A stretch of 64,000 nucleotides of DNA from an uncultured Paracoccaceae bacterium (lineage in GTDB: Bacteria > Pseudomonadota > Alphaproteobacteria > Rhodobacterales > Rhodobacteraceae). The notes beneath the pieces were generated by a model. The model was not told where the DNA came from and searched no databases. It saw nothing but the letters and a program-made list of their open reading frames with translations. Location: contig CANMIX010000001.1 of NCBI GenBank assembly GCA_947497985.1, positions 62,001-126,000 on the forward strand. The letters are read 5' to 3'. Positions 1 to 64,000 of the stretch are shown here, in pieces (position 1 is the stretch's first letter; each line of letters begins with the position of its first letter). Both the position numbers and the translations under genes were made by a program.

Positions 1-792
1 CCGGCCCCCGGGTGAGATCCGGGCCAATGCCTGTTCAACAGGCGGCGCCTCATGCCGCAGTGACTTCATCATGCGCATCACGCCGTTACAGTGTTCAGCC
101 GCCCCCAGAAAAGCCGGGATCAAATCGCAATGCTGCAGGGTCTGCGTGGCGACATCATAGATTTCTTGAGGCAGGATCTCCTGATCCTCGATCAGCTCTT
201 CCAGCAAGGCATCATCAAAATCCGCCAATGCCTCTAACAATTCGGTGCGCGCCTCGGCCTCGCGCGGTTTCATCGCCTCGGGCAATTCCACCAATGCGGA
301 CGGTTCCCCCTCCCGATAGGCCCAGGCCCGCTCTGAGATCAGATCAACTGCCCCAACAACCTGACCCTCCTGGCGCAATGGCACCTGACGCAACACCAGC
401 GGATGGGCGCAATAGGTTTGCAACGCCGCCAGGATATCAGCCACCCGCCCCCGCGCCTGATCCATCCGGTTGACAAACAGGAACACCGGCAGCCCCGCCT
501 CTTCGACCTTGCGCAAATAAGGCGCGCTCAGCACAGCGGCCTCTGCGTCGGCTGGCACACAGACAACTGCCGCATCGCTTGCAGCCAATGCGGGCCCGGC
601 TTGCGCAAGGTTTTCAGCGCCGCCGATGACTTCCAATGCGCCCCAGTCCTCTCCCATAAATGAAAAAGGCTGCAAGGTGACAACACCCGCAGCCTCATGC
701 TTTTGACCGGCCCCTTCGTCCAGCCCGGCCATTGCCCTGACCAAGGTCGATTTCCCCGCCTGCGACGGGCCCAATACAGTGAATACGCGCAT
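1..792 (-). CDS. Elongation factor G-like translational GTPase (C-terminus cut by window edge)
   Basis: The 264 visible codons run off the left edge. The protein starts MRVFTVLGPSQAGKST, giving a P-loop (GPSQAGKST, residues 8-16), and reads on through an EF-G-type GTPase domain to a G4 motif written NRMD instead of NKxD. It resembles the EF-G-like paralogue family of alphaproteobacteria rather than canonical EF-G, whose gene normally sits with rpsL, rpsG and tuf. The start ATG at 792 has a strong ribosome binding site (GGGAGGA) six bases upstream. The 262 bases between it and the next gene hold nothing I can name. Family membership is fairly clear; whether it acts in translocation, ribosome recycling or elsewhere cannot be told from this fragment. 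Confidence 0.82.
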   Translation of the reverse strand, partial: MRVFTVLGPSQAGKSTLVRAMAGLDEGAGQKHEAAGVVTLQPFSFMGEDWGALEVIGGAENLAQAGPALAASDAAVVCVPADAEAAVLSAPYLRKVEEAGLPVFLFVNRMDQARGRVADILAALQTYCAHPLVLRQVPLRQEGQVVGAVDLISERAWAYREGEPSALVELPEAMKPREAEARTELLEALADFDDALLEELIEDQEILPQEIYDVATQTLQHCDLIPAFLGAAEHCNGVMRMMKSLRHEAPPVEQALARISPGGR

Positions 793-1054
793 TCTTCATC
801 CTCCCAAAGCCAGTGCTCTGCCCGAGGAAGCGGCTGCGATCGCGCCGCACAGTTGCCTGCATGTGCCCTGCCCGGCACAAGATCACCGATCTTGCGCGGG
901 TGTCTCCTGATGTTCGTCCAGCGCGGCCCTCGGGTCAAGTCTGACCCTGTGGCAGCGTCAGCCAAAACACCCGCCTCCCCCCGGTATCACGCGGAAATCA
1001 GACGCTCCGCGCCCCAGCACCCCCGATGCGGTCACTTCCCGAAGGGCAAAGCAG

Positions 1055-2023
1055 CTACAGCGCCTCAACGCGCGCTTTAACCAGGGTCAGCACCACCTCG
1101 TGGAAGTCCTCGATGAAGAATCGGTGCCAGAATTTCGCGTAGAACCCCAAGCCGGAGTTGTCCCAGGTGCGGGTGGTCAATGTCAGACGGGTCTGCTGGC
1201 CCAGATCTTGCAGAACATACCCCCCGGACAGCACATCAAAATACTGCCCACCAACACGCACATGCGGGTCTTCGATCCGCTCCGAGACCCAACCCTCGGG
1301 AAATTCAAACTCCCAGGCGATCTTTCGGTTTTCGACCACCTCAACAATGCGTTCCTGAAAATGAACCTCAGGGCCCCAATGGGAATGCCGCACCACGCCC
1401 TCTGGACCGCTGACCCAGCGGGCCTCGGTAGGTTTGGGGACGCCCAACAGATGCGAGAACCGTGTGGGCACTTCCTCAGGTCGGATGTCAGGGATCGCTT
1501 TCAACATCGCGAACACAACCTCTGGCGCGGCGTCAATCACGATCTCATTTGAGATTGAGTGGACTTTAGAGTCCATGTTCTTCAGGCCGCCATCCAACAC
1601 CACCAAAGCCAACAGCGGCATGACGACGACAAGCTTTGCGCCGTTTTTCTTGGCCTCCTGAAGCCGCAAGTACACGACGTAAATGACCCCGCCCAAAGTG
1701 GTCCCCAACAGAATAGGTCCGACTGCCATTGCAATGCAGATCAATCCTTCCAGGCCAAACACAAACGCACCTAAAAACGCCAGCGCCCATACGCCAGCCA
1801 AATAGGCGATAGCTCGCAATAACCCATGACCACGACCCTTGGGGCGAAATCTCAGGATAATTGCCGTTGCCACAATCGGAAAACCGAGCAGGAACGGGAC
1901 CCCAACAGTCTCCATACCCAGATATTGCAGCAAGAGAGACAGAAGGATCATCCCTCCCGCCAAGATCAAAGGCGCACCCAAACTCAGCAATAGTATTTTG
2001 GCAGAGGCCCAAGATTTATTCAT
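1055..2023 (-). CDS. Membrane-anchored SRPBCC (START/polyketide-cyclase-like) protein
   Basis: 322 residues in two parts. About residues 8-145 hold four to five hydrophobic segments, the first directly after the N-terminus. Residues about 155-320 read as an SRPBCC fold: it opens with SISNEIVIDAAPEVVF, typical of the first strand and helix, and ends with a long amphipathic helix. SRPBCC domains bind hydrophobic ligands in a deep pocket, so this is probably a membrane-tethered lipid- or small-molecule-binding protein with the pocket domain at the membrane face. The ligand is unknown. The gene is divergent from ffh and monocistronic as far as can be seen. Confidence 0.7.
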   Translation of the reverse strand: MNKSWASAKILLLSLGAPLILAGGMILLSLLLQYLGMETVGVPFLLGFPIVATAIILRFRPKGRGHGLLRAIAYLAGVWALAFLGAFVFGLEGLICIAMAVGPILLGTTLGGVIYVVYLRLQEAKKNGAKLVVVMPLLALVVLDGGLKNMDSKVHSISNEIVIDAAPEVVFAMLKAIPDIRPEEVPTRFSHLLGVPKPTEARWVSGPEGVVRHSHWGPEVHFQERIVEVVENRKIAWEFEFPEGWVSERIEDPHVRVGGQYFDVLSGGYVLQDLGQQTRLTLTTRTWDNSGLGFYAKFWHRFFIEDFHEVVLTLVKARVEAL

Positions 2024-2481
2024 CGGTTCAAACTTTCAATTCAGAAATCAATTTACGCATTACCAACGGAGCTGACTGCGCGGCCGGAATTACGACCTTG
2101 CTCCCTTCGTGCAGTCACAGATAAGACAACGTCACCGGAGAGACGCAAAACAAATCTTTGTTGAGACCTGAGCCAACCAGTATTGCTGCCCAGCACCCAA
2201 TACAAGCCAAGCGCCCATACATGGTTGGGCCCGCCGTGCCCTCAACTGCTTGACTCACAGCAGCGAAACCAGTACCCGACCCCAAACATCCGGAAGAATC
2301 TAAATCTTCCGGTCCCCGACTCTGTCAGGGATCGCCCTCCACCAGCGTGTTACGCCCGTGGGGGCGCTTGTGCATGGATCGCCCTTACGTTGTGGCGACA
2401 CACGTCTGAGCGATTGCGTATGGATCATCCGCTCCTTACATCTAGGGGCACAACCGATAACCGGCAAAGGAGGCCGCGGGC
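2024..2481. other. Long intergenic region between the SRPBCC gene and ffh
   Basis: 458 bases without a supported gene, between divergent transcription units, so it should hold promoters for both. It contains a perfect 8-bp hairpin: CCGGAAGA at 2290-2297, a 7-base loop, and TCTTCCGG at 2305-2312, with no T-tract on either strand. It ends in the strong ribosome binding site AAAGGAGG (about 2465-2472) of ffh. I looked for a 4.5S/SRP RNA, which would make sense beside ffh, and did not see its conserved GGAAGCAGC-type apical region. GTTGGGC at 2223-2229 resembles the linker of the repeat family described elsewhere in the window, but no flanking hairpins accompany it. Confidence 0.5.
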
Positions 2482-4005
2482 ATGTTTGAAAATCTATCCG
2501 AACGCCTATCCGGCGTCTTCGACCGGCTGACCAAACAAGGCGCCCTGTCCGAGGAAGACGTCAAAACCGCATTGCGCGAAGTTCGCGTGGCGCTCTTGGA
2601 AGCTGACGTCTCGCTGCCGGTCGCGCGCGAATTTATCAAGAAGGTGCAGGATCAGGCCACTGGCCAGGCTGTGACCAAATCCGTCACCCCCGGCCAGCAA
2701 GTGGTCAAGATCGTGCATGATGCGCTGGTCGACACGCTGCATGGTGACGTTGATCCCGGTGTTCTGAAAATCGACAACCCGCCTGCCCCGATCCTGATGG
2801 TTGGTCTGCAAGGCTCCGGTAAGACCACCACGACCGGTAAGCTCGCCAAGCGTCTGAAGGAGAAAGAGGGCAAAAAGGTCCTGATGGCCTCCCTCGACAT
2901 CTATCGCCCTGCCGCGATGGACCAGCTGGCGGTTCTGGGCACGCAGATCGGCGTCGACACGCTGCCGATTGTTCAGGGCCAAAAGCCGGTGGATATCGCC
3001 AAACGTGCCAAACAGCAGGCGATGCTGGGTGGTTATGATGTCTATATGCTCGACACTGCGGGCCGTTTGCACATCGACGAAGTCCTGATGGACGAGGTCG
3101 AACAGGTCCGCAACGCGGTTGAGCCGCGCGAAACCCTGTTGGTGGTCGACGGTCTCACCGGTCAGGTCGCGGTTGAAGTGGCTGAAGAGTTTGACGCCAA
3201 GGTTGGCATCTCTGGCGTGGTCCTGACCCGGATGGACGGTGACGGTCGTGGTGGCGCAGCCCTGTCGATGCGTGCGGTCACTGGCAAGCCGATCCGCTTT
3301 GTCGGTCTCGGCGAGAAGATGGACGCCATTGAAACCTTCGAGCCCGACCGGATCGCCGGCCGGATCCTCGGCATGGGTGACATCGTTGCCCTGGTTGAAA
3401 AGGCACAGGAAACCATCGAGGCTGAAAAAGCCGAGAAGATGATGAAGCGCATGATGAAAGGTCAGTTCAATATGAACGACCTGCGCATGCAGCTTGAACA
3501 AATGCTGCAGATGGGCGGCATGCAGGGCATGATGCAAATGATGCCGGGCATGGGTAAAATGGCCAAACAGGTCGAAGAATCCGGCATGGACGACAAGGTT
3601 GTCAAACGCCAGATCGCCCTGATCCAATCCATGACCAAGAAAGAGCGCGCCAACCCCGCGCTGCTGCAAGCCAGCCGCAAGAAACGCATCGCCGCCGGTG
3701 CAGGCATGGAAGTGTCCGAGCTGAACAAGCTTTTGAAGATGCACCGCCAGATGTCGGACGTCATGAAAAAGATGTCCAAGATGGGCAAAGGCAAGATGCT
3801 GAAACAGGCCATGAAGGGCATGTTGGGTGGCAAAGGTGGCATGCCCGATATGGCTGGCATGGACCCCTCGCAAATGGACCCCAAAGCGCTGGAAGCCGCC
3901 GCCAAAGCCATCGGTGGAAAAGGCGGCATGCCCGGCGGTCTTCCCGGTCTGGGAGGTGGCATGGGCCTGCCCGGCGGTCTGTCTGGTTTTGGGAAGAAAA
4001 AGTAA
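2482..4005 (+). CDS. ffh: Signal recognition particle protein Ffh (SRP54 homologue)
   Basis: 507 residues. Ffh binds 4.5S RNA and hydrophobic signal sequences on nascent chains and delivers ribosomes to FtsY at the membrane by paired GTP hydrolysis. The N domain (1-95) is followed by the G domain, with P-loop GLQGSGKTTT (108-117), DTAGRLH and TRMDGDGRGG motifs. From about residue 310 the methionine-rich M domain is obvious, with repeated MM and MGGM runs. The C-terminal tail is glycine/methionine-rich and about 50 residues longer than in E. coli, as is common in Rhodobacterales. An excellent AAAGGAGG site precedes the ATG. It is the first gene of a co-directional run to rimM; the next gene starts at the base after its stop. 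Confidence 0.98.
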   Translation: MFENLSERLSGVFDRLTKQGALSEEDVKTALREVRVALLEADVSLPVAREFIKKVQDQATGQAVTKSVTPGQQVVKIVHDALVDTLHGDVDPGVLKIDNPPAPILMVGLQGSGKTTTTGKLAKRLKEKEGKKVLMASLDIYRPAAMDQLAVLGTQIGVDTLPIVQGQKPVDIAKRAKQQAMLGGYDVYMLDTAGRLHIDEVLMDEVEQVRNAVEPRETLLVVDGLTGQVAVEVAEEFDAKVGISGVVLTRMDGDGRGGAALSMRAVTGKPIRFVGLGEKMDAIETFEPDRIAGRILGMGDIVALVEKAQETIEAEKAEKMMKRMMKGQFNMNDLRMQLEQMLQMGGMQGMMQMMPGMGKMAKQVEESGMDDKVVKRQIALIQSMTKKERANPALLQASRKKRIAAGAGMEVSELNKLLKMHRQMSDVMKKMSKMGKGKMLKQAMKGMLGGKGGMPDMAGMDPSQMDPKALEAAAKAIGGKGGMPGGLPGLGGGMGLPGGLSGFGKKK

Positions 4006-4536
4006 GTGACCCAAGCGCCCACCATAGAAACCCAGCGCTTGCGATTGCGCCATCACGTGATGACGGATGTCACCGCGATGGCGCCCTATTTCGCATCCGA
4101 CTGGGCGCAGTATATGGGTGGGCCAATCAGCCATGACGAACTGTTTCGCTGGATTGCAGCGGAAACCGTCAGTTGGACGTGGCAGGGTTTTGGGTCTTGG
4201 GCTGTGACGCTCAAGGAGACGGACCAGCTGATCGGTCAGGTCGGCATCAATCACCCGCCACGTTTCCCCGAAGTGGAATTGGGCTGGTGCATTCTACCAG
4301 AACATCAGGGCCGCGGTTTTGCGTTTGAGGCCGCCGAGGTCGCGCGCGACTGGGGTTTTGACACGCGCAATTTGCCAACCTTGGTCTCGTATATCGACCC
4401 GCAGAATGCCCGCTCGATTGCTTTGGCCAAACGGCTTGGTGCAGAACAGGACACCAACGCACAGGGCGAGGATCCCGAAGATCTGGTTTATCGCCATGTG
4501 CCACTGACCGATGGAACGGTGGAGGCCTACGCATGA
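4006..4536 (+). CDS. GNAT-family N-acetyltransferase (RimJ/RimL-like), tandem copy 1
   Basis: 176 residues, GTG start immediately after the ffh stop codon, so translation is probably coupled. It has the RimJ/RimL-type GNAT layout: an N-terminal strand IETQRLRLR, an acetyl-CoA-binding loop around EHQGRGFAFEAAEVARDW (a Q/R-x-x-G-x-G/A type pyrophosphate loop) and the family signature SYIDPQNARSIALAKRLGA near residues 125-145. This subfamily acetylates N-terminal or small-molecule amines; the substrate is unknown. It is the most divergent of four consecutive paralogues. Placement between ffh and rpsP suggests, but does not show, a ribosomal or nascent-chain substrate. Confidence 0.9.
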   Translation: MTQAPTIETQRLRLRHHVMTDVTAMAPYFASDWAQYMGGPISHDELFRWIAAETVSWTWQGFGSWAVTLKETDQLIGQVGINHPPRFPEVELGWCILPEHQGRGFAFEAAEVARDWGFDTRNLPTLVSYIDPQNARSIALAKRLGAEQDTNAQGEDPEDLVYRHVPLTDGTVEAYA

Positions 4537-5081
4537 GCCTCCGTCAGCTTTCATATCCCGTTATCGAAACCGATACGCTGGTGCTACGCGCCCCCGAGGG
4601 TAGCGATTTCGAAACCTATGCCGACTTTATGAACAGCGATCGCAGCCATATGACAGGTGGTCCGCTGGACCGCCCCGCCGCATGGCGCACCTTTGCGTCA
4701 GAAACCGGCCATTGGCTGTTGCGCGGCTATGGCATGTTCACCGTGGTTGAAAAGGCAAGCGGTCGCCTTGCCGGGCAAACCGGTTTTTGGAACCCCGAAG
4801 GCTGGCTTGAGGTTGAGCTGGGCTGGCGGGCCTTTGCAGGGTTCGAAGGAAAAGGCATTGCCTTTGAAGCGGCACATGCCGCACGCGATTACGCTTACAA
4901 TACCCTCGGCTGGGGCCCTCTCATCAGTGTCATCGCGCCTGAAAACGCGCGGTCCATTCGTCTGGCTGAACGCCTTGGCGCAACGCTTGAACGGGACGAC
5001 TGGTCCACACCTTCGGGTAAACCCGCCTTGATCTATCGCCATCCGGGTCAAACCGGTGTCACAGATGGAGATCGCACATGA
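4533..5081 (+). CDS. GNAT-family N-acetyltransferase, tandem copy 2
   Basis: 182 residues, start ATG overlapping the previous stop by four bases (ATGA). It has the same architecture as its neighbours: ETDTLVLRAP at the start, GHWLLRGYGMF in the middle, LGWRAFAGFEGKGIAFEAA as the acetyl-CoA loop and SVIAPENARSIRLAERLGA at the end. It shares more with copies 3 and 4 (the GGP, W, GHW and RGYGM/RGFGM blocks) than with copy 1, so copies 2-4 probably arose by later duplication. The four-base overlaps throughout the block imply one mRNA and coupled translation. Substrate unknown. Confidence 0.9.
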   Translation: MSLRQLSYPVIETDTLVLRAPEGSDFETYADFMNSDRSHMTGGPLDRPAAWRTFASETGHWLLRGYGMFTVVEKASGRLAGQTGFWNPEGWLEVELGWRAFAGFEGKGIAFEAAHAARDYAYNTLGWGPLISVIAPENARSIRLAERLGATLERDDWSTPSGKPALIYRHPGQTGVTDGDRT

Positions 5082-5608
5082 GCGCCTTCTTCACCCTGCC
5101 GGTCCCGGAACTGGAAACCCAACGCCTTGTCCTGCGCGCCCCGCGCGAAAAGGATTTTGAGGCGCATGCGGATTTCATGGCCTCCGACCGTGCCGCATTT
5201 GTTGGCGGCCCCCAAAACCGCTACGAGTCTTGGCGCGGCTTTTGCAGCAGCCTAGGCCATTGGATGATGCGCGGCTATGGCATGTGGCTGGTTGCGGATA
5301 AGAAAACCGACACCCCATTGGGACGTGTGGGCTTTATCTACCACGAAGGTTGGGATGAACCGGAACTGGGCTGGCAGCTTTATGCCGCAGCCGAAGGCAA
5401 CGGCTATGCCTTTGAAGCGGCACGAGCTGCGCGGGCCTTTGGCGCGCAAGAATACAAGCTGGACGGGGTGATTTCCTATATCGACCCGGAAAACACTCGT
5501 TCGGCTGCGTTGGTTGCCCGTCTTGGCGCAACCCATGAACGCGACCGCGCGTTTTTTGGCAAACCCTGCCAAATCTGGCGACACCCTGCTGAGGGGGACG
5601 TTGCATGA
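5078..5608 (+). CDS. GNAT-family N-acetyltransferase, tandem copy 3
   Basis: 176 residues, four-base ATGA overlap with the preceding gene. Motifs parallel copy 2: LETQRLVLRAPREKDFE, GHWMMRGYGMW, ELGWQLYAAAEGNGYAFEAA and SYIDPENTRSAALVARLGA. The acetyl-CoA loop has EGNG where copies 2 and 4 have EGKG and AGKG. All expected core GNAT elements are present and the reading frame is intact, so it is not a decaying copy. Substrate unknown. Confidence 0.9.
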   Translation: MSAFFTLPVPELETQRLVLRAPREKDFEAHADFMASDRAAFVGGPQNRYESWRGFCSSLGHWMMRGYGMWLVADKKTDTPLGRVGFIYHEGWDEPELGWQLYAAAEGNGYAFEAARAARAFGAQEYKLDGVISYIDPENTRSAALVARLGATHERDRAFFGKPCQIWRHPAEGDVA

Positions 5609-6207
5609 CATCAACCATCCCAACGCTGGAAACCAATCGCCTGATCCTGCGCGGCCCCACTGCCGAAGCCTATCCGAATTTCAAGGCAACTTTTGCCTCC
5701 TACCGGTCCCGTTTCATGGGCGGACCGCTCAACACCTATGAAAGCTGGATGTTGTTCGCGGCTGAAATCGGCCATTGGCAGGTGCGCGGCTTTGGCATGT
5801 GGATGATCCACGACAAGGTAACTGACGAAACCTATGGCATGGCAGGTGGCTGGCAACCTGCAGGCTGGCCCGAAGCAGAAATCGCATGGATCATATGGCC
5901 CGGTGCCGCGGGAAAAGGCTATGCGCTTGAAGCAACCAATGCGACACGGGACTACTTTTACAAAACCCTAGGTTGGGAAACTGCGGTCAGCTACATTGAC
6001 CCCAAGAACCTGGATTCGATCCGCCTTGCGGAGCGTCTGGGTGCCACCAAGGATCACAAAGCCGCAACAGTTGATGGCAATGATGCCGTCTACCGTCACC
6101 CCAGCCCCGCCGATCTGGCCGAAAGCCAGCTGGCACATGGGATCGAAATGGAGATCAGCCACTACGCTGACCCGCTGTTTAAACCAAAAGGATGGGCCCT
6201 TGACTAA
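5605..6207 (+). CDS. GNAT-family N-acetyltransferase, tandem copy 4
   Basis: 200 residues, four-base overlap with copy 3. It carries LETNRLILRGP, GHWQVRGFGMW, the loop AAGKGYALEATNATRDY and SYIDPKNLDSIRLAERLGA. It differs from the others by about 25 extra C-terminal residues containing SQLAHGIEMEISHYADP. Its 3' end overlaps the chorismate mutase gene by eight bases. The four copies in a row, all intact, are the notable feature; one or two such genes is what I would expect at this position in relatives (recollection, not a search). Confidence 0.9.
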   Translation: MTSTIPTLETNRLILRGPTAEAYPNFKATFASYRSRFMGGPLNTYESWMLFAAEIGHWQVRGFGMWMIHDKVTDETYGMAGGWQPAGWPEAEIAWIIWPGAAGKGYALEATNATRDYFYKTLGWETAVSYIDPKNLDSIRLAERLGATKDHKAATVDGNDAVYRHPSPADLAESQLAHGIEMEISHYADPLFKPKGWALD

Positions 6208-6496
6208 TGATGTGACCCGCGCAGCGGACATCCTCAAAGAACACCGTGAAAGCATCGACCGCCTGGACGCCATTTTGGTCTACACGCTGGGCGAACGGTT
6301 CAAACACACACAGGCCGTGGGCAAGCTGAAAGCTGAACACGACCTGCCGCCCTCTGACCCCTCCCGCGAGGAACGTCAGATTGCGCGGCTCGAAGATCTG
6401 GCAAAACGGGCCGACCTGGACCCCGAATTTGCCAAGAAGTTTCTCAACTTCATTATCGCTGAAGTCATTCAGCATCACCAAAAACACCAGGAATAA
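6200..6496 (+). CDS. Chorismate mutase (AroQ type)
   Basis: 98 residues. The enzyme converts chorismate to prephenate for phenylalanine and tyrosine synthesis. The sequence is all-helical and AroQ-like: LKEHRESIDRLDAILVYTLG, then the basic lysine motif in HTQAVGKLKAEHDLPPSDPSR, then REERQIARLEDLA. The start is chosen as TTG at 6200, inside the last codons of the acetyltransferase gene, because AAAAGGA at about 6186-6192 lies seven bases upstream; the alternative GTG at 6212 would be 19 bases from it. Free-standing short chorismate mutases between ffh and rpsP are common in Rhodobacterales. Confidence 0.88.
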   Translation: MTNDVTRAADILKEHRESIDRLDAILVYTLGERFKHTQAVGKLKAEHDLPPSDPSREERQIARLEDLAKRADLDPEFAKKFLNFIIAEVIQHHQKHQE

Positions 6497-6513
6497 CAGG
6501 GATCATATCCCTG
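6497..6513 (+). promoter_or_regulatory. Perfect small hairpin in the rpsP leader
   Basis: CAGGGAT (6497-6503), loop CAT, ATCCCTG (6507-6513): a 7-bp perfect stem starting at the base after the chorismate mutase stop and ending 26 bases before the rpsP start. There is no T-tract, so it is not a standard terminator. It could be an mRNA processing or stability element that separates ribosomal-protein expression from the genes upstream. Role inferred only. Confidence 0.45.
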
Positions 6514-6539
6514 ACACGCCATCAAAGGAGAATTGAACA

Positions 6540-6914
6540 ATGGCAATGAAGATCCGTCTGGCCCGTGGTGGCTCTAAAAAACGCCCCTTCTACCGTGTTG
6601 TTGCTGCGGACAGCCGCATGCCACGCGATGGTCGCTTCATCGAGAAGCTGGGCACATACAACCCCCTGCTGCCTAAAGACAGCGAAGAGCGCGTAAAGCT
6701 GGACCTGGACCGCGTAAAATACTGGATGGACCAAGGCGCCCAGCCTTCCGACCGTGTTTCTCGCTTCCTGGAAGCTGCTGGTGTTGTCGCCAAGAAAGAG
6801 CGCAACAACCCTGAGAAAGCCGTTCCGGGCAAGAAAGCTCAAGAGCGCGCAGAAGAAAAAGCAGCCAAGGCCGCAGAAGCAGCTGAAGCACCCGAAGAAG
6901 CAGCCGCGGAGTAA
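6540..6914 (+). CDS. rpsP: 30S ribosomal protein S16
   Basis: 124 residues. S16 helps assemble the 5' domain of 16S rRNA in the small subunit. The first 80 residues are the conserved S16 core, starting [19 protein letters not shown] and including [20 protein letters not shown]. After about residue 80 comes an extension rich in lysine, alanine and glutamate, as in other Rhodobacteraceae, and it carries the low-complexity run [13 protein letters not shown]. The ribosome binding site AAAGGAGA lies about 8 bases before ATG. The S16-RimM-TrmD order is the classic bacterial arrangement, here interrupted by other genes. Confidence 0.98.
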
Positions 6915-6918
6915 GCAC

Positions 6919-7563
6919 ATGGACCTGCGGGAGGAGACTGAATTCACGGACGACTTCCGCGGACAGCTGGAGTTGCTGATGCAGCTCCGGCGTGATGTGC
7001 GGCGTTTCAAGCGAGATGCAATTGACGAGGCAGCGTTTTTGCGCTGCCTCGATCTTTTTCAGCTGGCCCCCTCTGTCGGGCTCAGCGAACCTTGGCGCGT
7101 CATTCGCGTCCAAAGCGACAGCGCCCGTGCTGCCGCGCTCAAGAATTTCGAAGCCGCAAATGCTGATGCGCTTGCAGGCTACAGCGGTGATAAATCCGCC
7201 ACCTACGCCTCGCTCAAACTGTCGGGGATGCGCGACGCACCGGAACAGATTGCAATCTATTGTGACGATGGCACCGAACAGGGCAGCGGCCTTGGCGCCG
7301 CCACCATGCCCGAGATGCGGCGATATTCTGTGGTTGCCGCCATTATGCTGTTCTGGCTGGGTTTGCGCGCCCAGGGGTTGGGTCTGGGCTGGGTTTCGAT
7401 CCTGGATCCGGAACAAATGAACCGCGATCTCGGCGTGCCACCCGAATGGAAGCTCATCGGCTATTTCTGCGTCGGCCACCCCGAACAACACTCGGACACA
7501 CCAGAATTGCAAAAAGTTGGCTGGGAAGATCGCCGTGGCAGCGTGCCAGTGGAAACCCGATGA
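6919..7563 (+). CDS. bluB: 5,6-dimethylbenzimidazole synthase BluB
   Basis: 214 residues. BluB cleaves FMNH2 with oxygen to make 5,6-dimethylbenzimidazole, the lower ligand of vitamin B12. It belongs to the nitroreductase fold: RRDVRRF near the start binds flavin phosphate, APSVGLSEPWR follows, and GLGLGWVSILDP is the BluB-distinguishing motif near residue 155. The ATG at 6919 lies four bases after the rpsP stop. A general nitroreductase is the alternative, but the WVSILDP block and the MPEMRRYS segment favour BluB. Its position inside a translation operon, away from other cobalamin genes, is unusual. Confidence 0.85.
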   Translation: MDLREETEFTDDFRGQLELLMQLRRDVRRFKRDAIDEAAFLRCLDLFQLAPSVGLSEPWRVIRVQSDSARAAALKNFEAANADALAGYSGDKSATYASLKLSGMRDAPEQIAIYCDDGTEQGSGLGAATMPEMRRYSVVAAIMLFWLGLRAQGLGLGWVSILDPEQMNRDLGVPPEWKLIGYFCVGHPEQHSDTPELQKVGWEDRRGSVPVETR

Positions 7564-7706
7564 TCATTTTTCGCCTGATCCGTCTGGTTATCCTTTTGGG
7601 GGCGACCTTTCTTGCAGGGATCCTGTTTGAACGCTATCACCAACGTGAATTATGCGCCCAGAACGGAGGCCAATGGGGCTCTGCGGGCTATTGCGTCGGG
7701 AATTGA
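7560..7706 (+). CDS. Small single-span membrane protein, 48 residues
   Basis: [20 protein letters not shown] begins a hydrophobic helix (about residues 4-22). A short basic/acidic stretch ([10 protein letters not shown]) follows, then a tail with two cysteines and many glycines ([17 protein letters not shown]). The ATG overlaps the bluB stop by four bases and the stop lies four bases before the rimM start, so it is almost certainly translated as part of the operon. Function unknown. The two tail cysteines could form a disulfide if the tail faces the periplasm. Confidence 0.72.
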
Positions 7707-7710
7707 CACT

Positions 7711-8214
7711 ATGAGCGATCTGATCTGTGTAGGAGCCGTTGCCGGATCTTATGGCGTACGCGGTGAAATCCGCCTCAAAAGCTTTTGCGCCGTGCCGGAA
7801 GAGATCGCCGACTACTCTCCGCTGACCAATGAAGACGGCAGCCAATCTTATACGCTGACCTTATCGCGCGCGATCAAGAATGGGTTTTCCGGCCATCTCA
7901 GTGGGGTCGAGACCAAGGAACAGGCCGACGCAATCAAAGGTTTGCGTCTATTCATCCCACGTGACCGCATGCCCAGCCTGCCGGATGATGAATATTACCA
8001 TGCGGACCTGATCGGGCTTGAAGTCTATGACACCGGCGGCACGCTGTTGGGCACTGTAAAAACCGTACAAAACCACGGTGCCAGCGACCTGTTGGAACTC
8101 CATGGCCCAAATTTGAAAGGCACCGTCCTGTTGCCCTTCACTCTCGCGGCGATTCCGACTGTTGATCTGGAAAAGGGCCGTATTGTTGCCGATCCCCCAG
8201 AAGGCGTTCTGTAG
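7711..8214 (+). CDS. rimM: Ribosome maturation factor RimM
   Basis: 167 residues. RimM binds S19 and helps mature the 3' domain of 16S rRNA. The N-terminal RimM domain opens with [19 protein letters not shown], and a PRC-barrel domain starts around [16 protein letters not shown] and closes with [28 protein letters not shown]. The ATG at 7711 places the conserved core at the usual distance; longer upstream frames would read through the small membrane-protein gene. The gene is the last of the co-directional run from ffh. Confidence 0.97.
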
Positions 8215-9255
8215 TCAGCCCGGCTCGTTCTCGATCAGATTATCAAAGACTGAAACCAGCCCAACAGCCATTGCCTGTGCACGCTGATCCATCTGTTCCC
8301 CGGGCGTAGGTAGCCGCTGCCACACTTTGAACAGTCGCATCGCAAAACAGAACTGAAACACCGGGTCGATGCTCACATCTCGCCCATACCCCTTGGCGAA
8401 TGCCGTCAAATCTGCCTGTGCTATTCGTCCATAGCCGACATCCATTCCCGGCTGCGCAAGGTGGTCCGGGCAATTCGCCAACCAAAGATTTGCAATATCA
8501 TTTTGGGGTACTGAATTTGCGTGATTGGCGAAATCGATGAAAGAGACTGTGTCTTCGGTCACCAATATATTGCGCAAATGCATATCCCCATGCTCAATCG
8601 CACCTTCAAACGACACACCTCGCGCACGACGCCCTGCACGATGTAGATATGCACAAAGGCCTAGAAACTTGGCCTTCTTACGGATCGGCCGCACACCAGA
8701 CCGTACAGCCTGCGCACGTTGTGCCACTCGTTCCAAATTATGCTTGGGCCAGAATTGGCGACGTTGGGTGCTGGAACAATTGTGCAGTTTCGCAACCGCA
8801 TCCCCAATACGTTCCATTGTCTGTGCCCGGTCACCCAGACCAAAATCGCACAGTTCCAATTCACGAAATGCCGTTTCGCCTGGTGCAAATTCCATCGCAA
8901 TGAAGCAGTGTTTGGCATCTTGCCACAAGATTTGCGGAACACTCACACCAACCACGTCTTTCAGACCCTGCGCCGCAGCACGATGATGGTCGACGATGCG
9001 CGCGAACCTGTTCATGCGCTCTTCTTCAAAATCGGCACGCAGGATCACCACACGTCCGTCCGTCAGTTTCACGCCCAGTACGCATCTGCGATCTTCAAAG
9101 CGGCTGTTCACCTTCATCCGCCAAAAGCGCACGTCGGTTCCATCCAAGCCGAGATCGCTTGCAATCTTAGGCCAAAACGCTTCTGTCCTGGCTTGTATTG
9201 CGTCGCGTTGCTGCACCTTGGTCGGCCAGACTCCTGAATTTTCGATGTCCGGCAT
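8215..9255 (-). CDS. APH-like phosphotransferase / protein-kinase-fold enzyme
   Basis: 346 residues. The C-terminal half has the aminoglycoside phosphotransferase/choline kinase signature: a Brenner-type catalytic loop IEHGDMHLRNIL and a metal-binding segment SFIDFANHANS. The middle LWQDAKHCFIAMEFAPGE reads as the hinge. The N-terminal lobe has no clear glycine-rich loop, as in many APH relatives. The start is taken at ATG 9255. The gene lies on the opposite strand between rimM and trmD, which are adjacent in most bacteria, and it ends at the base after rimM. Substrate unknown; a sugar, amino-alcohol or peptide kinase is possible. It is not evidence of antibiotic resistance. Confidence 0.75.
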   Translation of the reverse strand: MPDIENSGVWPTKVQQRDAIQARTEAFWPKIASDLGLDGTDVRFWRMKVNSRFEDRRCVLGVKLTDGRVVILRADFEEERMNRFARIVDHHRAAAQGLKDVVGVSVPQILWQDAKHCFIAMEFAPGETAFRELELCDFGLGDRAQTMERIGDAVAKLHNCSSTQRRQFWPKHNLERVAQRAQAVRSGVRPIRKKAKFLGLCAYLHRAGRRARGVSFEGAIEHGDMHLRNILVTEDTVSFIDFANHANSVPQNDIANLWLANCPDHLAQPGMDVGYGRIAQADLTAFAKGYGRDVSIDPVFQFCFAMRLFKVWQRLPTPGEQMDQRAQAMAVGLVSVFDNLIENEPG

Positions 9256-9312
9256 TGCGACCCAATCAAGCTTTCTGTTGCGCGTGCGGCTGTTTGAATT
9301 AAACACACCCCC

Positions 9313-10104
9313 ATGACAGCACCAAATAAATCCCACGGCCGCAAGGCCATTCGCCCCACATTGAAACCGCGTGAGCTGATGACAGCGACGCCGGATCTGG
9401 TTGGCGTCTGGAAGGCCAAGGTGATGACGCTGTTCCCCACCGCCTTTCCCGGCGTGTTGGGCGAGAGCCTGACCGGCAAAGCCTTGCAACAAGGTTTATG
9501 GCAGTTGGAAACCACCGATCTGCGGGAATTTGGCGTTGGCAAACACCGCAATGTGGATGACACGCCTGCGGGCGGCGGCGCGGGCATGGTGTTGCGTCCG
9601 GATGTGCTGGGCAATGCAATCGAACACACCATGGCAGGTACCAGCCGCAATTGGCCGCTGATTTACCTGTCGCCACGTGGCCGGCGCATGGATCAACAGA
9701 TGATGCAGAACCTGGCCCGTTGCGATGGCGTGTCCCTTTTGTGTGGTCGTTTCGAAGGCGTCGACGAACGGGTGCTGGAACACTACGGCATTATGGAAGT
9801 ATCTCTGGGTGACTTTGTGATGACCGGCGGTGAATTGGCAGCTCAAGCGTTGATCGACGCCACCGTCCGCCTGCTCCCTGGCGTGTTGGGCAATCAGGCC
9901 TCAACCGAGGAAGAGAGCTTTTCCTCAGGACTGCTTGAACACCCCCAATACACCCGCCCTGCGGAATGGATGGGCCGGCCCATCCCCGATGTGTTGATGT
10001 CCGGCCATCACGGCAACGTCGAAAAATGGCGTCGCGAGATGAGCGAGAAGATCACTCAGGAACGCCGCCCCGATTTGTGGGATGCCTATACGTCCAAGAA
10101 ATGA
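9313..10104 (+). CDS. trmD: tRNA (guanine-N1-)-methyltransferase TrmD
   Basis: 263 residues. TrmD methylates G37 of tRNAs reading CNN codons and prevents +1 frameshifting. The SPOUT/knot residues are clear: LSPRGRRMDQQ, GRFEGVDERV, SLGDFVMTGGELAAQ and LEHPQYTRPA. Most TrmD proteins begin near WKAKVMTLFP, so about 30 N-terminal residues are extra here; ATG at 9379 (MTATPDLVGVWKAKV) is an alternative start. Its promoter must lie in the 57-base gap shared with the divergent phosphotransferase gene, because the rimM operon is cut off by that reversed gene. rplS does not follow, unlike the usual order. Confidence 0.96.
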   Translation: MTAPNKSHGRKAIRPTLKPRELMTATPDLVGVWKAKVMTLFPTAFPGVLGESLTGKALQQGLWQLETTDLREFGVGKHRNVDDTPAGGGAGMVLRPDVLGNAIEHTMAGTSRNWPLIYLSPRGRRMDQQMMQNLARCDGVSLLCGRFEGVDERVLEHYGIMEVSLGDFVMTGGELAAQALIDATVRLLPGVLGNQASTEEESFSSGLLEHPQYTRPAEWMGRPIPDVLMSGHHGNVEKWRREMSEKITQERRPDLWDAYTSKK

Positions 10105-10128
10105 GCCAGGCTCCGCACCGTCGCGGCG

Positions 10129-11373
10129 TTAATCTTTGGAGTAGATCGTAAACAGCTCCACGGGTTCTGACACACCGCGCAGCATGTAACGCCCCAGTGA
10201 GACAAGGTCATGCGGGGTTCCTGCCGCCGCGCGTTGCACATCTTCGGAGACGATAATATTCCGTCCAACCGAAACATGCATGTCTGAAATCCGTGCGGCC
10301 AGGTTCACGGCAGGGCCAATCACAGTGAAATCCAGCCTGTTTTCCGCACCTATATTGCCATAGAGCAGCGGCCCCGCATGAAGAGCGAGGGTAAAGTCCG
10401 TGGTTGGCAAGTCAGCCTTCACGCGTTCCAGATTACGGGCACCAATCGCGATCCCAAGCTCCTGCGCAGCATCCAGTGCGGCCAGCGCATCTTCTTCCAG
10501 GTTTCCCAGGTCAAAAATCGCAAGAATACCGTCGCCCATAAATTTTAGGATGTTTCCACCTTTGGACTGGATCGCGCCAACCGCCAGACCAAAGTAGTCG
10601 TTTAGCATTTCGATTAGATCCTCACCTGGGATCTGTTCGGCAAGGCTGGTGAACCCGCGCAAGTCGAACAAGCAGATCACCGCGTTGATCTCACGCGAGG
10701 AGCCGCGCCGGATCTCACCAGACAACACCCGGCCCCCAGCGTCACGGCCTAGGTATACTTTGAGCAGATCACTGGCCATACGACGGTTGGCGGATGATTT
10801 GAGCGCAAGACCAAGGTGCGGCAGACTGGCCCGAATGGCCTCCAGATCGGATTCGGAAAACCCGACCGCGCAATTGGTCGACCAGCTGAGCAGAACCCCT
10901 TCGTTGCTGGCATTGCTTTCGATCGAGAACGCCTCACCCGTAAACAACAATCCGGCGCTGACATAATCCGTCACACCGCGGTCCTTCAGACTGATCAGCA
11001 GCGGAAAATCTTGGTAAGCGGTGTCATTGATCAGATCAAACCGTAATTCGCTTAAACCCCGTTCGACCATCACATACAGCGGGCTTTGCAACCAATCCTC
11101 GGATGGCGTTTCGCTGTACTCAAAAACCTGTGACGTCACGCCTTCGTCGGCCATCCAATTAAAGCCGATATTGCCAAACTTCGGATGAAAAGCGCGCTGC
11201 CCCAGGAAGAAACGCCAAAGCGGAACGCCGATTTGGACCAAACGATCACAGTATCCTTGCAGAACGTCTTCTTGACTTGCGCCTTTAAGACCCTGCTCAA
11301 CCAGCCAGTTTACAAGAGATTGCACTTGATAGCTTGGCCGTGTCTCTTGTCCTCGCACTGTTACCATGACCAA
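10129..11373 (-). CDS. Adenylate/guanylate cyclase domain protein (class III)
   Basis: 414 residues. The C-terminal cyclase homology domain (about 225-400) has both metal aspartates: CLFDLRGFTSLAEQ and KFMGDGILAIF. It also has the transition-state region DFTVIGPAVNLAARIS with the asparagine-arginine arrangement of active enzymes. The N-terminal 200 residues look like a GAF-type sensory domain (NWMADEGVTSQVF, AGLLFTGEAFS). It should make cAMP (or cGMP) in response to an unknown input. It is convergent with trmD, 24 bases apart. Confidence 0.9.
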   Translation of the reverse strand: MVMVTVRGQETRPSYQVQSLVNWLVEQGLKGASQEDVLQGYCDRLVQIGVPLWRFFLGQRAFHPKFGNIGFNWMADEGVTSQVFEYSETPSEDWLQSPLYVMVERGLSELRFDLINDTAYQDFPLLISLKDRGVTDYVSAGLLFTGEAFSIESNASNEGVLLSWSTNCAVGFSESDLEAIRASLPHLGLALKSSANRRMASDLLKVYLGRDAGGRVLSGEIRRGSSREINAVICLFDLRGFTSLAEQIPGEDLIEMLNDYFGLAVGAIQSKGGNILKFMGDGILAIFDLGNLEEDALAALDAAQELGIAIGARNLERVKADLPTTDFTLALHAGPLLYGNIGAENRLDFTVIGPAVNLAARISDMHVSVGRNIIVSEDVQRAAAGTPHDLVSLGRYMLRGVSEPVELFTIYSKD

Positions 11374-11680
11374 TCCTCTTTCCTCCCGAACAAGACGCCG
11401 TGTCTGCCCAGCTTACGCAAGGCCGGTCTCTTGTCACACTCTATCTGAGGCCACAACGTTTGCGTGTCACCTTCACGCGCTCGTTAACAGTCCACGTCCC
11501 TCCACCGGCAAACCACTGATTCAAAAACACCGCCGTAAAATGTCTAAATGAATGCGTAAAAGCTTCATATGAACGTTACAGACGTCAAATATGGCCCAGA
11601 TCAGAGGTGGCTTGACCACCTGAACCACTGTCACAGGGGACCACTGCGGCGCGATGCCCAGACAGGTCAAGGAGATAGAA
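11374..11680. other. Divergent promoter region, cyclase / ugp operon
   Basis: 307 bases between two divergent units. An inverted repeat AGGTGG-CTTGA-CCACCT (11605-11621) lies about 60 bases before ugpB and could be an operator. An AAGGAGA ribosome binding site sits at about 11669-11675. I tested for Pho boxes: one CTGTCAC (11628-11634) is present, but the required second half 11 bases away is not recognisable, so phosphate control is not supported. Confidence 0.4.
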
Positions 11681-12982
11681 ATGAATCTGAAGTCCGTATT
11701 GACGGCCTCCGTCTTTGCTTTCGTCGGTACCGCAGCTTTGGCTGACAAGACCGAAATCGAGTTCTGGCACGCAATGGGCGGCCGTCTGGGCGAAGTCGTG
11801 AATGAAATCGCGACCGATTTTAACGCGTCCCAAGACGACTACACATTGGTACCCGTTTACAAGGGCAACTACGAAGAGACCCTGACCGCAGGTATCGCCG
11901 CATTCCGCGCAGGCGAGCAGCCCGACATCATCCAGGTGTTTGACGCCGGTGCCGCAACCATCATCGGTGCAAAAGGCGCGGTTATCCCCGCCCAGGACCT
12001 GCTGACCGACAACGGTATCGCGTTTGACGCAAACGACTATATCTCCGGCGTGCGTTACTTCTATGCAGACGCTGCGGGCAAAATGGTTGGCATGCCGTTC
12101 AACTCTTCCACCCCGATCCTGTACTTCAACGAAGACGCCATGAACAAAGCCGGCGTTTCCGCACCCAAGACCTGGGAAGAGTTCCAGTCGGTGACTGCGC
12201 CTGCGTTGAAAGAAGCCGGTTACGTCCCAATGGCACAATCGCACCTGCCATGGATCTTCACCGAGAACTTCATGTCTCGCCACAACCTGCCGTTTGCAAC
12301 AAACGAAAACGGCTACGGCGATGCGGAAACCAAGATCCTGGTGAACAACGACGCAATCAAAGGTCACTTCACCGCGCTGAAGGGCTGGATCGATGATGGT
12401 CTGTTTGGCTATTACGGCACCGGCTGGGGCGACAACCAAACCCCATTCGAGCAAGGCGAAGTTGCAATGTGGCTGGGTTCTTCCGGTTCTTTCGGCGGCC
12501 TGTCCAAAACGGCTGAGTTCCCCTTCTCTGCGACCTACCTGCCTTATTGGGAAGGTGTAACCACCGAGCCGACAAACACGTTCATCGGTGGCGCAGCTCT
12601 GTTTGCAATGGCCGGCAAATCTGCCGAAGAAAACAAAGCTTCAGCTGAATTCTTCCGCTTCCTGACCTCTGCTGAGGTTCAGTACACATGGCACAAAGAA
12701 ACCGGTTATGTGCCAATCACCAACGCAGCCTACGATCTGGCCAAAGAAGACGGCCACTATGACCGTGCGCCTGCTGCCGAAGTTGGCATCCAACAGCTGA
12801 CCCTGCCTGCCGGTGAAAACACCAAAGGGTACCGCATGGGTTTCTATGTTCAGGTGCGTGACGTGATGAACCGTGAATACGGCAAGATCCTGTCTGGTGA
12901 AGCTTCTGTAGAAGACGCGTTCCAGACCATCGAGGACGAATCCAACAAACTGCTGGCTCGTTTCGCTAAGACCCAGGGCTAA
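11681..12982 (+). CDS. ugpB: sn-Glycerol-3-phosphate ABC transporter, periplasmic binding protein UgpB
   Basis: 433 residues. UgpB binds G3P and glycerophosphodiesters in the periplasm and delivers them to UgpAE. A clear signal peptide (MNLKSVLTASVFAFVGTAAL, cleavage after ALA at about residue 21) precedes TEIEFWHAMGGRLGEVVNEI, the family's typical start. Other family blocks are FRAGEQPDIIQVFDAG, FNSSTPILYFNEDAM and GEVAMWLGSSGSFG. The start ATG at 11681 is favoured over an upstream in-frame ATG because AAGGAGA lies six bases before it. It is the first gene of ugpBAECQ. Confidence 0.95.
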   Translation: MNLKSVLTASVFAFVGTAALADKTEIEFWHAMGGRLGEVVNEIATDFNASQDDYTLVPVYKGNYEETLTAGIAAFRAGEQPDIIQVFDAGAATIIGAKGAVIPAQDLLTDNGIAFDANDYISGVRYFYADAAGKMVGMPFNSSTPILYFNEDAMNKAGVSAPKTWEEFQSVTAPALKEAGYVPMAQSHLPWIFTENFMSRHNLPFATNENGYGDAETKILVNNDAIKGHFTALKGWIDDGLFGYYGTGWGDNQTPFEQGEVAMWLGSSGSFGGLSKTAEFPFSATYLPYWEGVTTEPTNTFIGGAALFAMAGKSAEENKASAEFFRFLTSAEVQYTWHKETGYVPITNAAYDLAKEDGHYDRAPAAEVGIQQLTLPAGENTKGYRMGFYVQVRDVMNREYGKILSGEASVEDAFQTIEDESNKLLARFAKTQG

Positions 12983-13000
12983 TTTAAGCCCCACCCCCAC

Positions 13001-13031
13001 GCGGCGCGCCAGAAATGGCGCGTCGTATTTT
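13001..13031 (+). terminator. Stem-loop between ugpB and ugpA
   Basis: GCGGCGCGCCA (13001-13011), loop GAAA, TGGCGCGTCGT (13016-13026) form an 11-bp stem with two G-U pairs, followed by ATTTT. It lies 19 bases after ugpB and 57 before ugpA. This fits a leaky terminator or 3'-end protector that keeps binding-protein mRNA in excess over the permease mRNA. Confidence 0.6.
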
Positions 13032-13087
13032 CTTGCAATAACCCTTTGCCTCATCCAGCAAAGTCGCCGCATCCGGAGCCTCCCCCA

Positions 13088-13969
13088 ATGAAGCGCGTGC
13101 AATTCTCCAGGCCGCTGTTTCCGTACCTGTTGTTGGTGCCACAGCTGTCGATCATCCTGATCTTCTTTTATTGGCCCGCGGCCGAGGCGATCCGGTCGTC
13201 ATTCTACCTTGAAGACCCCTTTGGGTTTAGCTCCACCTTTGTTGGTTTTGACAATTACCACGATGCGGTCACCGGGTCGGAATACGGCAATATCGCCCAC
13301 TTCACGCTGGTGTTCACAGGCTTGGTTGCCTTCTTTTCGCTGTCGCTGGCCCTGCTGCTGGCAGCCAAGGCGGATGCGGTTATTCGCGGTGCCAAATCTT
13401 ATCGGATCTTTTTGATGTGGGTCTATGCGGTCGCGCCACCTGTTGCCGGCTTGATGGGGATCTTGCTGTTTGATCAAAGCCTTGGACCCCTAACGCAACT
13501 GGCTGAGTTCTTTGGCTGGGATCTACGCTTGGGTGTGAACTATTGGGACACAGCTACCGCGATGATTGTGATCTCGGTCTGGAAACAGGTCCCGATCAAT
13601 TTCATCTTCTTCCTGGCCGGGCTGCAATCCATCCCCCGCAGCGTACGCGAAGCGGCGATCATTGATGACCCCTCCTCGGTCAGCCGGTTTTTCTCCATCA
13701 CCTTCCCGCTGCTGGCACCCACCGCGTTTTTCCTGCTGATCATCAATATCACCTACGCATTGTTCGACACCTTTGGCGTCATCGACATCGTGCTAAAGGG
13801 TGAGCCTGGTAACAACCCAATCACCCTTGTCTACAAAGTGTTCCTGGACGGGTTCCGCGGTAATGATCTGGGCGGATCGTCGGCCCAATCGGTGATCTTG
13901 ATGGTACTTGTTCTAATCCTGACCGTGTTCCAGTTCCGCTTCATGGAACGCCGCGTTCATTATAGCTGA
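13088..13969 (+). CDS. ugpA: G3P ABC transporter permease UgpA
   Basis: 293 residues, the usual UgpA length. It has six predicted membrane helices starting at YLLLVPQLSIILIFFYW, and the ABC permease EAA loop reads VREAAIIDDPSSVSRFFSI (normally EAAxxDGA; the glycine of the loop is replaced). The ATG at 13088 (MKRVQFSRPLFPYLL) is chosen because upstream codons (PHPAKSPHPEPPP) are not family-like. It forms the channel with UgpE, whose gene starts 11 bases after its stop. Confidence 0.94.
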   Translation: MKRVQFSRPLFPYLLLVPQLSIILIFFYWPAAEAIRSSFYLEDPFGFSSTFVGFDNYHDAVTGSEYGNIAHFTLVFTGLVAFFSLSLALLLAAKADAVIRGAKSYRIFLMWVYAVAPPVAGLMGILLFDQSLGPLTQLAEFFGWDLRLGVNYWDTATAMIVISVWKQVPINFIFFLAGLQSIPRSVREAAIIDDPSSVSRFFSITFPLLAPTAFFLLIINITYALFDTFGVIDIVLKGEPGNNPITLVYKVFLDGFRGNDLGGSSAQSVILMVLVLILTVFQFRFMERRVHYS

Positions 13970-13980
13970 GGAGTGGCCAA

Positions 13981-14877
13981 ATGACTGATGTACAATCCAC
14001 CATGGCGCCCCAGAGCACACAGCGCAGAAAGCCGATCAAATGGCGGCTGATTGGCGATCATGCGATCCTGATCGCCGGTTCGCTGTTGATGCTTTTGCCG
14101 GTTCTGATGGTGCTGACCACCTCAAGCTATGACAATGTGACCATCCACAAAGAGGGCATTCAGTTCCTGTTTGGTGACCAACTGGTGGAAAACTACCAAC
14201 AAGCGCTGTTTGAAAAGGGCGGTTTTACCAAAACCGTCGATGGCGCGCGGATGTTGATGAATTCGCTGATCCTCGGCTTTGGCTTCGCGGTGGGCAAGAT
14301 CGTCATTTCGATGATGGCGGCCTATGCGATTGTGTATTTCCGCTTCCGTTTTGGCACCGTTGCGTTCTGGGTAATTTTCACCACGCTGCTGTTGCCGCTC
14401 GAAGTGCGTATCCTGCCGTCCTATGAGGTGGTGCAATCCTTGGGCATGCTCAACAGCTTCTCTGGTCTGATCATCCCTTTGATCGCTTCAGCCACGGGCA
14501 CCTTCTATTTCCGGCAATTCTTCCGCTCGGTTCCCGAAGAGCTGCTGGAAGCGGCTCGGATTGACGGCGCGGGTCCGTTAAAATTCTTCGTCGATATTCT
14601 GGTGCCACTCAGCCAGACGATGATCGCGGCGATGTTTATCATCATGTTTGTCTTTGGCTGGAACCAATACCTGTGGCCGACGCTGATGACGACGGACGAG
14701 TCGATGTTCACCCTGGTGCGCGGCATCAAACAGATCATGCAGGTCTGGATTGGCGCCAATATCCCCGACTACGGGCTGGCCATGGCCTTGGCGATCATTG
14801 CCATGACGCCGCCAGTTGCAATCGTGATTTTCTTCCAAAGCTGGTTCGTCAAGGGCCTGACGGAATCTGATAAATAA
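13981..14877 (+). CDS. ugpE: G3P ABC transporter permease UgpE
   Basis: 298 residues. Six membrane segments (first at HAILIAGSLLMLLPVLMVL) and the EAA loop LLEAARIDGAGPLKFFVDI. An N-terminal tail of about 30 hydrophilic residues is slightly longer than in E. coli UgpE. It pairs with UgpA to form the inner-membrane pore. The UgpC gene follows after 13 bases. Confidence 0.95.
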   Translation: MTDVQSTMAPQSTQRRKPIKWRLIGDHAILIAGSLLMLLPVLMVLTTSSYDNVTIHKEGIQFLFGDQLVENYQQALFEKGGFTKTVDGARMLMNSLILGFGFAVGKIVISMMAAYAIVYFRFRFGTVAFWVIFTTLLLPLEVRILPSYEVVQSLGMLNSFSGLIIPLIASATGTFYFRQFFRSVPEELLEAARIDGAGPLKFFVDILVPLSQTMIAAMFIIMFVFGWNQYLWPTLMTTDESMFTLVRGIKQIMQVWIGANIPDYGLAMALAIIAMTPPVAIVIFFQSWFVKGLTESDK

Positions 14878-14890
14878 GGACCTAACGCAA

Positions 14891-15970
14891 ATGGCAAATG
14901 TCACACTCGACACCGTTCGCAAAACTTATCCCAATGGCTATCAGGCTGTGCAAGGGGCCGATTTTCAGATCCGCGATGGGGAATTCATCGTTCTGGTGGG
15001 CCCTTCAGGTTGCGGAAAATCGACCCTATTGCGGATGATCGCAGGGTTGGAGGACATCACCGACGGCAACATCCTGATCGACAACACCGTGGTCAACGAC
15101 GTGGACCCGGCCCGGCGCGATATCGCGATGGTGTTCCAGAACTACGCGCTCTACCCGCATATGAGCGTGCGTCAGAACATGGCCTATGGGTTGAAAAACC
15201 AACGTATGCCCAAGAGCGAGATCGCAGACCGGATCGAAGAAGCCGCCCGTACCCTGCGTCTTGAGGATTACCTGGAGCGCAAACCCGGCCAATTGTCCGG
15301 TGGTCAGCGCCAACGCGTTGCCATGGGGCGTGCGATTGTACGTCACCCCAAGGTGTTCCTGTTTGACGAACCCCTCTCGAACCTGGACGCCAAACTGCGC
15401 ACCCAATTGCGGGCCGAACTGAAAGCGCTGCACAAACGCCTGGAAGCCACTTTTGTCTATGTCACCCACGATCAGGTCGAAGCCATGAGCCTGGCGGACC
15501 GCATCATCATCATGAGCGCCGGACAGGTGGAACAGATCGGCACGCCAATGGATCTGTACCTGCGTCCTGCGTCGCGGTTTGTGGCCGATTTCATCGGCAG
15601 CCCGGCCATGAACATCGTGCACGGCGCATTGGCGGACGATCAGGCCTCGGTCGTGCTTGCGGATGGATCGGCGCTGCGCCTGCCCTTGGCTGTCAACGCG
15701 GCGGCGGGCACCAAAGTTGACGTTGGCGTGCGCCCCGAACATCTGGAGGCAGTGGCGCCTGAGGCGGCGCAATTCCAGCTGACCGTTGATTTTGTCGAAC
15801 AGCTTGGCGCGGACACAGTTGTGCATGGCTACCAAAAAGGGGTTGAAAACCCGCTCGCCCTGCGCTTGACAGGCATTCACGCGCTGGATGCAGGTGAGGT
15901 TCTCTCCCTTGCGGCAAGCGCCGATCACCTGCATCTTTTTGACAGTGTGAGCGGGCAACGTTTAAATTGA
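14891..15970 (+). CDS. ugpC: G3P ABC transporter ATP-binding protein UgpC
   Basis: 359 residues. Walker A GPSGCGKST (about 36-44), Q-loop FQNYALYPHM, signature LSGGQRQRVAMGRAIVR, Walker B VFLFDEPLSNLD and switch histidine VTHDQ. A C-terminal TOBE/regulatory domain (from about 240, SPAMNIVHGAL) is the MalK-type regulatory extension, including VGVRPEHLE. It powers uptake through UgpAE. The gene order BAEC with Q after it matches the E. coli ugp operon. Confidence 0.95.
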   Translation: MANVTLDTVRKTYPNGYQAVQGADFQIRDGEFIVLVGPSGCGKSTLLRMIAGLEDITDGNILIDNTVVNDVDPARRDIAMVFQNYALYPHMSVRQNMAYGLKNQRMPKSEIADRIEEAARTLRLEDYLERKPGQLSGGQRQRVAMGRAIVRHPKVFLFDEPLSNLDAKLRTQLRAELKALHKRLEATFVYVTHDQVEAMSLADRIIIMSAGQVEQIGTPMDLYLRPASRFVADFIGSPAMNIVHGALADDQASVVLADGSALRLPLAVNAAAGTKVDVGVRPEHLEAVAPEAAQFQLTVDFVEQLGADTVVHGYQKGVENPLALRLTGIHALDAGEVLSLAASADHLHLFDSVSGQRLN

Positions 15971-15977
15971 CGGTCTT

Positions 15978-16859
15978 ATGTCTAAACCTTTGATCTTTGG
16001 CCACCGCGGCGCGCCCGCGGTATTGCCTGAAAATACCCTGGCAGGATTTCAACACGCAATGGACGCGGGCGCGGATGGCATTGAGCTAGACGTGTTGCTG
16101 ACCCGCGACGGCGTGCCCGTGGTGACCCATAATCCCCGCTTGGCACCGGATACAACCAAAGGTCTGGATGGTCAGTGGATCAGTGGCGACGGACCTGAAA
16201 TCGCAGCGCTGACGCTTGAAGCGCTGCAGGAATTTGACGTTGGTGCCTGCCATCCAGACGGGCCACATGCCGCAAAACATCCCGACCAAGCGCCGCTTGG
16301 TTTTACGGCGGTCCCGACACTGGACGCCGTTCTGGCCCAAGTTGCTGCATATGAACGCCCGGTTCAGATCCTGGTCGAGCTGAAACACGCCCCAGGTGCG
16401 GATCACGGACCCGGCCCAGACGCATTTGTCGACACTGTCGCGGCCGTGGTGGCACGCCACGATCTGTTTGGCCAAAGCTTTATCCATTCCTTCAACTGGC
16501 AGATCCTAAGCGCGGCGGCCCGGAGTTGTCCCGATTGGCCGCGCTCACATCTGAGCTGCAGTCGCGCCGCCTATCCAGATGGCTCGCTGTATGAAGGCTC
16601 ACCCTGGCTTGATGGTGTCTCACATGACCCGGCGCAGATGGCGGCGCAGCTTTTTGACCGTGGCGCCCGTGTCTGGAGCCCGTTTTACAAGGATCTCACC
16701 CCAGACACCCTGTCATTTGCCCAGTCTTTGGGCCTGCAGGTCATGACCTGGACCGTGAATGGCACGGATGCGTTGCAAACCGAATTGGCGCGCGGTGTGG
16801 ACGGGGTCATAACCGACAACCCAAAAGCCGCCGTTGCCCTCAGAGACCACAAGGTCTGA
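15978..16859 (+). CDS. ugpQ: Glycerophosphodiester phosphodiesterase UgpQ
   Basis: 293 residues with no signal peptide, so cytoplasmic. It cleaves imported glycerophosphodiesters to G3P and an alcohol. Catalytic motifs of the GDPD family are visible: FGHRGAPAVLPENT (general acid histidine and metal glutamate), ELDVLLTRDGVPVVTHN (metal E/D and second histidine), and the C-terminal MTWTVNGTDALQTELARGVDGVITDNP. It begins seven bases after ugpC, so it is in the same operon. It is about 45 residues longer than E. coli UgpQ, mostly through an insertion near residues 90-150. Confidence 0.93.
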   Translation: MSKPLIFGHRGAPAVLPENTLAGFQHAMDAGADGIELDVLLTRDGVPVVTHNPRLAPDTTKGLDGQWISGDGPEIAALTLEALQEFDVGACHPDGPHAAKHPDQAPLGFTAVPTLDAVLAQVAAYERPVQILVELKHAPGADHGPGPDAFVDTVAAVVARHDLFGQSFIHSFNWQILSAAARSCPDWPRSHLSCSRAAYPDGSLYEGSPWLDGVSHDPAQMAAQLFDRGARVWSPFYKDLTPDTLSFAQSLGLQVMTWTVNGTDALQTELARGVDGVITDNPKAAVALRDHKV

Positions 16860-16862
16860 GCG

Positions 16863-17759
16863 ATGGTGCAGCAGATGACACCGGCACAGGCCTTTGCCCG
16901 ATACGAGGCGATACGCCCGCGACTGCCGACTGCGGCGGCGCCCGGTCCTGCCAAACAGGCGGCAACCCTTGCCGAGGTCAGCGGGCATTTTGATGCCTTT
17001 GTCTTTGACGCCTATGGGGTGTTGAACGTCGGCGACCAACCGGTACCCGGCGCACGCCAACGCATTGATGCGTTACGCGCCGCTGGCAAACAGGTCATCG
17101 TCTTGACCAATGCGGCCAGTTTCACCCGCCCACAGACCGATGCCAAGTTCCAGAACCTCGGCTTTGACTTTGCCCCGGATGAGATCGTCTCGAGCCGGGA
17201 AGTCTGCGAACAGCACCTGACAGGCGGCGGCACCTGGGGCGTGATGGCGCCGGACGGGTTTCAAACGGACGAGTTACCGGTGAAATCCCAAGTCTTAGAG
17301 GATGATCCGGATGCCTATCACACTGCCGCTGGCTTCCTGCTTTTGTCCTCGGCCGGGTGGACAGCCAAACGCCATGACTTGCTGTGCCGCAGCCTAAACC
17401 AAGCACCGCGTCCCATTGTGGTTGCCAATCCTGACCTTGTCGCCCCCCGTGAAGATGGTCTGTCGCTGGAACCGGGATTTTTTGCGCAGGATCTGCAGGA
17501 CATGTTCGGCTGCGTGGCAGAGTTTCACGGAAAGCCCTTTCCCTCGGTCTATGACGCGGTGGAACAGCGCCTGAAAGGGGTCGCCCCGAACCGTGTCGCG
17601 ATGGTTGGCGATACCCTGCACACCGATATTCTGGGCGCGCAATCGCGGGGCTGGGGCAGCGTTCTGGTCACGGATCACGGGTTGTTTGCCGGGCTTGATG
17701 TGGCCCCTTTTGTCACACAAAGCGGCATCATTCCGGACTGGATTGTACCGACGATCTAG
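16863..17759 (+). CDS. HAD-superfamily class IIA phosphatase (TIGR01459-like)
   Basis: 298 residues. HAD motif I reads FVFDAYGVLNVG, with tyrosine where the second aspartate usually is, as in this subfamily. Motif II is VIVLTNAAS; motif III/IV lies at GKPFPSVYDAVEQRL and VAMVGDTLHTDILGAQ. The class IIA cap lies between motifs II and III. The family includes phosphoglycolate and glycerol-phosphate phosphatases. Three bases after ugpQ, it is well placed to dephosphorylate imported G3P or a related phosphoester; this is inference from context. Confidence 0.8.
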   Translation: MVQQMTPAQAFARYEAIRPRLPTAAAPGPAKQAATLAEVSGHFDAFVFDAYGVLNVGDQPVPGARQRIDALRAAGKQVIVLTNAASFTRPQTDAKFQNLGFDFAPDEIVSSREVCEQHLTGGGTWGVMAPDGFQTDELPVKSQVLEDDPDAYHTAAGFLLLSSAGWTAKRHDLLCRSLNQAPRPIVVANPDLVAPREDGLSLEPGFFAQDLQDMFGCVAEFHGKPFPSVYDAVEQRLKGVAPNRVAMVGDTLHTDILGAQSRGWGSVLVTDHGLFAGLDVAPFVTQSGIIPDWIVPTI

Positions 17760-17792
17760 CCTCATCTGCGCCTTTGCCATAAAAGGCGGAGC

Positions 17793-18539
17793 ATGAGCGA
17801 ATTAAACGACAGGCAACGCGAGATCGTCGAACGGCTGCGCGACACAGGCCAGCAATCGATCAATGAGCTGGCCGAAATTTATGGTGTGGCCACACAAACC
17901 ATCCGTCGCGACACCAACGCCCTGTGCGATCAAGGTCTGGCGCGTCGTGTCCACGGCGGCGTGGCCCCGCCCGCCAATCCGGTCAATTTGAACTTTCGCG
18001 CGCGCTCCATCCTGAACGACGCGCCCAAACGCGCCATAGCCGCAGCAGTGGCCGCCATGATCCCACCGGGGTCGACGGTCTTGCTGGGGATTGGCACCAC
18101 GGTGCAATACACTGCCGAAGCCTTGATGCAGACACCTGACATCACGCTGGTGACCAACAATCTGGAAGTGGCGAGCCTGATGTGTGGCGTCGACCACAGT
18201 GAGGTGCATCTGGTGGGCGGGCAGCTGCGCGCCGAAGACCGCGATCTGGTTGGGCCCGGCACATTGGACGGCTATCGCCGCTTTGTGGCGGATTTTGGCA
18301 TTGTCAGCTGCGGTGCGCTGGATCTGGATCACGGGGTGCTGGACTACAAACAATTCGACGCAGACGTCAGCAACACCATCCGACGTGCATCGCGTCAGCA
18401 TTTGTTGTTGGCAGATGACAGCAAATGGCAAAACAAGGCCCACCATCGGGTCTATGACTTTCATACCGCCGACCAATTTATCACCAATCGCCTGCCCAAA
18501 CGGGACCATTGGGACGGCTGTCCAGTGACGATTGTCTGA
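17793..18539 (+). CDS. DeoR/GlpR-family transcriptional regulator
   Basis: 248 residues. The N-terminal DeoR helix-turn-helix (RQREIVERLRDTGQQSINEL, then VATQTIRRDTNALCDQGLARRVHGG) is followed by the DeoRC sugar-phosphate sensor domain (NNLEVASLMCGVDHSEVHLVGG and VSCGALDLDHGVLDYKQFDADV). GlpR-type repressors respond to G3P. Located directly after ugp genes, it is the likely repressor of this locus with a phosphorylated three-carbon inducer. That link is inferred; no operator was proven. Confidence 0.88.
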   Translation: MSELNDRQREIVERLRDTGQQSINELAEIYGVATQTIRRDTNALCDQGLARRVHGGVAPPANPVNLNFRARSILNDAPKRAIAAAVAAMIPPGSTVLLGIGTTVQYTAEALMQTPDITLVTNNLEVASLMCGVDHSEVHLVGGQLRAEDRDLVGPGTLDGYRRFVADFGIVSCGALDLDHGVLDYKQFDADVSNTIRRASRQHLLLADDSKWQNKAHHRVYDFHTADQFITNRLPKRDHWDGCPVTIV

Positions 18540-18645
18540 ACCACGACCACACCCTGCACAGTTTCAGTGGATCCTTTGAAATCAACGGGTTCACCTCCTT
18601 GCGAAAACATGCATAGCTGAGGCCAACCCACGTGCAGGAGCCCCT

Positions 18646-20190
18646 ATGCCACGCCCGCGCAACATTCTGTTTGTCCTGATCGATCAACTGCGCGCCGACG
18701 CGGTTTTTGGCGCACTGGCCAAGCATGTGAACCTGCCGAACTTGCGCGCCTTTCAGCAGGATGCAGTGAGTTTCACCCGCAATTACACAGTGGTGAACCC
18801 CTGCGGCCCATCACGCGCGTCAATCCTGACGGGGCAATATGCGATGAACCACCGGGCTGTCCGCAATGGCACGCCGCTGCGCCATGACACGCCCAATATC
18901 GCAGGTGAAATGCGGAAAGCTGGATATCTGCCAATGTTGTTTGGCTACACAGATACCTCGAACGATCCGCGCGTCTCACACCCCAATGATCCACGGGTGC
19001 AAAGCTATGAATACCACCTGCCGGACTTCCACGAGATGCTGGAAATGCGGCTCGAGGAATCTTTTCCATGGCGGGCGCATCTGCGCAAACGCGGTTACCA
19101 TTTCGACAAGTACTGGGACCTCTATCGCCCTGTCGCAGCACAGGGCGGCAAGCCCAAACTGAACGATCCTGCGCTATATTCAGCCGAGGACAGCGACACC
19201 GCCTTTCTCACCGATCAGTTTCTGGATCGGATGCGCGGCTTCGAAGGGCAAAGCTGGTTCGCCCATCTGACCTATATCCGCCCGCACCCGCCTTTGGTGG
19301 CGCCTGCACCCTATAATCAAATGTACGACCCGACCCGGCTTCCATTGCCCAAGGGTCTGCCAACAGCGGCAGATGAGGCCGCCGTGCATCCGTTCTTTGC
19401 CGCGCCCAATGCCGATATAGCGAGTTTTGTCGAAGGGTTCCCGGACCTTGAACCAAGCGAAGAGAACATCCAGACCCTGCGCGCTATCTATCTGGGGTTG
19501 GCCAGCGAAGTGGATCACCACATCGGCCGTATCATGGAATATCTGCGCGACAGCGGCCAATATGAGGATACGTTGATTGTCCTCAGCGCCGACCACGGAG
19601 AGATGCTGGGCGACCGCCACGCCTGGGGCAAACACACCGTCTATGACGCGGCCTATCACACGCCCTTGATGATCCGAATGCCGGACAATGCCACACAGGC
19701 CGGATCGCAGGTTTCCGCGCTCACAGAGTCGATTGATCTGATGCCAACGATCCTGGAATGGGTTGGGCAAGACATTCCGAATGCGGTTGACGGGTGTTCG
19801 TTGCTGCCGCTTCTGCGGGGTGAGGATCCCGATGACTGGCGGCAATATTCCTTTTCCGAACTGGATTTTGGGGACCCGATCACCCCAACGGCACTGCAAA
19901 CTGCCTTGGGCACCACCGCGACAACGTCCTGTCTGGCAATCCTGCGAGATACGCGTTTCACTTTGGTGCAATTTGCAGCCGATCTGCCGCCAATGTTGTT
20001 CGATACGGCGGCGGATGGTGAAATGGTGAACGTCGCGGATCATCCTGATTACCAAAGCGACCTTTTCCGACTGACACAGCAGATGCTGCGGCATAGGATG
20101 ATGTATCAGGACCACACGCTGTCCTTTGACATGATTACCAATGCAGGTCCGCGCAGATCGCAACGACACAGGTTTGGTGCACATGACTAG
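18646..20190 (+). CDS. Sulfatase-superfamily phosphonate monoester hydrolase / phosphodiesterase
   Basis: 514 residues without signal peptide. The formylglycine motif is C53-G-P-S-R (NPCGPSRAS). Metal-site residues are in the N-terminal LIDQLRAD and in VLSADHGEMLGDRHAWGKH. Segments such as MNHRAVRNGTPL, SHPNDPRV and RPHPPLVAPAPYNQMYDP match what I recall of Rhizobium leguminosarum phosphonate monoester hydrolase, a promiscuous phosphodiesterase, rather than true sulfatases. It needs a formylglycine-generating enzyme, not seen in this window. Between the GlpR-like regulator and a glycerate kinase, it probably cleaves a phosphodiester related to glycerol. A clear AGGAG precedes the ATG. Confidence 0.82.
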   Translation: MPRPRNILFVLIDQLRADAVFGALAKHVNLPNLRAFQQDAVSFTRNYTVVNPCGPSRASILTGQYAMNHRAVRNGTPLRHDTPNIAGEMRKAGYLPMLFGYTDTSNDPRVSHPNDPRVQSYEYHLPDFHEMLEMRLEESFPWRAHLRKRGYHFDKYWDLYRPVAAQGGKPKLNDPALYSAEDSDTAFLTDQFLDRMRGFEGQSWFAHLTYIRPHPPLVAPAPYNQMYDPTRLPLPKGLPTAADEAAVHPFFAAPNADIASFVEGFPDLEPSEENIQTLRAIYLGLASEVDHHIGRIMEYLRDSGQYEDTLIVLSADHGEMLGDRHAWGKHTVYDAAYHTPLMIRMPDNATQAGSQVSALTESIDLMPTILEWVGQDIPNAVDGCSLLPLLRGEDPDDWRQYSFSELDFGDPITPTALQTALGTTATTSCLAILRDTRFTLVQFAADLPPMLFDTAADGEMVNVADHPDYQSDLFRLTQQMLRHRMMYQDHTLSFDMITNAGPRRSQRHRFGAHD

Positions 20191-20217
20191 CCAAGCTCAA
20201 AACAACAAGGGGTGCTT

Positions 20218-21477
20218 ATGAAAGACCTGCAAGAAACCGCTTTGCGCCTGTTCCAAGCCGGCGTTGACCGGGCTGATCCTGCACGTGCCCTGCGCCAACA
20301 GCTGATGCTGGAACCTCTGCCGGAACTGCCGAAGGGGGGGCAATACTATGTCGTGTCCATCGGCAAGGCCGCGATCCCGATGATGCGCGAAGCCTTGGCC
20401 CATGTATCAGATGCATGTTCAGCGCTGGTGGTCACCAACGGCGAGAATGCAGATGAGGTTGACGGCGCAACGGTAATGATCGGCAGCCACCCTGTGCCCG
20501 ATCAAGGCAGCGCAGACGCAGGCAAGGCCGTGTTGGATTTTGTCGCCAATGCCGGTGCGGACGACCGGGTCATCGCGCTAATCTCTGGTGGCGGGTCGGC
20601 CCTGGCTGTTGCCCCGAGCGCCCGCATCAGCCTTGAGGACAAAGCGCAGGTGAACCAATTGTTGTTGAGCGCCGGTTTGGACATCAACCAGATGAACCTG
20701 GTGCGCCAACAGCTGTCGGACCTCAAAGGCGGCGGGCTATTGCGTCAGGCGGCACCGGCACCGGTTTTTGCCTATATCCTGTCGGATGTTATTGGCGACG
20801 ACCTGCGCGCCATTGCGTCGGGGCCAACCGTGGCGGCCATTTCTGACCGTGGTGCTGCCCGTGACGTGTTGGAGAAATCCGCCCTGTGGGATGCGGTCCC
20901 ACAATCCGTTCGCAATCACCTGTCGCAACCCGGCGGCAGCGCACGCCGCCCCAGCGCGCGCAACACATTGATCGGATCAAATCGGTTCAGCCTGGACGCC
21001 GTTGCCGCCCTTGCGGCCAAGGACTGGGACACGCAGATCGTCTCACATGCGTTGGTTGGCGATGTGCGCACAGCCGCACGCCAGATTATCGACGCGGCGC
21101 AAGCTGTTTCAAACCGGCGTCCAACTGCCCTTTTGTGGGGCGGAGAGACTACCGTGCAGATCCACGGTGACGGACGCGGTGGGCGCAATCAGGAATTGGC
21201 CTTGCGGGTGGCACAGATGGGTGCAGACATGCTTGCCGGAGAGTGGCTGTTCCTGTCCGCAGGGACGGACGGGCGCGATGGGCCAACAGATGCCGCCGGT
21301 GGGATCGTCAATGCCCAGACCTGGGAAGCAATTTCTAAAGTTGGTTATGATCCGCAGACACTGTTAGACAACAACGACAGCTACACCGCGTTATCAGTTG
21401 CAAAATCATTGGTCATCACCGGCGGCACCGGTACAAATGTCGCGGATTTGCAGATCTTCTTGCGCTTGCCCGGCTGA
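20218..21477 (+). CDS. Glycerate kinase (MOFRL/GckA-TtuD family)
   Basis: 419 residues. The family phosphorylates glycerate, usually to 2-phosphoglycerate, feeding lower glycolysis. Features: YVVSIGKAAIPMMREAL, the glycine-rich ALISGGGSALAVAPS, LSDVIGDDLRAIASGPTV, and the C-terminal MOFRL domain with ALLWGGETTVQI, GRGGRNQELAL, LSAGTDGRDGPTDAAGG and ITGGTGTNVADLQI. ATG 20218 is chosen because AAGGGG sits five to six bases upstream; an in-frame GTG lies six bases earlier. Older annotations call this family hydroxypyruvate reductase. It ends the ugp-PMH run. Confidence 0.9.
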   Translation: MKDLQETALRLFQAGVDRADPARALRQQLMLEPLPELPKGGQYYVVSIGKAAIPMMREALAHVSDACSALVVTNGENADEVDGATVMIGSHPVPDQGSADAGKAVLDFVANAGADDRVIALISGGGSALAVAPSARISLEDKAQVNQLLLSAGLDINQMNLVRQQLSDLKGGGLLRQAAPAPVFAYILSDVIGDDLRAIASGPTVAAISDRGAARDVLEKSALWDAVPQSVRNHLSQPGGSARRPSARNTLIGSNRFSLDAVAALAAKDWDTQIVSHALVGDVRTAARQIIDAAQAVSNRRPTALLWGGETTVQIHGDGRGGRNQELALRVAQMGADMLAGEWLFLSAGTDGRDGPTDAAGGIVNAQTWEAISKVGYDPQTLLDNNDSYTALSVAKSLVITGGTGTNVADLQIFLRLPG

Positions 21478-21499
21478 CACCGGTCATTGCAACATGGGA

Positions 21500-21949
21500 T
21501 CAGGCGTCGTGTCGCGGCTCTTCGCCTTCGTGCAATTCATTCAACAGATCCAGCAAAAGGTCGTAACGTTCAGACCCCAATTTACTGCGGATTTGTTCAG
21601 CCAGAGCCAGAGCAGATTCAATATTCGCTGCAATCAATGCGCGCCCTTCGTCAGTGATCGAAATTAACTGACGTCGGCGATCTTCGGTGTCGCGCGCCCG
21701 AGCGATGTAAGACTTTTCCTCGAGCTTTTGCAAAATACGCGTCAAGCTCGGCAGCAGAAGGCACGTCTGTTCAGCAATCTTGGTCGGATCGATCGCGCCG
21801 TTCTCTTCGACGACGCGAAGAACCCGCCACTGTTGTTCAGTAACACCAGTTTCGCTGAGAAGTGTTCTAACAGGCCCCATAACAGATTCACGGGCACGCA
21901 ATAGCGCAATGGGCAAGGTTCGGGATGTACGAGGTAAACGACGCGGCAT
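21500..21949 (-). CDS. MarR-family regulator, HpaR-like
   Basis: 149 residues. It has a winged helix-turn-helix of the MarR family: TLPIALLRARESVMGPVRTL at the start, GVTEQQWRVLRVVEENGAID, and the wing DTEDRRRQLISITDEGRALI. The TxxIALLxARE and TEQQWRVxR blocks are those of HpaR, the homoprotocatechuate-operon regulator. Catabolic genes for aromatics are not in the window, so an aromatic effector is only a guess. It is divergent from the Liv-type transporter and likely controls it. A basic N-terminus (MPRRLPRTSR) precedes the conserved core. Confidence 0.83.
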   Translation of the reverse strand: MPRRLPRTSRTLPIALLRARESVMGPVRTLLSETGVTEQQWRVLRVVEENGAIDPTKIAEQTCLLLPSLTRILQKLEEKSYIARARDTEDRRRQLISITDEGRALIAANIESALALAEQIRSKLGSERYDLLLDLLNELHEGEEPRHDA

Positions 21950-22254
21950 GCCGGATTATCACCGTGTTATACGCTAAAGGCAAACCAAATTCCGAATTCT
22001 TGTATTTGGCAATCATTTACAGCGGGTGGTTATCGTATCACTCAATTATCGAATGTATTTTCAATCAAAGGTCAACGTGCCCTTCCCAATCGAAGCCCCC
22101 ATTTCTATTGCTGTAATTTGCGTGGACAGGCGTTGTTTGAACCGACTGTACGTAATTGCGCGGAATTGACCGCCAATTCCCGAGACATTTAGCGTAAATT
22201 GTATAAGTGGAGAGAGGCTCAACCTTAGATTTTGACCCTCTCAGGGAGGAAGTC
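21950..22254. promoter_or_regulatory. Divergent regulator/transporter promoter region with candidate operator
   Basis: 305 bases, visibly more AT-rich than the flanking genes. A perfect inverted repeat GGAATTG-ACCGC-CAATTCC lies at 22162-22180, about 75 bases before the transporter start. TTGACC (22166-22171), a good -35 hexamer, sits inside it, so a bound regulator would block RNA polymerase. The -10 element is less clear (TTAGCG at 22189 or TATAAG at 22203). GGGAGGA at about 22244-22250 is the ribosome binding site of the next gene. Confidence 0.5.
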
Positions 22255-23430
22255 ATGAAATATCGCATACTTGCCAGTGGCTTGGCATTGATCACGCTCG
22301 CCACCAGCGCAATTGCTGAAATCAAAATCGCTCATATCTATGGTAAAACCGGGCCGTTTGAAGCCTATGCCAAACAATCCCATGACGGTTTGATGCTCGG
22401 TATCGAATACGCAACCGGCAGCACCATGCAAGTCTTGGGCGAACCCATCGTAGTGGTGGAAAAAGACACTCAGTTGAAACCTGAAAACGGGCGCGCACTA
22501 TTGGAAGAGGCCTATGGCGACGACGAGGTTGACCTGGCCATTGGCCCCGTCAGCTCGGGTGTGGCGCTGGCCATGTTGCCTGTCGCAGAGGAATACGAGA
22601 AAATTCTGATTGTTGAGCCCGCAGTGGCAGATTCGATTACCGGCGAAAACTGGAACAGATACGTGTTCCGCACTTCCCGCAACTCGTCGCAGGATGCTGT
22701 TGCAAGTGCGGTCGCCCTGGCTGGCGACAACGTCCATATTGCCACGCTCGCGCAGGATTATGCCTTTGGTCGCGACGGGATTGCCGCCTTCCGTGAAGCG
22801 CTGGAAAAACAAGGACACCAGATCACACACGAGGAATTCGTCCCCACGGATACGGCCGACTTCACAGCGGCGGCCGAGCGTATTTTCAACGCAATGAAGG
22901 GGTTGGAGGGCGAAAAACGCCTGTTCATCCTCTGGGCAGGCAGCGGCAATCCATGGGCCAAGATCAACGCAATGAACCCGCAACGCTTTGGCATCGAATT
23001 TGCTGGCGTTGGCAATATCCTTGCTGCCCTCAAAGGGTTCAAAGACTTCAAGGGAATGGAGGGCGGCACTTATTATTACTACGAACTGCCCGATAATCCG
23101 GTGAACGACTGGCTGGTCAAGACACATTTTGAACGGTTTGACGGCCCACCGGACTTCTTTACCGCAGGAGGTATGGCCGCAGGCATTGCCGCCGTTGAAG
23201 CGATCAGGAAAGCTGGCTCCACCAACAGTGAAGACTTGATCACTTCGATGGAAGGTATGGAATGGCAAAGCCCAAAGGGCACCATGAAATTCCGCGCCCA
23301 AGATCACCAGGCCATGCAGTCGATGTACCACTTTAAACTCGACGTCCAAGACGGCGTTGACTGGGCCATTCCCACATTGGTCCGCGAACTCCCCATCGAC
23401 GAACTTCCTGTTCCTGTGCGCAACGAATAA
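22255..23430 (+). CDS. Liv-type ABC transporter substrate-binding protein
   Basis: 391 residues, periplasmic. Signal peptide MKYRILASGLALITLATSAI, cleaved near AIA-EIK, then IKIAHIYGKTGPFEAYAKQS, the type I periplasmic-binding fold used by branched-chain amino acid and amide transporters. The hinge blocks (NSSQDAVASAVALAG, QDYAFGRDGIAAFREAL) are conserved. Family members bind amino acids, amides, urea or aromatic acids; the HpaR-like neighbour hints at an aromatic or dicarboxylate ligand but does not prove it. The ATG at 22255 sits behind GGGAGGA. A strong terminator follows it. Confidence 0.88.
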   Translation: MKYRILASGLALITLATSAIAEIKIAHIYGKTGPFEAYAKQSHDGLMLGIEYATGSTMQVLGEPIVVVEKDTQLKPENGRALLEEAYGDDEVDLAIGPVSSGVALAMLPVAEEYEKILIVEPAVADSITGENWNRYVFRTSRNSSQDAVASAVALAGDNVHIATLAQDYAFGRDGIAAFREALEKQGHQITHEEFVPTDTADFTAAAERIFNAMKGLEGEKRLFILWAGSGNPWAKINAMNPQRFGIEFAGVGNILAALKGFKDFKGMEGGTYYYYELPDNPVNDWLVKTHFERFDGPPDFFTAGGMAAGIAAVEAIRKAGSTNSEDLITSMEGMEWQSPKGTMKFRAQDHQAMQSMYHFKLDVQDGVDWAIPTLVRELPIDELPVPVRNE

Positions 23431-23450
23431 TCACGCCGCGGATATTTTGA

Positions 23451-23491
23451 GGGCCTAGGAAGCTCTTGGTTTCCTAGGCCCGTCTCTTTTT
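23451..23491 (+). terminator. Rho-independent terminator/attenuator after the binding-protein gene
   Basis: GGGCCTAGGAA (23451-23461), a 9-base loop, TTCCTAGGCCC (23471-23481), then GTCTCTTTTT. The stem is a perfect 11 bp. It lies inside what should be one transporter operon, 21 bases after the binding-protein gene and 50 before the ATPase gene. It would limit read-through so that binding protein is made in excess. Confidence 0.85.
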
Positions 23492-23540
23492 GCGGACGAT
23501 TTTTCACGCCGCGGCATTCCCTGAACTATGCTCGGGAGAT

Positions 23541-24326
23541 ATGAACCCCATGTCATCTGCTCTGCTCCAAACACAGGATCTGACGGCCCGCTTTGGCGGC
23601 CATGTCGCGGTCAACGCTGTCAGCTGCGCATTTCAAGCCGGGTCCCTTACCGCGATCATCGGACCAAACGGGGCGGGCAAAACCACATATTTCGACCTGA
23701 TTTCAGGTCAGGTTCCGGCGAGCACCGGGCGTGTCTATCTGGACGGCCATGATATCAGCCGTCTTTCGGTGGCCTCGCGCACACAGGCGGGGATCGGGCG
23801 CGCGTTTCAGTTGACGAACCTCTTTCCTGATCTGACGGTCATGGAAAACCTGCGTCTTGTTGCACAATCAAAATCCTCCCGCCCTGCCTGCATATGGTCC
23901 ATGGCCAGCCGCCACAAAACGTTGATCGCGACCGCCGATCACGCCTTGGAACAGGTTCAATTGGCCGACCAGCGCAAGCTTACCGTCTCTGAACTGTCGC
24001 ATGGGGATCAGCGCAAGCTTGAGGTTGCAATGCTGATGACGCTGGACCCGCTGGTTTACATGTTTGACGAACCCACAGCAGGAATGAGCATGGATGAAGC
24101 GCCCGTTGTCCTGGATTTGATTGCCCAGCTGAAGCAACGCGCCGACCGAACGATTTTGCTGGTTGAACACAAGATGGAGGTGATCCGCGCCCTGGCTGAC
24201 CGGATCATCGTTTTGCACAACGGCGCGCTGGCTGCAGATGGTGCACCAACGGACGTGATGAATTCTGACGTCGTTCAGGAAGCTTACATCGGGCGCGGGT
24301 TGGAAGGAGTGTTGGATGCAGTCTGA
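23541..24326 (+). CDS. Liv-type ABC transporter ATP-binding protein (LivG-like)
   Basis: 261 residues. Walker A GPNGAGKTTYFDLISG, signature ELSHGDQRKLEVAMLM (SHGDQR replaces SGGQ, normal for LivG), Walker B PLVYMFDEPTAGMS and the C-terminal YIGRGL typical of LivG. The ATG at 23541 lies just after GGGAG; an in-frame ATG at 23550 is possible. Its stop overlaps the next gene by 11 bases. It works with LivF-like ATPase and the two permeases. Confidence 0.92.
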   Translation: MNPMSSALLQTQDLTARFGGHVAVNAVSCAFQAGSLTAIIGPNGAGKTTYFDLISGQVPASTGRVYLDGHDISRLSVASRTQAGIGRAFQLTNLFPDLTVMENLRLVAQSKSSRPACIWSMASRHKTLIATADHALEQVQLADQRKLTVSELSHGDQRKLEVAMLMTLDPLVYMFDEPTAGMSMDEAPVVLDLIAQLKQRADRTILLVEHKMEVIRALADRIIVLHNGALAADGAPTDVMNSDVVQEAYIGRGLEGVLDAV

Positions 24327-25041
24327 ACCAATCCTTGAACTGGATGGCGTCTATACCGACATCGGCCAATATCACATTCTACGCGGCGTGGACCTGCACG
24401 TCCCCCGCAGCACCGTGACCATGCTGCTCGGTCGCAACGGCGTGGGTAAAACGACGACTTTGCGGTCCATCATCGGCCATTGGCGTGCACGACAAGGGTT
24501 CATCCGGTATGACGGGATGGACATCACCAAGATGCCCACGGCTGAGATTGCCCGCGCTGGAATTGGTTATGTCCCCGAACAGATGGGCGTTTTCGCGGAT
24601 CTAACTGTGGAAGAAAACATGCGCCTTGCCGCTGTGTCCGGCCCCATAAACAGCGCCCGCCTGGATTGGATTTTTTCGGTCTTTCCCGCGCTCAAGACCT
24701 TTTGGTTCGCCCCGGCCGGAAACTTGTCCGGAGGCCAGAAACAGATGTTGTCAATTGCGCGCGCAATGATCGAAGAGCGCAAACTTTACCTGATTGATGA
24801 ACCGACCAAAGGGCTGGCACCAGCCATCGTCTCCACGATGGCGCGGGCCTTGGCCGACCTCAAACGTCAAGGCGCGGCTATTTTACTGGTGGAACAGAAT
24901 TTTGCCGTGGCCAAGGCGCTGGGTGACTTTGCCGATGTGATGGACGATGGCCATGTCATCTGGTCCGGGGCCATGTCGCGCCTGTCTGAAAGCGACGAGC
25001 TGCAACAAAAGCTGATGGGATTGAGCCTTGCTGGAAATTGA
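24316..25041 (+). CDS. Liv-type ABC transporter ATP-binding protein (LivF-like)
   Basis: 241 residues. Walker A LLGRNGVGKTTTLRSIIG, signature LSGGQKQMLSIARAMIEERK, Walker B LYLIDEPTKGLAPAIV, and VEQNF at the switch region, the standard LivF form. GRNGVGKT is the LivF-type P-loop. Translation is probably coupled to the preceding gene by the 11-base overlap. It forms the ATPase pair with the LivG-like protein. Confidence 0.92.
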   Translation: MQSEPILELDGVYTDIGQYHILRGVDLHVPRSTVTMLLGRNGVGKTTTLRSIIGHWRARQGFIRYDGMDITKMPTAEIARAGIGYVPEQMGVFADLTVEENMRLAAVSGPINSARLDWIFSVFPALKTFWFAPAGNLSGGQKQMLSIARAMIEERKLYLIDEPTKGLAPAIVSTMARALADLKRQGAAILLVEQNFAVAKALGDFADVMDDGHVIWSGAMSRLSESDELQQKLMGLSLAGN

Positions 25042-25074
25042 ATTGACCCACCCAACACCAGAAAGCACGCGTCC

Positions 25075-26106
25075 ATGACCGCAGCCCCCGAACATACGCC
25101 TACGATGGTGCGCCGCTCTGTGTCCGAGCTGATCGTCCCCTTTACCCCGTTCTGCCTTGTTATTTTTTTGATTTGCGCCGGTTATCTGGCGATCGGCATT
25201 CCTTCCAGCTGGATGACACTGACGCTGTCCGGCCTTGCGATGGGAATGATGTATTTCATCATGTCCACGGGGCTGACACTGGTCTTTGGCCTGATGGATG
25301 TGATCAACTTCGGGCACGGTGCATTTGTGTCCTTGGGCGCTTTTGTCGGTGTGACCGTCCTGCTGCAACTGGGTGCGTTTTCCGAAAGCCCTGTTCTGTG
25401 GCAGAATATTGCGGCCGTTTTGTTGTCCATATGCGCGGCCATGGCGGTGTGCGCTGCGGTGGGATGGGGGTTTGAGCGTCTTATCGTGCGCCCGGTCTAT
25501 GGCAGCCACCTAAACCAGATCCTGGTGACTATGGGCGGTTTGATTGTGGCCGAACAGCTGATCATCGTCTTTTGGGGCCCCGAAGAGATCTATTTTTCGC
25601 GCCCTGAGATGTTGAAGGGCTCAACAGAGATTTTAGGAGCCACCGTCGAAAAGTTTCGCGTGTTGGTCGTTTCACTAGGCCTTGCGATATTTGCAATCAT
25701 GCGCTGGGTTTTGCGCCGAACCAAGATCGGCCTGATCGTGCGCGCAGGGGTTGAAGACCGCGAAATGGTTATGGCGCTTGGCTATCGCCTGCGTCTGGTT
25801 TTTGTCGCTGTTTTCATCGCAGGCAGCGCGCTTGCCGGATTTGGCGGCGCGGTCTGGGGCATGTACCAAGAGGTAATAACGGCCCATATGGGCAATCAGG
25901 CCCTGATCTTGATCTTTATTGTGGTGATCATCGGCGGGCTCGGTTCGGTTGAGGGATGTTTTATCGGCGCGTTGATGGTGGGCTTGATGCAAAACTATGT
26001 CGCCTTTCTGGCCCCGAAATTCGCGCTCTTGTCCAATATCGGACTGATGGTCGCAATTTTGATGTGGCGCCCGATGGGCATGATCCCGGTGGTAAAAGCC
26101 AAATGA
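25075..26106 (+). CDS. Liv-type ABC transporter permease (LivH-like)
   Basis: 343 residues, about 35 more than E. coli LivH because of an N-terminal tail. Membrane helices start at FCLVIFLICAGYLAIGI. The LivH signature SMGMMYFIMSTGLTLVFGLMD-like segment (about residues 55-80) followed by VINFGHGAFVSLGAFVG is clear, as is GLGSVEGCFIGALMVG near the C-terminus. It pairs with the next gene product, whose start overlaps its stop by four bases. Confidence 0.92.
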   Translation: MTAAPEHTPTMVRRSVSELIVPFTPFCLVIFLICAGYLAIGIPSSWMTLTLSGLAMGMMYFIMSTGLTLVFGLMDVINFGHGAFVSLGAFVGVTVLLQLGAFSESPVLWQNIAAVLLSICAAMAVCAAVGWGFERLIVRPVYGSHLNQILVTMGGLIVAEQLIIVFWGPEEIYFSRPEMLKGSTEILGATVEKFRVLVVSLGLAIFAIMRWVLRRTKIGLIVRAGVEDREMVMALGYRLRLVFVAVFIAGSALAGFGGAVWGMYQEVITAHMGNQALILIFIVVIIGGLGSVEGCFIGALMVGLMQNYVAFLAPKFALLSNIGLMVAILMWRPMGMIPVVKAK

Positions 26107-27185
26107 TCCGCACTCTCCTGTCTGACGACCTGCCCCGATCCCGCGCACTGACATTCCTGTTGATTGCAATCGTGCTGTGCCTGGCGCTGGCCCCATTTCT
26201 GTTTCCCGGCGTGCGCACGGTGGATACGGCCGCGCGCATCTGCATCTTTGTTGTTCTGGTTGCCAGTTATGATCTGTTGATCGGCTATACCGGCATTGTC
26301 AGCTTTGCCCATACAATGTTCTTTGGCCTTGGCGCATATGGTCTTGCCTTTGGGCTGATCCACATCGACCGCAGCTATCTTGCGATGGGTTTGGGGACAT
26401 TGGCGGGCGGACTGTCTGCTGCGGTTTTGGCACTGCTGGTGGGGCTATTCTCCCTACGGGTGCGGGCGATTTTCTTTGCCATGATCACCTTGGCCGTGGC
26501 CTCAGCTGTGGCCGTATTGTTCAGCCAGCTCTCGTCGATCACCGGTGGCGAGGACGGGCTGACATTCAAACTCCCACGCTCCCTTGGACCCGCGTTCAAA
26601 TTCGGAACCGAGACATTGGATGGGCGGTTGTTTGGCGTCAAGTTGAACGGAAAATTGCTGGCCTATTACCTGATTTTCTTCTGTTCGGCCTTCCTGTTCT
26701 TGGGTCTGTTGCGCGTCGTGAACTCCCCCTTTGGCAGGGTCCTAAACGCCATTCGGGAAAACGAGTTTCGGGCCGAGGCAATAGGCTTTCCGGTCATTTA
26801 TTATCGGGTGGCAGCCTCTTGCATTTCGGCGATCGCTGCGGCCGGCGCCGGGGCGCTTTATGCGGTCTGGTTGCGCTATGTCGGGCCGGACACAACTCTG
26901 TCGATGGAGATTATGTTGAACGTGCTGTTAATGGTGGTCATCGGCGGCATGGGCACATTATACGGCGCAATCATCGGTGCTGCGGTCTTTGTGCTGGCGC
27001 AAAACTACCTGCAAACCTTCATGGAAAGCGCGGCAAGCCTCGTGGACGGCATCCCCATTTTACCCAATTTTCTAACCGCGGATCGTTGGCTGTTGTGGTT
27101 GGGTCTGCTGTTTGTTCTCAGCGTCTATTTCTTCCCTAAAGGGGTCGTGGGACGATTGCGACGCGGCAAAACTGTGCCCCACTGA
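26103..27185 (+). CDS. Liv-type ABC transporter permease (LivM-like)
   Basis: 360 residues. The start ATG overlaps the previous stop (ATGA). LivM signature: SYDLLIGYTGIVSFAHTMFFGLGAYG (about residues 60-85), LRVVNSPFGRVLNAIRENE and IGGMGTLYGAIIGAAVFVL. The C-terminus ends in a helix and a short basic tail (GRLRRGKTVPH). It completes the importer. The orphan gene on the other strand ends 13 bases beyond it. Confidence 0.92.
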   Translation: MIRTLLSDDLPRSRALTFLLIAIVLCLALAPFLFPGVRTVDTAARICIFVVLVASYDLLIGYTGIVSFAHTMFFGLGAYGLAFGLIHIDRSYLAMGLGTLAGGLSAAVLALLVGLFSLRVRAIFFAMITLAVASAVAVLFSQLSSITGGEDGLTFKLPRSLGPAFKFGTETLDGRLFGVKLNGKLLAYYLIFFCSAFLFLGLLRVVNSPFGRVLNAIRENEFRAEAIGFPVIYYRVAASCISAIAAAGAGALYAVWLRYVGPDTTLSMEIMLNVLLMVVIGGMGTLYGAIIGAAVFVLAQNYLQTFMESAASLVDGIPILPNFLTADRWLLWLGLLFVLSVYFFPKGVVGRLRRGKTVPH

Positions 27186-27197
27186 ACCAATCACCCT

Positions 27198-27554
27198 CTA
27201 CCCGACCAGCCACTTGTTCCATCGCTCACTGTCAACAGGCGCACCAAATGTCTGTTCCAACTGGCTGAGCGGAAAGCCTAAAAAACTGGTAGAGCAGATA
27301 TCAACCCGGCTAATGCTGTCAATCAACCGCAGCTGGCCCTGCTCTACCTGAAGACTGAAACCCTTGCTTCTGAGGGCACGACGCAGGGCGTTCCAGTTCT
27401 TTGCACGACGAAATTCACCACCAAGGATGATACGGAGCTGCATCGCAAGCTCTGTATCGAGGCGTTTACTCATGCGGGCGCTGGCCCATGCGCTTTGCCC
27501 CATCGGGTCTGGCATCGCGAAAACATCGGTGACATCTGCATGAGAGCTGAGCAT
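27198..27554 (-). CDS. Uncharacterised 118-residue protein
   Basis: I do not recognise the family. The protein is soluble and mixed in charge. Residues about 30-80 read as two helices and a strand: RLDTELAMQLRIILGGEFRR, then WNALRRALRSKGFSLQVEQG and LRLIDSISRVDICSTSFLG. A good ribosome binding site (AAAGGAAA) lies seven bases before the ATG, and the frame is closed only by its own stop, so I believe it is real. It stands alone between livM (convergent) and asd (same strand, separated by the asd terminator). Confidence 0.6.
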   Translation of the reverse strand: MLSSHADVTDVFAMPDPMGQSAWASARMSKRLDTELAMQLRIILGGEFRRAKNWNALRRALRSKGFSLQVEQGQLRLIDSISRVDICSTSFLGFPLSQLEQTFGAPVDSERWNKWLVG

Positions 27555-27630
27555 GAGTTTTTCCTTTCAAATTAAATCACTGTTAATGTGTGATCCAAAC
27601 TGAGAGAAAAGACCGCCGTCGCACAGTCCC

Positions 27631-27666
27631 GCAAAAGACGAAAGGGCGCCTCTTTCGAAGCGCCCT
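27631..27666 (-). terminator. Rho-independent terminator downstream of asd
   Basis: On the minus strand: AGGGCGC (27666-27660), a 10-base loop, GCGCCCT (27649-27643), then TTCGTCTTTT. It lies 40 bases past the asd stop codon. Confidence 0.75.
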
Positions 27667-27705
27667 CTATTCTTTTGGTTGTATTGCGTAGCCCGATAGC
27701 GGCGA

Positions 27706-28728
27706 TCAGCCCTTTTTCAGAACTTCGCGGCCCAACAGCTCAGCGATTTGTACCGCGTTCAGCGCTGCACCTTTGCGCAGGTTGTCGCTGACGCACCACA
27801 GGTTCAGGCCGTTTTCAACGGTCGGATCCTGACGCAAGCGGCTGATGAAGGTCGCGAAATCGCCAACACATTCTTTGGGGGTGACGTAGCCACCGTCTTC
27901 ACGCTTATCGATCACCATCAGACCGGGCGCTTCACGCAGGATGTCGCGGGCTTCGTCTTCGTCCAGGAAATCCTCTGTCTCGATGTTCACCGATTCAGAG
28001 TGGCCAACAAAGACCGGCACCCGCACACAGGTCGCGGTGACCTTGATCGATTTGTCGATGATCTTCTTGGTCTCGGCGACCATTTTCCACTCTTCCTTGG
28101 TGGAGCCATCATCCAGAAACACGTCAATATGCGGGATCACGTTGAACGCGATCTCTTTGGTGAACTTGGTTGGCGGCACGTCTTTGGTCGGGTTGTAGAC
28201 CGCTTTGGTCTGTTCCCACAGCTCTTCCATCGCGTCTTTGCCGCCACCGGAAACGGATTGGTAGGTGGACACCACAACACGTTTGATCTTGGCACGGTCA
28301 TGGATCGGCTTCAGCGCCACAACCATCTGCGCGGTTGAGCAGTTCGGGTTGGCGATGATGTTCTTGTTCTTATAGTCGTGGATCGCTTGCGGGTTCACTT
28401 CCGGCACGATCAACGGGATTTCGGGGTCATAGCGGTACAGCGACGAGTTATCGATCACCACACAGCCAGCCGCAGCCGCCTTGGGCGCGAAATCTTTGGT
28501 TGCTTCGGAACCAACAGCAAACAGCGCCATGTCCCAACCTGCGAAATCAAACGTCGCCAGGTCCAGGGTCTTCAGGGTCGTTTCGCCAAATGTAACTTCG
28601 GTGCCCAAAGATCTGCGGCTCGCCAGAACTGCAATCTCATCCACCGGGAACTGGCGCTCTGCCAGAATGTTCAACATTTCGCGGCCCACATTGCCTGTGG
28701 CGCCTACGATAACGACGCGATAACCCAT
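27706..28728 (-). CDS. asd: Aspartate-semialdehyde dehydrogenase
   Basis: 340 residues. It reduces aspartyl phosphate to aspartate semialdehyde with NADPH, the branch point to lysine/diaminopimelate, threonine and methionine. Seen: VVIVGATGNVGREML (nucleotide-binding), catalytic C130 in IIANPNCSTAQMV, and SVSGGGKDAMEEL and ATCVRVPVFVGHSESVNIE with the substrate-binding residues. ATG 28728 is chosen because GGAGAAAC lies just upstream; an extended frame to 28794 has no family-like sequence. It appears monocistronic. Confidence 0.97.
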   Translation of the reverse strand: MGYRVVIVGATGNVGREMLNILAERQFPVDEIAVLASRRSLGTEVTFGETTLKTLDLATFDFAGWDMALFAVGSEATKDFAPKAAAAGCVVIDNSSLYRYDPEIPLIVPEVNPQAIHDYKNKNIIANPNCSTAQMVVALKPIHDRAKIKRVVVSTYQSVSGGGKDAMEELWEQTKAVYNPTKDVPPTKFTKEIAFNVIPHIDVFLDDGSTKEEWKMVAETKKIIDKSIKVTATCVRVPVFVGHSESVNIETEDFLDEDEARDILREAPGLMVIDKREDGGYVTPKECVGDFATFISRLRQDPTVENGLNLWCVSDNLRKGAALNAVQIAELLGREVLKKG

Positions 28729-29025
28729 TTTGTTTCTCCAGATATATCCAGCCCCATGGCCGGCGAGGCTGTCATAAATGGAAAATACGGACAATTAAAG
28801 GGTAGCAGCAGGGCCAGCACAGCAAAGATGACACAATATTGTACCGAATTTCGGGAATCGTACCAAACAATATGGCGAAAGGTACGGCTGGGTTTCTGTC
28901 TGTACGAATTTCCTGATTCCTGCAAAAACAAGCCATCTTCATTGCGTGACAAAAGCAACCATTGGCCTTGCGCCCCAGCAAGGCTAAGTCTGTTGGTATG
29001 TAATTGATAAAGGGTCCCCACGATC
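28729..29025. promoter_or_regulatory. Divergent asd / DUF3095 promoter region with repeated motif
   Basis: 297 AT-rich bases. An imperfect direct repeat is present: TGTACCGAATTTCGGGAATC at 28840-28859 and TGTACGAATTTCCTGATTC at 28901-28919. Further GTACC/GGTAC boxes lie at 28860-28864 and 28881-28885. They could bind a regulator of either gene. No gene or RNA was recognised. Confidence 0.4.
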
Positions 29026-30165
29026 ATGGCGCAACCCGACAGTCGTTTTTATGAAGAGCTGCCCCGTGTGAATGACTTTGATTTGCTGGCACGGCCCGAA
29101 TGCTTTGTTCCGCTGCCCGAAGACTGGGTGGTGGGGTGTACAGATATCGTCGACAGCAGCGGCCTGATCGCAGATGGGCAATATCGTACGGTCAATATGA
29201 TCAGTGCGGCGGTGATCACAGCCATGATCAACACGCTTTCGCACCAATCCTTCCCTTATGTATTTGCCGGTGACGGCGCGTCTTTTGCAGTGCCGCGTGC
29301 CTTTGAACAAGAGGCCCGCGCGACCTTGGCCCGCTTACGCGCCTGGGTCGACAGAGAGTTTTCCATCACGCTCCGGGCGGCAATGCTGCCCGTAAAATGG
29401 ATCCGCGACGAGGGCTACGACGTTTCGGTCGCCCGGTACGCTGTCGGCCCGGACGCGGATTACGCCATGTTCAACGGCGGCGGCTTGGCCTGGGCTGAAC
29501 AGCAGATGAAACAGGGCGGTTTCGAAGTGCCTGCTGCGGTGGAAGCGGAACCGCCGGATTTGACAGGGTTGTCCTGTCGCTGGAACAATATGAAATCCAG
29601 AAACGGCGTGATTTTGTCACTGCTAATTCTACCCAGCGATCACACGCGGCATCAGGACTTTGCCATGATCGCCGATGAAGTCCTTGCGATATCAGGGGAG
29701 CTGGCGCGCAACGGGCATCCGGTACCCGAAACGGGCCCTGATCTGGGATTTCCAACAGAAGGTTTTCATGCAGAAGCACGCCTGCTCAGACGCGAGGCCC
29801 CGGCGCTGGTTGCGTCATTCACCCTGGCGCTGCGAACAGTGATGGCTTGGATTATCTTCAACTTTCGGCTCAAGGTGCGCGGCTTTGATCCCGAACACTA
29901 CAGACGCATTCTTTCACGTAACGCGGATTACCGGAAATTCGACGACGGGTTAAAAATGACGCTGGATTGCAGTCCTGAAATTCGCGACCGCTTGTTGGAA
30001 CGGCTCAAAGCAGCCCGCATGGATGGGTTGATCCGCTTTGGCTGGCATGAACAAGACGAAGCCGTGTTGACCTGTATCGTCCCTTCAGCCTTTAGCGATG
30101 ATCACATCCATTTTGTCGATGGTGCCTCTGGTGGGTATACTGAGGCCGCGCGGAACTTGTCATAG
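29026..30165 (+). CDS. DUF3095 protein, nucleotidyl-cyclase-like
   Basis: 379 residues. This is a DUF3095 protein by overall sequence. The N-terminal region has VVGCTDIVDSSGLIADGQYR and FPYVFAGDGASFAVP. These parallel the FTDIVGST and GDG metal-aspartate motifs of class III nucleotidyl cyclases, so I infer a cyclase-like core at about residues 30-150. The C-terminal half (from about residue 215) contains AEARLLRREAPALVASFTLA and a FDDGLKMTLDCSP block of unknown role. No partner gene is adjacent. Whether it makes a cyclic nucleotide is untested. Confidence 0.78.
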   Translation: MAQPDSRFYEELPRVNDFDLLARPECFVPLPEDWVVGCTDIVDSSGLIADGQYRTVNMISAAVITAMINTLSHQSFPYVFAGDGASFAVPRAFEQEARATLARLRAWVDREFSITLRAAMLPVKWIRDEGYDVSVARYAVGPDADYAMFNGGGLAWAEQQMKQGGFEVPAAVEAEPPDLTGLSCRWNNMKSRNGVILSLLILPSDHTRHQDFAMIADEVLAISGELARNGHPVPETGPDLGFPTEGFHAEARLLRREAPALVASFTLALRTVMAWIIFNFRLKVRGFDPEHYRRILSRNADYRKFDDGLKMTLDCSPEIRDRLLERLKAARMDGLIRFGWHEQDEAVLTCIVPSAFSDDHIHFVDGASGGYTEAARNLS

Positions 30166-30209
30166 CGTGACCCGCACCTTTTGCGCGGATCACACGGTTC
30201 GATCCGGGG

Positions 30210-30860
30210 TCACACGGGGCCGAAACCGTTTAATTTTGGATCGTAGCTTTCCAACCCACCTTCCCCGATGTCAGTCCACAAACCGTGCAAGCTCAGCTCA
30301 CCTGCATTGACCGCATTCTCCACAAAGGGGAAGGTCATTAGGTTCTCAAGCGATGCAACGACGGCCTGGCGCTCAAATTGACGGGCTTGTTCGTCGGCGT
30401 CCTCAATGTTGGCAACACCTTCAAACTTGGGTTTCAAAATATCCATCCAACGCCCGACAAAGCTGGTCTTTTCCTCCAGATGCGGCGCGTTGCCCTTGCA
30501 CATGTCGATACAGCCTTGGACACCGCCACACTGAGAATGGCCCAGAACAATAAGATGCGACACCTTCAATGCAGTCACCGCATATTCAACCGCAGCTGAG
30601 GTGCCGTGGTGATCCCCATCCGGGGCAAAGGGAGGAACCAAATTGGCAATATTGCGGTGAATGAAGAATTCGCCCTGATCCGCGCCAAAGATCGATGTCA
30701 CATGCACCCGGCTGTCGCAGCACGAGATTACCATCGCGCGCGGGCGTTGCCCTTCGGTGGCCAGGCGGCGATACCAACCTTGGTTTTCGTCATAAGTCGT
30801 CGCTTTCCAACCGTGGTAACGCGTAACCAGATAGCTTGGGAGAGGTTTGGCAAATTGCAT
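30210..30860 (-). CDS. Beta-class carbonic anhydrase
   Basis: 216 residues. It interconverts CO2 and bicarbonate. The zinc ligands are C48 in ISCCDSRV, H108 and C111 in VLGHSQCGGV, with D49 and R51 forming the catalytic dyad. HRNIANLVPP and GTSAAVEYAVTAL are family blocks. Length is typical. It is unlinked to neighbours and could supply bicarbonate for acetyl-CoA carboxylase (accD lies in this window, but far away). Confidence 0.95.
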   Translation of the reverse strand: MQFAKPLPSYLVTRYHGWKATTYDENQGWYRRLATEGQRPRAMVISCCDSRVHVTSIFGADQGEFFIHRNIANLVPPFAPDGDHHGTSAAVEYAVTALKVSHLIVLGHSQCGGVQGCIDMCKGNAPHLEEKTSFVGRWMDILKPKFEGVANIEDADEQARQFERQAVVASLENLMTFPFVENAVNAGELSLHGLWTDIGEGGLESYDPKLNGFGPV

Positions 30861-31014
30861 GTGCGCGATCCCTGTAGTGATGACTGCCGAGCCTGATAGC
30901 CTGATTTGTTAGCAAATTCGAGATATTTCGATCTGGCAAAGAAACCTTTTGAAAACCGTTAAGGTCCAAATTGTCCTGTGTGCCGTGGGGGCACATATTT
31001 TTGGGGTGAAAGTG

Positions 31015-31395
31015 GTGGCTAATATTCTCACTGTTGTGCACACAGAAACGGTGCGCCTGGATCCCGGCAAGTTGTCGGACCTTTACGAAGAACTCGGTGA
31101 ACGCGGCGCAGAAGATGTCGTGTGCCGAGCAATTGAAGAACTGGCAGTGCGCCTGACGCATTGCGAGCGCTTGTGGCGTCATAATGACATGACAAATTTA
31201 CGAAAAAGCGCGCGATCCTTGATTGCGATTTCGGACCAAATTGGCATGACAGCCATGTCCAACATCGCAAGAGATGTGACTGCCGCTATCGACGCAGAGG
31301 ATCATCCGGCGGTCGCAGCAACGCTGTTCCGTCTGATCCGGGTCGGGGAACGTTCGCTCACTGCGATCTGGGATCAGCATGATCTAAGCGTTTAG
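31015..31395 (+). CDS. Small helical protein, degenerate HPt-like
   Basis: About 126 residues from the GTG at 31015 (GTG 31012 and TTG 30949 are alternatives; no start has a convincing ribosome binding site). The second half, LRKSARSLIAISDQIGMTAM, then IARDVTAAIDAEDHPAVAATL and LIRVGERSL, has the spacing of a histidine phosphotransfer helical bundle (xHxLKGxAxxxG). The histidine position, however, reads as a basic or small residue. The first half contains VRLDPGKLSDLYEELGERG. No kinase or response regulator is adjacent. The HPt relation is my inference. Confidence 0.55.
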   Translation: MANILTVVHTETVRLDPGKLSDLYEELGERGAEDVVCRAIEELAVRLTHCERLWRHNDMTNLRKSARSLIAISDQIGMTAMSNIARDVTAAIDAEDHPAVAATLFRLIRVGERSLTAIWDQHDLSV

Positions 31396-31520
31396 GATCA
31401 CGCCGCAAACACAAGGCGTGCTGGCAACCGGGAACCGCATTTTGTCACAGGGGGCACTTGCGGTGGGAAACTGTCAGGTTACTCTGTGGCGAGTAATTTC
31501 GCCCAGACCGGAGCCAATAT

Positions 31521-32903
31521 ATGACACTCGCTTTTGTCGAGGATTCGCCTTCTGCCGTTCCTCTTTTTGTGGTTGATCAGGACACTTATGATAGCTGGCT
31601 CGAACAGCAAGCCGCCCCAGTTCAAAACTGGGTGCGGTCTAATGGGTTTTCCGGCGCTTTGGGCCAGGCTCTGTTGGTGCCTGCCACAGATGGCACACCA
31701 GAGCGGGCGCTGCTGGGTTATGGCAGCGCCGCAAAACGCGCGCGCAAACGGTTCCCATTGGCGGAAGCTGCGGCCAAATTGCCCGAAGGCGACTACCGTA
31801 TTGTTGAAGGCCTGCCCGATGACGTCGCCGCGCTTGAAGCGCTGGGATGGCTGTTAACGGGTTATGCCTTTGACACATACAAGACCACTTCCGGGAACAA
31901 AGCCCGCCTAGTGGCACCCGCAAATGTGACCCCGACCACTGTCGAGGCATTGGCACAAGCAGAGCAGTTGACCCGCGATCTGATCAACACACCTGCAGCC
32001 GACATGGGACCACAGGAGCTGGAAGAGGCAACGCGTGACTTAGCGGCACGCCACGGTGGCGAAATCTCGGTCATCACAGGCGACGATTTGCTGACGCAAA
32101 ACTTCCCGATGATCCACGCGGTTGGACGCGCCGCCGCCAGCGCACCGCGCCTGATCGAATTGCGCAAGGGCAGCACCGGACCCAAACTGACACTGGTTGG
32201 CAAAGGGGTCTGTTTTGACACCGGCGGTCTGAACCTGAAACCCGGCGCCAGCATGGGATTGATGAAAAAGGACATGGGCGGCTCTGCCAATGTGCTGGGT
32301 CTGACCCAATTGATTCTGGAGGCAGACCTTCCGGTCCAACTGCGCGTCTTGATCCCAGCCGTGGAAAACGCAGTCTCGGGCGATGCCTTCCGCCCCGGTG
32401 ATGTTTTGACCGCGCGCAATGGGGAAACTGTTGAAATCAACAATACCGATGCCGAAGGACGTCTGGTTCTGGCCGATGCACTGGCCTGGGCGCAGGAAGA
32501 AAACCCGGATCTGCTGATCTCTATGGCGACACTGACCGGCGCAGCACGGGTGGCGGTTGGGCCGGACCTCGCGCCCTTTTACACGGACCATGACGCCGAC
32601 GCCGAGGCCCTTGCGGCGGCGGCCTCAAACCAGGCAGACCCGGTTTGGCGGATGCCCTTTCACACCCCATACGAGGCGATGATCGAGCCGCAGATCGCAG
32701 ATCTGGACAACGCACCTGCCGGCGGGTTTGCAGGGTCCATCACCGCAGCCCTGTTCCTGCGCCGTTTCGCGGGCGATGCGCGTTACATGCATTTTGACAT
32801 CTACGGCTGGTCACCCAGCGCCAAACCAGGTCTGTCCAAAGGCGGGGTCAGCCAGGGCATACGCGCCTTGTTCGCCAGCCTCCCGAAAATGCTGTCGTTG
32901 TAA
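31521..32903 (+). CDS. M17-family leucyl aminopeptidase
   Basis: 460 residues. Two-metal aminopeptidase releasing N-terminal residues from peptides in the cytoplasm. Catalytic blocks: VGKGVCFDTGGLNLKPG, MKKDMGGSANVLGL and the signature NNTDAEGRLVLADALAWA. DLINTPAADMGPQELE is the conserved linker of the family. It is somewhat shorter than E. coli PepA (503) and matches the alphaproteobacterial PepA/PepB-like group. The NlpC/P60 gene begins two bases after its stop, so the two are co-transcribed. Confidence 0.93.
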   Translation: MTLAFVEDSPSAVPLFVVDQDTYDSWLEQQAAPVQNWVRSNGFSGALGQALLVPATDGTPERALLGYGSAAKRARKRFPLAEAAAKLPEGDYRIVEGLPDDVAALEALGWLLTGYAFDTYKTTSGNKARLVAPANVTPTTVEALAQAEQLTRDLINTPAADMGPQELEEATRDLAARHGGEISVITGDDLLTQNFPMIHAVGRAAASAPRLIELRKGSTGPKLTLVGKGVCFDTGGLNLKPGASMGLMKKDMGGSANVLGLTQLILEADLPVQLRVLIPAVENAVSGDAFRPGDVLTARNGETVEINNTDAEGRLVLADALAWAQEENPDLLISMATLTGAARVAVGPDLAPFYTDHDADAEALAAAASNQADPVWRMPFHTPYEAMIEPQIADLDNAPAGGFAGSITAALFLRRFAGDARYMHFDIYGWSPSAKPGLSKGGVSQGIRALFASLPKMLSL

Positions 32904-32905
32904 CA

Positions 32906-33745
32906 ATGGCCGCATTTGACCCTCGCCGCACACCGATGAATGACCGCGTTGCGGCCACACATCTGGCGGATCATGCGCCGAACCGCGCGCTTGTCACAGG
33001 ATTGCCTGCGCAGGTCACCGTGCCGGTTGCTGACCTACTGCGTCGCCCCGATGGCCCAAGGGACCGTCAGTTGCTGCTGGGCGATACGGTCACACTTTAT
33101 GAGACCAGGGCCGGTTGGTGTTTTGTACAGGCGGATAAGGATGGCTATGTCGGCTACCTGCGTCCCACGCAGATCGCCCAAGCGTCAGATACCGCAACCC
33201 ATTGGGTCAGCGCGCTTGGCAGCCATGCCTATGTTGAGGCCAATTTCAAATCACCCGATTGCCTCGCGTTGAGCTTTGGCAGTCGCGTCACCGTACATGA
33301 CACTGAGGAGCGCTTTGCCAGGACCGATCTCGGTTTTATCCCTGTGCAACATCTGCGCAGCTTGGATGACCTGGCTGCGGACCCTGTGGACGTAGCGCAG
33401 AAATTTCTGGGCACGCCGTATCTGTGGGGTGGAAACTCGCGCTGGGGGATTGATTGTTCCGGGCTGGTTCAGGCGGCCTATCTTGCCTGCGGGCGCCCCT
33501 GCCCCGGTGACAGCGACCAGCAAGAGGCTGAGGTCGGCCAAGCCTACCTGCCAAATGACGGTTATCGCCGGGGTGACCTGCTGTTCTGGAAAGGACACGT
33601 GGCACTGGTCGTTGACGCAGATCGGCTGATCCACGCCAATGTGCATCACATGGCCGTCGCCTTTGAAGGGATTGAGGCCGCGATTAAACGGATCGCCGAT
33701 CAGGGCGATGGCCCGGTCACCGCACACCGTCGCCCCGCGCCATAA
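32906..33745 (+). CDS. NlpC/P60-family cell-wall peptidase with SH3 domains
   Basis: 279 residues. The C-terminal NlpC/P60 domain has the catalytic cysteine in WGIDCSGLVQAAYLACG and histidine in FWKGHVALVVDADRLIHAN. The N-terminal 150 residues hold two SH3-like segments (LLLGDTVTLYETRAGWCFVQ and LSFGSRVTVHDTEERFART). No signal peptide is visible, so it may act on recycled muropeptides in the cytoplasm together with the aminopeptidase upstream. GlyTrp substrate residues LGTPYLWGGNSRWG precede the catalytic cysteine as in dipeptidyl-peptidase VI relatives. Confidence 0.9.
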   Translation: MAAFDPRRTPMNDRVAATHLADHAPNRALVTGLPAQVTVPVADLLRRPDGPRDRQLLLGDTVTLYETRAGWCFVQADKDGYVGYLRPTQIAQASDTATHWVSALGSHAYVEANFKSPDCLALSFGSRVTVHDTEERFARTDLGFIPVQHLRSLDDLAADPVDVAQKFLGTPYLWGGNSRWGIDCSGLVQAAYLACGRPCPGDSDQQEAEVGQAYLPNDGYRRGDLLFWKGHVALVVDADRLIHANVHHMAVAFEGIEAAIKRIADQGDGPVTAHRRPAP

Positions 33746-33776
33746 GCATCACGCCAGCTTGGGAGCGGTTTCGCGA

Positions 33777-34118
33777 TTACTTGACGGCCCGGATCAACTT
33801 ACGCTCCAGAACCTGCAAGACCGTGCGCAGTTCTTGGCCGCGTTTCAGGATCTGCCCATCCATACCAACCACCGAATATTGCCCCTGCCGATTGCGCAGC
33901 TTGGGACGTTTTTCAATCCGGTACAGTGGATTTTCTGCGGTGCGTTCAAATACCGAAAAAACCGCCAATTCCCGTAGGTTGGATATGCCATAGTCCCGCC
34001 ATTCCCCGGCGGCCACCATCCGGCCATATAGCGATAAGATGGTCTGAAGTTCACGCTTGTCAAAGGCCACTTGCGTGTCGTGGGGGCGCATTGCTGGCCC
34101 AATTTGCTGAAAGCTCAT
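33777..34118 (-). CDS. DUF2794 protein
   Basis: 113 residues. The run FDKRELQTILSLYGRMVAAG, EWRDYGISNL, FERTAENPLYRIEKRPKL and RQGQYSVVGMDGQILKRG is the DUF2794 family, found in alphaproteobacteria. Function unknown. It is basic and without membrane segments. It stands alone, convergent with the NlpC/P60 gene. Confidence 0.88.
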   Translation of the reverse strand: MSFQQIGPAMRPHDTQVAFDKRELQTILSLYGRMVAAGEWRDYGISNLRELAVFSVFERTAENPLYRIEKRPKLRNRQGQYSVVGMDGQILKRGQELRTVLQVLERKLIRAVK

Positions 34119-34246
34119 GTCTACAGCCTGCGGTCATTTAATGATCAAATCAAGCTTGTTTCCCGCTGAAATCACGATCCTCGCCACTCTGTGACGTCGC
34201 GTGTCTGATTCTCTGGCGCGGGTTTGCCAAAGGGAACGCGTATGTT

Positions 34247-35950
34247 TCACGCAAATGCCCCGTGACAGAACCACCCCCGCGACGCAGCCCCCCCATGAGC
34301 ATAATAAAGCCACAGCCGCTGCCCACAGGCGGTCACCACAACCCAGTAATCCCGCACCCCACTGCGCCAGTTCGGATCATCCAACCACCACTCCGGTGCA
34401 AGCCGCTCTGGCCCCTCGCAACGCACCGGCTGCCAGTCTCTCCCCCGCCAGCGAAAGCCGGTCGTCAATTGCGGCACCTCTGGTGCCATAACCACTTCGG
34501 GTGGCCACAAAAGCGTTGGGCGGGGACGTGTCGGCGCAGGCCAGCTGGGCGTTGCCTCGGACCAGGCGGCGGCCTGTATCTGTGCGGTTTTCTCCGGCAC
34601 ATGGGTCTCAACCGGGTGGTATCGCGTCAACGCCCCCATACCAACACGTGCGCCAAGTCGCCCCAACAGATCTTCCATCCGATGATCCGACGCCCGCGCT
34701 TGCGCTCCGGCCTCTTGATGGCCCACCTGACTGCGCGCGTGCAGCGGCTCGGCCTGCAACACCTCAAGCCTTAGAACATCAATGCCAAATCCCGCATCGA
34801 TCCCCTCCAGCTTCATCGCCAGCAACGGGCGTATCCGGTCGGGCGTACGGCTGGGTCGCGCCAGGGTCACCACGACTGTTTCGGCCTCTTGATCCGTGCG
34901 ATGCGCTTCAAGCCGCAGAACCCGCGCCCCTTTACCCCGTGCCTCAAGCCGCGTGCACAGATGCGGCAATATGCGATCCACTGCTGCCAGCAGATCCTCC
35001 ATCAAACCAATGGGGTCTGGTAACGTAAGCCGCACCGCAAAGTGGTCCGGCATCCGCGCCGGAGAGACGGGTTCCGGCGCGCTGCCCATAGCTTGGTCGA
35101 GCCTCAATACCAAACCTCGCCCAAACCGTCGCGCCAGCGCCGCGCGGGGTTGCCCCAACAGATCCCCAATACGGCGCATGCCCAATCGGTTGAGCTGTGC
35201 GACCATCGCAGGCTCCAACCGCAGTGCAGCAATGGGCAACGGGGCAAGCGCCCCATAGGCATGCCCAGGCTGCGCAATCCGGGCAAGCCGTTCTGCCGGC
35301 AAGATATCCTGCGGTGCCGCGCCCCCTCGCGTCCAATGACGGCGTTTGGCGTAATCCTTTGGATGACCGGTCCCTTGACCTGCACCCTGACCTGACCGGT
35401 TTGGCTGCGCTCTGGCCCGTGTTGCGCGCGCCTCCTGTTGGATTGCATCGCCAGACCGATCACTGCGCACACCCACGGTTGCAAAACGCGCCAAGGCCCA
35501 GGCTGCACCACGCGTATCCGCCACCCCCAGCGATACAGACACCCCCATAGCGCTACAGTCAGTCTCAATCCGGGAGGCAAGCGCGGTTTCACCGCCAAAC
35601 AAATGCGCGCAGCCCGTTAGGTCCAGTACCAGCGCATCCGCTCCTTCTGGGGCCACCCAGGGGCTGAATTGTCCCGCCCAGCGTTGCAATGCCGCAAGAA
35701 AGGCCTGTTCTGACACAGGATTGCGATTGCGGGTCACAAGATGAGCACAGAGGGCATGTGCATCGCGCAGGCTTTGACCAATAGAAAGACCTTCCATTTC
35801 AGCCGCCCAGTTTAACGACGAAATAACCTGCATGTTGGAGACTTCCTCTGTCACCACCATAGGGCCCGCCACCCCACCCCGCTCCTGACGCAGAATGCGA
35901 TCGGCTCCCAGTCTCGGGAACCACAGCGAAAGGATACGGCGATGCGGCAT
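34247..35950 (-). CDS. imuB: DNA polymerase Y-family protein ImuB
   Basis: 567 residues. ImuB is a catalytically inactive Y-family relative that links the beta clamp to DnaE2 in the SOS-induced mutasome. The start MPHRRILSLWFPRLGADRIL lacks the catalytic aspartate of active Y polymerases, as expected for ImuB. VLDLTGCAHLFGGE, SVSLGVADTRGAAWALARF and RRIGDLLGQPRAALARRFG are family blocks. A basic, glutamine- and arginine-rich insertion lies at about residues 163-213. ATG 35950 is preceded at 70 bases by a perfect SOS box. imuA is absent next to it and dnaE2 is 24 kb away. Confidence 0.93.
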   Translation of the reverse strand: MPHRRILSLWFPRLGADRILRQERGGVAGPMVVTEEVSNMQVISSLNWAAEMEGLSIGQSLRDAHALCAHLVTRNRNPVSEQAFLAALQRWAGQFSPWVAPEGADALVLDLTGCAHLFGGETALASRIETDCSAMGVSVSLGVADTRGAAWALARFATVGVRSDRSGDAIQQEARATRARAQPNRSGQGAGQGTGHPKDYAKRRHWTRGGAAPQDILPAERLARIAQPGHAYGALAPLPIAALRLEPAMVAQLNRLGMRRIGDLLGQPRAALARRFGRGLVLRLDQAMGSAPEPVSPARMPDHFAVRLTLPDPIGLMEDLLAAVDRILPHLCTRLEARGKGARVLRLEAHRTDQEAETVVVTLARPSRTPDRIRPLLAMKLEGIDAGFGIDVLRLEVLQAEPLHARSQVGHQEAGAQARASDHRMEDLLGRLGARVGMGALTRYHPVETHVPEKTAQIQAAAWSEATPSWPAPTRPRPTLLWPPEVVMAPEVPQLTTGFRWRGRDWQPVRCEGPERLAPEWWLDDPNWRSGVRDYWVVVTACGQRLWLYYAHGGAASRGWFCHGAFA

Positions 35951-36018
35951 GGCACGGTCGGTCTTTTGGGTTGGTGACAGGTGGACGTTTATTGGCAACA
36001 GCAGGGGCAAATCTGCAC

Positions 36019-36525
36019 ATGTTCTATTTTTGTTCTCATTTCGCGATTCGGTCAATACGACACGCTTGGCCCAGCGCCTTTGCAGCCGCTGCGGTATTGC
36101 TCATGGCTTTGGCCGGCGGGTTGAGCGCGAACCATGGAATTTCCAACCCCAAGGTTCAGGCCCGCGTGGATCTGATGATCGCACAAAAGGCCGCGCTTGC
36201 CGTGCTGACGGAAATGGCATCAACGCGACGTCCCTTTGACCGCGACCAGGCGCGCGCTGCCCGCAAAACGTTAAAAGGCACCACGGATAAGATTCCCAAC
36301 CTGTTTCGACGTCCGCACCGCGACCCGCACAGCCTGGCCAAACCCGCCGTCTGGCACAATTGGGATGACTTCAAACACCACGCTGAACGCGCCAATACCG
36401 CCGCAGACGGGTTGAACACGCGCACGCTTGTGGATCTACGGCGCAGCCTACCTGCCCTGATCCAGACCTGCACTGCCTGTCATGATAAATACAAAAATCC
36501 CGGCCACGAATTTACAACCCACTGA
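36019..36525 (+). CDS. c-type cytochrome of the c556/c' class
   Basis: 168 residues. A hydrophobic signal segment (WPSAFAAAAVLLMALAGGLS) is followed by a helical domain and a single C-terminal haem motif CTACHDKYKNP, near residue 150. C-terminal CxxCH in a four-helix-bundle protein is the cytochrome c'/c556 arrangement. It probably sits in the periplasm; electron partner or gas ligand unknown. The only credible start, ATG 36019, is preceded by a hydrophilic stretch longer than usual and lies on the SOS box. Confidence 0.85.
   Translation: MFYFCSHFAIRSIRHAWPSAFAAAAVLLMALAGGLSANHGISNPKVQARVDLMIAQKAALAVLTEMASTRRPFDRDQARAARKTLKGTTDKIPNLFRRPHRDPHSLAKPAVWHNWDDFKHHAERANTAADGLNTRTLVDLRRSLPALIQTCTACHDKYKNPGHEFTTH
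36021..36035. promoter_or_regulatory. LexA (SOS) box upstream of imuB
   Basis: GTTC-TATTTTT-GTTC, an exact match to the alphaproteobacterial SOS box GTTC-N7-GTTC, 70 bases before the imuB start. It also overlaps the start codon of the divergent cytochrome c gene, so LexA bound here could block that gene too. Confidence 0.85.
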
Positions 36526-36583
36526 CCCTGCTCCCACCAAAGGCAAGCCTGACTTTGCAGTTCAGGTCAGCAGATAAGGGACA

Positions 36584-37237
36584 TCACCCTACCACCGCGA
36601 AACGCGCCATAAACATCTCCACCGCCGCAGATGCGATCCGGTGGTAATCTTCTTCGGGAAAATCCCGCTCATTCAAGAACACTGCCCGCAGCAACAAATT
36701 GGCTTTGCACAGTTCAACAAATTGATCTGCCGCGGTGTCGTAATCTTCCACGCTCAATTGTCCGGCTTCGGTTGCGGACACCAGATAGGCCCGCACCTCA
36801 TTGCGTACAGCCATTGGGCCGCTTTGATAAAACAACTCACCTAATTCCGGAAACCGCTTAGCCTCGGAAACACAGACCCGGAACATCTGTTGGGAAATCT
36901 CAGACGTGAATGACGCCATTACCTGACGCGCGATGGTATAAAGCGCCTTGTCCGGGGTGCAGCCGGGCGACAATGGCTCTCCGGCCAGATCGGACTGGCG
37001 TTGACATTCGGTCCGCACCACCTCGCTGAACAACAGACGCTTGTCCGGGAAATAGCTGTACAGCGTCGCCTTGGACACTGCGGCTTCACGCGCAATATCA
37101 TCCACGCTGGCGCGCTCGAAGCCTTTGGACATAAACAATTTGCGCGCGCCTTCCAGGACTTGGTCGAATTTTCGACCTTTCCTTTGAATTGTCGCGGCTT
37201 GCTGATCCAAACTTATCTGGCCATCGTCAGAGGTCAT
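36584..37237 (-). CDS. TetR/AcrR-family transcriptional regulator
   Basis: 217 residues. The N-terminal TetR helix-turn-helix reads FDQVLEGARKLFMSKGFERA, SVDDIAREAAVSKATLYSYFPDK. The C-terminal domain (MASFTSEISQQMFRVCVSEA, FPELGELFYQSGP) is of the AefR type. ATG 37237 is preferred over the in-frame ATG 37249 because GGAGAGG lies directly before it. It is divergent from mbfA and might regulate it or itself; the palindrome between them, however, is of Irr type rather than TetR type. Ligand unknown. Confidence 0.88.
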   Translation of the reverse strand: MTSDDGQISLDQQAATIQRKGRKFDQVLEGARKLFMSKGFERASVDDIAREAAVSKATLYSYFPDKRLLFSEVVRTECQRQSDLAGEPLSPGCTPDKALYTIARQVMASFTSEISQQMFRVCVSEAKRFPELGELFYQSGPMAVRNEVRAYLVSATEAGQLSVEDYDTAADQFVELCKANLLLRAVFLNERDFPEEDYHRIASAAVEMFMARFAVVG

Positions 37238-37339
37238 AACCTCTCCCATCTTCGTCTAAAGCCTACCTAATCTATGTCACTGGATAGGGGCAGAACAACC
37301 GCGATCAAATTAACTTGTAAATGCTTGCCACGCTCTTAA

Positions 37340-37356
37340 ATTAGAATCATTCTAAA
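37340..37356. promoter_or_regulatory. ICE / Irr-box palindrome upstream of mbfA
   Basis: ATTAGAA-TCA-TTCTAAA. This matches the iron control element TTTAGAA-N3-TTCTAAA at all but one base and its core TTAGAATCATTCTAA is a perfect palindrome. It ends 15 bases before the mbfA start codon, where bound Irr would repress under low iron, as known for mbfA in Bradyrhizobium and Agrobacterium. Confidence 0.82.
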
Positions 37357-37371
37357 TACTAGGTGTTGCAG

Positions 37372-38346
37372 ATGTATCTTTGGTCCTCCGGAAAACGGTT
37401 TTCATCCCTAAATGAGCAGGAGATCCTGGCGCTTGCCATTTCTTCAGAAGAAGACGATGCGCGCATTTACCGAAGCTTTGCCGCCGAAGTGCATGACGAT
37501 TTCCCCGCCTCCGCTCAAATGTTCCGCGATATGGCTGCTGAGGAAGACACCCATCGCAGCGCTCTGATCGCCCTGCATCAAAGGCGCTTTGGCGATGTTA
37601 TTCCCCTGGTCCGGCGCGAACATGTGGCCGGGTTTTATACACGCACGCCGATTTGGTTGAACAAGACCCTCACGCCAGAGCAAATGCGCACACAGACCCG
37701 CAAAATGGAACAGGATGCCGAACGGTTTTACATCGCTGCAGCCTCACGCAGCACAGATGCAGAAACACGGCAATTATTGGGGGATCTGGCTGCAGCAGAA
37801 GCAGATCACACCCACCGCGCAGATGAGCTGGCAGCAAAACACCTGCCTGCGGACATAGAACAGGCAGAGGCCGCCACCCAGCACAAGCAGTTCATCCTGA
37901 CTTGGGTGCAGCCAGGTCTCGCTGGTCTGATGGATGGCTCGGTATCGACCCTCGCGCCGATTTTCGCCACCGCTTTTGCGACACAGGACACCTGGACCAC
38001 TTTCCTGGTCGGAATTGCCGCATCTGTCGGGGCGGGGATTTCCATGGGCTTTACTGAGGCCGCATCTGATGACGGCACCCTGTCGGGTCGCGGCTCACCG
38101 GTGAAACGCGGGCTGGCATCCGGCGTGATGACCACGGTCGGCGGTTTGGGGCATGCGCTGCCCTATCTGATCACAGACTTCTGGACCGCAACGGTACTGG
38201 CCTTTCTGGTTGTGTTTGTTGAACTGTGGGCCATCGCCTGGATCCAAAACCGATATATGGAAACCCCGTTCTGGCGCGCGACCTTGCAAGTGGTTTTGGG
38301 AGGCGCGCTGGTCCTTGGCGCCGGTGCTTTGATCGGCAGCGGATAA
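37372..38346 (+). CDS. mbfA: Membrane-bound ferritin / iron exporter MbfA
   Basis: 324 residues. The N-terminal half (about 1-160) is a rubrerythrin/erythrin-like di-iron domain with EEDDARIYRSFAAE, AAEEDTHRSALIAL and AAAEADHTHRADEL. The C-terminal half (from about 175) is a VIT1-type membrane transporter: QPGLAGLMDGSVSTLAPIFA, GAGISMGFTEAASDDG and helices to the end. Fusion of the two is diagnostic of MbfA, which exports iron and protects against iron/peroxide stress. ATG 37372 is chosen because AGGTG lies six bases upstream. The Irr box just upstream indicates iron control. Confidence 0.93.
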   Translation: MYLWSSGKRFSSLNEQEILALAISSEEDDARIYRSFAAEVHDDFPASAQMFRDMAAEEDTHRSALIALHQRRFGDVIPLVRREHVAGFYTRTPIWLNKTLTPEQMRTQTRKMEQDAERFYIAAASRSTDAETRQLLGDLAAAEADHTHRADELAAKHLPADIEQAEAATQHKQFILTWVQPGLAGLMDGSVSTLAPIFATAFATQDTWTTFLVGIAASVGAGISMGFTEAASDDGTLSGRGSPVKRGLASGVMTTVGGLGHALPYLITDFWTATVLAFLVVFVELWAIAWIQNRYMETPFWRATLQVVLGGALVLGAGALIGSG

Positions 38347-38382
38347 ATCCGGTTTTGCTATCGCGACCTTCGCCTCAATGAC

Positions 38383-38457
38383 CTCCCGCCAATTCCGGGA
38401 ACAGTCACAGACTGCCCCTTCTTTGTTGGGCCAAGCGCCGCGCAAAATGCGCGGCGC
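38383..38457 (-). repeat. Two-hairpin intergenic repeat, copy A1
   Basis: Read on the minus strand: hairpin 1 GCGCCGCGCA-TTT-TGCGCGGCGC (38457-38435), spacer TTG, GCCCAAC (38431-38425), spacer, hairpin 2 CAGTC-TGT-GACTG (38414-38402), spacer, GGCGGGAG (38390-38383). This is the most divergent copy: the GGGA after GCCCAAC is lost. It lies head to head with copy A2. See finding. Confidence 0.65.
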
Positions 38458-38495
38458 AGACCCGCATCATGAACCCGTTTCGATCACACGCAACC

Positions 38496-38568
38496 GCCCT
38501 GTCCGTTTACGGGCAGGGCCACGCCCAACGGGAGCAGATCGCGCACGTGATCTGACGACGGGCGGGAG
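38496..38568 (+). repeat. Two-hairpin intergenic repeat, copy A2
   Basis: Hairpin 1 GCCCTGTCCG-TTTA-CGGGCAGGGC (38496-38519, one G-U pair), spacer, GCCCAACGGGA (38523-38533), hairpin 2 CAGATC-GCGCACGT-GATCTG (38535-38554), then GACGGGCGGGAG (38557-38568). Linker and tail match copies B and C almost exactly while both stems differ. Confidence 0.75.
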
Positions 38569-38666
38569 AGCGTGGGATGCTTTGATGGCAACAATGGTAA
38601 ATTAATATTACCAATCCTAAATTCACCTTTGCCAACACCCCATTACCCGCTACCACTCGTGGCACA

Positions 38667-39596
38667 ATGTTAGATATCTTCCTTAGAACCCTGCCGTTTT
38701 TTGCTATCATCGGCCTTGGCTTTGGCGCTGGTCGCACCGGCTTCCTGTCGCCCTCCGCCACCGCAGCGCTGACCCGGTTTGTGTTCTTCTTTCCGCTGTC
38801 GGCAATGATATTTCGGTTCGCCGCCAATCTAACGCTCCAGGAAATCTTCAACCCCGATCTCCTGTGGGCGTATTTGGTCGGATCCATCGCGGCCTATCTG
38901 CTGGCGACAGCTGTTGCATTCTGGCGCAAACAGGATGCCCCGACTTCGGCAGTTGAGGCGCAATGTGCGGTAATCGGGAACGTCGGCTTTCTGGGACTGC
39001 CGATGATGGCCATTCTGTTTGGCGAGGCATCGGTCGGCCCGATGATGTTGATCCTTACCATCGACCTTGTGGTGTTTTCATCGCTGATCGTGATCCTGAT
39101 CAAACTCGGCAAGGGCAAAGGCGTCGCCCCGTCAACGCTGCTGCTTGCCCTCAAAGGGCTGGTTGCAAACCCGATGATCCTGTCGATCACAGCGGGCCTT
39201 TTATGGTCAGCCTCCGAACTTGCGATCCCGGGTCCGATGAACGACTTTCTGATGATCCTGTCCGGGGCGGCAACACCTGGTGCACTTTTTGCCATTGGCG
39301 CATCACTGGCCATCAAGTCATCCGAGCGTCTGCAAGTCGCTGCATGGCTCAGCTTTGGCAAACTGTTTATCCATCCCGCTTGTGTGGCAATATGTGCGCT
39401 CTGGCTGTTTCCGGTGGCCGCATATCCGGCGCAGATCGCAATCTCGGCCGCTGCTTTGCCGGTGGCGGGAAATGTTTACATGTTGGCACAGTACTACAAT
39501 GTTGCCCCGCAGCGCGCGTCAGCCGCAATTTTCCTGTCCACGGTTGCCTCTATCGTGACCTTACCCATGGTAATCGCCTGGGTTTCCACATTTTAG
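38667..39596 (+). CDS. AEC-family transporter (auxin efflux carrier type permease)
   Basis: 309 residues with about ten hydrophobic helices, first at FFAIIGLGFGAGRTGFL. It has the repeated half-structure of the AEC/BASS fold; IGNVGFLGLPMMAILFG is the family's NxGFxGxP signature, and SGAATPGALFAIGASLA the second. Substrates of bacterial AEC proteins include malate, malonate and other organic acids; none can be assigned. It is separate from mbfA by 320 bases. Confidence 0.9.
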   Translation: MLDIFLRTLPFFAIIGLGFGAGRTGFLSPSATAALTRFVFFFPLSAMIFRFAANLTLQEIFNPDLLWAYLVGSIAAYLLATAVAFWRKQDAPTSAVEAQCAVIGNVGFLGLPMMAILFGEASVGPMMLILTIDLVVFSSLIVILIKLGKGKGVAPSTLLLALKGLVANPMILSITAGLLWSASELAIPGPMNDFLMILSGAATPGALFAIGASLAIKSSERLQVAAWLSFGKLFIHPACVAICALWLFPVAAYPAQIAISAAALPVAGNVYMLAQYYNVAPQRASAAIFLSTVASIVTLPMVIAWVSTF

Positions 39597-39653
39597 AGCG
39601 CAAGTTTCAGATAAAAGAAAGCAAATGGCGCGAAAACAGCTTTCGGTGGCGTC

Positions 39654-39678
39654 CCTGCGCTGGACGCATCAGCGCAGG
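39654..39678 (+). terminator. Stem-loop between AEC gene and fghA
   Basis: CCTGCGCTG (39654-39662), 7-base loop, CAGCGCAGG (39670-39678): perfect 9-bp stem, followed by CCCTTT. The T-tract is short, so it may be a weak terminator for the AEC transcript or a leader structure for fghA, whose start is 37 bases on. Confidence 0.5.
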
Positions 39679-39715
39679 CCCTTTAGCGGTAAGGGCAAAC
39701 AGGTAGAGGTGAATC

Positions 39716-40549
39716 ATGGAAACCGTATCCGAGAACAAGTGCTTTGGCGGCACCCAAGGTGTCTATTCCCACAAAAGCGCTGCAACAGGCTGCGATATGA
39801 CATTTGGCCTGTTCCTTCCGGAAGAAGCTGAAAACGGCCCCGTTCCAATCCTGTGGTATCTGTCCGGCCTGACCTGCACCCACGAAAACGCCATGACCAA
39901 GGCGGGCGCGCAAGCATGGTGCGCCGAACAAGGCATCGCAATTGTGTTTCCCGACACCTCCCCACGCGGCGAAGGTGTTGCCAATGATAACGCCTATGAC
40001 CTTGGCCAGGGAGCCGGGTTTTATGTAGACGCCACTCAGGAACCTTGGGCGCCGCATTTCAAAATGTGGAGCTACATTGCGGATGAGCTCCCGGCCTTGT
40101 TGGGCGAAAACTTTGCAATTGACCTCGACCGTCAGGCAATCACCGGCCACTCGATGGGGGGGCACGGCGCACTGACCTTGGCTATGGGCCTGCCGGGTCG
40201 GTTTAAATCGGTCTCGGCCTTTGCCCCGATCTCAAACCCAAGCGCCAGTGACTGGGGCCGCAAACAGCTGGGCGCCTATCTGGGGGGAGACACATCCACC
40301 TGGGCCAAACATGATGCCACGGTGATGATGCGCGAAACCGGTTTTAAAGGGCCGATCCTGATCGACACCGGCACCGATGATCAGTTTCTGGATCTCCTCA
40401 AACCCGAAGCCCTGGCAAATGCGGTGAATGAACGCCGCCAACAGGCCACTCTGCGCCTGCAGCCCGGCTATGACCACAGCTATTACTTTGTTTCCACCTT
40501 CATCGAAGAGCACGTCGCCTTCCACGCGGACGCGCTTTACAACGATTAA
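39716..40549 (+). CDS. fghA: S-formylglutathione hydrolase
   Basis: 277 residues, esterase D family. It hydrolyses S-formylglutathione to formate and glutathione in formaldehyde detoxification. Nucleophile S146 in the elbow GHSMGGHGAL, the oxyanion block WYLSGLTCTHENAM and DTSPRGEGV are family markers; the histidine is in QPGYDHSYYFVSTF near the C-terminus. AGAGGTG precedes the ATG. The glutathione-dependent formaldehyde dehydrogenase gene usually next to it is not here; sthA follows by 14 bases. Confidence 0.95.
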   Translation: METVSENKCFGGTQGVYSHKSAATGCDMTFGLFLPEEAENGPVPILWYLSGLTCTHENAMTKAGAQAWCAEQGIAIVFPDTSPRGEGVANDNAYDLGQGAGFYVDATQEPWAPHFKMWSYIADELPALLGENFAIDLDRQAITGHSMGGHGALTLAMGLPGRFKSVSAFAPISNPSASDWGRKQLGAYLGGDTSTWAKHDATVMMRETGFKGPILIDTGTDDQFLDLLKPEALANAVNERRQQATLRLQPGYDHSYYFVSTFIEEHVAFHADALYND

Positions 40550-40563
40550 CCAGGAGCCCCGAT

Positions 40564-42069
40564 ATGAGCGAATTTGACTACGACCTGATTGTCATCGGTT
40601 CCGGTCCTTCGGGACGCACAGCCGCCATCCAAGCCGCCAAGCTGAAACGCCGCGTGCTGGTGATCGACCGCAAAGACCGGTTGGGCGGTGTCTCTGTCCA
40701 CACCGGCACCATCCCATCAAAAACACTGCGCGAAACCGTTCTGAACCTTTCGGGCTGGCGCGAGCGCAGCTTTTATGGCCGCTCATATCGGGTCAAAGAC
40801 CAGATCAAGGCGGATGACCTCAAGGCCCGCCTGCACATGACCTTGGATTACGAGGTCGACGTGCTGGAACATCAGTTCAACCGCAACCATGTGGACACCT
40901 TGTCTGGCATGGCGCATTTCATCGGCCCCAATGAGGTCGAGGTTGAGATCGAAGCAGGCGACACCACCACCGTCACTGGTGAGAAATTCCTGATCGCCAC
41001 CGGCACCCGCACCTACCGCCCGGAATATGTGCCCTTTAACGGCACAACCGTTGTGGACGGCGATGAATTCCTCGAGATGGCGGAAATCCCACGCTCGTTG
41101 ATCGTGGTCGGTGCCGGCGTGATCGGGGTGGAATATGCCACCATGTTTGCGGCCCTCGACGTGCGCGTCACATTGATCGAGCCGCGCGACACCTTCCTTG
41201 ATTTCATCGACCGCACCCTGATTCAGGAATTCACCCACCAAATCCGCGAAAACGGTCTCGACTTGCGTCTGGGTTCCGCAATCAAATCGATCGAGGACGA
41301 AGGCGACCATATCGAGGTCACGCTGGAAAACGGACGTCACATTCGCGGTGAGATGTTGCTGTTTGCAGCCGGTCGCATGGGCAATACCGACCGCCTGAAC
41401 CTGTCGGCTGTTGGACTGGAAACCGATCACCGCGGCCGATTGGCTGTTGAGCGCAAGACCTATCAAACCAAGGTGGGTCACATCTATGCAACCGGTGACG
41501 TAATCGGCCACCCGTCGCTGGCGTCGACCTCGCTGCAACAGGGTCGTGTTGCCGCCTGTCACGCGCTCGATACCCCAACTGTTCCCGAAAGCCCTTGGTA
41601 CCCCTATGGCATCTATTCGGTCCCGGAAATGTCCACCTGCGGCATGTCCGAGGAAGAGCTGAACGAACGTGGTGTCCCTTACGAGGTTGGGATCGCCCGT
41701 TTCCGCGAGACCTCGCGCGGGCATATCATGGGGCTGGAACACGGCATGCTTAAAATGCTGTTCTCGCTCAAAACCCGCCGCGTTTTGGGGGTACAAATCG
41801 TCGGCGAAGGCGCGACCGAGCTGATCCATATTGCGCAGGCGGTTTTGAACCTGCAAGGCACTGTGGACTACTTTGTCCAGAACACCTTCAACTATCCCAC
41901 TTTGGCCGAGGCGTATAAAATCGCGGGTCTGGATGCCTTCAACCGCATGCCCATTCCGGACGAATACAAAGTCCCCTCAGCCGCCAAGCCCAAGAAGGCC
42001 GCGACCAAGAAAACCGCCGCCAAAAGCCAAGAAAAGCGCGACACAGACAGCCAAAAGGCGGCAGAGTGA
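40564..42069 (+). CDS. sthA: Soluble (Si-specific) NAD(P) transhydrogenase
   Basis: 501 residues. It moves hydride between NADPH and NAD+, balancing the two pools. FAD-binding start [20 protein letters not shown]; second Rossmann [18 protein letters not shown]-terminal dimerisation domain with [16 protein letters not shown]. The segment [17 protein letters not shown] has serine in place of the remaining cysteine of E. coli SthA, so no redox cysteines are left, which excludes disulfide reductase activity. A lysine/alanine-rich tail of about 25 residues is extra. It probably forms an operon with fghA and the DUF188 gene, whose start overlaps its stop. Confidence 0.93.
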
Positions 42070-42518
42070 CCGCGCTTTACATTGATGCCGACGCTTGCCC
42101 GGTCAAAGCCGAGGCAGAGCGTGTCGCAACCCGCCACAAGATACGCATGTTTGTTGTATCAAACGGCGGGCTGCGCCCCTCTGCCAATGCGTTGGTGGAA
42201 AACGTCATCGTCTCTGCCGGTGCAGATGAGGCCGACAAATGGATCGCCGAACGCTGCGGTCCGGGCGATGTTGTGGTGACCGGGGACATTCCGCTGGCCG
42301 CCAAATGTATTGAGGCCGGGGCACAGGTTCTGCGCCACAACGGCGAACGGTTTACCCAGGCCAATATCGGCCAGCAGCTGGCGATGCGCGACCTGATGGC
42401 GGATTTACGCGCCGCCAACCCATTGGGCATGCAAGGCGGCGGCAAAGGCTTTACCAAAGCCGACCGCTCGCGGTTTCTGGATGCCTTGGAACGCGAATTG
42501 CGGGCCGCTCAGGCCTGA
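42066..42518 (+). CDS. YaiI/YqxD-family protein (DUF188)
   Basis: 150 residues, GTG start overlapping the sthA stop by four bases. [58 protein letters not shown] and the C-terminal [20 protein letters not shown] are the DUF188 hallmarks. The fold is PIN/NYN-like with conserved acidic residues, so a nuclease role is plausible but unproven. Its last 10 bases overlap the convergent NIPSNAP gene. Confidence 0.92.
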
Positions 42519-42847
42519 TCCGCCAACAATGGTGCCAGATCCCCTTCGCTCACAGGGCGCAGGAACTGTCGATCATATCTGCGGATGATTTTATGCTTGG
42601 CAGAATAGGCAAAGGCCGCCTGGCACTCTGCATCATCCATGCTCTTGCGCCGATAGTCTTCATAGGCGGCAAGGGACGGGAAATTGAATATGGCGACGGC
42701 CAGATCATTTGCGCTTTCATGGGGCAGGAAATACCCCAGATGGATGCCGCCCATCCTGTTGACCAATGGGATCCAGGCCCGCGCGTAGATCTCAAACTCT
42801 GTGATCTTGCCCGGGTCGATTTCATAAGTAATGTAACAGGTTATCAT
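42509..42847 (-). CDS. NIPSNAP-family protein
   Basis: 112 residues. The ferredoxin-like dimeric alpha-beta barrel fold of NIPSNAP proteins is indicated by [40 protein letters not shown] and [16 protein letters not shown]. Function in bacteria unknown. ATG 42847 is chosen; longer frames upstream run into the divergent promoter region. Its 3' end overlaps that of the DUF188 gene by 10 bases. Confidence 0.85.
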
Positions 42848-43056
42848 GTCAGTGTCCTTTGATCGGGGATGGTTTTGTTCTGACATTAACCAATCCAGAT
42901 CCAGCTGAATAATGATGATCCGTGCCCCTATGGTTCGCAATTGGTGATCCCAGATTGAGCCATCTCATAAGTTGATACACCACATAATTGTACCCGCTGC
43001 CGATTAGGTTTGCGTCGTGGATTTTCCTGCGCCACAACCAGCATAGGAGAGCGCCA

Positions 43057-44019
43057 ATGCACAGCATTTCGAACACCGCAAAGATCCTTGGCATATTGGC
43101 GGCAGTTGGCGCTGCAGCCTGCTTTTCCATTATCGATATGCTGTTTAAATTTCTGTCGTCCGGCTATCCGCTTTATGAGGTGGTTTTTATCCGCTCAGCC
43201 ATTGCACTGGTGCTTTTGTTGCTGGTCCTTGTACCGTTGGCCGGGGGATACCACACCCTGCGCACCCAGGTTCCGCGTCTGCATCTGATCCGCAGCCTTT
43301 TGGTTCTGGGGGGCAATATCACGTTTTTCACGGGGCTTGCGGTGCTGCCTTTGGCCGATGCTGTCGCCATCGGCTTTGCAACCCCGCTTGTGGTGACAAT
43401 CCTGTCGGTTCTGATCCTTGGCGAACACGTTGGACCCTGGCGATGGAGCGCAGTTGGCATTGGCTTTGCAGGCGTCCTGATAATCATGCAACCGGGCAGT
43501 GGCAGCTTTCAGTGGGCCGCATTTTTGCCGCTGATCGGGGCCTGCGGATATGCAGGCATGCACATCATGTCCCGCCGCATTGGAAAACACGACGCCACGG
43601 TTGCCCTGTCGTTTTATCCGCTTTGTGGTTTTCTGATTGTCAGCTCGATTGCCGGTTTGTGGTTTGGCGACGGGCGATGGGCCGGTATCGGCGCTGAATT
43701 GGGCAGCTTCCTGCTGCGCCCCTGGGCCTGGCCGACCACGGCCGAATGGCCCTTGTTTATCGGTGCAGGGCTGGCCGGATCCGTGGGGGGATATCTTGTC
43801 AGCCACGCCTATAAAACGGCCGAAGCTGGGTTGGTGGCGCCGTTTGAATACATCGCTCTACCCCTTGCAACCCTTTGGGGTATCTTGGTGTTTCAGGAAT
43901 GGCCCGAATTGCAGGTCTGGCTCGGATCACTCTTGATTATCGGTGCCGGGCTTGTTTCTCTTTGGCGCGAAACGCGACAGCAAAAACCACCCAGCCGTCC
44001 CAGACCACGCAATATTTAA
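43057..44019 (+). CDS. DMT-superfamily (EamA) transporter
   Basis: 320 residues, ten membrane helices in two EamA repeats (first GILAAVGAAACFSIIDMLF; second half from LIGACGYAGMHIMSRRIG). RSLLVLGGNITFFTGLAVLP and PFEYIALPLATLWGILVFQE are typical. Substrates in this family range over amino acids and metabolites; unknown here. ATG 43057 has AGGAGA upstream. The 209-base gap to the divergent NIPSNAP gene holds the promoters. Confidence 0.9.
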   Translation: MHSISNTAKILGILAAVGAAACFSIIDMLFKFLSSGYPLYEVVFIRSAIALVLLLLVLVPLAGGYHTLRTQVPRLHLIRSLLVLGGNITFFTGLAVLPLADAVAIGFATPLVVTILSVLILGEHVGPWRWSAVGIGFAGVLIIMQPGSGSFQWAAFLPLIGACGYAGMHIMSRRIGKHDATVALSFYPLCGFLIVSSIAGLWFGDGRWAGIGAELGSFLLRPWAWPTTAEWPLFIGAGLAGSVGGYLVSHAYKTAEAGLVAPFEYIALPLATLWGILVFQEWPELQVWLGSLLIIGAGLVSLWRETRQQKPPSRPRPRNI

Positions 44020-44042
44020 GCATTTGAACACAGGAAGTTTCC

Positions 44043-44675
44043 ATGACCTCTGAACCTACAATCAAAGCCGTCGTTTTTGATCTCGGCCGCGTGTTGATCA
44101 ACTGGGAACCGGAGGCGTTTTATGACGCCCAAATCGGCGAGGCGCGGCGCAAGGCGTTCTTTGACACGGTGCCGATCCATGACACCAACCTGAACGTGGA
44201 CCGTGGATATCCGTTTAAGGAAACGATTTACGCCCTGGCCGAGGAATATCCCGATTGGAGCCAGGAAATCCGTTGGTGGCATGACTGCTGGTTAGAGATG
44301 GCCTCACCCCGGATCCCACATTCCGAACGCCTGCTCCGCGCGCTCAAGTCCAAAGGCATCCCGGTTTTGGCCCTCACCAATTTTGGCGCCGAAACGTTTG
44401 AGATCGCCAAGGATGAGTATGATTTCCTGGCTGAATTCGATCAGGCCTATGTTTCGGGTCAGTTGAAATGCATCAAGCCTGATGCCGAGATCTATCAACA
44501 TCTGGAACAGGGCAGCGGCTGGTCCGGTGCAGAACTGATCTTTGCCGATGACCGTCCAGAAAACATTGAGGCCGCCGCCAAACGTGGCTGGCAGACACAT
44601 CTGTTTACGACACCCGATGGCTGGGCCAAACGACTGGTGACCGAGGGGCTTTTGACACAGGACGAAGCGCAGTGA
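44043..44675 (+). CDS. HAD-family phosphatase (YihX/DhlB-like)
   Basis: 210 residues. Motif I AVVFDLGRVLINWEP, motif II VLALTNFGAETFEI, motif III lysine in GQLKCIKPDAEIYQHL and motif IV IFADDRPENIEAAAKRGWQ. FDLGRVL (glycine after leucine rather than D-x-D) is seen in the YihX/haloacid-dehalogenase branch. The cap is small and helical (about residues 20-90). It overlaps the next gene by four bases. Substrate unknown. Confidence 0.9.
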   Translation: MTSEPTIKAVVFDLGRVLINWEPEAFYDAQIGEARRKAFFDTVPIHDTNLNVDRGYPFKETIYALAEEYPDWSQEIRWWHDCWLEMASPRIPHSERLLRALKSKGIPVLALTNFGAETFEIAKDEYDFLAEFDQAYVSGQLKCIKPDAEIYQHLEQGSGWSGAELIFADDRPENIEAAAKRGWQTHLFTTPDGWAKRLVTEGLLTQDEAQ

Positions 44676-45595
44676 ATCTACCAAGTATCTCTTTCGAACA
44701 GGGAGAAGCGCTGCTGGATTGGCGCGGCTTCACCGAAGCACTTGCTGCCGGGCACAACCTGCCCAAGGCCGAAATTGGCGACACGTTCCTCTATCGCAAG
44801 GACGACACATTGCTGAGCCGCGCTGCCTGGATCGATGGGTTGGGCATGGCCGTTAAAACCGCCAATATCTTCCCCGGCAATTCCGCATTGGGCGTGCCGA
44901 TGATCAACGGTGCGGTGATGCTTTATGCGGATCAAACCGGGGTGCCAGAGGCCTTGGTGGATTTCCATCTGGTGACCAAATGGAAAACCGCTGGCGACAG
45001 CCTGCTGGGTGCGCTACGTCTGGCCAATACAGCCGCAAAAGAGATCCTGATTGTTGGCGCAGGCACAGTTGCCGGATCCTTGATCGAGGCCTTTTCCAGC
45101 TGTTACTCTGATGCCCAGATCCGCATCTGGAACCGCACCACGGTCAAAGCGACGGCGTTATGCGACCAATATCCCGGCACCATGGTAGCGCCCAACTTGG
45201 AGACGGCTGTGCAGACCGCAGACATCATTCTGACCTGCACCATGTCTTCCACACCCGTGATAAAAGGGGAATGGCTGCGCCCCGGACAACATCTGAACAT
45301 GATCGGTGCGTACCGCCCCGACATGCGCGAGGCGGATGATCAAGCGCTGCTCCGGGCGCAGATTTTCACTGACAGTTTTGACACCACCCTGGATCACATC
45401 GGTGAGTTCAAGATCCCGCTGGCCGAGGGCGAGTTGCAGCGGTCGGACGTTCTGGCGGACTTCTATGACATCGGGACCTTCCCCGCGTTTGATCCGACGC
45501 AGATCACCCTGTTCAAAAACGGCGGCGGTGCCCATCTGGACCTGATGACTGCCCGCCACATCCTGTCACTGTGGCAGGCTCAAAACGCCAGTTAA
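44672..45595 (+). CDS. Ornithine cyclodeaminase / mu-crystallin family protein
   Basis: 307 residues, GTG start overlapping the previous stop. NAD-binding segment EILIVGAGTVAGSLIEAF, substrate region LVTKWKTAGDSLLGALRLA (lysine and arginine-like contacts) and IGAYRPDMREADDQAL with the catalytic aspartate region GEFKIPLAEGEL are those of the OCD family. Members include ornithine cyclodeaminase, ketimine reductase and proline-forming enzymes; the exact reaction cannot be told. An element of the two-hairpin repeat family begins 20 bases past its stop. Confidence 0.88.
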   Translation: MNLPSISFEQGEALLDWRGFTEALAAGHNLPKAEIGDTFLYRKDDTLLSRAAWIDGLGMAVKTANIFPGNSALGVPMINGAVMLYADQTGVPEALVDFHLVTKWKTAGDSLLGALRLANTAAKEILIVGAGTVAGSLIEAFSSCYSDAQIRIWNRTTVKATALCDQYPGTMVAPNLETAVQTADIILTCTMSSTPVIKGEWLRPGQHLNMIGAYRPDMREADDQALLRAQIFTDSFDTTLDHIGEFKIPLAEGELQRSDVLADFYDIGTFPAFDPTQITLFKNGGGAHLDLMTARHILSLWQAQNAS

Positions 45596-45614
45596 CCGCA
45601 GCATAGGGCGTGCA

Positions 45615-45678
45615 CTCCCGCCCGTCTTCGACCTTAAAGGTCTCATCCCGTTGGGCCGCGCGCCGCTGACGCGGCGCG
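45615..45678 (-). repeat. Two-hairpin intergenic repeat, copy B
   Basis: Read on the minus strand: hairpin 1 CGCGCCGC-GTCA-GCGGCGCG (45678-45659), spacer, GCCCAACGGGATG (45656-45644), hairpin 2 GACC-TTTAA-GGTC, then GAAGACGGGCGGGAG ending at 45615. It starts 14 bases past the stop of the MFS gene on the same strand and fills the space between two convergent genes. Confidence 0.78.
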
Positions 45679-45691
45679 GGTGGCGCATTGA

Positions 45692-46948
45692 TCAGGCCGC
45701 GACAGCTTGTAAGCGACGTTCGCGAATGGGCAGATGCACAATTGCGCTGAAGGCTCCCACAGCGACACCAATCCACCAGACCACTGTGTAATCGCCGTAG
45801 GTGTCATACATCCGACCACCCAGCCACACACCCAGGAACCCACCCAGCTGGTGGCTGAAAAACACGATCCCATAGAGCGTGCCCATATACCGCAGACCAT
45901 AGATATGTGCGATCAGCCCAGATGTAAGCGGCACGGTTGCCAGCCAAAGCGAGCCCATCACCACCGAGAAGATGATCACCGTCATCGGCGTGATTGGCAG
46001 CAGAATAAAAGTACCCGCCACCACGGTGCGTGCCAGATAAATGCCCGCCAGCAAATATTTCTTGGAGAACCGTTTTCCGGCCCAACCAGCCATCAGCGTA
46101 CCGCCCACATTCGCGGCCCCAATCAAAGCGATAGACACCGCCCCCAACGCCGAGGTGGTTGTCACCCCAAGCCCATGCAGCAGGCTGCCGGGCATGATCG
46201 GGCCGCACATCTCGGTGACAAAGGCCGGGAAATGCGCCGTGATAAAGGCCAGCTGATAGCCACAGCTGAAGAAGCCGAGGAAGATCAACGTGTAACTGGG
46301 ATCTTTCATCGCCTTTTTCAGAATGCCGCCCAGGCTTTCTTCAAGCTCTGCCTTACTGGCCGCAGGCGGCACCCGCATCAAAGGCAGCGTCAGGATAAGC
46401 GCCAGCACAACACCCGCAAAGATGATAAACACCATCTGCCAGCTGAGGAAGGACAACAACCATTCCGCCGTTGGCGCGCCGATGATCTGCCCGGCAGAGC
46501 CTGCAGCCGTCACAATCGCCAGCGACATTGATCGGTTTTCATCCGAACTGGCCCGGCCCACCACGGCCAACACCACACCAAACCCGGTGCCCGCGATGCC
46601 AAAGCCCACCAGCCACTCATAGGCCTGCATCGCACCGGCCGAGGTCGCGCCTGCGCTCAGCACCAATCCGATGGCATAGACAATCGCCCCAATCACAATG
46701 GCTTTGCGATCACCAACCCGTTCCGCAATCGCACCAAAGATCGGCTGCCCAATGCCCCAGGCGAGGTTCTGAAACGCAATCGCAAGCGAGAATTCCGCGC
46801 GCGCCCAGCCAAATTCATCAGCAATCGGGATCTGGAACACCCCAAAAGAGGCGCGCACCGCAAAGCTGACCATAATAATAACGCAGCCCACAATCAGAAC
46901 TGGCGTGAACAAAGGCGCTGCAGCGTGCCGAGCGATGGGCTGGGACAT
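45692..46948 (-). CDS. Major facilitator superfamily transporter
   Basis: 418 residues, twelve hydrophobic helices from LFTPVLIVGCVIIMVSFAVR. The MFS motif GAIAERVGDRKAIVIG follows helix 2, and AGWAGKRFSKKYLLAG is its counterpart in the second half. It resembles the oxalate/formate- and monocarboxylate-type MFS group. GAAAGGAAA lies before the ATG. Substrate unknown. Divergent from zapE. Confidence 0.9.
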   Translation of the reverse strand: MSQPIARHAAAPLFTPVLIVGCVIIMVSFAVRASFGVFQIPIADEFGWARAEFSLAIAFQNLAWGIGQPIFGAIAERVGDRKAIVIGAIVYAIGLVLSAGATSAGAMQAYEWLVGFGIAGTGFGVVLAVVGRASSDENRSMSLAIVTAAGSAGQIIGAPTAEWLLSFLSWQMVFIIFAGVVLALILTLPLMRVPPAASKAELEESLGGILKKAMKDPSYTLIFLGFFSCGYQLAFITAHFPAFVTEMCGPIMPGSLLHGLGVTTTSALGAVSIALIGAANVGGTLMAGWAGKRFSKKYLLAGIYLARTVVAGTFILLPITPMTVIIFSVVMGSLWLATVPLTSGLIAHIYGLRYMGTLYGIVFFSHQLGGFLGVWLGGRMYDTYGDYTVVWWIGVAVGAFSAIVHLPIRERRLQAVAA

Positions 46949-47107
46949 GGGGTTTCCTTTCAGGAGAGCAGACGGACTTTACCCAGCGCTACAAAGCGGT
47001 CAAATCATGAAAAATGTACAACATGTTCACTAAATTTGATGCAACTTGGCTTCAGCAGGCATGGCTGTGCTTTTCTCATCATCAAACACGCGTTAATGCT
47101 TCTGCCC

Positions 47108-48181
47108 ATGACCTCGTTACACGCATTGTACCACGCCAAAGTTGCATCGGACGAACTCCGCCCGGATTCCGCTCAAACCGCTGTTATTTCCGAATTCGAC
47201 CGCATTGGCGAAGGGCTACAAGCCGCGCCGGTGAAACGGGGGTTGTTCCGCAAGGCACAGCCACAGGCCGTAAAGGGGTTGTACCTGTGGGGCGGCGTCG
47301 GGCGCGGCAAATCCATGTTGATGGATCTCTTTGTTGAAAGCCTTAGCGATATCCCCTGCCGCCGTGTGCATTTCCATGCTTTCATGCAGGAGATCCATTC
47401 CAAAATGCACGATGCGCGGCAAAAGAATACGGCAGATGCTCTCGCCCCTGTTGCCCGCGAAGTGGCGCAATCCGTGCGCCTGCTTGCCTTTGACGAAATG
47501 CAGATCACCGACATTACCGACGCGATGATCGTAGGGCGCCTGTTTGAGGCGCTGTTTGAGGCCGGTGTTACCGTGGTGACAACCTCCAACCGGGTGCCGG
47601 ATGACCTTTACAAAGACGGGTTGAACCGACAGCTGTTCCTACCTTTCATTGATCTCATCAAGGAAAAGATGGAAGTCTGGGAAATGGTGTCGCCTACCGA
47701 TTACCGCCAGGACCGCCTGACCGGATCGCCTGTCTATTTCTCTCCGGTCAATGCCGATGCCCGCGCGCAGATCCAGGCCATTTGGGATGATCTGGCCGGC
47801 GGATCCGCCGATCCGTTGCAGCTGGAAGTCAAAGGGCGGTTGGTTGAATTGCCCGCCTTCCGCAACGGCGTGGCGCGGGCGCGGTTCTTTGACCTTTGTG
47901 GCAAAATGCTCGGCCCCGGCGATTATTTGGCGATTGCCGAGGAGGTCAAAGTCCTGATACTCGAAGACATCCCCAGCCTGGGGCGCAGCAATTTCAACGA
48001 AGCCAAACGCTTTGTAACCCTGATTGACGCGCTTTATGAGGCCCGCGTGCGACTGATTTGCTCTGCCGCGGCCGAGCCAGAGTTTCTTTATGTCGAAGGC
48101 GAAGGGGTGTTTGAATTTGAACGCACCGCCAGCCGTCTTCGGGAAATGCAGGACAAGGATTGGGGTCAGGATCCAAACTGA
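47108..48181 (+). CDS. zapE: Cell division protein ZapE (AFG1-like ATPase)
   Basis: 357 residues. ZapE is a Z-ring-associated ATPase of the AFG1 family. Walker A GLYLWGGVGRGKSMLMDLF (about 57-75), Walker B LLAFDEMQITDITDAMI, sensor TTSNRVPDDLYKDGLNR. Length fits. ATG 47108 is used; ATG 47096 is a close alternative, four codons earlier. A repeat copy begins 30 bases beyond its stop. Confidence 0.92.
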   Translation: MTSLHALYHAKVASDELRPDSAQTAVISEFDRIGEGLQAAPVKRGLFRKAQPQAVKGLYLWGGVGRGKSMLMDLFVESLSDIPCRRVHFHAFMQEIHSKMHDARQKNTADALAPVAREVAQSVRLLAFDEMQITDITDAMIVGRLFEALFEAGVTVVTTSNRVPDDLYKDGLNRQLFLPFIDLIKEKMEVWEMVSPTDYRQDRLTGSPVYFSPVNADARAQIQAIWDDLAGGSADPLQLEVKGRLVELPAFRNGVARARFFDLCGKMLGPGDYLAIAEEVKVLILEDIPSLGRSNFNEAKRFVTLIDALYEARVRLICSAAAEPEFLYVEGEGVFEFERTASRLREMQDKDWGQDPN

Positions 48182-48210
48182 TCCGATCCCAGCGGCCTGC
48201 GTGCCTTGAC

Positions 48211-48272
48211 CGCGCCGCGTCAGCGGCGCCCGGCCCAACGGGATGCGGTCGTCAGACCAAAGACGGGCGGGA
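48211..48272 (+). repeat. Two-hairpin intergenic repeat, copy C
   Basis: Hairpin 1 GCGCCGC-GTCA-GCGGCGC (48212-48229), spacer, GCCCAACGGGATGC (48233-48246), hairpin 2 GGTC-GTCA-GACC (48247-48258), then AAAGACGGGCGGGAG ending at 48272. It lies between convergent zapE and folC and is the reverse complement of copy B in layout. Confidence 0.78.
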
Positions 48273-48296
48273 GCGCCGCGCCTGATCTCGGGCCGT

Positions 48297-49574
48297 TCAG
48301 CCGTTTTCGCGCAGGATATGCCCCGCCAGATACAGCGATCCGCAAATCAGCACCCGCACATGGGGGTCTTGCGACACGATCGTCGCCAGCGCTTCTTCCA
48401 CCGATCCTGCAACCTGCGCGGACATTCCAACAGAGGCAGCTGCGTCACATGTGTCCTCTGCGCTCAGCGTGTTCATCTCACCGGGGATCGACACACCTGT
48501 CAGGCTTTCGGCAACATCTGCCAGCGGACGCATATAGCCTGTGACGTCCTTGGTGTTCAGCATGCCGCAGATCAGATGGGTCGACCGTTTTGGCAGGCCT
48601 GACAGAACCTTGGCCAAGGCATCGCCCGCCGCTGCATTGTGACCGCCATCCAACCACAGCTCAGCCGTGCCAGCAGCATCCACTAAGGGTCCGGTCGCAA
48701 GCCGCTGCATCCGCGCAGGCCAAACCGCATCTGTCATCGCCGCTTCACAGGCCGCCTCATCCGCGCCCAGATGCCGCAGAACTGCCAGTGCAGCGCCCGC
48801 ATTGTCGATCTGATGCGCCCCTAGCAACGCAGGCAACGGCAGGTCCAACAACCCACGTTCATCCTTAAACACCAACCGTCCACGTTCTTCCCAGACATGC
48901 CAATGCTGCCCCTGTGCAATCACCGGCGCACCACGGCGCAAGGCGACATCTTCGATCACCTCCATCGCTTCCTCAGATTGTGGTCCCACCACAACCGGTA
49001 CGCCACGTTTGATGATGCCAGCTTTTTCGGCTGCGATTTTGGTCAGCGTATCGCCCAAGAACTGCTCATGATCGATCGACACAGGCGTGATCACCGAGAC
49101 CTCGGGCGTGACAACATTGGTGGCATCCAACCGCCCACCCAGGCCGACCTCTAGCAGCGTGTAATCCGCCTTGGCTCGGGCAAAAGCCAACAGCCCGGCC
49201 ACCGTTGTGATTTCAAAATAAGTGATGTTCTCGCCGCCGTTCTTGGCGTAGCACTCCTCCAGCATCTCGATCAGATGGGATTCTGAGATCAGATCTCCCG
49301 CCAGACGGATCCGTTCGTGAAACCGCGCCAGATGCGGCGAGGTATAGGCATGCACCGATTTCCCCCAGCCTTCCAACCCGGCGCGGATCATCGATTGTGT
49401 CGACCCTTTGCCATTGGTGCCCGCGATATGGATCACAGGCGGCAGATTGTCCTGCGGATTGTCCAGCGCCTGCAACAGCCGCCAGACCCGGTCCAGCGTC
49501 AGGTCAATGATCTTGGGATGCAGCGCCATCATCTGCGCCAGAATGTCATCAGAGGTCTTGGTCATGGCTTTCAC
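48297..49574 (-). CDS. folC: Folylpolyglutamate synthase / dihydrofolate synthase
   Basis: 425 residues. It adds glutamate to dihydropteroate and to reduced folates. P-loop HIAGTNGKGSTQSMI, the Mur-ligase-like VTPVSIDHEQFLGDTLTKIA with metal-binding histidine, and the C-terminal WLDGGHNAAAG are family marks. GTG 49574 is three bases from AAGGA, while ATG 49565 is twelve bases from it; either start is possible. A terminator separates it from accD upstream, though the two genes are commonly adjacent. Confidence 0.95.
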   Translation of the reverse strand: MKAMTKTSDDILAQMMALHPKIIDLTLDRVWRLLQALDNPQDNLPPVIHIAGTNGKGSTQSMIRAGLEGWGKSVHAYTSPHLARFHERIRLAGDLISESHLIEMLEECYAKNGGENITYFEITTVAGLLAFARAKADYTLLEVGLGGRLDATNVVTPEVSVITPVSIDHEQFLGDTLTKIAAEKAGIIKRGVPVVVGPQSEEAMEVIEDVALRRGAPVIAQGQHWHVWEERGRLVFKDERGLLDLPLPALLGAHQIDNAGAALAVLRHLGADEAACEAAMTDAVWPARMQRLATGPLVDAAGTAELWLDGGHNAAAGDALAKVLSGLPKRSTHLICGMLNTKDVTGYMRPLADVAESLTGVSIPGEMNTLSAEDTCDAAASVGMSAQVAGSVEEALATIVSQDPHVRVLICGSLYLAGHILRENG

Positions 49575-49584
49575 GCTTCCTTAC

Positions 49585-49611
49585 AAAAAAGCCCGCCGTC
49601 ACAGGGCGGGC
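49585..49611 (-). terminator. Rho-independent terminator after accD
   Basis: On the minus strand: GCCCGCC (49611-49605), loop, GGCGGGC (49597-49591), then TTTTTT (49590-49585). Strong intrinsic terminator 28 bases after accD. Its T-tract ends 11 bases before the folC start. Confidence 0.9.
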
Positions 49612-49638
49612 CTTTCATCACCAATCACGATATCAGCT

Positions 49639-50601
49639 TCAATCGCTTTTGGCTGTCTCATCTGCGGCAGTTTCCGGTGCCGTTTCGGCCTCGGCTTCTG
49701 CAACAGGCGCGGCCTCTGGGGTCGGCGCTGGCAGATCGCCCACAATCTGTGGCGGCTGTTTCATCAGCATCCGCACAATGGTGATCAACTCATCACGCAT
49801 CTCGGTCCGCGGGGTCACCCGGTCCAACATACCGTGATCCAGCAGGTATTCTGCACGCTGGAACCCTTCGGGTAGTTTTTCGCGGATGGTCTGTTCAATC
49901 ACGCGCGGACCGGCAAAACAGATCAGGGCGTTGGGCTCTGAAATATGCACATCGCCCAGCATCGCATAAGACGCGGTCACACCACCGGTGGTGGGGTGGG
50001 TCAGCACAACGATATAGGGCAGACCGGCCTCTTTCAGCATCTGCACTGCAACTGTGGTGCGCGGCATCTGCATCAGGGACAGGATCCCTTCCTGCATGCG
50101 CGCGCCACCAGCTGCGGAGAACAGAACCAGCGGACGGCCCAGTTTCACGGCTTCCTCAGCGGCGGCAATGATCGCATTGCCCACATACATGCCCATGGAC
50201 CCACCCATGAACGAAAAGTCCTGCGCGGCAGCCACAATCGGCGTACGACCGATTTCACCACAGGCAACCAACATCGCCTCGGCCTCGTCGGTTTTCTTCT
50301 GCGCGGCCTTCATACGATCAGGATACTTCTTCTGATCGCGGAACTTCAGCGGGTCGGCCACAGGTTCAGGCACGTCGACCTCTGTAAAGACACCGCCATC
50401 AAACAGCGCCAGAAACCGGTCGCGCGGCGTGATATGCATATGGTGTCCACATTGGGTGCAGACGTTCTGATTGTCGCTCAGCTCGCGGTGAAACAGCATG
50501 GTGCCGCATTCACTGCATTTGTGCCAAAGGTTCTCAGGGACTTCACGGCGCGAAAAGATCGAATTGATCCGCGGCCGGACGTAGTTGGTGATCCAGTTCA
50601 T
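49639..50601 (-). CDS. accD: Acetyl-CoA carboxylase carboxyltransferase subunit beta
   Basis: 320 residues. Transfers the carboxyl group to acetyl-CoA to make malonyl-CoA, with AccA. N-terminal zinc ribbon [15 protein letters not shown] and CTQCGHHM; carboxyltransferase core [20 protein letters not shown] and [19 protein letters not shown] tail of about 30 residues rich in alanine, glutamate and threonine extends beyond the E. coli protein. A terminator lies directly downstream. Confidence 0.97.
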
Positions 50602-50662
50602 GTCATGCCTTCACATGGGGCGGTTTGGCCCATCAGATAAGGCCAGTTTACAGCAATTGCAA

Positions 50663-51562
50663 TCAAGCCCTGATCGCAAGCCGGGCAACAAGCCAGGAAA
50701 CCAGCATCATTGCAAAATCCACCCACAGCCAGGGGCGGATCTGTGCGCTATCGCTCAACTCAAAGGGGGCAAGATACAGCGCCAGCCCATTCAGGCTGCT
50801 GGGCGAGCCAACAATCAACAAGGCCACCACATTATTCACCAGATGGACCGCCACCGCCGGTCCCAGACTGCCAGCCCGCGCAGTCAGATCTGCCATCAAC
50901 ACACCAAACAACCCGGCCCAAAGCGCGATCAGCAGCGCATTCTCCCCCGCCTCGGCCGGCAAGTAGTGCCCCAGCGCAAAAATCACCGATGGCAGCCCCA
51001 TCCACACCCACCCGGATGAGAACCGCGCCGCCAACGCCTGTTGAATATAGCCACGAAACAACAGCTCTTCGGCCTCGACCTGGACCAGCACACCCAGCAA
51101 CGCCAAGGGCAGCAACCGGAGCCATTGCCCCATCTCCAAATTGGGAACCAGCGCCACGTTCACCCCGTAGGGCGGCGTTATGGTGAGGACCAGCCACAGG
51201 ATGATCAAGCCGCTCAAGGTTCTGCGAAACTGGCGAAAGAACAGCGGCATCGGGCCAAACAGGCTCAGCTCGGAACGGTGGTGAAACAGCCGCGCGGCCA
51301 AAACCACGCCAATGCTGACAAAGACAAAGCTAAACAACAGCACCAACATTGCCGCGGGGGTTTCCCCCTCATGCGGGGCCAGTAATTCCGTTGAGAGGGA
51401 CGCCGTTAGGTCAAAGAACAGTTTGGTGCCGATCAGGCTCACCGTAAAAATGAGCCCCAGACCCGCCAGAATCCGCCAAATTGCGGCATGGGATCGCGCC
51501 GACCCCACAAGGCCTTCGTGCGCGTCATATCGGGGTGAAAGAATGAATAAGAGGTGTTTCAT
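50663..51562 (-). CDS. CPBP-family intramembrane metalloprotease
   Basis: 299 residues, about eight hydrophobic segments. The CPBP (CAAX protease/bacteriocin processing) motifs are EAEELLFRGYIQQAL (EExxxR), FALGHYLPAEAGE (FxxxH) and VHLVNNVVALL (HxxxN), in order at about 185-275. Role in bacteria largely unknown. ATG 51562 (MKHLLFILSPRYDA) is used. It follows a promoter region shared with the divergent lipoprotein gene. Confidence 0.9.
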   Translation of the reverse strand: MKHLLFILSPRYDAHEGLVGSARSHAAIWRILAGLGLIFTVSLIGTKLFFDLTASLSTELLAPHEGETPAAMLVLLFSFVFVSIGVVLAARLFHHRSELSLFGPMPLFFRQFRRTLSGLIILWLVLTITPPYGVNVALVPNLEMGQWLRLLPLALLGVLVQVEAEELLFRGYIQQALAARFSSGWVWMGLPSVIFALGHYLPAEAGENALLIALWAGLFGVLMADLTARAGSLGPAVAVHLVNNVVALLIVGSPSSLNGLALYLAPFELSDSAQIRPWLWVDFAMMLVSWLVARLAIRA

Positions 51563-51735
51563 CAAAAATATGCCTGAATTTCCCGCAACATACAGAAGGC
51601 TCCGCATGTCAACTGTGACGCAACTGCATCCCCACCCTCTGTGTCAAAGCAAGGTGAAAGCCGATGCTTGATACAAATTAACGGCCCGTTTATCCCATGT
51701 GGGAATCCCAACGCCCAAAAGAAAGGACACGGGTC

Positions 51736-52608
51736 GTGACGACGCCAAAATCTTTCGGCCGCCGCCTACTGGCCCTTGTTGTTTTGTCTGCTGCTTTGGC
51801 TGGATGCAGCAATTCTGGCGTGTTTTCTTTTGCCTCGCGTTCTGCAGATCTAAACCGCAGCCTGCCGCGCGGGCTGACCGAAATCCGTATGGGTGAAGAC
51901 CCGGTCATCATTGCCGCCCCCGAAGGCTTCTGCTTTGACCAGCAAACATTGGAACGTGGCGTCAATGGCAGCTTTGCATTGTTGGCCCGCTGCGAAAACG
52001 TGCGCCCTTTGACCCGTCATCGCCTGAATTTTGGCCGCACCAGCGATCTGGACCCGGCCGTGATTTCGGCCGTGGTTTCTGGTCCGCTGATTGCCGCACA
52101 GACCCCCAGCGTGGAAGCGTTGATCAACGCGTCTTCGCCGGTGCAAGTTTTTGCCCAACATCCCGATGATCTGATGCCGATGGTGCGGATGCAAGCCGTC
52201 GCTCCGGGCGTTCCGGGCACCAGCACCACCCAATGGAGGGGCGCAATGGCGCTTGGCAACCGGGTCGTGGCCCTCTCGCTTTATGCCCCCGACGGCAGCG
52301 ACCTGCTTGGCCCATCGGGGGCAAAACTGCTGCGAGACATGGCGCGGCGTTCTGATCTCCAGTCGCGCAATGCGCTGCCTTTGGCCCCCCCCACCGCAAA
52401 TCTTCGCCCAACGGCACGCCCCGCCACTGCAAGCTCCGTTACGGCACGCCCCGCAGTCACACTCGAACAATCTCCTGCAGATGTCGTACCTGCCGGTCCC
52501 CTACGCCCCCGTCTGCGTCCGGGCACGCCGGCGCCCGTAACCGTTGCTCAAGCTCCGCGACCAGAAAAAGTTTCGCGGCGCTGGCGCATCGGCGATTTGT
52601 TTAAATGA
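51736..52608 (+). CDS. Probable lipoprotein, uncharacterised
   Basis: 290 residues. The signal peptide ends in a lipobox LAGC (cysteine near residue 24) after FGRRLLALVVLSA. GTG 51736 is the start because AAAGGA lies eight bases upstream. The mature part contains PEGFCFDQQTLERG and a cysteine pair, then a long region (about 215-275) rich in proline, alanine, arginine and threonine that reads as a flexible linker, ending SRRWRIGDLFK. Family not recognised; possibly an envelope protein restricted to Rhodobacteraceae. Confidence 0.7.
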   Translation: MTTPKSFGRRLLALVVLSAALAGCSNSGVFSFASRSADLNRSLPRGLTEIRMGEDPVIIAAPEGFCFDQQTLERGVNGSFALLARCENVRPLTRHRLNFGRTSDLDPAVISAVVSGPLIAAQTPSVEALINASSPVQVFAQHPDDLMPMVRMQAVAPGVPGTSTTQWRGAMALGNRVVALSLYAPDGSDLLGPSGAKLLRDMARRSDLQSRNALPLAPPTANLRPTARPATASSVTARPAVTLEQSPADVVPAGPLRPRLRPGTPAPVTVAQAPRPEKVSRRWRIGDLFK

Positions 52609-52678
52609 TCCGATTTGACTAGATTGCAGTCCAAAGCACTGGCAGAAGTCAGTTTGTAACAGGCATATCGAGGGTCAA

Positions 52679-53440
52679 ATGGGTCAGTTGTTGGACCGGG
52701 TGCTCCACCGTCGGGCGTGGCGTTTCTGGCGTAAAGCCGCACAGAGCGCCCCAAAAACACCGCTGGGAACGTTGCGCGGTCAATTGAACCAGGCCCGCCG
52801 CCTGCGCCAGCATCTGGACCGGGTGGTCCATATCGCCGAAGGGCGGCTAGCCTTGCCTCAGATCGGCTCCTCGGCCTTTCCCAAACCCCATGGCACCGAC
52901 TGGTCCTGGCGACCGGAACTGTGGCGTGGTCCACTGGCAACTCCCGGGCTCTCATCAGTTCAAAACAAGGCCCGCCTCGGTTCTGAGGTGCAGATGTTTC
53001 ATGACTGCGCTTCCTCTGAAATCACATTGCGCCAGTTGCGCAACAGCCGCGAGTCCGATCTGGCCCCCTTTGGCCTTCGAATGGACGTGTTCAAATTTGA
53101 TGGCTCTTTCCTCAGTCTGGTGGTCGAACTTCCTCCGGCGGCAGCACAGGGCCTTGCCAAACAACATCTGATCCGGGTGAATTGTTTGACCGAAAGCGAG
53201 CAGCCCATCGAAATTTTTGCCCGGCTGAACATTCAACATGGACCCAACACCGAACAGCTGGTGCGTGAGATGTCATCCGATCAAAAGGATCAGGTGGTCG
53301 AATTTGACCTCGCCTATTCCCGATTGAATGAAAAACGCATCGAGAAACTGTGGTTGGACCTGATCTTTGAGGCGCCGGACCTGAACCAGGTGATCCTGCG
53401 CGACCTCACTTTCTTGCGCATGCCGCGCGCCGCTCTTTGA
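52679..53440 (+). CDS. DUF6478-like protein
   Basis: 253 residues. It starts LLDRVLHRRAWRFWRKAAQS and has LGSEVQMFHDCASSEITLRQ, RMDVFKFDGSFLSLVVELP and LNIQHGPNTEQLVREM. It resembles DUF6478 proteins, a family I associate with Rhodobacteraceae; that assignment is from memory. No membrane segment or catalytic motif is visible. The next small gene begins 26 bases after it and is probably in the same transcript. Confidence 0.65.
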   Translation: MGQLLDRVLHRRAWRFWRKAAQSAPKTPLGTLRGQLNQARRLRQHLDRVVHIAEGRLALPQIGSSAFPKPHGTDWSWRPELWRGPLATPGLSSVQNKARLGSEVQMFHDCASSEITLRQLRNSRESDLAPFGLRMDVFKFDGSFLSLVVELPPAAAQGLAKQHLIRVNCLTESEQPIEIFARLNIQHGPNTEQLVREMSSDQKDQVVEFDLAYSRLNEKRIEKLWLDLIFEAPDLNQVILRDLTFLRMPRAAL

Positions 53441-53465
53441 CCCTAATGCTTGGACCAGAAACGCG

Positions 53466-53843
53466 ATGACCAAACTGACGCTCAGCAAAACCCGTTTCCG
53501 CAATGGTCTGTGGGAAGGTCGGATCGAAGGCAAACCCACCTATGGCGGCCGCCCTATGGTGGAGGTGCGCCTGTTTGATACGGTGCTGGCGGACGTCAAT
53601 CTGGCCGAAGGCGACCGCGCCAACGTCTGGACCCTTTCGATCCCGATCCCAACACATGCGGTGTGCGAAGGGGTTCAGACCTTTGTCATCTTTGACACCA
53701 TGGAAAACATCAAACTGGGTGAATTTACCCTGATCGGTGGCGATCCCGCCAGCGACGACATCCGCGCCGAGATCGAGCTGCTGCGCGCAGAGCTCGACAT
53801 GTTAAAACGCGCCTTCCGTCGTCATTGCCGCGAGACCACCTGA
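53466..53843 (+). CDS. Uncharacterised 125-residue protein
   Basis: Begins LTLSKTRFRNGLWEGRIEG, continues as a beta-rich domain (VEVRLFDTVLADVNLAEGD, WTLSIPIPTHAVCEGVQTF) and ends in a coiled-coil-like helix (IRAEIELLRAELDMLKRAFR). The C-terminal heptads suggest oligomerisation. It follows the DUF6478-like gene in the same direction, so the two may work together. Function not recognised. Confidence 0.65.
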   Translation: MTKLTLSKTRFRNGLWEGRIEGKPTYGGRPMVEVRLFDTVLADVNLAEGDRANVWTLSIPIPTHAVCEGVQTFVIFDTMENIKLGEFTLIGGDPASDDIRAEIELLRAELDMLKRAFRRHCRETT

Positions 53844-53852
53844 CCTGATCGC

Positions 53853-54596
53853 CTATTTCAACGCCTGAAACTGTTCTACCAGCACCTGCATCAACTGCGC
53901 ATGTGGGATGGGGCCAAAACTGGCGCGCGCGGCACCAACCTGCCGGGCGTCTTCTAGTGTGATCCCACGTATAAACGCATTCACCGGCAGCGGGCTTTCG
54001 GAGCAGACCCGCGCCAACAGATCCAGATCCCGCAGCCCCGGAACAAAGAAACTGCTGCCGCCGGCCTCAGCATAGGCCGACGCGCGTTCCAGCGCTTCTG
54101 GCACCAATGCTGCGTGTTTGTCCGTATCCTGTTCCTTTAGAAACAGATCTGTACGTGCATTGATAAAGATATGCGCATTGGCGGCGCGCACAGCAGCCAC
54201 CCGACTGGCTTGTTCCGCAATCTCATAAAGCTCCGGGGTTCCAATCACCTGATCTTCGAAATTCAAGCCAATCGCACCGGTCTCAACCAGGCGCGTTACA
54301 TTTTCTGTCAGCTGCTCCGGTGCCCGCGCATAGCCACCTTCAAAATCAATGGTCACCGGCAGGTCGGTTGCACCAACGATCTGGCGCGCGGTCTCAAGCA
54401 GGCGGTCCAGCGGGATGGCTTCGCCGTCCGCATAGCCCTGCGCCGCCGCCAACGGAAAGCTGCCCGTCGCAATCGCCTTGGCCCCGGCGGTGGCAATGGC
54501 ACGCGCGCTGCCCGCGTCCCAGATATTATACAGCACCACGGGATCCCCCGGTTGATGCAGCGCGGCAAAGGTTTTGGCACGGGTTTCATAGGTCAT
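53853..54596 (-). CDS. Isocitrate lyase / PEP mutase superfamily enzyme
   Basis: 247 residues. LYNIWDAGSARAIATAGAKA, IATGSFPLAAAQGYADGEA and LPVTIDFEGGYA carry the D-x-x-S/G and metal aspartate/glutamate pattern of this TIM-barrel superfamily; GLNFEDQVIG follows, and FINARTDLFL is the usual R-T-D motif. The KKCGH catalytic motif of true isocitrate lyase is absent, so it is a small PEPM-like lyase of unknown substrate. Start overlaps the ada stop by four bases. Confidence 0.87.
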   Translation of the reverse strand: MTYETRAKTFAALHQPGDPVVLYNIWDAGSARAIATAGAKAIATGSFPLAAAQGYADGEAIPLDRLLETARQIVGATDLPVTIDFEGGYARAPEQLTENVTRLVETGAIGLNFEDQVIGTPELYEIAEQASRVAAVRAANAHIFINARTDLFLKEQDTDKHAALVPEALERASAYAEAGGSSFFVPGLRDLDLLARVCSESPLPVNAFIRGITLEDARQVGAARASFGPIPHAQLMQVLVEQFQALK

Positions 54597-55657
54597 GCAG
54601 ATAGTCTCTCACTGTAGGTTGCTTCCACTTCGATCAGGCGCCGTTTGCGCCAGATCCCACCGCCATAGCCGGTCAGGTTTCCATCGGCCCCAATCACCCG
54701 ATGGCAGGGGATCAAAATGGCGATCTGGTTCTTACCATTTGCACGCGCCACCGCACGGGTTGCGCTGGGGCGGTTCAACTCCTGCGCCAGATCACCGTAG
54801 CTGCGGGTTTGCCCGGCTGGAACATCGCGCAGAGCTTGCCAGACCTCTTGTTCAAACGCGGTGCCATGCAGGGCACAGGGGGTTTCAAACCGTGCAGATC
54901 GACCGGAAAAATAATGATCCAGCTCAGCCGCCAGTTGGTCCATCACCGCAGTGCGACCAAAGCCAAGCCCGCCCGGTTGGCGTTCTTGCAGCCGCCGCAC
55001 CTCGGTCGGCAGGGCCTTGCGATCAAAGAATTCCAACAGATGCAGCCGGTGGGCACAGGCAATGGCCACCATGGTACCCAACGGGGTCTCGATCCAATCG
55101 GCGCGCATCAAGGCATCACGTTGAAACTGCCCCGGCGCCAGTCCAATCCGCCGTCCAAAGGCCGCACGAAAGGCGCTGGCGCTGTCAAAGCCTGCATCGA
55201 TCTGGGCGGCAATCACCGGTTCACCGTCTTTGAGCGTGGTGAACCCCTCCCGCAGGCGACGTTGCCGCGCCATTTCCAAAAATGTCATCGCAAATTGCCG
55301 TTTGAACACCCGACGTACATTGGAGGGGTCAAACCCCATCGCCACAATGTCCCCCTCGCGCCAGCGCCGTGCAGGCTCACGGTCCAACGCCGCCAACAAA
55401 GGCGTCACAATAGGGTCGTCACCCGCAGCCTGATGCAGCGGGCGGCAACGTTTGCAGGCCCGAAACCCTGCATCGATACAGGCCCCCACCGATGGGTAGA
55501 ACTGGCAGTTTTCAAACTTGGGCTTTTTGGCCGTGCAGGACAGGCGGCAAAATATCCCGGTTGAGGTCACGCCAACCCAGGCGCGCCCCTCGTAGCTGTC
55601 ATCGCGGCCCAACAGGGCCTGGTACAGTGTCTTGGAATCAGGAAGCTCAAACATCAT
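54593..55657 (-). CDS. ada: Bifunctional Ada: DNA alkylation repair protein and transcription activator
   Basis: 354 residues. N-terminal AdaA domain with all four zinc cysteines: C37 and C41 in GIFCRLSCTAK, C68 and C71 in FRACKRCRPL; C37 is the methyl-phosphotriester acceptor. The middle is an AraC-type helix-turn-helix (SNVRRVFKRQFAMTFLEMAR). The C-terminal O6-methylguanine methyltransferase has acceptor cysteine near 318 in IPCHRVIGADG. It both repairs and activates the adaptive response, and is probably co-transcribed with the lyase gene downstream. No SOS box upstream. Confidence 0.95.
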   Translation of the reverse strand: MMFELPDSKTLYQALLGRDDSYEGRAWVGVTSTGIFCRLSCTAKKPKFENCQFYPSVGACIDAGFRACKRCRPLHQAAGDDPIVTPLLAALDREPARRWREGDIVAMGFDPSNVRRVFKRQFAMTFLEMARQRRLREGFTTLKDGEPVIAAQIDAGFDSASAFRAAFGRRIGLAPGQFQRDALMRADWIETPLGTMVAIACAHRLHLLEFFDRKALPTEVRRLQERQPGGLGFGRTAVMDQLAAELDHYFSGRSARFETPCALHGTAFEQEVWQALRDVPAGQTRSYGDLAQELNRPSATRAVARANGKNQIAILIPCHRVIGADGNLTGYGGGIWRKRRLIEVEATYSERLSA

Positions 55658-55726
55658 GCCTTCACCCTACTCGATTGCCACATCGGATGACGCCGCAATT
55701 CGGGTAAGCAATTTGTGAAACCTAAC

Positions 55727-55755
55727 AAAAAAGGCCGCCCCAAAAGGGACGGCCT
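55727..55755 (-). terminator. Rho-independent terminator after ctpA
   Basis: On the minus strand: AGGCCGTCCC (55755-55746), loop TTTT, GGGGCGGCCT (55741-55732), then TTTTTG. One G-U pair in the 10-bp stem. It ends the gpmI-envC-ctpA transcript. Confidence 0.9.
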
Positions 55756-55776
55756 GTGTCTGCGTAAAACGCAAGA

Positions 55777-57111
55777 TCAGTTTGGTGCCAGTTTCGACAG
55801 ACCTTTCAGGATATCAATGGCATAGGCCAGCTGATAATCCTGTTCGCGCAGCTCGGCGGCTGCTTCGGCCTTGGCGCGATCTTCTTCGATCTGGCGGATT
55901 TCATCTTCGCTCAGGCTGTCGTTGTTCAGGCTGCCACGCAGATCGGCCTCGGAACGTTGGAAACGGTTTGTGGTTTCCTCTTCCTCCTCGGCATTTGGAT
56001 CACGGCGGGGTTGTTCCACGATGATGTCAGGGCTGACACCCAGCGCCTGGATCGAACGGCCCGACGGCGTGTAATACCGCGCGGTGGTCAGACGCATCGC
56101 GCCGCTGCCCCGCAAGGGCATCACGGTCTGAACCGACCCCTTACCAAAGGACTTGGTGCCGACAACAATGGCGCGGTGATGATCTTGCAGCGCACCAGCC
56201 ACAATCTCGGACGCCGAAGCGGAACCACCGTTGATCAGAACCACCATTGGCAAATCTTCTGCCAGATCGCCGGGCGTTGCGTTGAAACGCTCACCATCTT
56301 CGGGGTTGCGGCCACGAGTTGACACGATCTCACCTTTGTCGAGGAAGGCATCCGACACTTTGATCGCCTGGTTCAACAGACCACCGGGGTTGTTGCGCAG
56401 ATCCAGCACGATGCCTTCGATGTTTTCCACGCCGCCGGCCGCTTCGATCTGTTCTTCCAGACCTGCTGCAAGGTTATCATAGGTCTGATCGTTGAATGTG
56501 GTGACCCGCAGAACCGCCGTCTTGCCTTCGGTACGTGCACGCACCGCCGTCAGGGTGATGGTGTCGCGAATGATTGACACATCAAAGGGTTCATCCGCCC
56601 CTTCACGCACCACAGTGATCACGATTTCTGACCCAACCGGGCCACGCATCAGATCAACCGCTTCGTCCAGCGACAAGCCCAACACGCTTTCGCTGTCCAC
56701 ATGGGTGATGAAATCACCGGCCTCGATGCCGGCTTCTTCGGCAGGGGTGCCATCAATCGGAGAGACAACTTTGACAAAGCCCTCTTCCTGCGTGACCTCA
56801 ATGCCCAGACCGCCAAATTCGCCACGGGTCTGCACCCGCATCGCCGCCGCATCATCGGGCGACAGATAAGACGAATGCGGGTCCAAGGACTGCAACATGC
56901 CGGAAATGGCTGCTTCGATCAGTTCCTTGTCTTCGACCTCTTCAACATATTGCACGCGGATGCGTTCAAAAATGTCACCAAAAAGGTCCAGCTGCTCATA
57001 GACGCTTGTTTCGCCCGCGCCCTCCTGTGCCAGCAGCGGCCCCGTTACATATCCGGTTGCCACAATACCTGCCAGCGTGCCGCCAATTGCGGCCATCGCG
57101 ATTTTCTTCAT
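55777..57111 (-). CDS. Carboxyl-terminal processing protease CtpA (S41)
   Basis: 444 residues. Signal peptide MKKIAMAAIGGTLAGIVATG with PLLAQ before the mature start. PDZ domain FGGLGIEVTQEEGFVKVVSP, GIEAGDFITHVDS; catalytic serine in INGGSASASEIVAGALQDH and lysine in TKSFGKGSVQTVMPL. The C-terminal 70 residues are acidic and glutamine/lysine-rich. ATG 57111 is chosen; ATG 57120 overlaps the envC stop by four bases and is possible. It acts in the periplasm on envelope proteins and is last in the operon. Confidence 0.92.
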   Translation of the reverse strand: MKKIAMAAIGGTLAGIVATGYVTGPLLAQEGAGETSVYEQLDLFGDIFERIRVQYVEEVEDKELIEAAISGMLQSLDPHSSYLSPDDAAAMRVQTRGEFGGLGIEVTQEEGFVKVVSPIDGTPAEEAGIEAGDFITHVDSESVLGLSLDEAVDLMRGPVGSEIVITVVREGADEPFDVSIIRDTITLTAVRARTEGKTAVLRVTTFNDQTYDNLAAGLEEQIEAAGGVENIEGIVLDLRNNPGGLLNQAIKVSDAFLDKGEIVSTRGRNPEDGERFNATPGDLAEDLPMVVLINGGSASASEIVAGALQDHHRAIVVGTKSFGKGSVQTVMPLRGSGAMRLTTARYYTPSGRSIQALGVSPDIIVEQPRRDPNAEEEEETTNRFQRSEADLRGSLNNDSLSEDEIRQIEEDRAKAEAAAELREQDYQLAYAIDILKGLSKLAPN

Positions 57112-57116
57112 GAACG

Positions 57117-58259
57117 TCATCCATTCTTGCCGGTTTCGAACCAAGTTTCGGGGTCCACCGGGCTATTGTCCATTCTCACTTCTATATAGAGCGTTTCTGA
57201 ACGATCAGTTCCAGCCCCTTCACCGCTTAGTGACAAAATAGCATCCGCTTGCGGCGTTTGACCGCCCATCAAACCAACGGGCGTGCCCTCTGGGATCACC
57301 TGTCCTGTCTCACCAAACACTTCGGCGAGGCCGGAAAACACAAACAACGTGTCCGGCTGCGGTTCCAGGATCACCACATTGCCCAGATCAAGCAACGGAC
57401 CACGATATCGGATCGTCGCCGCCGTGGGCGATTCGACCAATGCGCGAGGGCGCGTTGCAACCAACATACCGGGACGTGCAATGCCCGCCGCATCCCGTTG
57501 TCCGTATCCACGCAGCACCAGACCCTGCACTGGCATGTCCAATGCACCGCGCCGGTCGCTGATGTCGCTTCGATCTGCGGCAATCTCTCCACCTGCGATC
57601 TCGGCCAGGCCGCTGGCAAATCCGGTCAATGTCTCGGTCGAGGAAATCAGGATCGCAGTGCGCACCGGATCTTCGGTAAATCGTTTTGGCAAATCGGTGC
57701 GATCCGCAATCGCTGCAGACAAGGCCGTGCGCGCGGTCTGCACCCCTTGCAACCCGTCCTGCAGAGTGCCCAGCGCGCTTTGTTGAAGGATCCGCAGGGT
57801 TTGCACCTCTTGCAGATCGCGTTTTAAGGCGTTCACACGGGCCTGCAGCCCCGGCGTGACCTCGGCCAGCATCATCGCCGACCGCGCCGCGCCCAAAGGA
57901 CCGGCAGGATGCAGCATCAAGACCGGCGGCTCTGACGTTTCAATCGTTTGCAAGATCCCCAAAAGATCCGCAACTTCGTCCTCGCGCGCTTTCAACTGCG
58001 CGCTCAACGCGCTTTCGCGACGGGCAACGCGACGCAGACCGTCGCGCATCGCGGCCAGACCGTCCTCATAGGCCTGTACCGTTTCCGTCAGCGCTTTGAC
58101 CCGATCGCGCGCACCATCTGCTGCGCGCATCTGTAGGCCCGCAGCCTCCAGCCGCGCCGCCGCAGCCTGTGCCGCGGATGCAGGTTCCTGCGCCGCAAGG
58201 GGCGCCCCGCCCAAAAGGGCGATCACCAAAACAGCAGATCGCGCGGCGCGACGGATCAT
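57117..58259 (-). CDS. Murein hydrolase activator EnvC-like protein
   Basis: 380 residues. Signal peptide AVLVIALLGGAPLAAQ; then a long coiled coil (residues about 30-190, ERAARLEAAG-like heptads, VKALTETVQAYEDGLAAM) and a degenerate LytM/M23 domain (VLRGYGQRDAAGIARPGMLV, GNVVILEPQPDTLFVFSGLA). The metal histidines of active M23 enzymes are missing, as in E. coli EnvC, so it should activate amidases rather than cleave wall itself. It overlaps gpmI by four bases, the usual order in Rhodobacterales. Confidence 0.92.
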   Translation of the reverse strand: MIRRAARSAVLVIALLGGAPLAAQEPASAAQAAAARLEAAGLQMRAADGARDRVKALTETVQAYEDGLAAMRDGLRRVARRESALSAQLKAREDEVADLLGILQTIETSEPPVLMLHPAGPLGAARSAMMLAEVTPGLQARVNALKRDLQEVQTLRILQQSALGTLQDGLQGVQTARTALSAAIADRTDLPKRFTEDPVRTAILISSTETLTGFASGLAEIAGGEIAADRSDISDRRGALDMPVQGLVLRGYGQRDAAGIARPGMLVATRPRALVESPTAATIRYRGPLLDLGNVVILEPQPDTLFVFSGLAEVFGETGQVIPEGTPVGLMGGQTPQADAILSLSGEGAGTDRSETLYIEVRMDNSPVDPETWFETGKNG

Positions 58260-59776
58260 TTCAGCAGGCTCTCCCCGGTCATCTCAGCCGGTTGTTCCAG
58301 CCCCATCAGATCCAGCAACGTTGGCGCCAGATCGGCCAAACGCCCATCTTTCAAGGTCGCGCCTTCTGGGCCACCCACCAGCGCCACCGGCACCAGATTG
58401 GTGGTATGGGCCGTGTGGGCACCGCCGGTTTTCGGATCCAACATCTGTTCGCAATTGCCGTGGTCTGCGGTGACGATCATCGCACCACCCGCGGCCTCAA
58501 GCGCGGCGACAACCTGTGCAAGCCCTTGATCCACGGCCTCACACGCCTTGATCGCTGCCTGCAAATCACCGGTATGACCCACCATATCCGGGTTGGCGTA
58601 ATTGGTGACGATCAGGTCATATCCGGCCTCGATCGCTTCGACAAATTTCGCGGTAACTTCGGGCGCCGACATTTCCGGCTGCAAGTCATAGGTCGCAACC
58701 TTGGGCGATTTTGGCATAAAGCGGTCTTCGCCCTCATAAGGCGTCTCCACCCCACCATTCAGGAAGAAGGTCACATGCGGGTATTTCTCAGTCTCGGCCA
58801 GACGGAACTGACGCTTGCCCTGTTTGGACACCCAAGCCCCCAGCGTGTTGACGATTGCACGTTTGGGATAAGCGGTGGTCATATAGGCGTTGTGACCATC
58901 GGAATATTCGACCATGCCCAAGAGACCGGCAAAATTCGGGCGTGGACCAGTCTCGAACTCAGCGAAATCCGCCTCGCCAATGGCGCGCAGGATTTCACGG
59001 GCGCGGTCGGCGCGGAAGTTCAGGCAGAAAAAGCCATCCCCGTCCTGAACGCCGGCATAGTCCCCGACCACGGTGGCTTTGACAAACTCATCCAACTCGT
59101 CGCGCCCATAAGACGCCTCAACCGCTGCGGTGGCGGATGGTTCGGACTGCTGCCCCTTACCGTTGATCATCGCATCATAGGCCTGTGAGACCCGCTCCCA
59201 ACGATTGTCGCGGTCCATCGCATAATAGCGCCCCGTCACGGTCGCGATCTTGGCCCCGTCGGCCATTTTGCCTTCCAGGTCAGCGACGTACCCCAGCGCC
59301 GATTTTGGTGCCACATCGCGCCCATCGGTCACCGCATGCAGATAGACCGGCACGCCTGCGTCGCGGATGGCCTTAATCGCCGCCAGAATATGCGTAACAT
59401 GGCCATGCACACCACCGTCCGAGACCAACCCCATCAGATGGGCGGCACCACCGGTGTCCTTCAGCTTGGCAATGAACGCCTGCAAAGCCGCGTTATCAAA
59501 GAATGAGCCATCCTCGACCGCCAGATCGATCTGCCCCAGATCCATGGCAACCACCCGGCCCGCGCCGATATTGGTGTGGCCCACCTCGGAATTGCCCATC
59601 TGCCCTGTTGGCAGTCCCACATCCGGACCATGGGTGATCAGCTCTGCCATCGGGCAGGTCTTGGCAATCACGTCCAATGTCGGGGTTTGGGCCAGATAGG
59701 GCGCATTGGCGTCGCCCGGCTTGGCACTGCCCCAACCATCCAGAATGCAAAGAACAACAGGTTTGGGTGTACTCAT
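58256..59776 (-). CDS. gpmI: 2,3-Bisphosphoglycerate-independent phosphoglycerate mutase
   Basis: 506 residues. Interconverts 3- and 2-phosphoglycerate with a phosphoserine intermediate and two manganese ions. Metal/nucleophile motifs: VVLCILDGWG (first metal aspartate), S63 in GQMGNSEVGHTN, NYANPDMVGHTGD and VTADHGNCEQM. ATG 59776 is the start; the codon before it is TTG. Product of the glycerate kinase in this window could enter at 2-phosphoglycerate. It is the first gene of gpmI-envC-ctpA. Confidence 0.96.
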   Translation of the reverse strand: MSTPKPVVLCILDGWGSAKPGDANAPYLAQTPTLDVIAKTCPMAELITHGPDVGLPTGQMGNSEVGHTNIGAGRVVAMDLGQIDLAVEDGSFFDNAALQAFIAKLKDTGGAAHLMGLVSDGGVHGHVTHILAAIKAIRDAGVPVYLHAVTDGRDVAPKSALGYVADLEGKMADGAKIATVTGRYYAMDRDNRWERVSQAYDAMINGKGQQSEPSATAAVEASYGRDELDEFVKATVVGDYAGVQDGDGFFCLNFRADRAREILRAIGEADFAEFETGPRPNFAGLLGMVEYSDGHNAYMTTAYPKRAIVNTLGAWVSKQGKRQFRLAETEKYPHVTFFLNGGVETPYEGEDRFMPKSPKVATYDLQPEMSAPEVTAKFVEAIEAGYDLIVTNYANPDMVGHTGDLQAAIKACEAVDQGLAQVVAALEAAGGAMIVTADHGNCEQMLDPKTGGAHTAHTTNLVPVALVGGPEGATLKDGRLADLAPTLLDLMGLEQPAEMTGESLLK

Positions 59777-59918
59777 CAATTCGCTCCGGCGCTGTCTTGT
59801 CCCTGAAAAGGGCTTATTTCCTTGGTCACATGCCTTCTACAGACTTGCGCGCCTTTGGCAAACCACCTTCGCCGCGGCAACATGGCTGTTGTGTTCAACT
59901 TTTACGAATGCGGCACCC

Positions 59919-62846
59919 TCATGGGCTTTTTTTATCCGCAGCCCCACCATTGGGCGGGGTCAGAAGCGGACGCAACAAGGCCAAAGGATGCGCCTTGAGG
60001 CTCAGCCGCATGGCCACATAATCCTCGACCACTTCCTCTCCCAATGTCATCTGCGGCAGGTTCGCAGCAGGCTCCTGGATCAATTCCCCCTCCAGCTCAC
60101 GTTCAAACAGCGGCAAGGGGCGTTTGGCGGTGATCGCCTTGGCCGCCCACAGGGCCTCGCGCCGGGTCATCCCCAACGCGGCAAACGTATCCGCCTCGGC
60201 CAGCCGTGCAATCACCGGCGGCAACAACCCCGCCTTGCGCCAGACATCCGCCACCTCGTGGTATCCATTGCCGCGCGCCGCCGTTAGCCAGCTGACATCT
60301 TCGTCCGACAGACCTTTGATCTGGCGAAAACCAAGCCGCAACGCCAAGCCGCCGCGCCCGTCTGGCTCCATCACATTGTCCCAATAAGACTGGTTCACGC
60401 AGATGGGCCGCACCTCAACCCCATGTTCGCGGGCATCGCGGATGATCTGGGCCGGCGCATAAAACCCCATCGGCTGCGCATTCAACAGCGCGCAGGCAAA
60501 GATGCCCGGATGGTGGCATTTGATCCAGGCCGAGGCATAGACCAGCAGCGCAAAAGACGCCGCGTGGCTTTCGGGAAACCCATAAGAGCCAAACCCCTCG
60601 ATCTGGGAGAAACACCGTTCCGAGAAATCCGCATCATAGCCGTTTTGCGCCATCCCCCGCAGGAACAGGCTGCGGAACTCACTGACATTGCCGTGTTTCT
60701 TGAACGTCGCAAGCGAGCGGCGCAGCCGGTCCGCCTGTTCCGGCGTAAACCCTGCCCCCACCATGGCAATCTGCATCGCCTGTTCCTGAAACAAAGGCAC
60801 GCCCAGCGTTTTCCCCAGCACCTCACCCAGGGCATCGGATGGGAAATCCACCGGCTCCTCGCCGTTGCGGCGGCGAATATAGGGATGCACCATATCGCCC
60901 TGGATCGGGCCGGGCCGGATGATCGCCACCTCGATCACCAGATCATAGAAATGGCGCGGGCGCATCCGCGGCAGGAAATTCATCTGCGCCCGGCTTTCCA
61001 CCTGGAACACCCCAATGCTGTCAGCCTTGCACAGCATGTCGTAAACCGCCGGATCCTCGGGCGGCAGCGTGGCCAGCGTATAGTCCAGTTGGTGATGCTG
61101 CCGCATCAGATCAAAGGCCTTGCGGATACAGGTCAACATGCCCAGCGACAGAACATCCACTTTAAGGATGCCCAGCGTTTCGATGTCATCCTTGTCCCAG
61201 CAGATGACCGTGCGCCCTTCCATCGTGGCATTTTCAAGCGGCACCAGCTCATCCAGCCGCCCTTCGGTGATGATAAATCCCCCCACATGCTGGGACAGAT
61301 GACGGGGAAAGCCGATCAGCTCCTCGACCAGGGCCAGGGTCTGGCGCAGACGGCGATCATTGGGATCCAGGCCGATTTCACGCAACCGTTCCTCAGTCAC
61401 GGCAGAGCTGGCGTAAAAGCCCCAAAGCTGCGATGCCATGGCCGCAATTGTATCCTCGCTCAACCCCATGGCGCGGCCCACTTCGCGAATGGCGCGTTTG
61501 CCCCGATAATGGATCACCGTCGCACACAGGCCGGCGCGTTCGCGGCCATAGCGTTCATAGATCCACTGGATCACTTCCTCACGGCGTTCATGTTCAAAAT
61601 CCACGTCAATATCAGGGGGCTCATCACGGGCCTCGCTGACAAACCGTTCAAACACCATCGTGCCCATTTCAGGACTGACCGAGGTCACGCCAAGGCAAAA
61701 GCACACCACCGAATTGGCCGCAGAGCCCCGCCCCTGACACAAGATATCGCGAGAGCGGGCAAAATGGACGATATCGCGCACCGTAAGGAAATAGGGTTCA
61801 TACTTCAGCTTTTGGATCAGGGCGAGTTCATGTTCCAACATGGCGCGCACCTTTTGCGAGACCCCGGCCGGGTAGCGCCAGCGCAACCCTTCTTCGGCGA
61901 GACGGCGCAACCGCTCGGTCGGGGTCTCGCCCTCGGCCTCACTTGGGTAGTCATAGCGCAGCTCATCCAGAGAAAACGTCAGTGCCGCGGCCAGGTCGGC
62001 GGTGCGGTGGACCGCGTCCTCGAAGCCTTTGAACAGATGGAGCATTTCAGCAACAGAACGCAGGCGCTGTTCCCCATTGGCCAAAGCCGCCCGGCCAAGA
62101 CGATCCACCCGGCGCCCCAGACGGACGGCTGATAAAACATCCGCCAACCGCCGCCGCCGCCCATGATGCATCCGTGGCGCGGCACTGGCCAATGTGGGCA
62201 AGCCCAACTGTGCGGCCACTTCGGTCAAAGCCGTGAACCGCGCCGGGTCCGCCCCATCATAATGCGGCGACATCATCAGATGCATCCGCCCGCCAAAGCG
62301 GCGCGTCAACCCGTCCATATGCGGCCCCCACCCGCCCGCGCCGCCGGGCATATCGGTCGCCTGTGGCACCAGGATCAGGTGGAGATCTTGTGCAAATTCC
62401 ATCAGATCCGCCAGGTGGAGGGTACAGCTGCCTTTGCCTGCTCGGAGCCGTCCCACAGACAGAAGCCGGGTCAGGTTGCCCCAGCCCTTCCGGGTCTGCG
62501 GCAGGGCGATGACCGGCGGCGCGTCCACGCATTCCAACCGCGCCGCTGGGATCAGACGTGGGACATCGTAGATCGGGAAACTGTTGCGACTACGCGACAG
62601 ATGCGCGGGACGAGGTGGGCCAATCGGCGTGTTCCCCTGATCCCAGGCCTGACGTTCCCGTACCCGGCGGGCAATATCACGCGCTTCGGCATGGGCCCGC
62701 ACGATCCCCGCAACCGAGTTCACATCCGCAATCGCCAGCGCCGCAACCCCGATGGTCAGCGCACGGGTGATATACTCCTCCGGATGTGCGGCTCCGGTGA
62801 GAAAGGTGAAATTGGACAGGCAGGCGAATTCGGCAAACATGGACAT
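59919..62846 (-). CDS. dnaE2: Error-prone DNA polymerase DnaE2
   Basis: 975 residues. Alpha-subunit-like polymerase of the SOS mutasome. The N-terminal PHP domain is DnaE2-like (FAEFACLSNFTFLTGAAHPE); catalytic aspartates in PDIDVDFEHERREEV (about 411-417); ILCQGRGSAANSVVCF and LGVPLFQEQAMQIAMVGAGF also match. The helix-hairpin-helix region (GLRQIKGL-like, residues about 850-880) is present, but the C-terminus is shorter than replicative DnaE, with no tau-binding tail. ATG 62846 or 62840 is the start; longer frames would place the SOS box inside the gene. imuA and imuB are not adjacent. Confidence 0.93.
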   Translation of the reverse strand: MSMFAEFACLSNFTFLTGAAHPEEYITRALTIGVAALAIADVNSVAGIVRAHAEARDIARRVRERQAWDQGNTPIGPPRPAHLSRSRNSFPIYDVPRLIPAARLECVDAPPVIALPQTRKGWGNLTRLLSVGRLRAGKGSCTLHLADLMEFAQDLHLILVPQATDMPGGAGGWGPHMDGLTRRFGGRMHLMMSPHYDGADPARFTALTEVAAQLGLPTLASAAPRMHHGRRRRLADVLSAVRLGRRVDRLGRAALANGEQRLRSVAEMLHLFKGFEDAVHRTADLAAALTFSLDELRYDYPSEAEGETPTERLRRLAEEGLRWRYPAGVSQKVRAMLEHELALIQKLKYEPYFLTVRDIVHFARSRDILCQGRGSAANSVVCFCLGVTSVSPEMGTMVFERFVSEARDEPPDIDVDFEHERREEVIQWIYERYGRERAGLCATVIHYRGKRAIREVGRAMGLSEDTIAAMASQLWGFYASSAVTEERLREIGLDPNDRRLRQTLALVEELIGFPRHLSQHVGGFIITEGRLDELVPLENATMEGRTVICWDKDDIETLGILKVDVLSLGMLTCIRKAFDLMRQHHQLDYTLATLPPEDPAVYDMLCKADSIGVFQVESRAQMNFLPRMRPRHFYDLVIEVAIIRPGPIQGDMVHPYIRRRNGEEPVDFPSDALGEVLGKTLGVPLFQEQAMQIAMVGAGFTPEQADRLRRSLATFKKHGNVSEFRSLFLRGMAQNGYDADFSERCFSQIEGFGSYGFPESHAASFALLVYASAWIKCHHPGIFACALLNAQPMGFYAPAQIIRDAREHGVEVRPICVNQSYWDNVMEPDGRGGLALRLGFRQIKGLSDEDVSWLTAARGNGYHEVADVWRKAGLLPPVIARLAEADTFAALGMTRREALWAAKAITAKRPLPLFERELEGELIQEPAANLPQMTLGEEVVEDYVAMRLSLKAHPLALLRPLLTPPNGGAADKKSP

Positions 62847-62860
62847 GGTAGCGTCATGAT

Positions 62861-62875
62861 ATTCCCTTTTTGTTC
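62861..62875. promoter_or_regulatory. Degenerate SOS box upstream of dnaE2
   Basis: ATTC-CCTTTTT-GTTC: the alphaproteobacterial LexA box with one mismatch (A for G in the first half). It lies 15-30 bases before the dnaE2 start, between the FAD-oxidoreductase stop and dnaE2. Confidence 0.6.
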
Positions 62876-62905
62876 CCATTACGAGTCCGCTGTGAACCAA
62901 GGGAA

Positions 62906-64000
62906 TTACCGTGCAGAAACCAGATGCGCCAGGGTCGCGCCAGTCTCATAATAGGCACTGCGCAGCCCGGTGAAACCTTCGGAGTGGTCTGGTTGAACCT
63001 CTGTCGGCATGGTGGCTTTATCGCCTTTCAGCAATGCCTTAGCTGCACTGGTTCCAAACACCGTACCGGGACCGATTCCACGTCCCGAATAGCCAAACAC
63101 CGCCAAAGCATCTGGACCAAATTCAACGGTCTTGGGAATATGGTCACCTGTCATCGCAATCTGACCACGCCAATGATGTTCAAACGGCAGATTCGCCAGT
63201 TCGGGAAAGATCTGCACCAGTTTGCGCGTGGCCCAGCGCGTATGGACAGCCCCCGCCGCGCCAGTGGCATTACCGATGCCACCAACGATCAGGCGACCGG
63301 ATTGATCCATACGAAAGGACGACATCACAAGCGCCGTGTCCCAGCATCCTTCGCCGCCCGCCAGAATCCGTTCGCGCTGCGCGGGAGGAAGGGGCGCGGT
63401 GGCGAATTGGCTGTAGGACACAGGGACAAAAGCGGGGGTATAAGGGCTATTGATCCCGTCAAAATAGGCATTTGTCGCCAGTAAGATCGTTTTGGCCGCG
63501 ACGCGGCCTTGCGCGGTTTGGACCTGCCAGCGTCCCTCATCCCGTGAAAGCTGTTTGACCGCGGATCCGGTGAAAATTTGCGCACCGGCCAGCTGAGCCG
63601 CGCGCGCCAGCCCGGTGCAATAGGATAGGGGTTGGACCGTTCCTGCGCGCGGATCAAAAAGCGCACCATGATAGAGGTCCGATCCCGTCCGTCGCGCGGT
63701 CTCTGCCGCGTCCAACAGCTGGAGCGGCGCGCCGAATTGATTGCCTTGGCGGTGTCGGCTTTCCAGATCACGCAGGCCGGAGGGCGCGTGGGCCAGGTGA
63801 AGCGTGCCGTTCCGGGTCGCTTCGCATGAGATATCGTGGCGCGCAATCAGATCGAACACCTGCGAGGGGGCATCGGAAAGGACATCAATCAAATGCCGGC
63901 CCGGACCGTCGCCAAGTGCGGCGATCACTGCGTCTGGGGGCAACCAAAGGCCTGCGTTGACCAGACCCACATTGCGACCCGAGCCGCCGTGACCGATGGT
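62906..64000 (-). CDS. FAD-dependent amine/D-amino acid oxidoreductase (5' end outside window)
   Basis: The last 364 residues of a DadA/DAAO-type flavoprotein; it runs off the right edge, so the start is missing. The first visible residues, IGHGGSGRNVGLVNAGLWLP, follow the usual FAD-binding fold and glutamate. RVAAKTILLATNAYFDG and SGRGIGPGTVFGTSAAKALL are family blocks. Substrates include D-amino acids, glycine or sarcosine-type amines; not determinable. It lies directly upstream of dnaE2, with the SOS box between them. Confidence 0.9.
   Translation of the reverse strand, partial: TIGHGGSGRNVGLVNAGLWLPPDAVIAALGDGPGRHLIDVLSDAPSQVFDLIARHDISCEATRNGTLHLAHAPSGLRDLESRHRQGNQFGAPLQLLDAAETARRTGSDLYHGALFDPRAGTVQPLSYCTGLARAAQLAGAQIFTGSAVKQLSRDEGRWQVQTAQGRVAAKTILLATNAYFDGINSPYTPAFVPVSYSQFATAPLPPAQRERILAGGEGCWDTALVMSSFRMDQSGRLIVGGIGNATGAAGAVHTRWATRKLVQIFPELANLPFEHHWRGQIAMTGDHIPKTVEFGPDALAVFGYSGRGIGPGTVFGTSAAKALLKGDKATMPTEVQPDHSEGFTGLRSAYYETGATLAHLVSAR

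Follow-up and report, generated by a model that had tools for sequence, protein, structure and literature searches.

How do transcripts end at genes that have no ordinary terminator beside them? The question is made testable by an element that can be counted and whose occurrence at convergent gene junctions can be predicted. It is present in the window analysed here, a 64,000-nucleotide stretch of the genome of an uncultured Paracoccaceae bacterium. A preliminary description of the window had reported four intergenic copies of this element, each built of two hairpins.

Four copies of a two-hairpin element in the window

We scanned with a covariance model built from 36 copies that included three of the four window copies (L001–L003) and left out the copy at 38383. 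With filters off, the window gave four strong matches, with E from 2e-11 to 5e-07 and scores of 65.9, 62.7, 56.4 and 44.1 bits, which recovered the four copies at the top of the ranking and in the places where they had been described; copy 4 ends at 48273 rather than 48272 (Table 1). The next-best match (E 0.3) is the opposite strand of the hairpin 1 of copy 1. The short conserved words alone, with mismatches allowed, occur at chance level within the window. Copies 1 and 2 form a head-to-head pair, and the tail of copy 1 lies 36 nt from the stop codon of a plus-strand gene with rubrerythrin and VIT1 domains. The gene opposite copy 4, which has Mur ligase domains, is putatively FolC. A search of positions 38350–38660 for similarity to plasmid DNA gave no match.

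Table 1. Coordinates of the element copies within the window.
Feature	Position	Strand	Parts or setting
Copy 1, diverged	38383..38466	-	Hairpin 1, linker GCCCAACAAAG, hairpin 2, tail TGGCGGGAG
Copy 2	38487..38568	+	Hairpin 1 38496-38505/38510-38519, linker GCCCAAC 38523-38529, hairpin 2, tail GGGCGGGAG 38560-38568
Copy 3	45615..45686	-	Convergent gap: OCD/mu-crystallin family gene (+, ends 45595), MFS transporter (-, ends at 45692)
Copy 4	48203..48273	+	Convergent gap: AFG1-like ATPase (+, ends 48181), FolC-like gene with Mur ligase domains (-, ends at 48297)
Hairpin 2 module of copy 4	48233..48273	+	G-CCC-AA-C ... G-GC-GGG-AG; CCC:GGG(tail) pairing, AA/GC internal loop

Covariation defines the fold

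The element consists of hairpin 1, a short gap and hairpin 2, the base of which reads CCC-AA-N ... N'-GC-GGG(AG). Hairpin 1 is GC-rich, mostly of 8–12 bp, with variable loops that are frequently of the GNNA type. The linker and tail are not simply unpaired stretches: the CCC of the linker GCCCAA pairs with the GGG of the tail, flanking an AA/GC internal loop, and closes hairpin 2. The pair adjoining this internal loop covaries, being Watson–Crick, of four types, in 177 of 180 copies (CG 148, GC 26, AU 2, UA 1; the remaining copies have GG, 3). At the folC site, three pairs are altered on both sides among seven orthologues. The proposal that the stems change while keeping their pairing is thereby confirmed, and this compensatory change reflects selection on structure.

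Three other readings of the fold were dropped. Pairing of the linker with the tail as GCCC:GGGC was abandoned because the covarying pair favours CCC:GGG with the AA/GC internal loop, and a K-turn formed through tandem G.A pairs because such pairs occur in one variant only. The GCCCAAC of the linker fits RYYYAAC, the attC consensus; an integron attC site was nevertheless discarded, since the strand that bears GCCCAAC lacks the matching GTTRRRY end.

Copies are numerous and patchily distributed

In the host genome the covariance model found 77 matches, and the exact joint pattern GCCCAACN{10,40}GGGCGGGAG occurred 42 times, compared with 0 in the reversed control. Linker and tail are conserved, as had been noted, although copy 1 has diverged in both. 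Chance-level copy numbers and stems that vary without pairing, the two outcomes named beforehand as fatal to the element, did not occur. Many marine bacteria of the Roseobacter group carry dozens of copies each, the maximum being 129 exact copies in one genome. The occurrence is patchy and copy numbers are very unequal: the exact pattern is missing from 227 of 295 genomes of the family, and at most two exact matches per genome were found among 285 genomes sampled outside it. At the site of copy 4, after folC, the element is present in 9 of 18 same-genus genomes, and in 9 of the 18 no copy was found in the 157 nt after folC. Because these folC sites lack a copy and the 227 family genomes lack an exact one, the element is dispensable. 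One 400 kb stretch of the host's own genome has no copy. As separate observations, there were 10 exact matches to the pattern in viral contigs, and the matches listed for one genome (G008) were spread over two contigs.

No credible match was found in Rfam 15, in keeping with the earlier statement that no named RNA family is known to have this layout. At gathering thresholds the whole window gave only an ffh sRNA, located elsewhere; with E up to 1, six loci with copies gave two sub-threshold hits, one to MIR949 (cut-off 100) and one to Leu_leader (cut-off 50), both scoring 27.5 bits. Among the literature matches listed, titles and abstract openings held no description of the element. The two-hairpin element is uncatalogued.

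The element lies at gene ends, chiefly between convergent genes

Genes were called with a purpose-built gene finder. In the host genome, a stop codon lies within 150 nt of 71 of the 77 copies, and convergent gaps hold 43 (42 and one more that overlaps a weak ORF). In 62 of the 77 the tail faces a stop codon belonging to a gene on the other strand, at a median distance of 33 nt and within 60 nt in 49 of the 62. Because of this proximity to stop codons, with over half of the copies between convergent genes, an independent sRNA module, one of the functions first offered, is not favoured; a terminator or processing element and a REP-type repeat remain the leading candidates. Co-directional gaps hold 12 sense and 19 antisense copies, two of the latter at contig ends with the hairpin-1 side unseen, and thus show no sense bias. 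A head-to-head partner accompanies 32 of 77 copies, compared with 66 of 5000 random places, and tail-to-tail pairs are also present. At numerous junctions there are either two head-to-head copies or a single hairpin 1 common to both.

In a relative, G114, we examined a contiguous 400 kb and gaps of 70 nt or more. Copies were present in 14 of 29 convergent gaps, 3 of 98 co-directional gaps and 1 of 48 divergent gaps (Fisher 2e-8 and 1e-6), so that occupancy was about 16-fold higher in convergent than in co-directional gaps.

Hairpin 2 has a strand preference

The tail sits close to opposite-strand stop codons, and for this reason the gene-sense strand (the reverse complement) was first proposed as a functional 3'UTR RNA. 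For hairpin 2 this was rejected. On the strand that reads hairpin 1, linker, hairpin 2 and tail, the orientation of the preliminary description, mismatches in hairpin 2 are mainly G.U (94 G.U to 13 A.C; 54 versus 9 and 40 versus 4 in two counts), compared with 267:191 in an exchanged-arm control. The same strand folds the more stably in 88% of 180 copies, and in 96% when hairpin 2 is taken alone. Hairpin 1 is nearly all Watson–Crick (1264 pairs versus 6 G.U, 18 A.C and 15 other). Its few imperfect pairs lean to the other strand, with A.C 18 to G.U 6 on the strand described and G.U:A.C ratios of 7:14 and 5:24 in looser counts. The original choice of strand therefore stands for hairpin 2, but the few cases in hairpin 1 point the other way.

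Ordinary terminators are scarce beside copies in convergent gaps

We scanned gene ends for ordinary terminators with a simple hairpin+T search, the elements being masked. Convergent gene ends had such a terminator in 6 of 62 cases with a copy versus 25 of 66 without in the host genome, and in 2 of 28 versus 11 of 30 in G114; pooled, the figures were 8 of 90 and 36 of 96 (p 4e-6). In co-directional gaps terminators are again under-represented beside copies in the host genome (3 of 25 with a copy versus 55 of 223 without) but not in G114 (2 of 3 versus 24 of 95). One copy (L095) sits past an ordinary terminator of good quality that belongs to the same-strand gene. By this simple scan, examined gene ends without the element carry an ordinary hairpin+T at only 22–46%.

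The element itself mostly has no U-tract: the first 12 nt beyond the tail include at least 6 T in only 6 of 77 copies. A third hairpin, formed by the tail and downstream C-rich sequence and followed by a T-run, was significant but weak (mean score 13.1 versus 11.0 in shuffled sequence and 9.8 at other gene ends; hairpin followed by at least 4 T in 14% versus 6% and 8% in controls); we regard it as a trend and do not claim it.

A putative transcript boundary and its alternatives

The fold, a hairpin 2 that prefers one strand, the location at gene ends (chiefly convergent ones), the shortage of ordinary terminators there and the conservation at one orthologous site lead us to favour, with about as much confidence as doubt, the reading that the element is a structured, U-tract-less transcript-boundary signal of the Roseobacter group, at which transcription would terminate. 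A transcript entering a convergent junction would pass hairpin 1 and then hairpin 2, and transcription would end at or near the tail, just before the opposing gene's stop codon; neither convergent gene would be read antisense. RNA polymerase may stop at the element, or 3' ends may be trimmed back and protected there. Head-to-head copies, or a common hairpin 1, would allow bidirectional action, hairpin 1 presumably serving both strands, and the invariant internal loop may be recognised by a protein or by polymerase itself. Our best reading is that the element is sometimes a two-way unit with a common hairpin 1 and that, in at least one genome, it also spreads like a repeat.

The element resembles Rho-independent (intrinsic) terminators, above all those that act in both directions between convergent genes, as a study of Bacillus cereus terminators describes them (PMC5381666): GC-rich hairpins stand at the 3' ends of genes, for the most part where these converge, and evolve by compensatory change, with G.U on one of the strands. 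The study gives 89.5% GU versus 10.5% AC among the intermediates of AU–GC switches, and extra conservation in bidirectional terminators. It differs from them in having no U-tract, in its many dispersed related copies, and in its two hairpins and invariant CCCAA/GCGGG internal-loop motif, which would be superfluous for plain hairpin termination. A bolder version of the boundary reading, which we think unlikely as a whole, is a termination code that lacks a U-tract and is read by a factor: hairpin 1 would be a two-way stop or pause signal common to the two strands, the one-stranded hairpin 2, with its invariant internal loop CCC-AA-N/N'-GC-GGG, would be a docking site for a protein that stops transcription between convergent genes, and the module, spread like a repeat, would stand in for ordinary terminators in some of the Roseobacter group. 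If a bound factor does act, this would be a new termination signal.

The strongest rival, on balance improbable but a serious one, is a REP/BIME- or MITE-like repeat, small and non-autonomous, that multiplies and survives where it is least harmful, at gene 3' ends and in convergent gaps, its fold being kept for recognition of the single strand by an enzyme or other protein. REP/BIME sequences of enterobacteria and pseudomonads are likewise short intergenic palindromes, tens to hundreds per genome, frequently in head-to-head pairs and near gene 3' ends; they have a conserved tetranucleotide 5' of the hairpin. The patchy occurrence, the unequal copy numbers, the head-to-head and tail-to-tail pairs and the lack of sense bias in co-directional gaps all fit such a repeat, as do the nearly identical units of some 125 bp dispersed in G114, which end at GGGCGGGAG (19 pairs at 85% identity or more among 22 copies). 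The tolerance of G.T and G.A on one strand would suit single-stranded DNA too. However, no RAYT/TnpA_REP domain (PF01797) was detected in the host's own genome, nor in 12 of the 14 carriers searched, the host included; it was present in 2 of the 14 carriers, 2 of 18 same-genus genomes and 11 of 61 genomes overall. The element also differs from REP/BIME in its two hairpins, its covarying stems of nearly free sequence, the covarying pair beside the internal loop and the strong convergent bias in G114. Copies in the host genome have diverged (median nearest identity × coverage 71%) yet are still paired, orthologous copies have undergone compensatory changes where they stand, and the shortage of terminators beside copies in convergent gaps would be unexpected for a neutral passenger. 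If the element is a repeat, it multiplies without a detectable RAYT and occupies places where terminators are missing.

We consider it doubtful that the element is a stabiliser or processing site for 3' ends, with termination at a later point (Rho-dependent, for instance) and exonucleolytic trimming as far as the hairpins, or with nuclease cleavage at the internal loop. The absence of a U-tract and the strong hairpins at 3' ends agree with this, and the positional evidence is the same as that for termination at the element; however, the 49 of 62 facing tails within 60 nt of the opposing stop codon leave scant room for a later terminator, unless transcripts enter the opposing gene.

A regulatory RNA derived from 3'UTRs, or an RNA that sequesters a protein, seems very improbable. 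The CcsR/cuckoo RNAs of alphaproteobacteria also have two hairpins and occur in Rhodobacteraceae; their hallmark is a C-rich motif, CCUCCUCCC, in the hairpin loops, and in an unsystematic look none was noticed in the copies inspected. The invariant letters of the internal loop within variable stems do resemble a recognition site, but the copies of this element, unlike those RNAs, are numerous, with as many as 129 exact copies per genome, and the loops of hairpin 1 vary.

Copies in the window, the host genome and the family

All four copies of the two-hairpin element claimed in the preliminary description were found in the window, and a scan of the window with a covariance model, run with filters off, returned these four and no other match below E 0.3. 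The model was trained on 36 copies from the host and related genomes, all picked by exact linker and tail; three of the window copies belonged to this training set, and copy 1, which did not, scored 44.1 bits (E 4.5e-07). The exact pattern GCCCAACN{10,40}GGGCGGGAG occurs 42 times in the host genome (4.19 Mb) and its reversed control not once, so that copy number lies above the chance level that the same description had weighed against a genuine element. Scoring 150 of 2896 first-look candidates gave 77 model matches in the host genome at E <= 0.1, and running the model over the 455 kb surrounding the matches brought the total to 80, three more; the genome outside these 455 kb and a separate 400 kb was covered by the first look alone. 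No model match lay in the 400 kb scanned at C1:140001-340000 and C2:1-200000 (L289-L308), where about seven would be expected from 77 per 4.19 Mb, and the copies look regionally clustered.

At least one exact copy was present in 68 of 295 family genomes and at least four in 32, two of which belong to the window's genus, with a maximum of 129. The host and 17 same-genus genomes all carry copies, from 4 to 85. Outside the family, 21 of 285 genomes (from 289 class-wide) had one or two matches and none had more. The GTDB contig collection contains at least 119 matching stretches; among the 80 listed, titles include Leisingera, Phaeobacter, Ruegeria, Tritonibacter, Tropicibacter, Falsiruegeria, Tropicimonas, Gemmobacter, Pararhodobacter and further members of the window's family, and one MAG titled simply Alphaproteobacteria.

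Structure and strand of the hairpins

On the strand on which the element was first written, hairpin 1, with a median of 10 bp, is followed after a short gap by G-CCC-AA-N, a stem that varies among copies, and N'-GC-GGG-AG. Four-base loops of hairpin 1 are GNNA in 35 of 63 cases and TNNC in none. At the position that follows AA and its counterpart in the tail, 148 copies had C:G, 26 G:C, two A:T, one T:A and three G:G (180 of 183 copies, three being set aside for want of a usable CCCAA). Because these positions covary, the sequences argue for pairing of CCC with the GGG preceding AG, with AA/GC as an internal loop. CCC:GGG pairing itself is near-invariant, so its support is one of register and not of covariation.

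Compensatory change in the stems, as originally proposed, was borne out in two comparisons. In the 36-copy alignment the covariation score was 0.337, against 0.140 when shuffled and at most 0.177 when slid; paired cells made up 85% of hairpin 1 and just 58% of hairpin 2, because stem lengths vary among copies. At the folC 3' end, the orthologous site of copy 4, pairing was 97.3% and three pairs, each in hairpin 2, had changed in both partners (seven of the nine copies found there, the longer L151 and L153 being omitted); four of five measures lay above nearly all shuffles, and the number of pair types did not exceed them.

Counting mismatches with Watson-Crick pairs on either side, hairpin 2 has 54 G.U against 9 A.C on the strand first written in 105 copies from the host and relatives, a set that includes a few chance pattern matches (for example, locus L056). 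In 100 copies from named genomes (three of 103 unscored) the counts were 40 and 4; the two sets may have some genomes in common. With arms swapped between copies, the control gave 267 G.U against 191 A.C. Hairpin 1 is almost pure Watson-Crick (6 G.U, 18 A.C and 15 other mismatches beside 1264 Watson-Crick pairs, read on the strand first written), and its few exceptions lean to the opposite strand, several of them stemming from a single stem type that was poorly folded by the script.

Position at gene ends

With genes called by a home-made finder trained on the same genome, convergent gaps hold 42 of 77 host copies and one more that overlaps a weak ORF; 31 lie in co-directional gaps, 12 of them sense to the genes and 19 antisense (two of these at contig ends), and three in divergent gaps. 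In 62 of the 77 the tail points toward an opposite-strand gene's stop codon, at a median distance of 33 nt and in 49 cases at no more than 60 nt, and a stop codon lies within 150 nt of 71. A contiguous 400 kb of a relative, G114, in a contig with matches known throughout and chosen without regard to their number or context, held 22 matches; among gaps of at least 70 nt, a copy was present in 14 of the 29 convergent gaps, in 3 of the 98 co-directional ones and in 1 of the 48 divergent ones, and a decayed copy is visible at 584888 in a convergent gap scored as empty. Close pairs in the host genome are head to head in 14 of 16 cases, seven of these having one hairpin 1 in common, and tail to tail in two; a looser search found head-to-head partners for 32 of 77 host copies against 66 of 5000 random places.

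Ordinary terminators were sought as simple hairpin-plus-T sequences with element copies masked, in the host genome within the regions surrounding copies and a 400 kb control. Gene ends in convergent gaps had one in 6 of 62 cases with a copy against 25 of 66 without, and in G114 in 2 of 28 against 11 of 30 (pooled p 4e-6). For co-directional gaps the two genomes disagree (host, 3 of 25 against 55 of 223; G114, 2 of 3 against 24 of 95). The element lacks a U-tract of its own.

We take the element, with its observed position, structure and local scarcity of ordinary terminators, to mark a transcript boundary where genes converge, at which RNA polymerase would stop. Hairpin 1 would serve both strands and hairpin 2 one, with a factor reading the internal loop of hairpin 2.

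Spread, subtypes and mosaics

The main rival is that the element is a repeat simply tolerated at gene ends; transcript boundary and tolerated repeat are compatible and can both be true at once. Host copies are diverged (median nearest identity x coverage 71%, one pair at or above 85% among 80), and those of G114 far less so (84%, 19 pairs among 22); there a unit of about 125 bp, ending in GGGCGGGAG, is repeated amid unrelated flanks. Of the 14 carriers searched, 12 yielded no PF01797. In several pairs the first type faces a second subtype, GCCCAAG...GCGCGGGAG.

Window copies 3 and 4, of similar length, lie in inverted orientation some 2.6 kb from each other, flanking MFS and AFG1-like genes, and genome G017 has two copies at similar spacing with identical cores, a hint of local copying or conversion. 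A conserved hairpin, AGGTGTTTCGCNTCGGGC...GCCCGANGCGACC, adjoins hairpin 1 immediately 5' in three copies, so elements can be mosaics. A recurrent CTTCATCTTTTTGAAAATACTTCGGGGGTGA-type 3' sequence follows or replaces the element at gene ends. The window also holds a match to the Rfam ffh sRNA (RF01793).

Positions of the element copies and of neighbouring or separate features (G000, host genome)
Feature	Sequence	Position	Strand	Loci or score
Element copy 1	window	38383-38466	-	
Element copy 2	window	38487-38568	+	
Element copy 3	window	45615-45686	-	
Element copy 4	window	48203-48273	+	
CTTCATCTTTTTGAAAATACTTCGGGGGTGA-type sequence	folC 3' regions			L141, L143-L146, L150, L151
CTTCATCTTTTTGAAAATACTTCGGGGGTGA-type sequence	G000	beside C6:195821		
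AGGTGTTTCGCNTCGGGC...GCCCGANGCGACC hairpin	G000	C15:98782, C2:352582, C10:67060		L132, L110, L139
ffh sRNA match	window	2321-2372	+	61.6 bits
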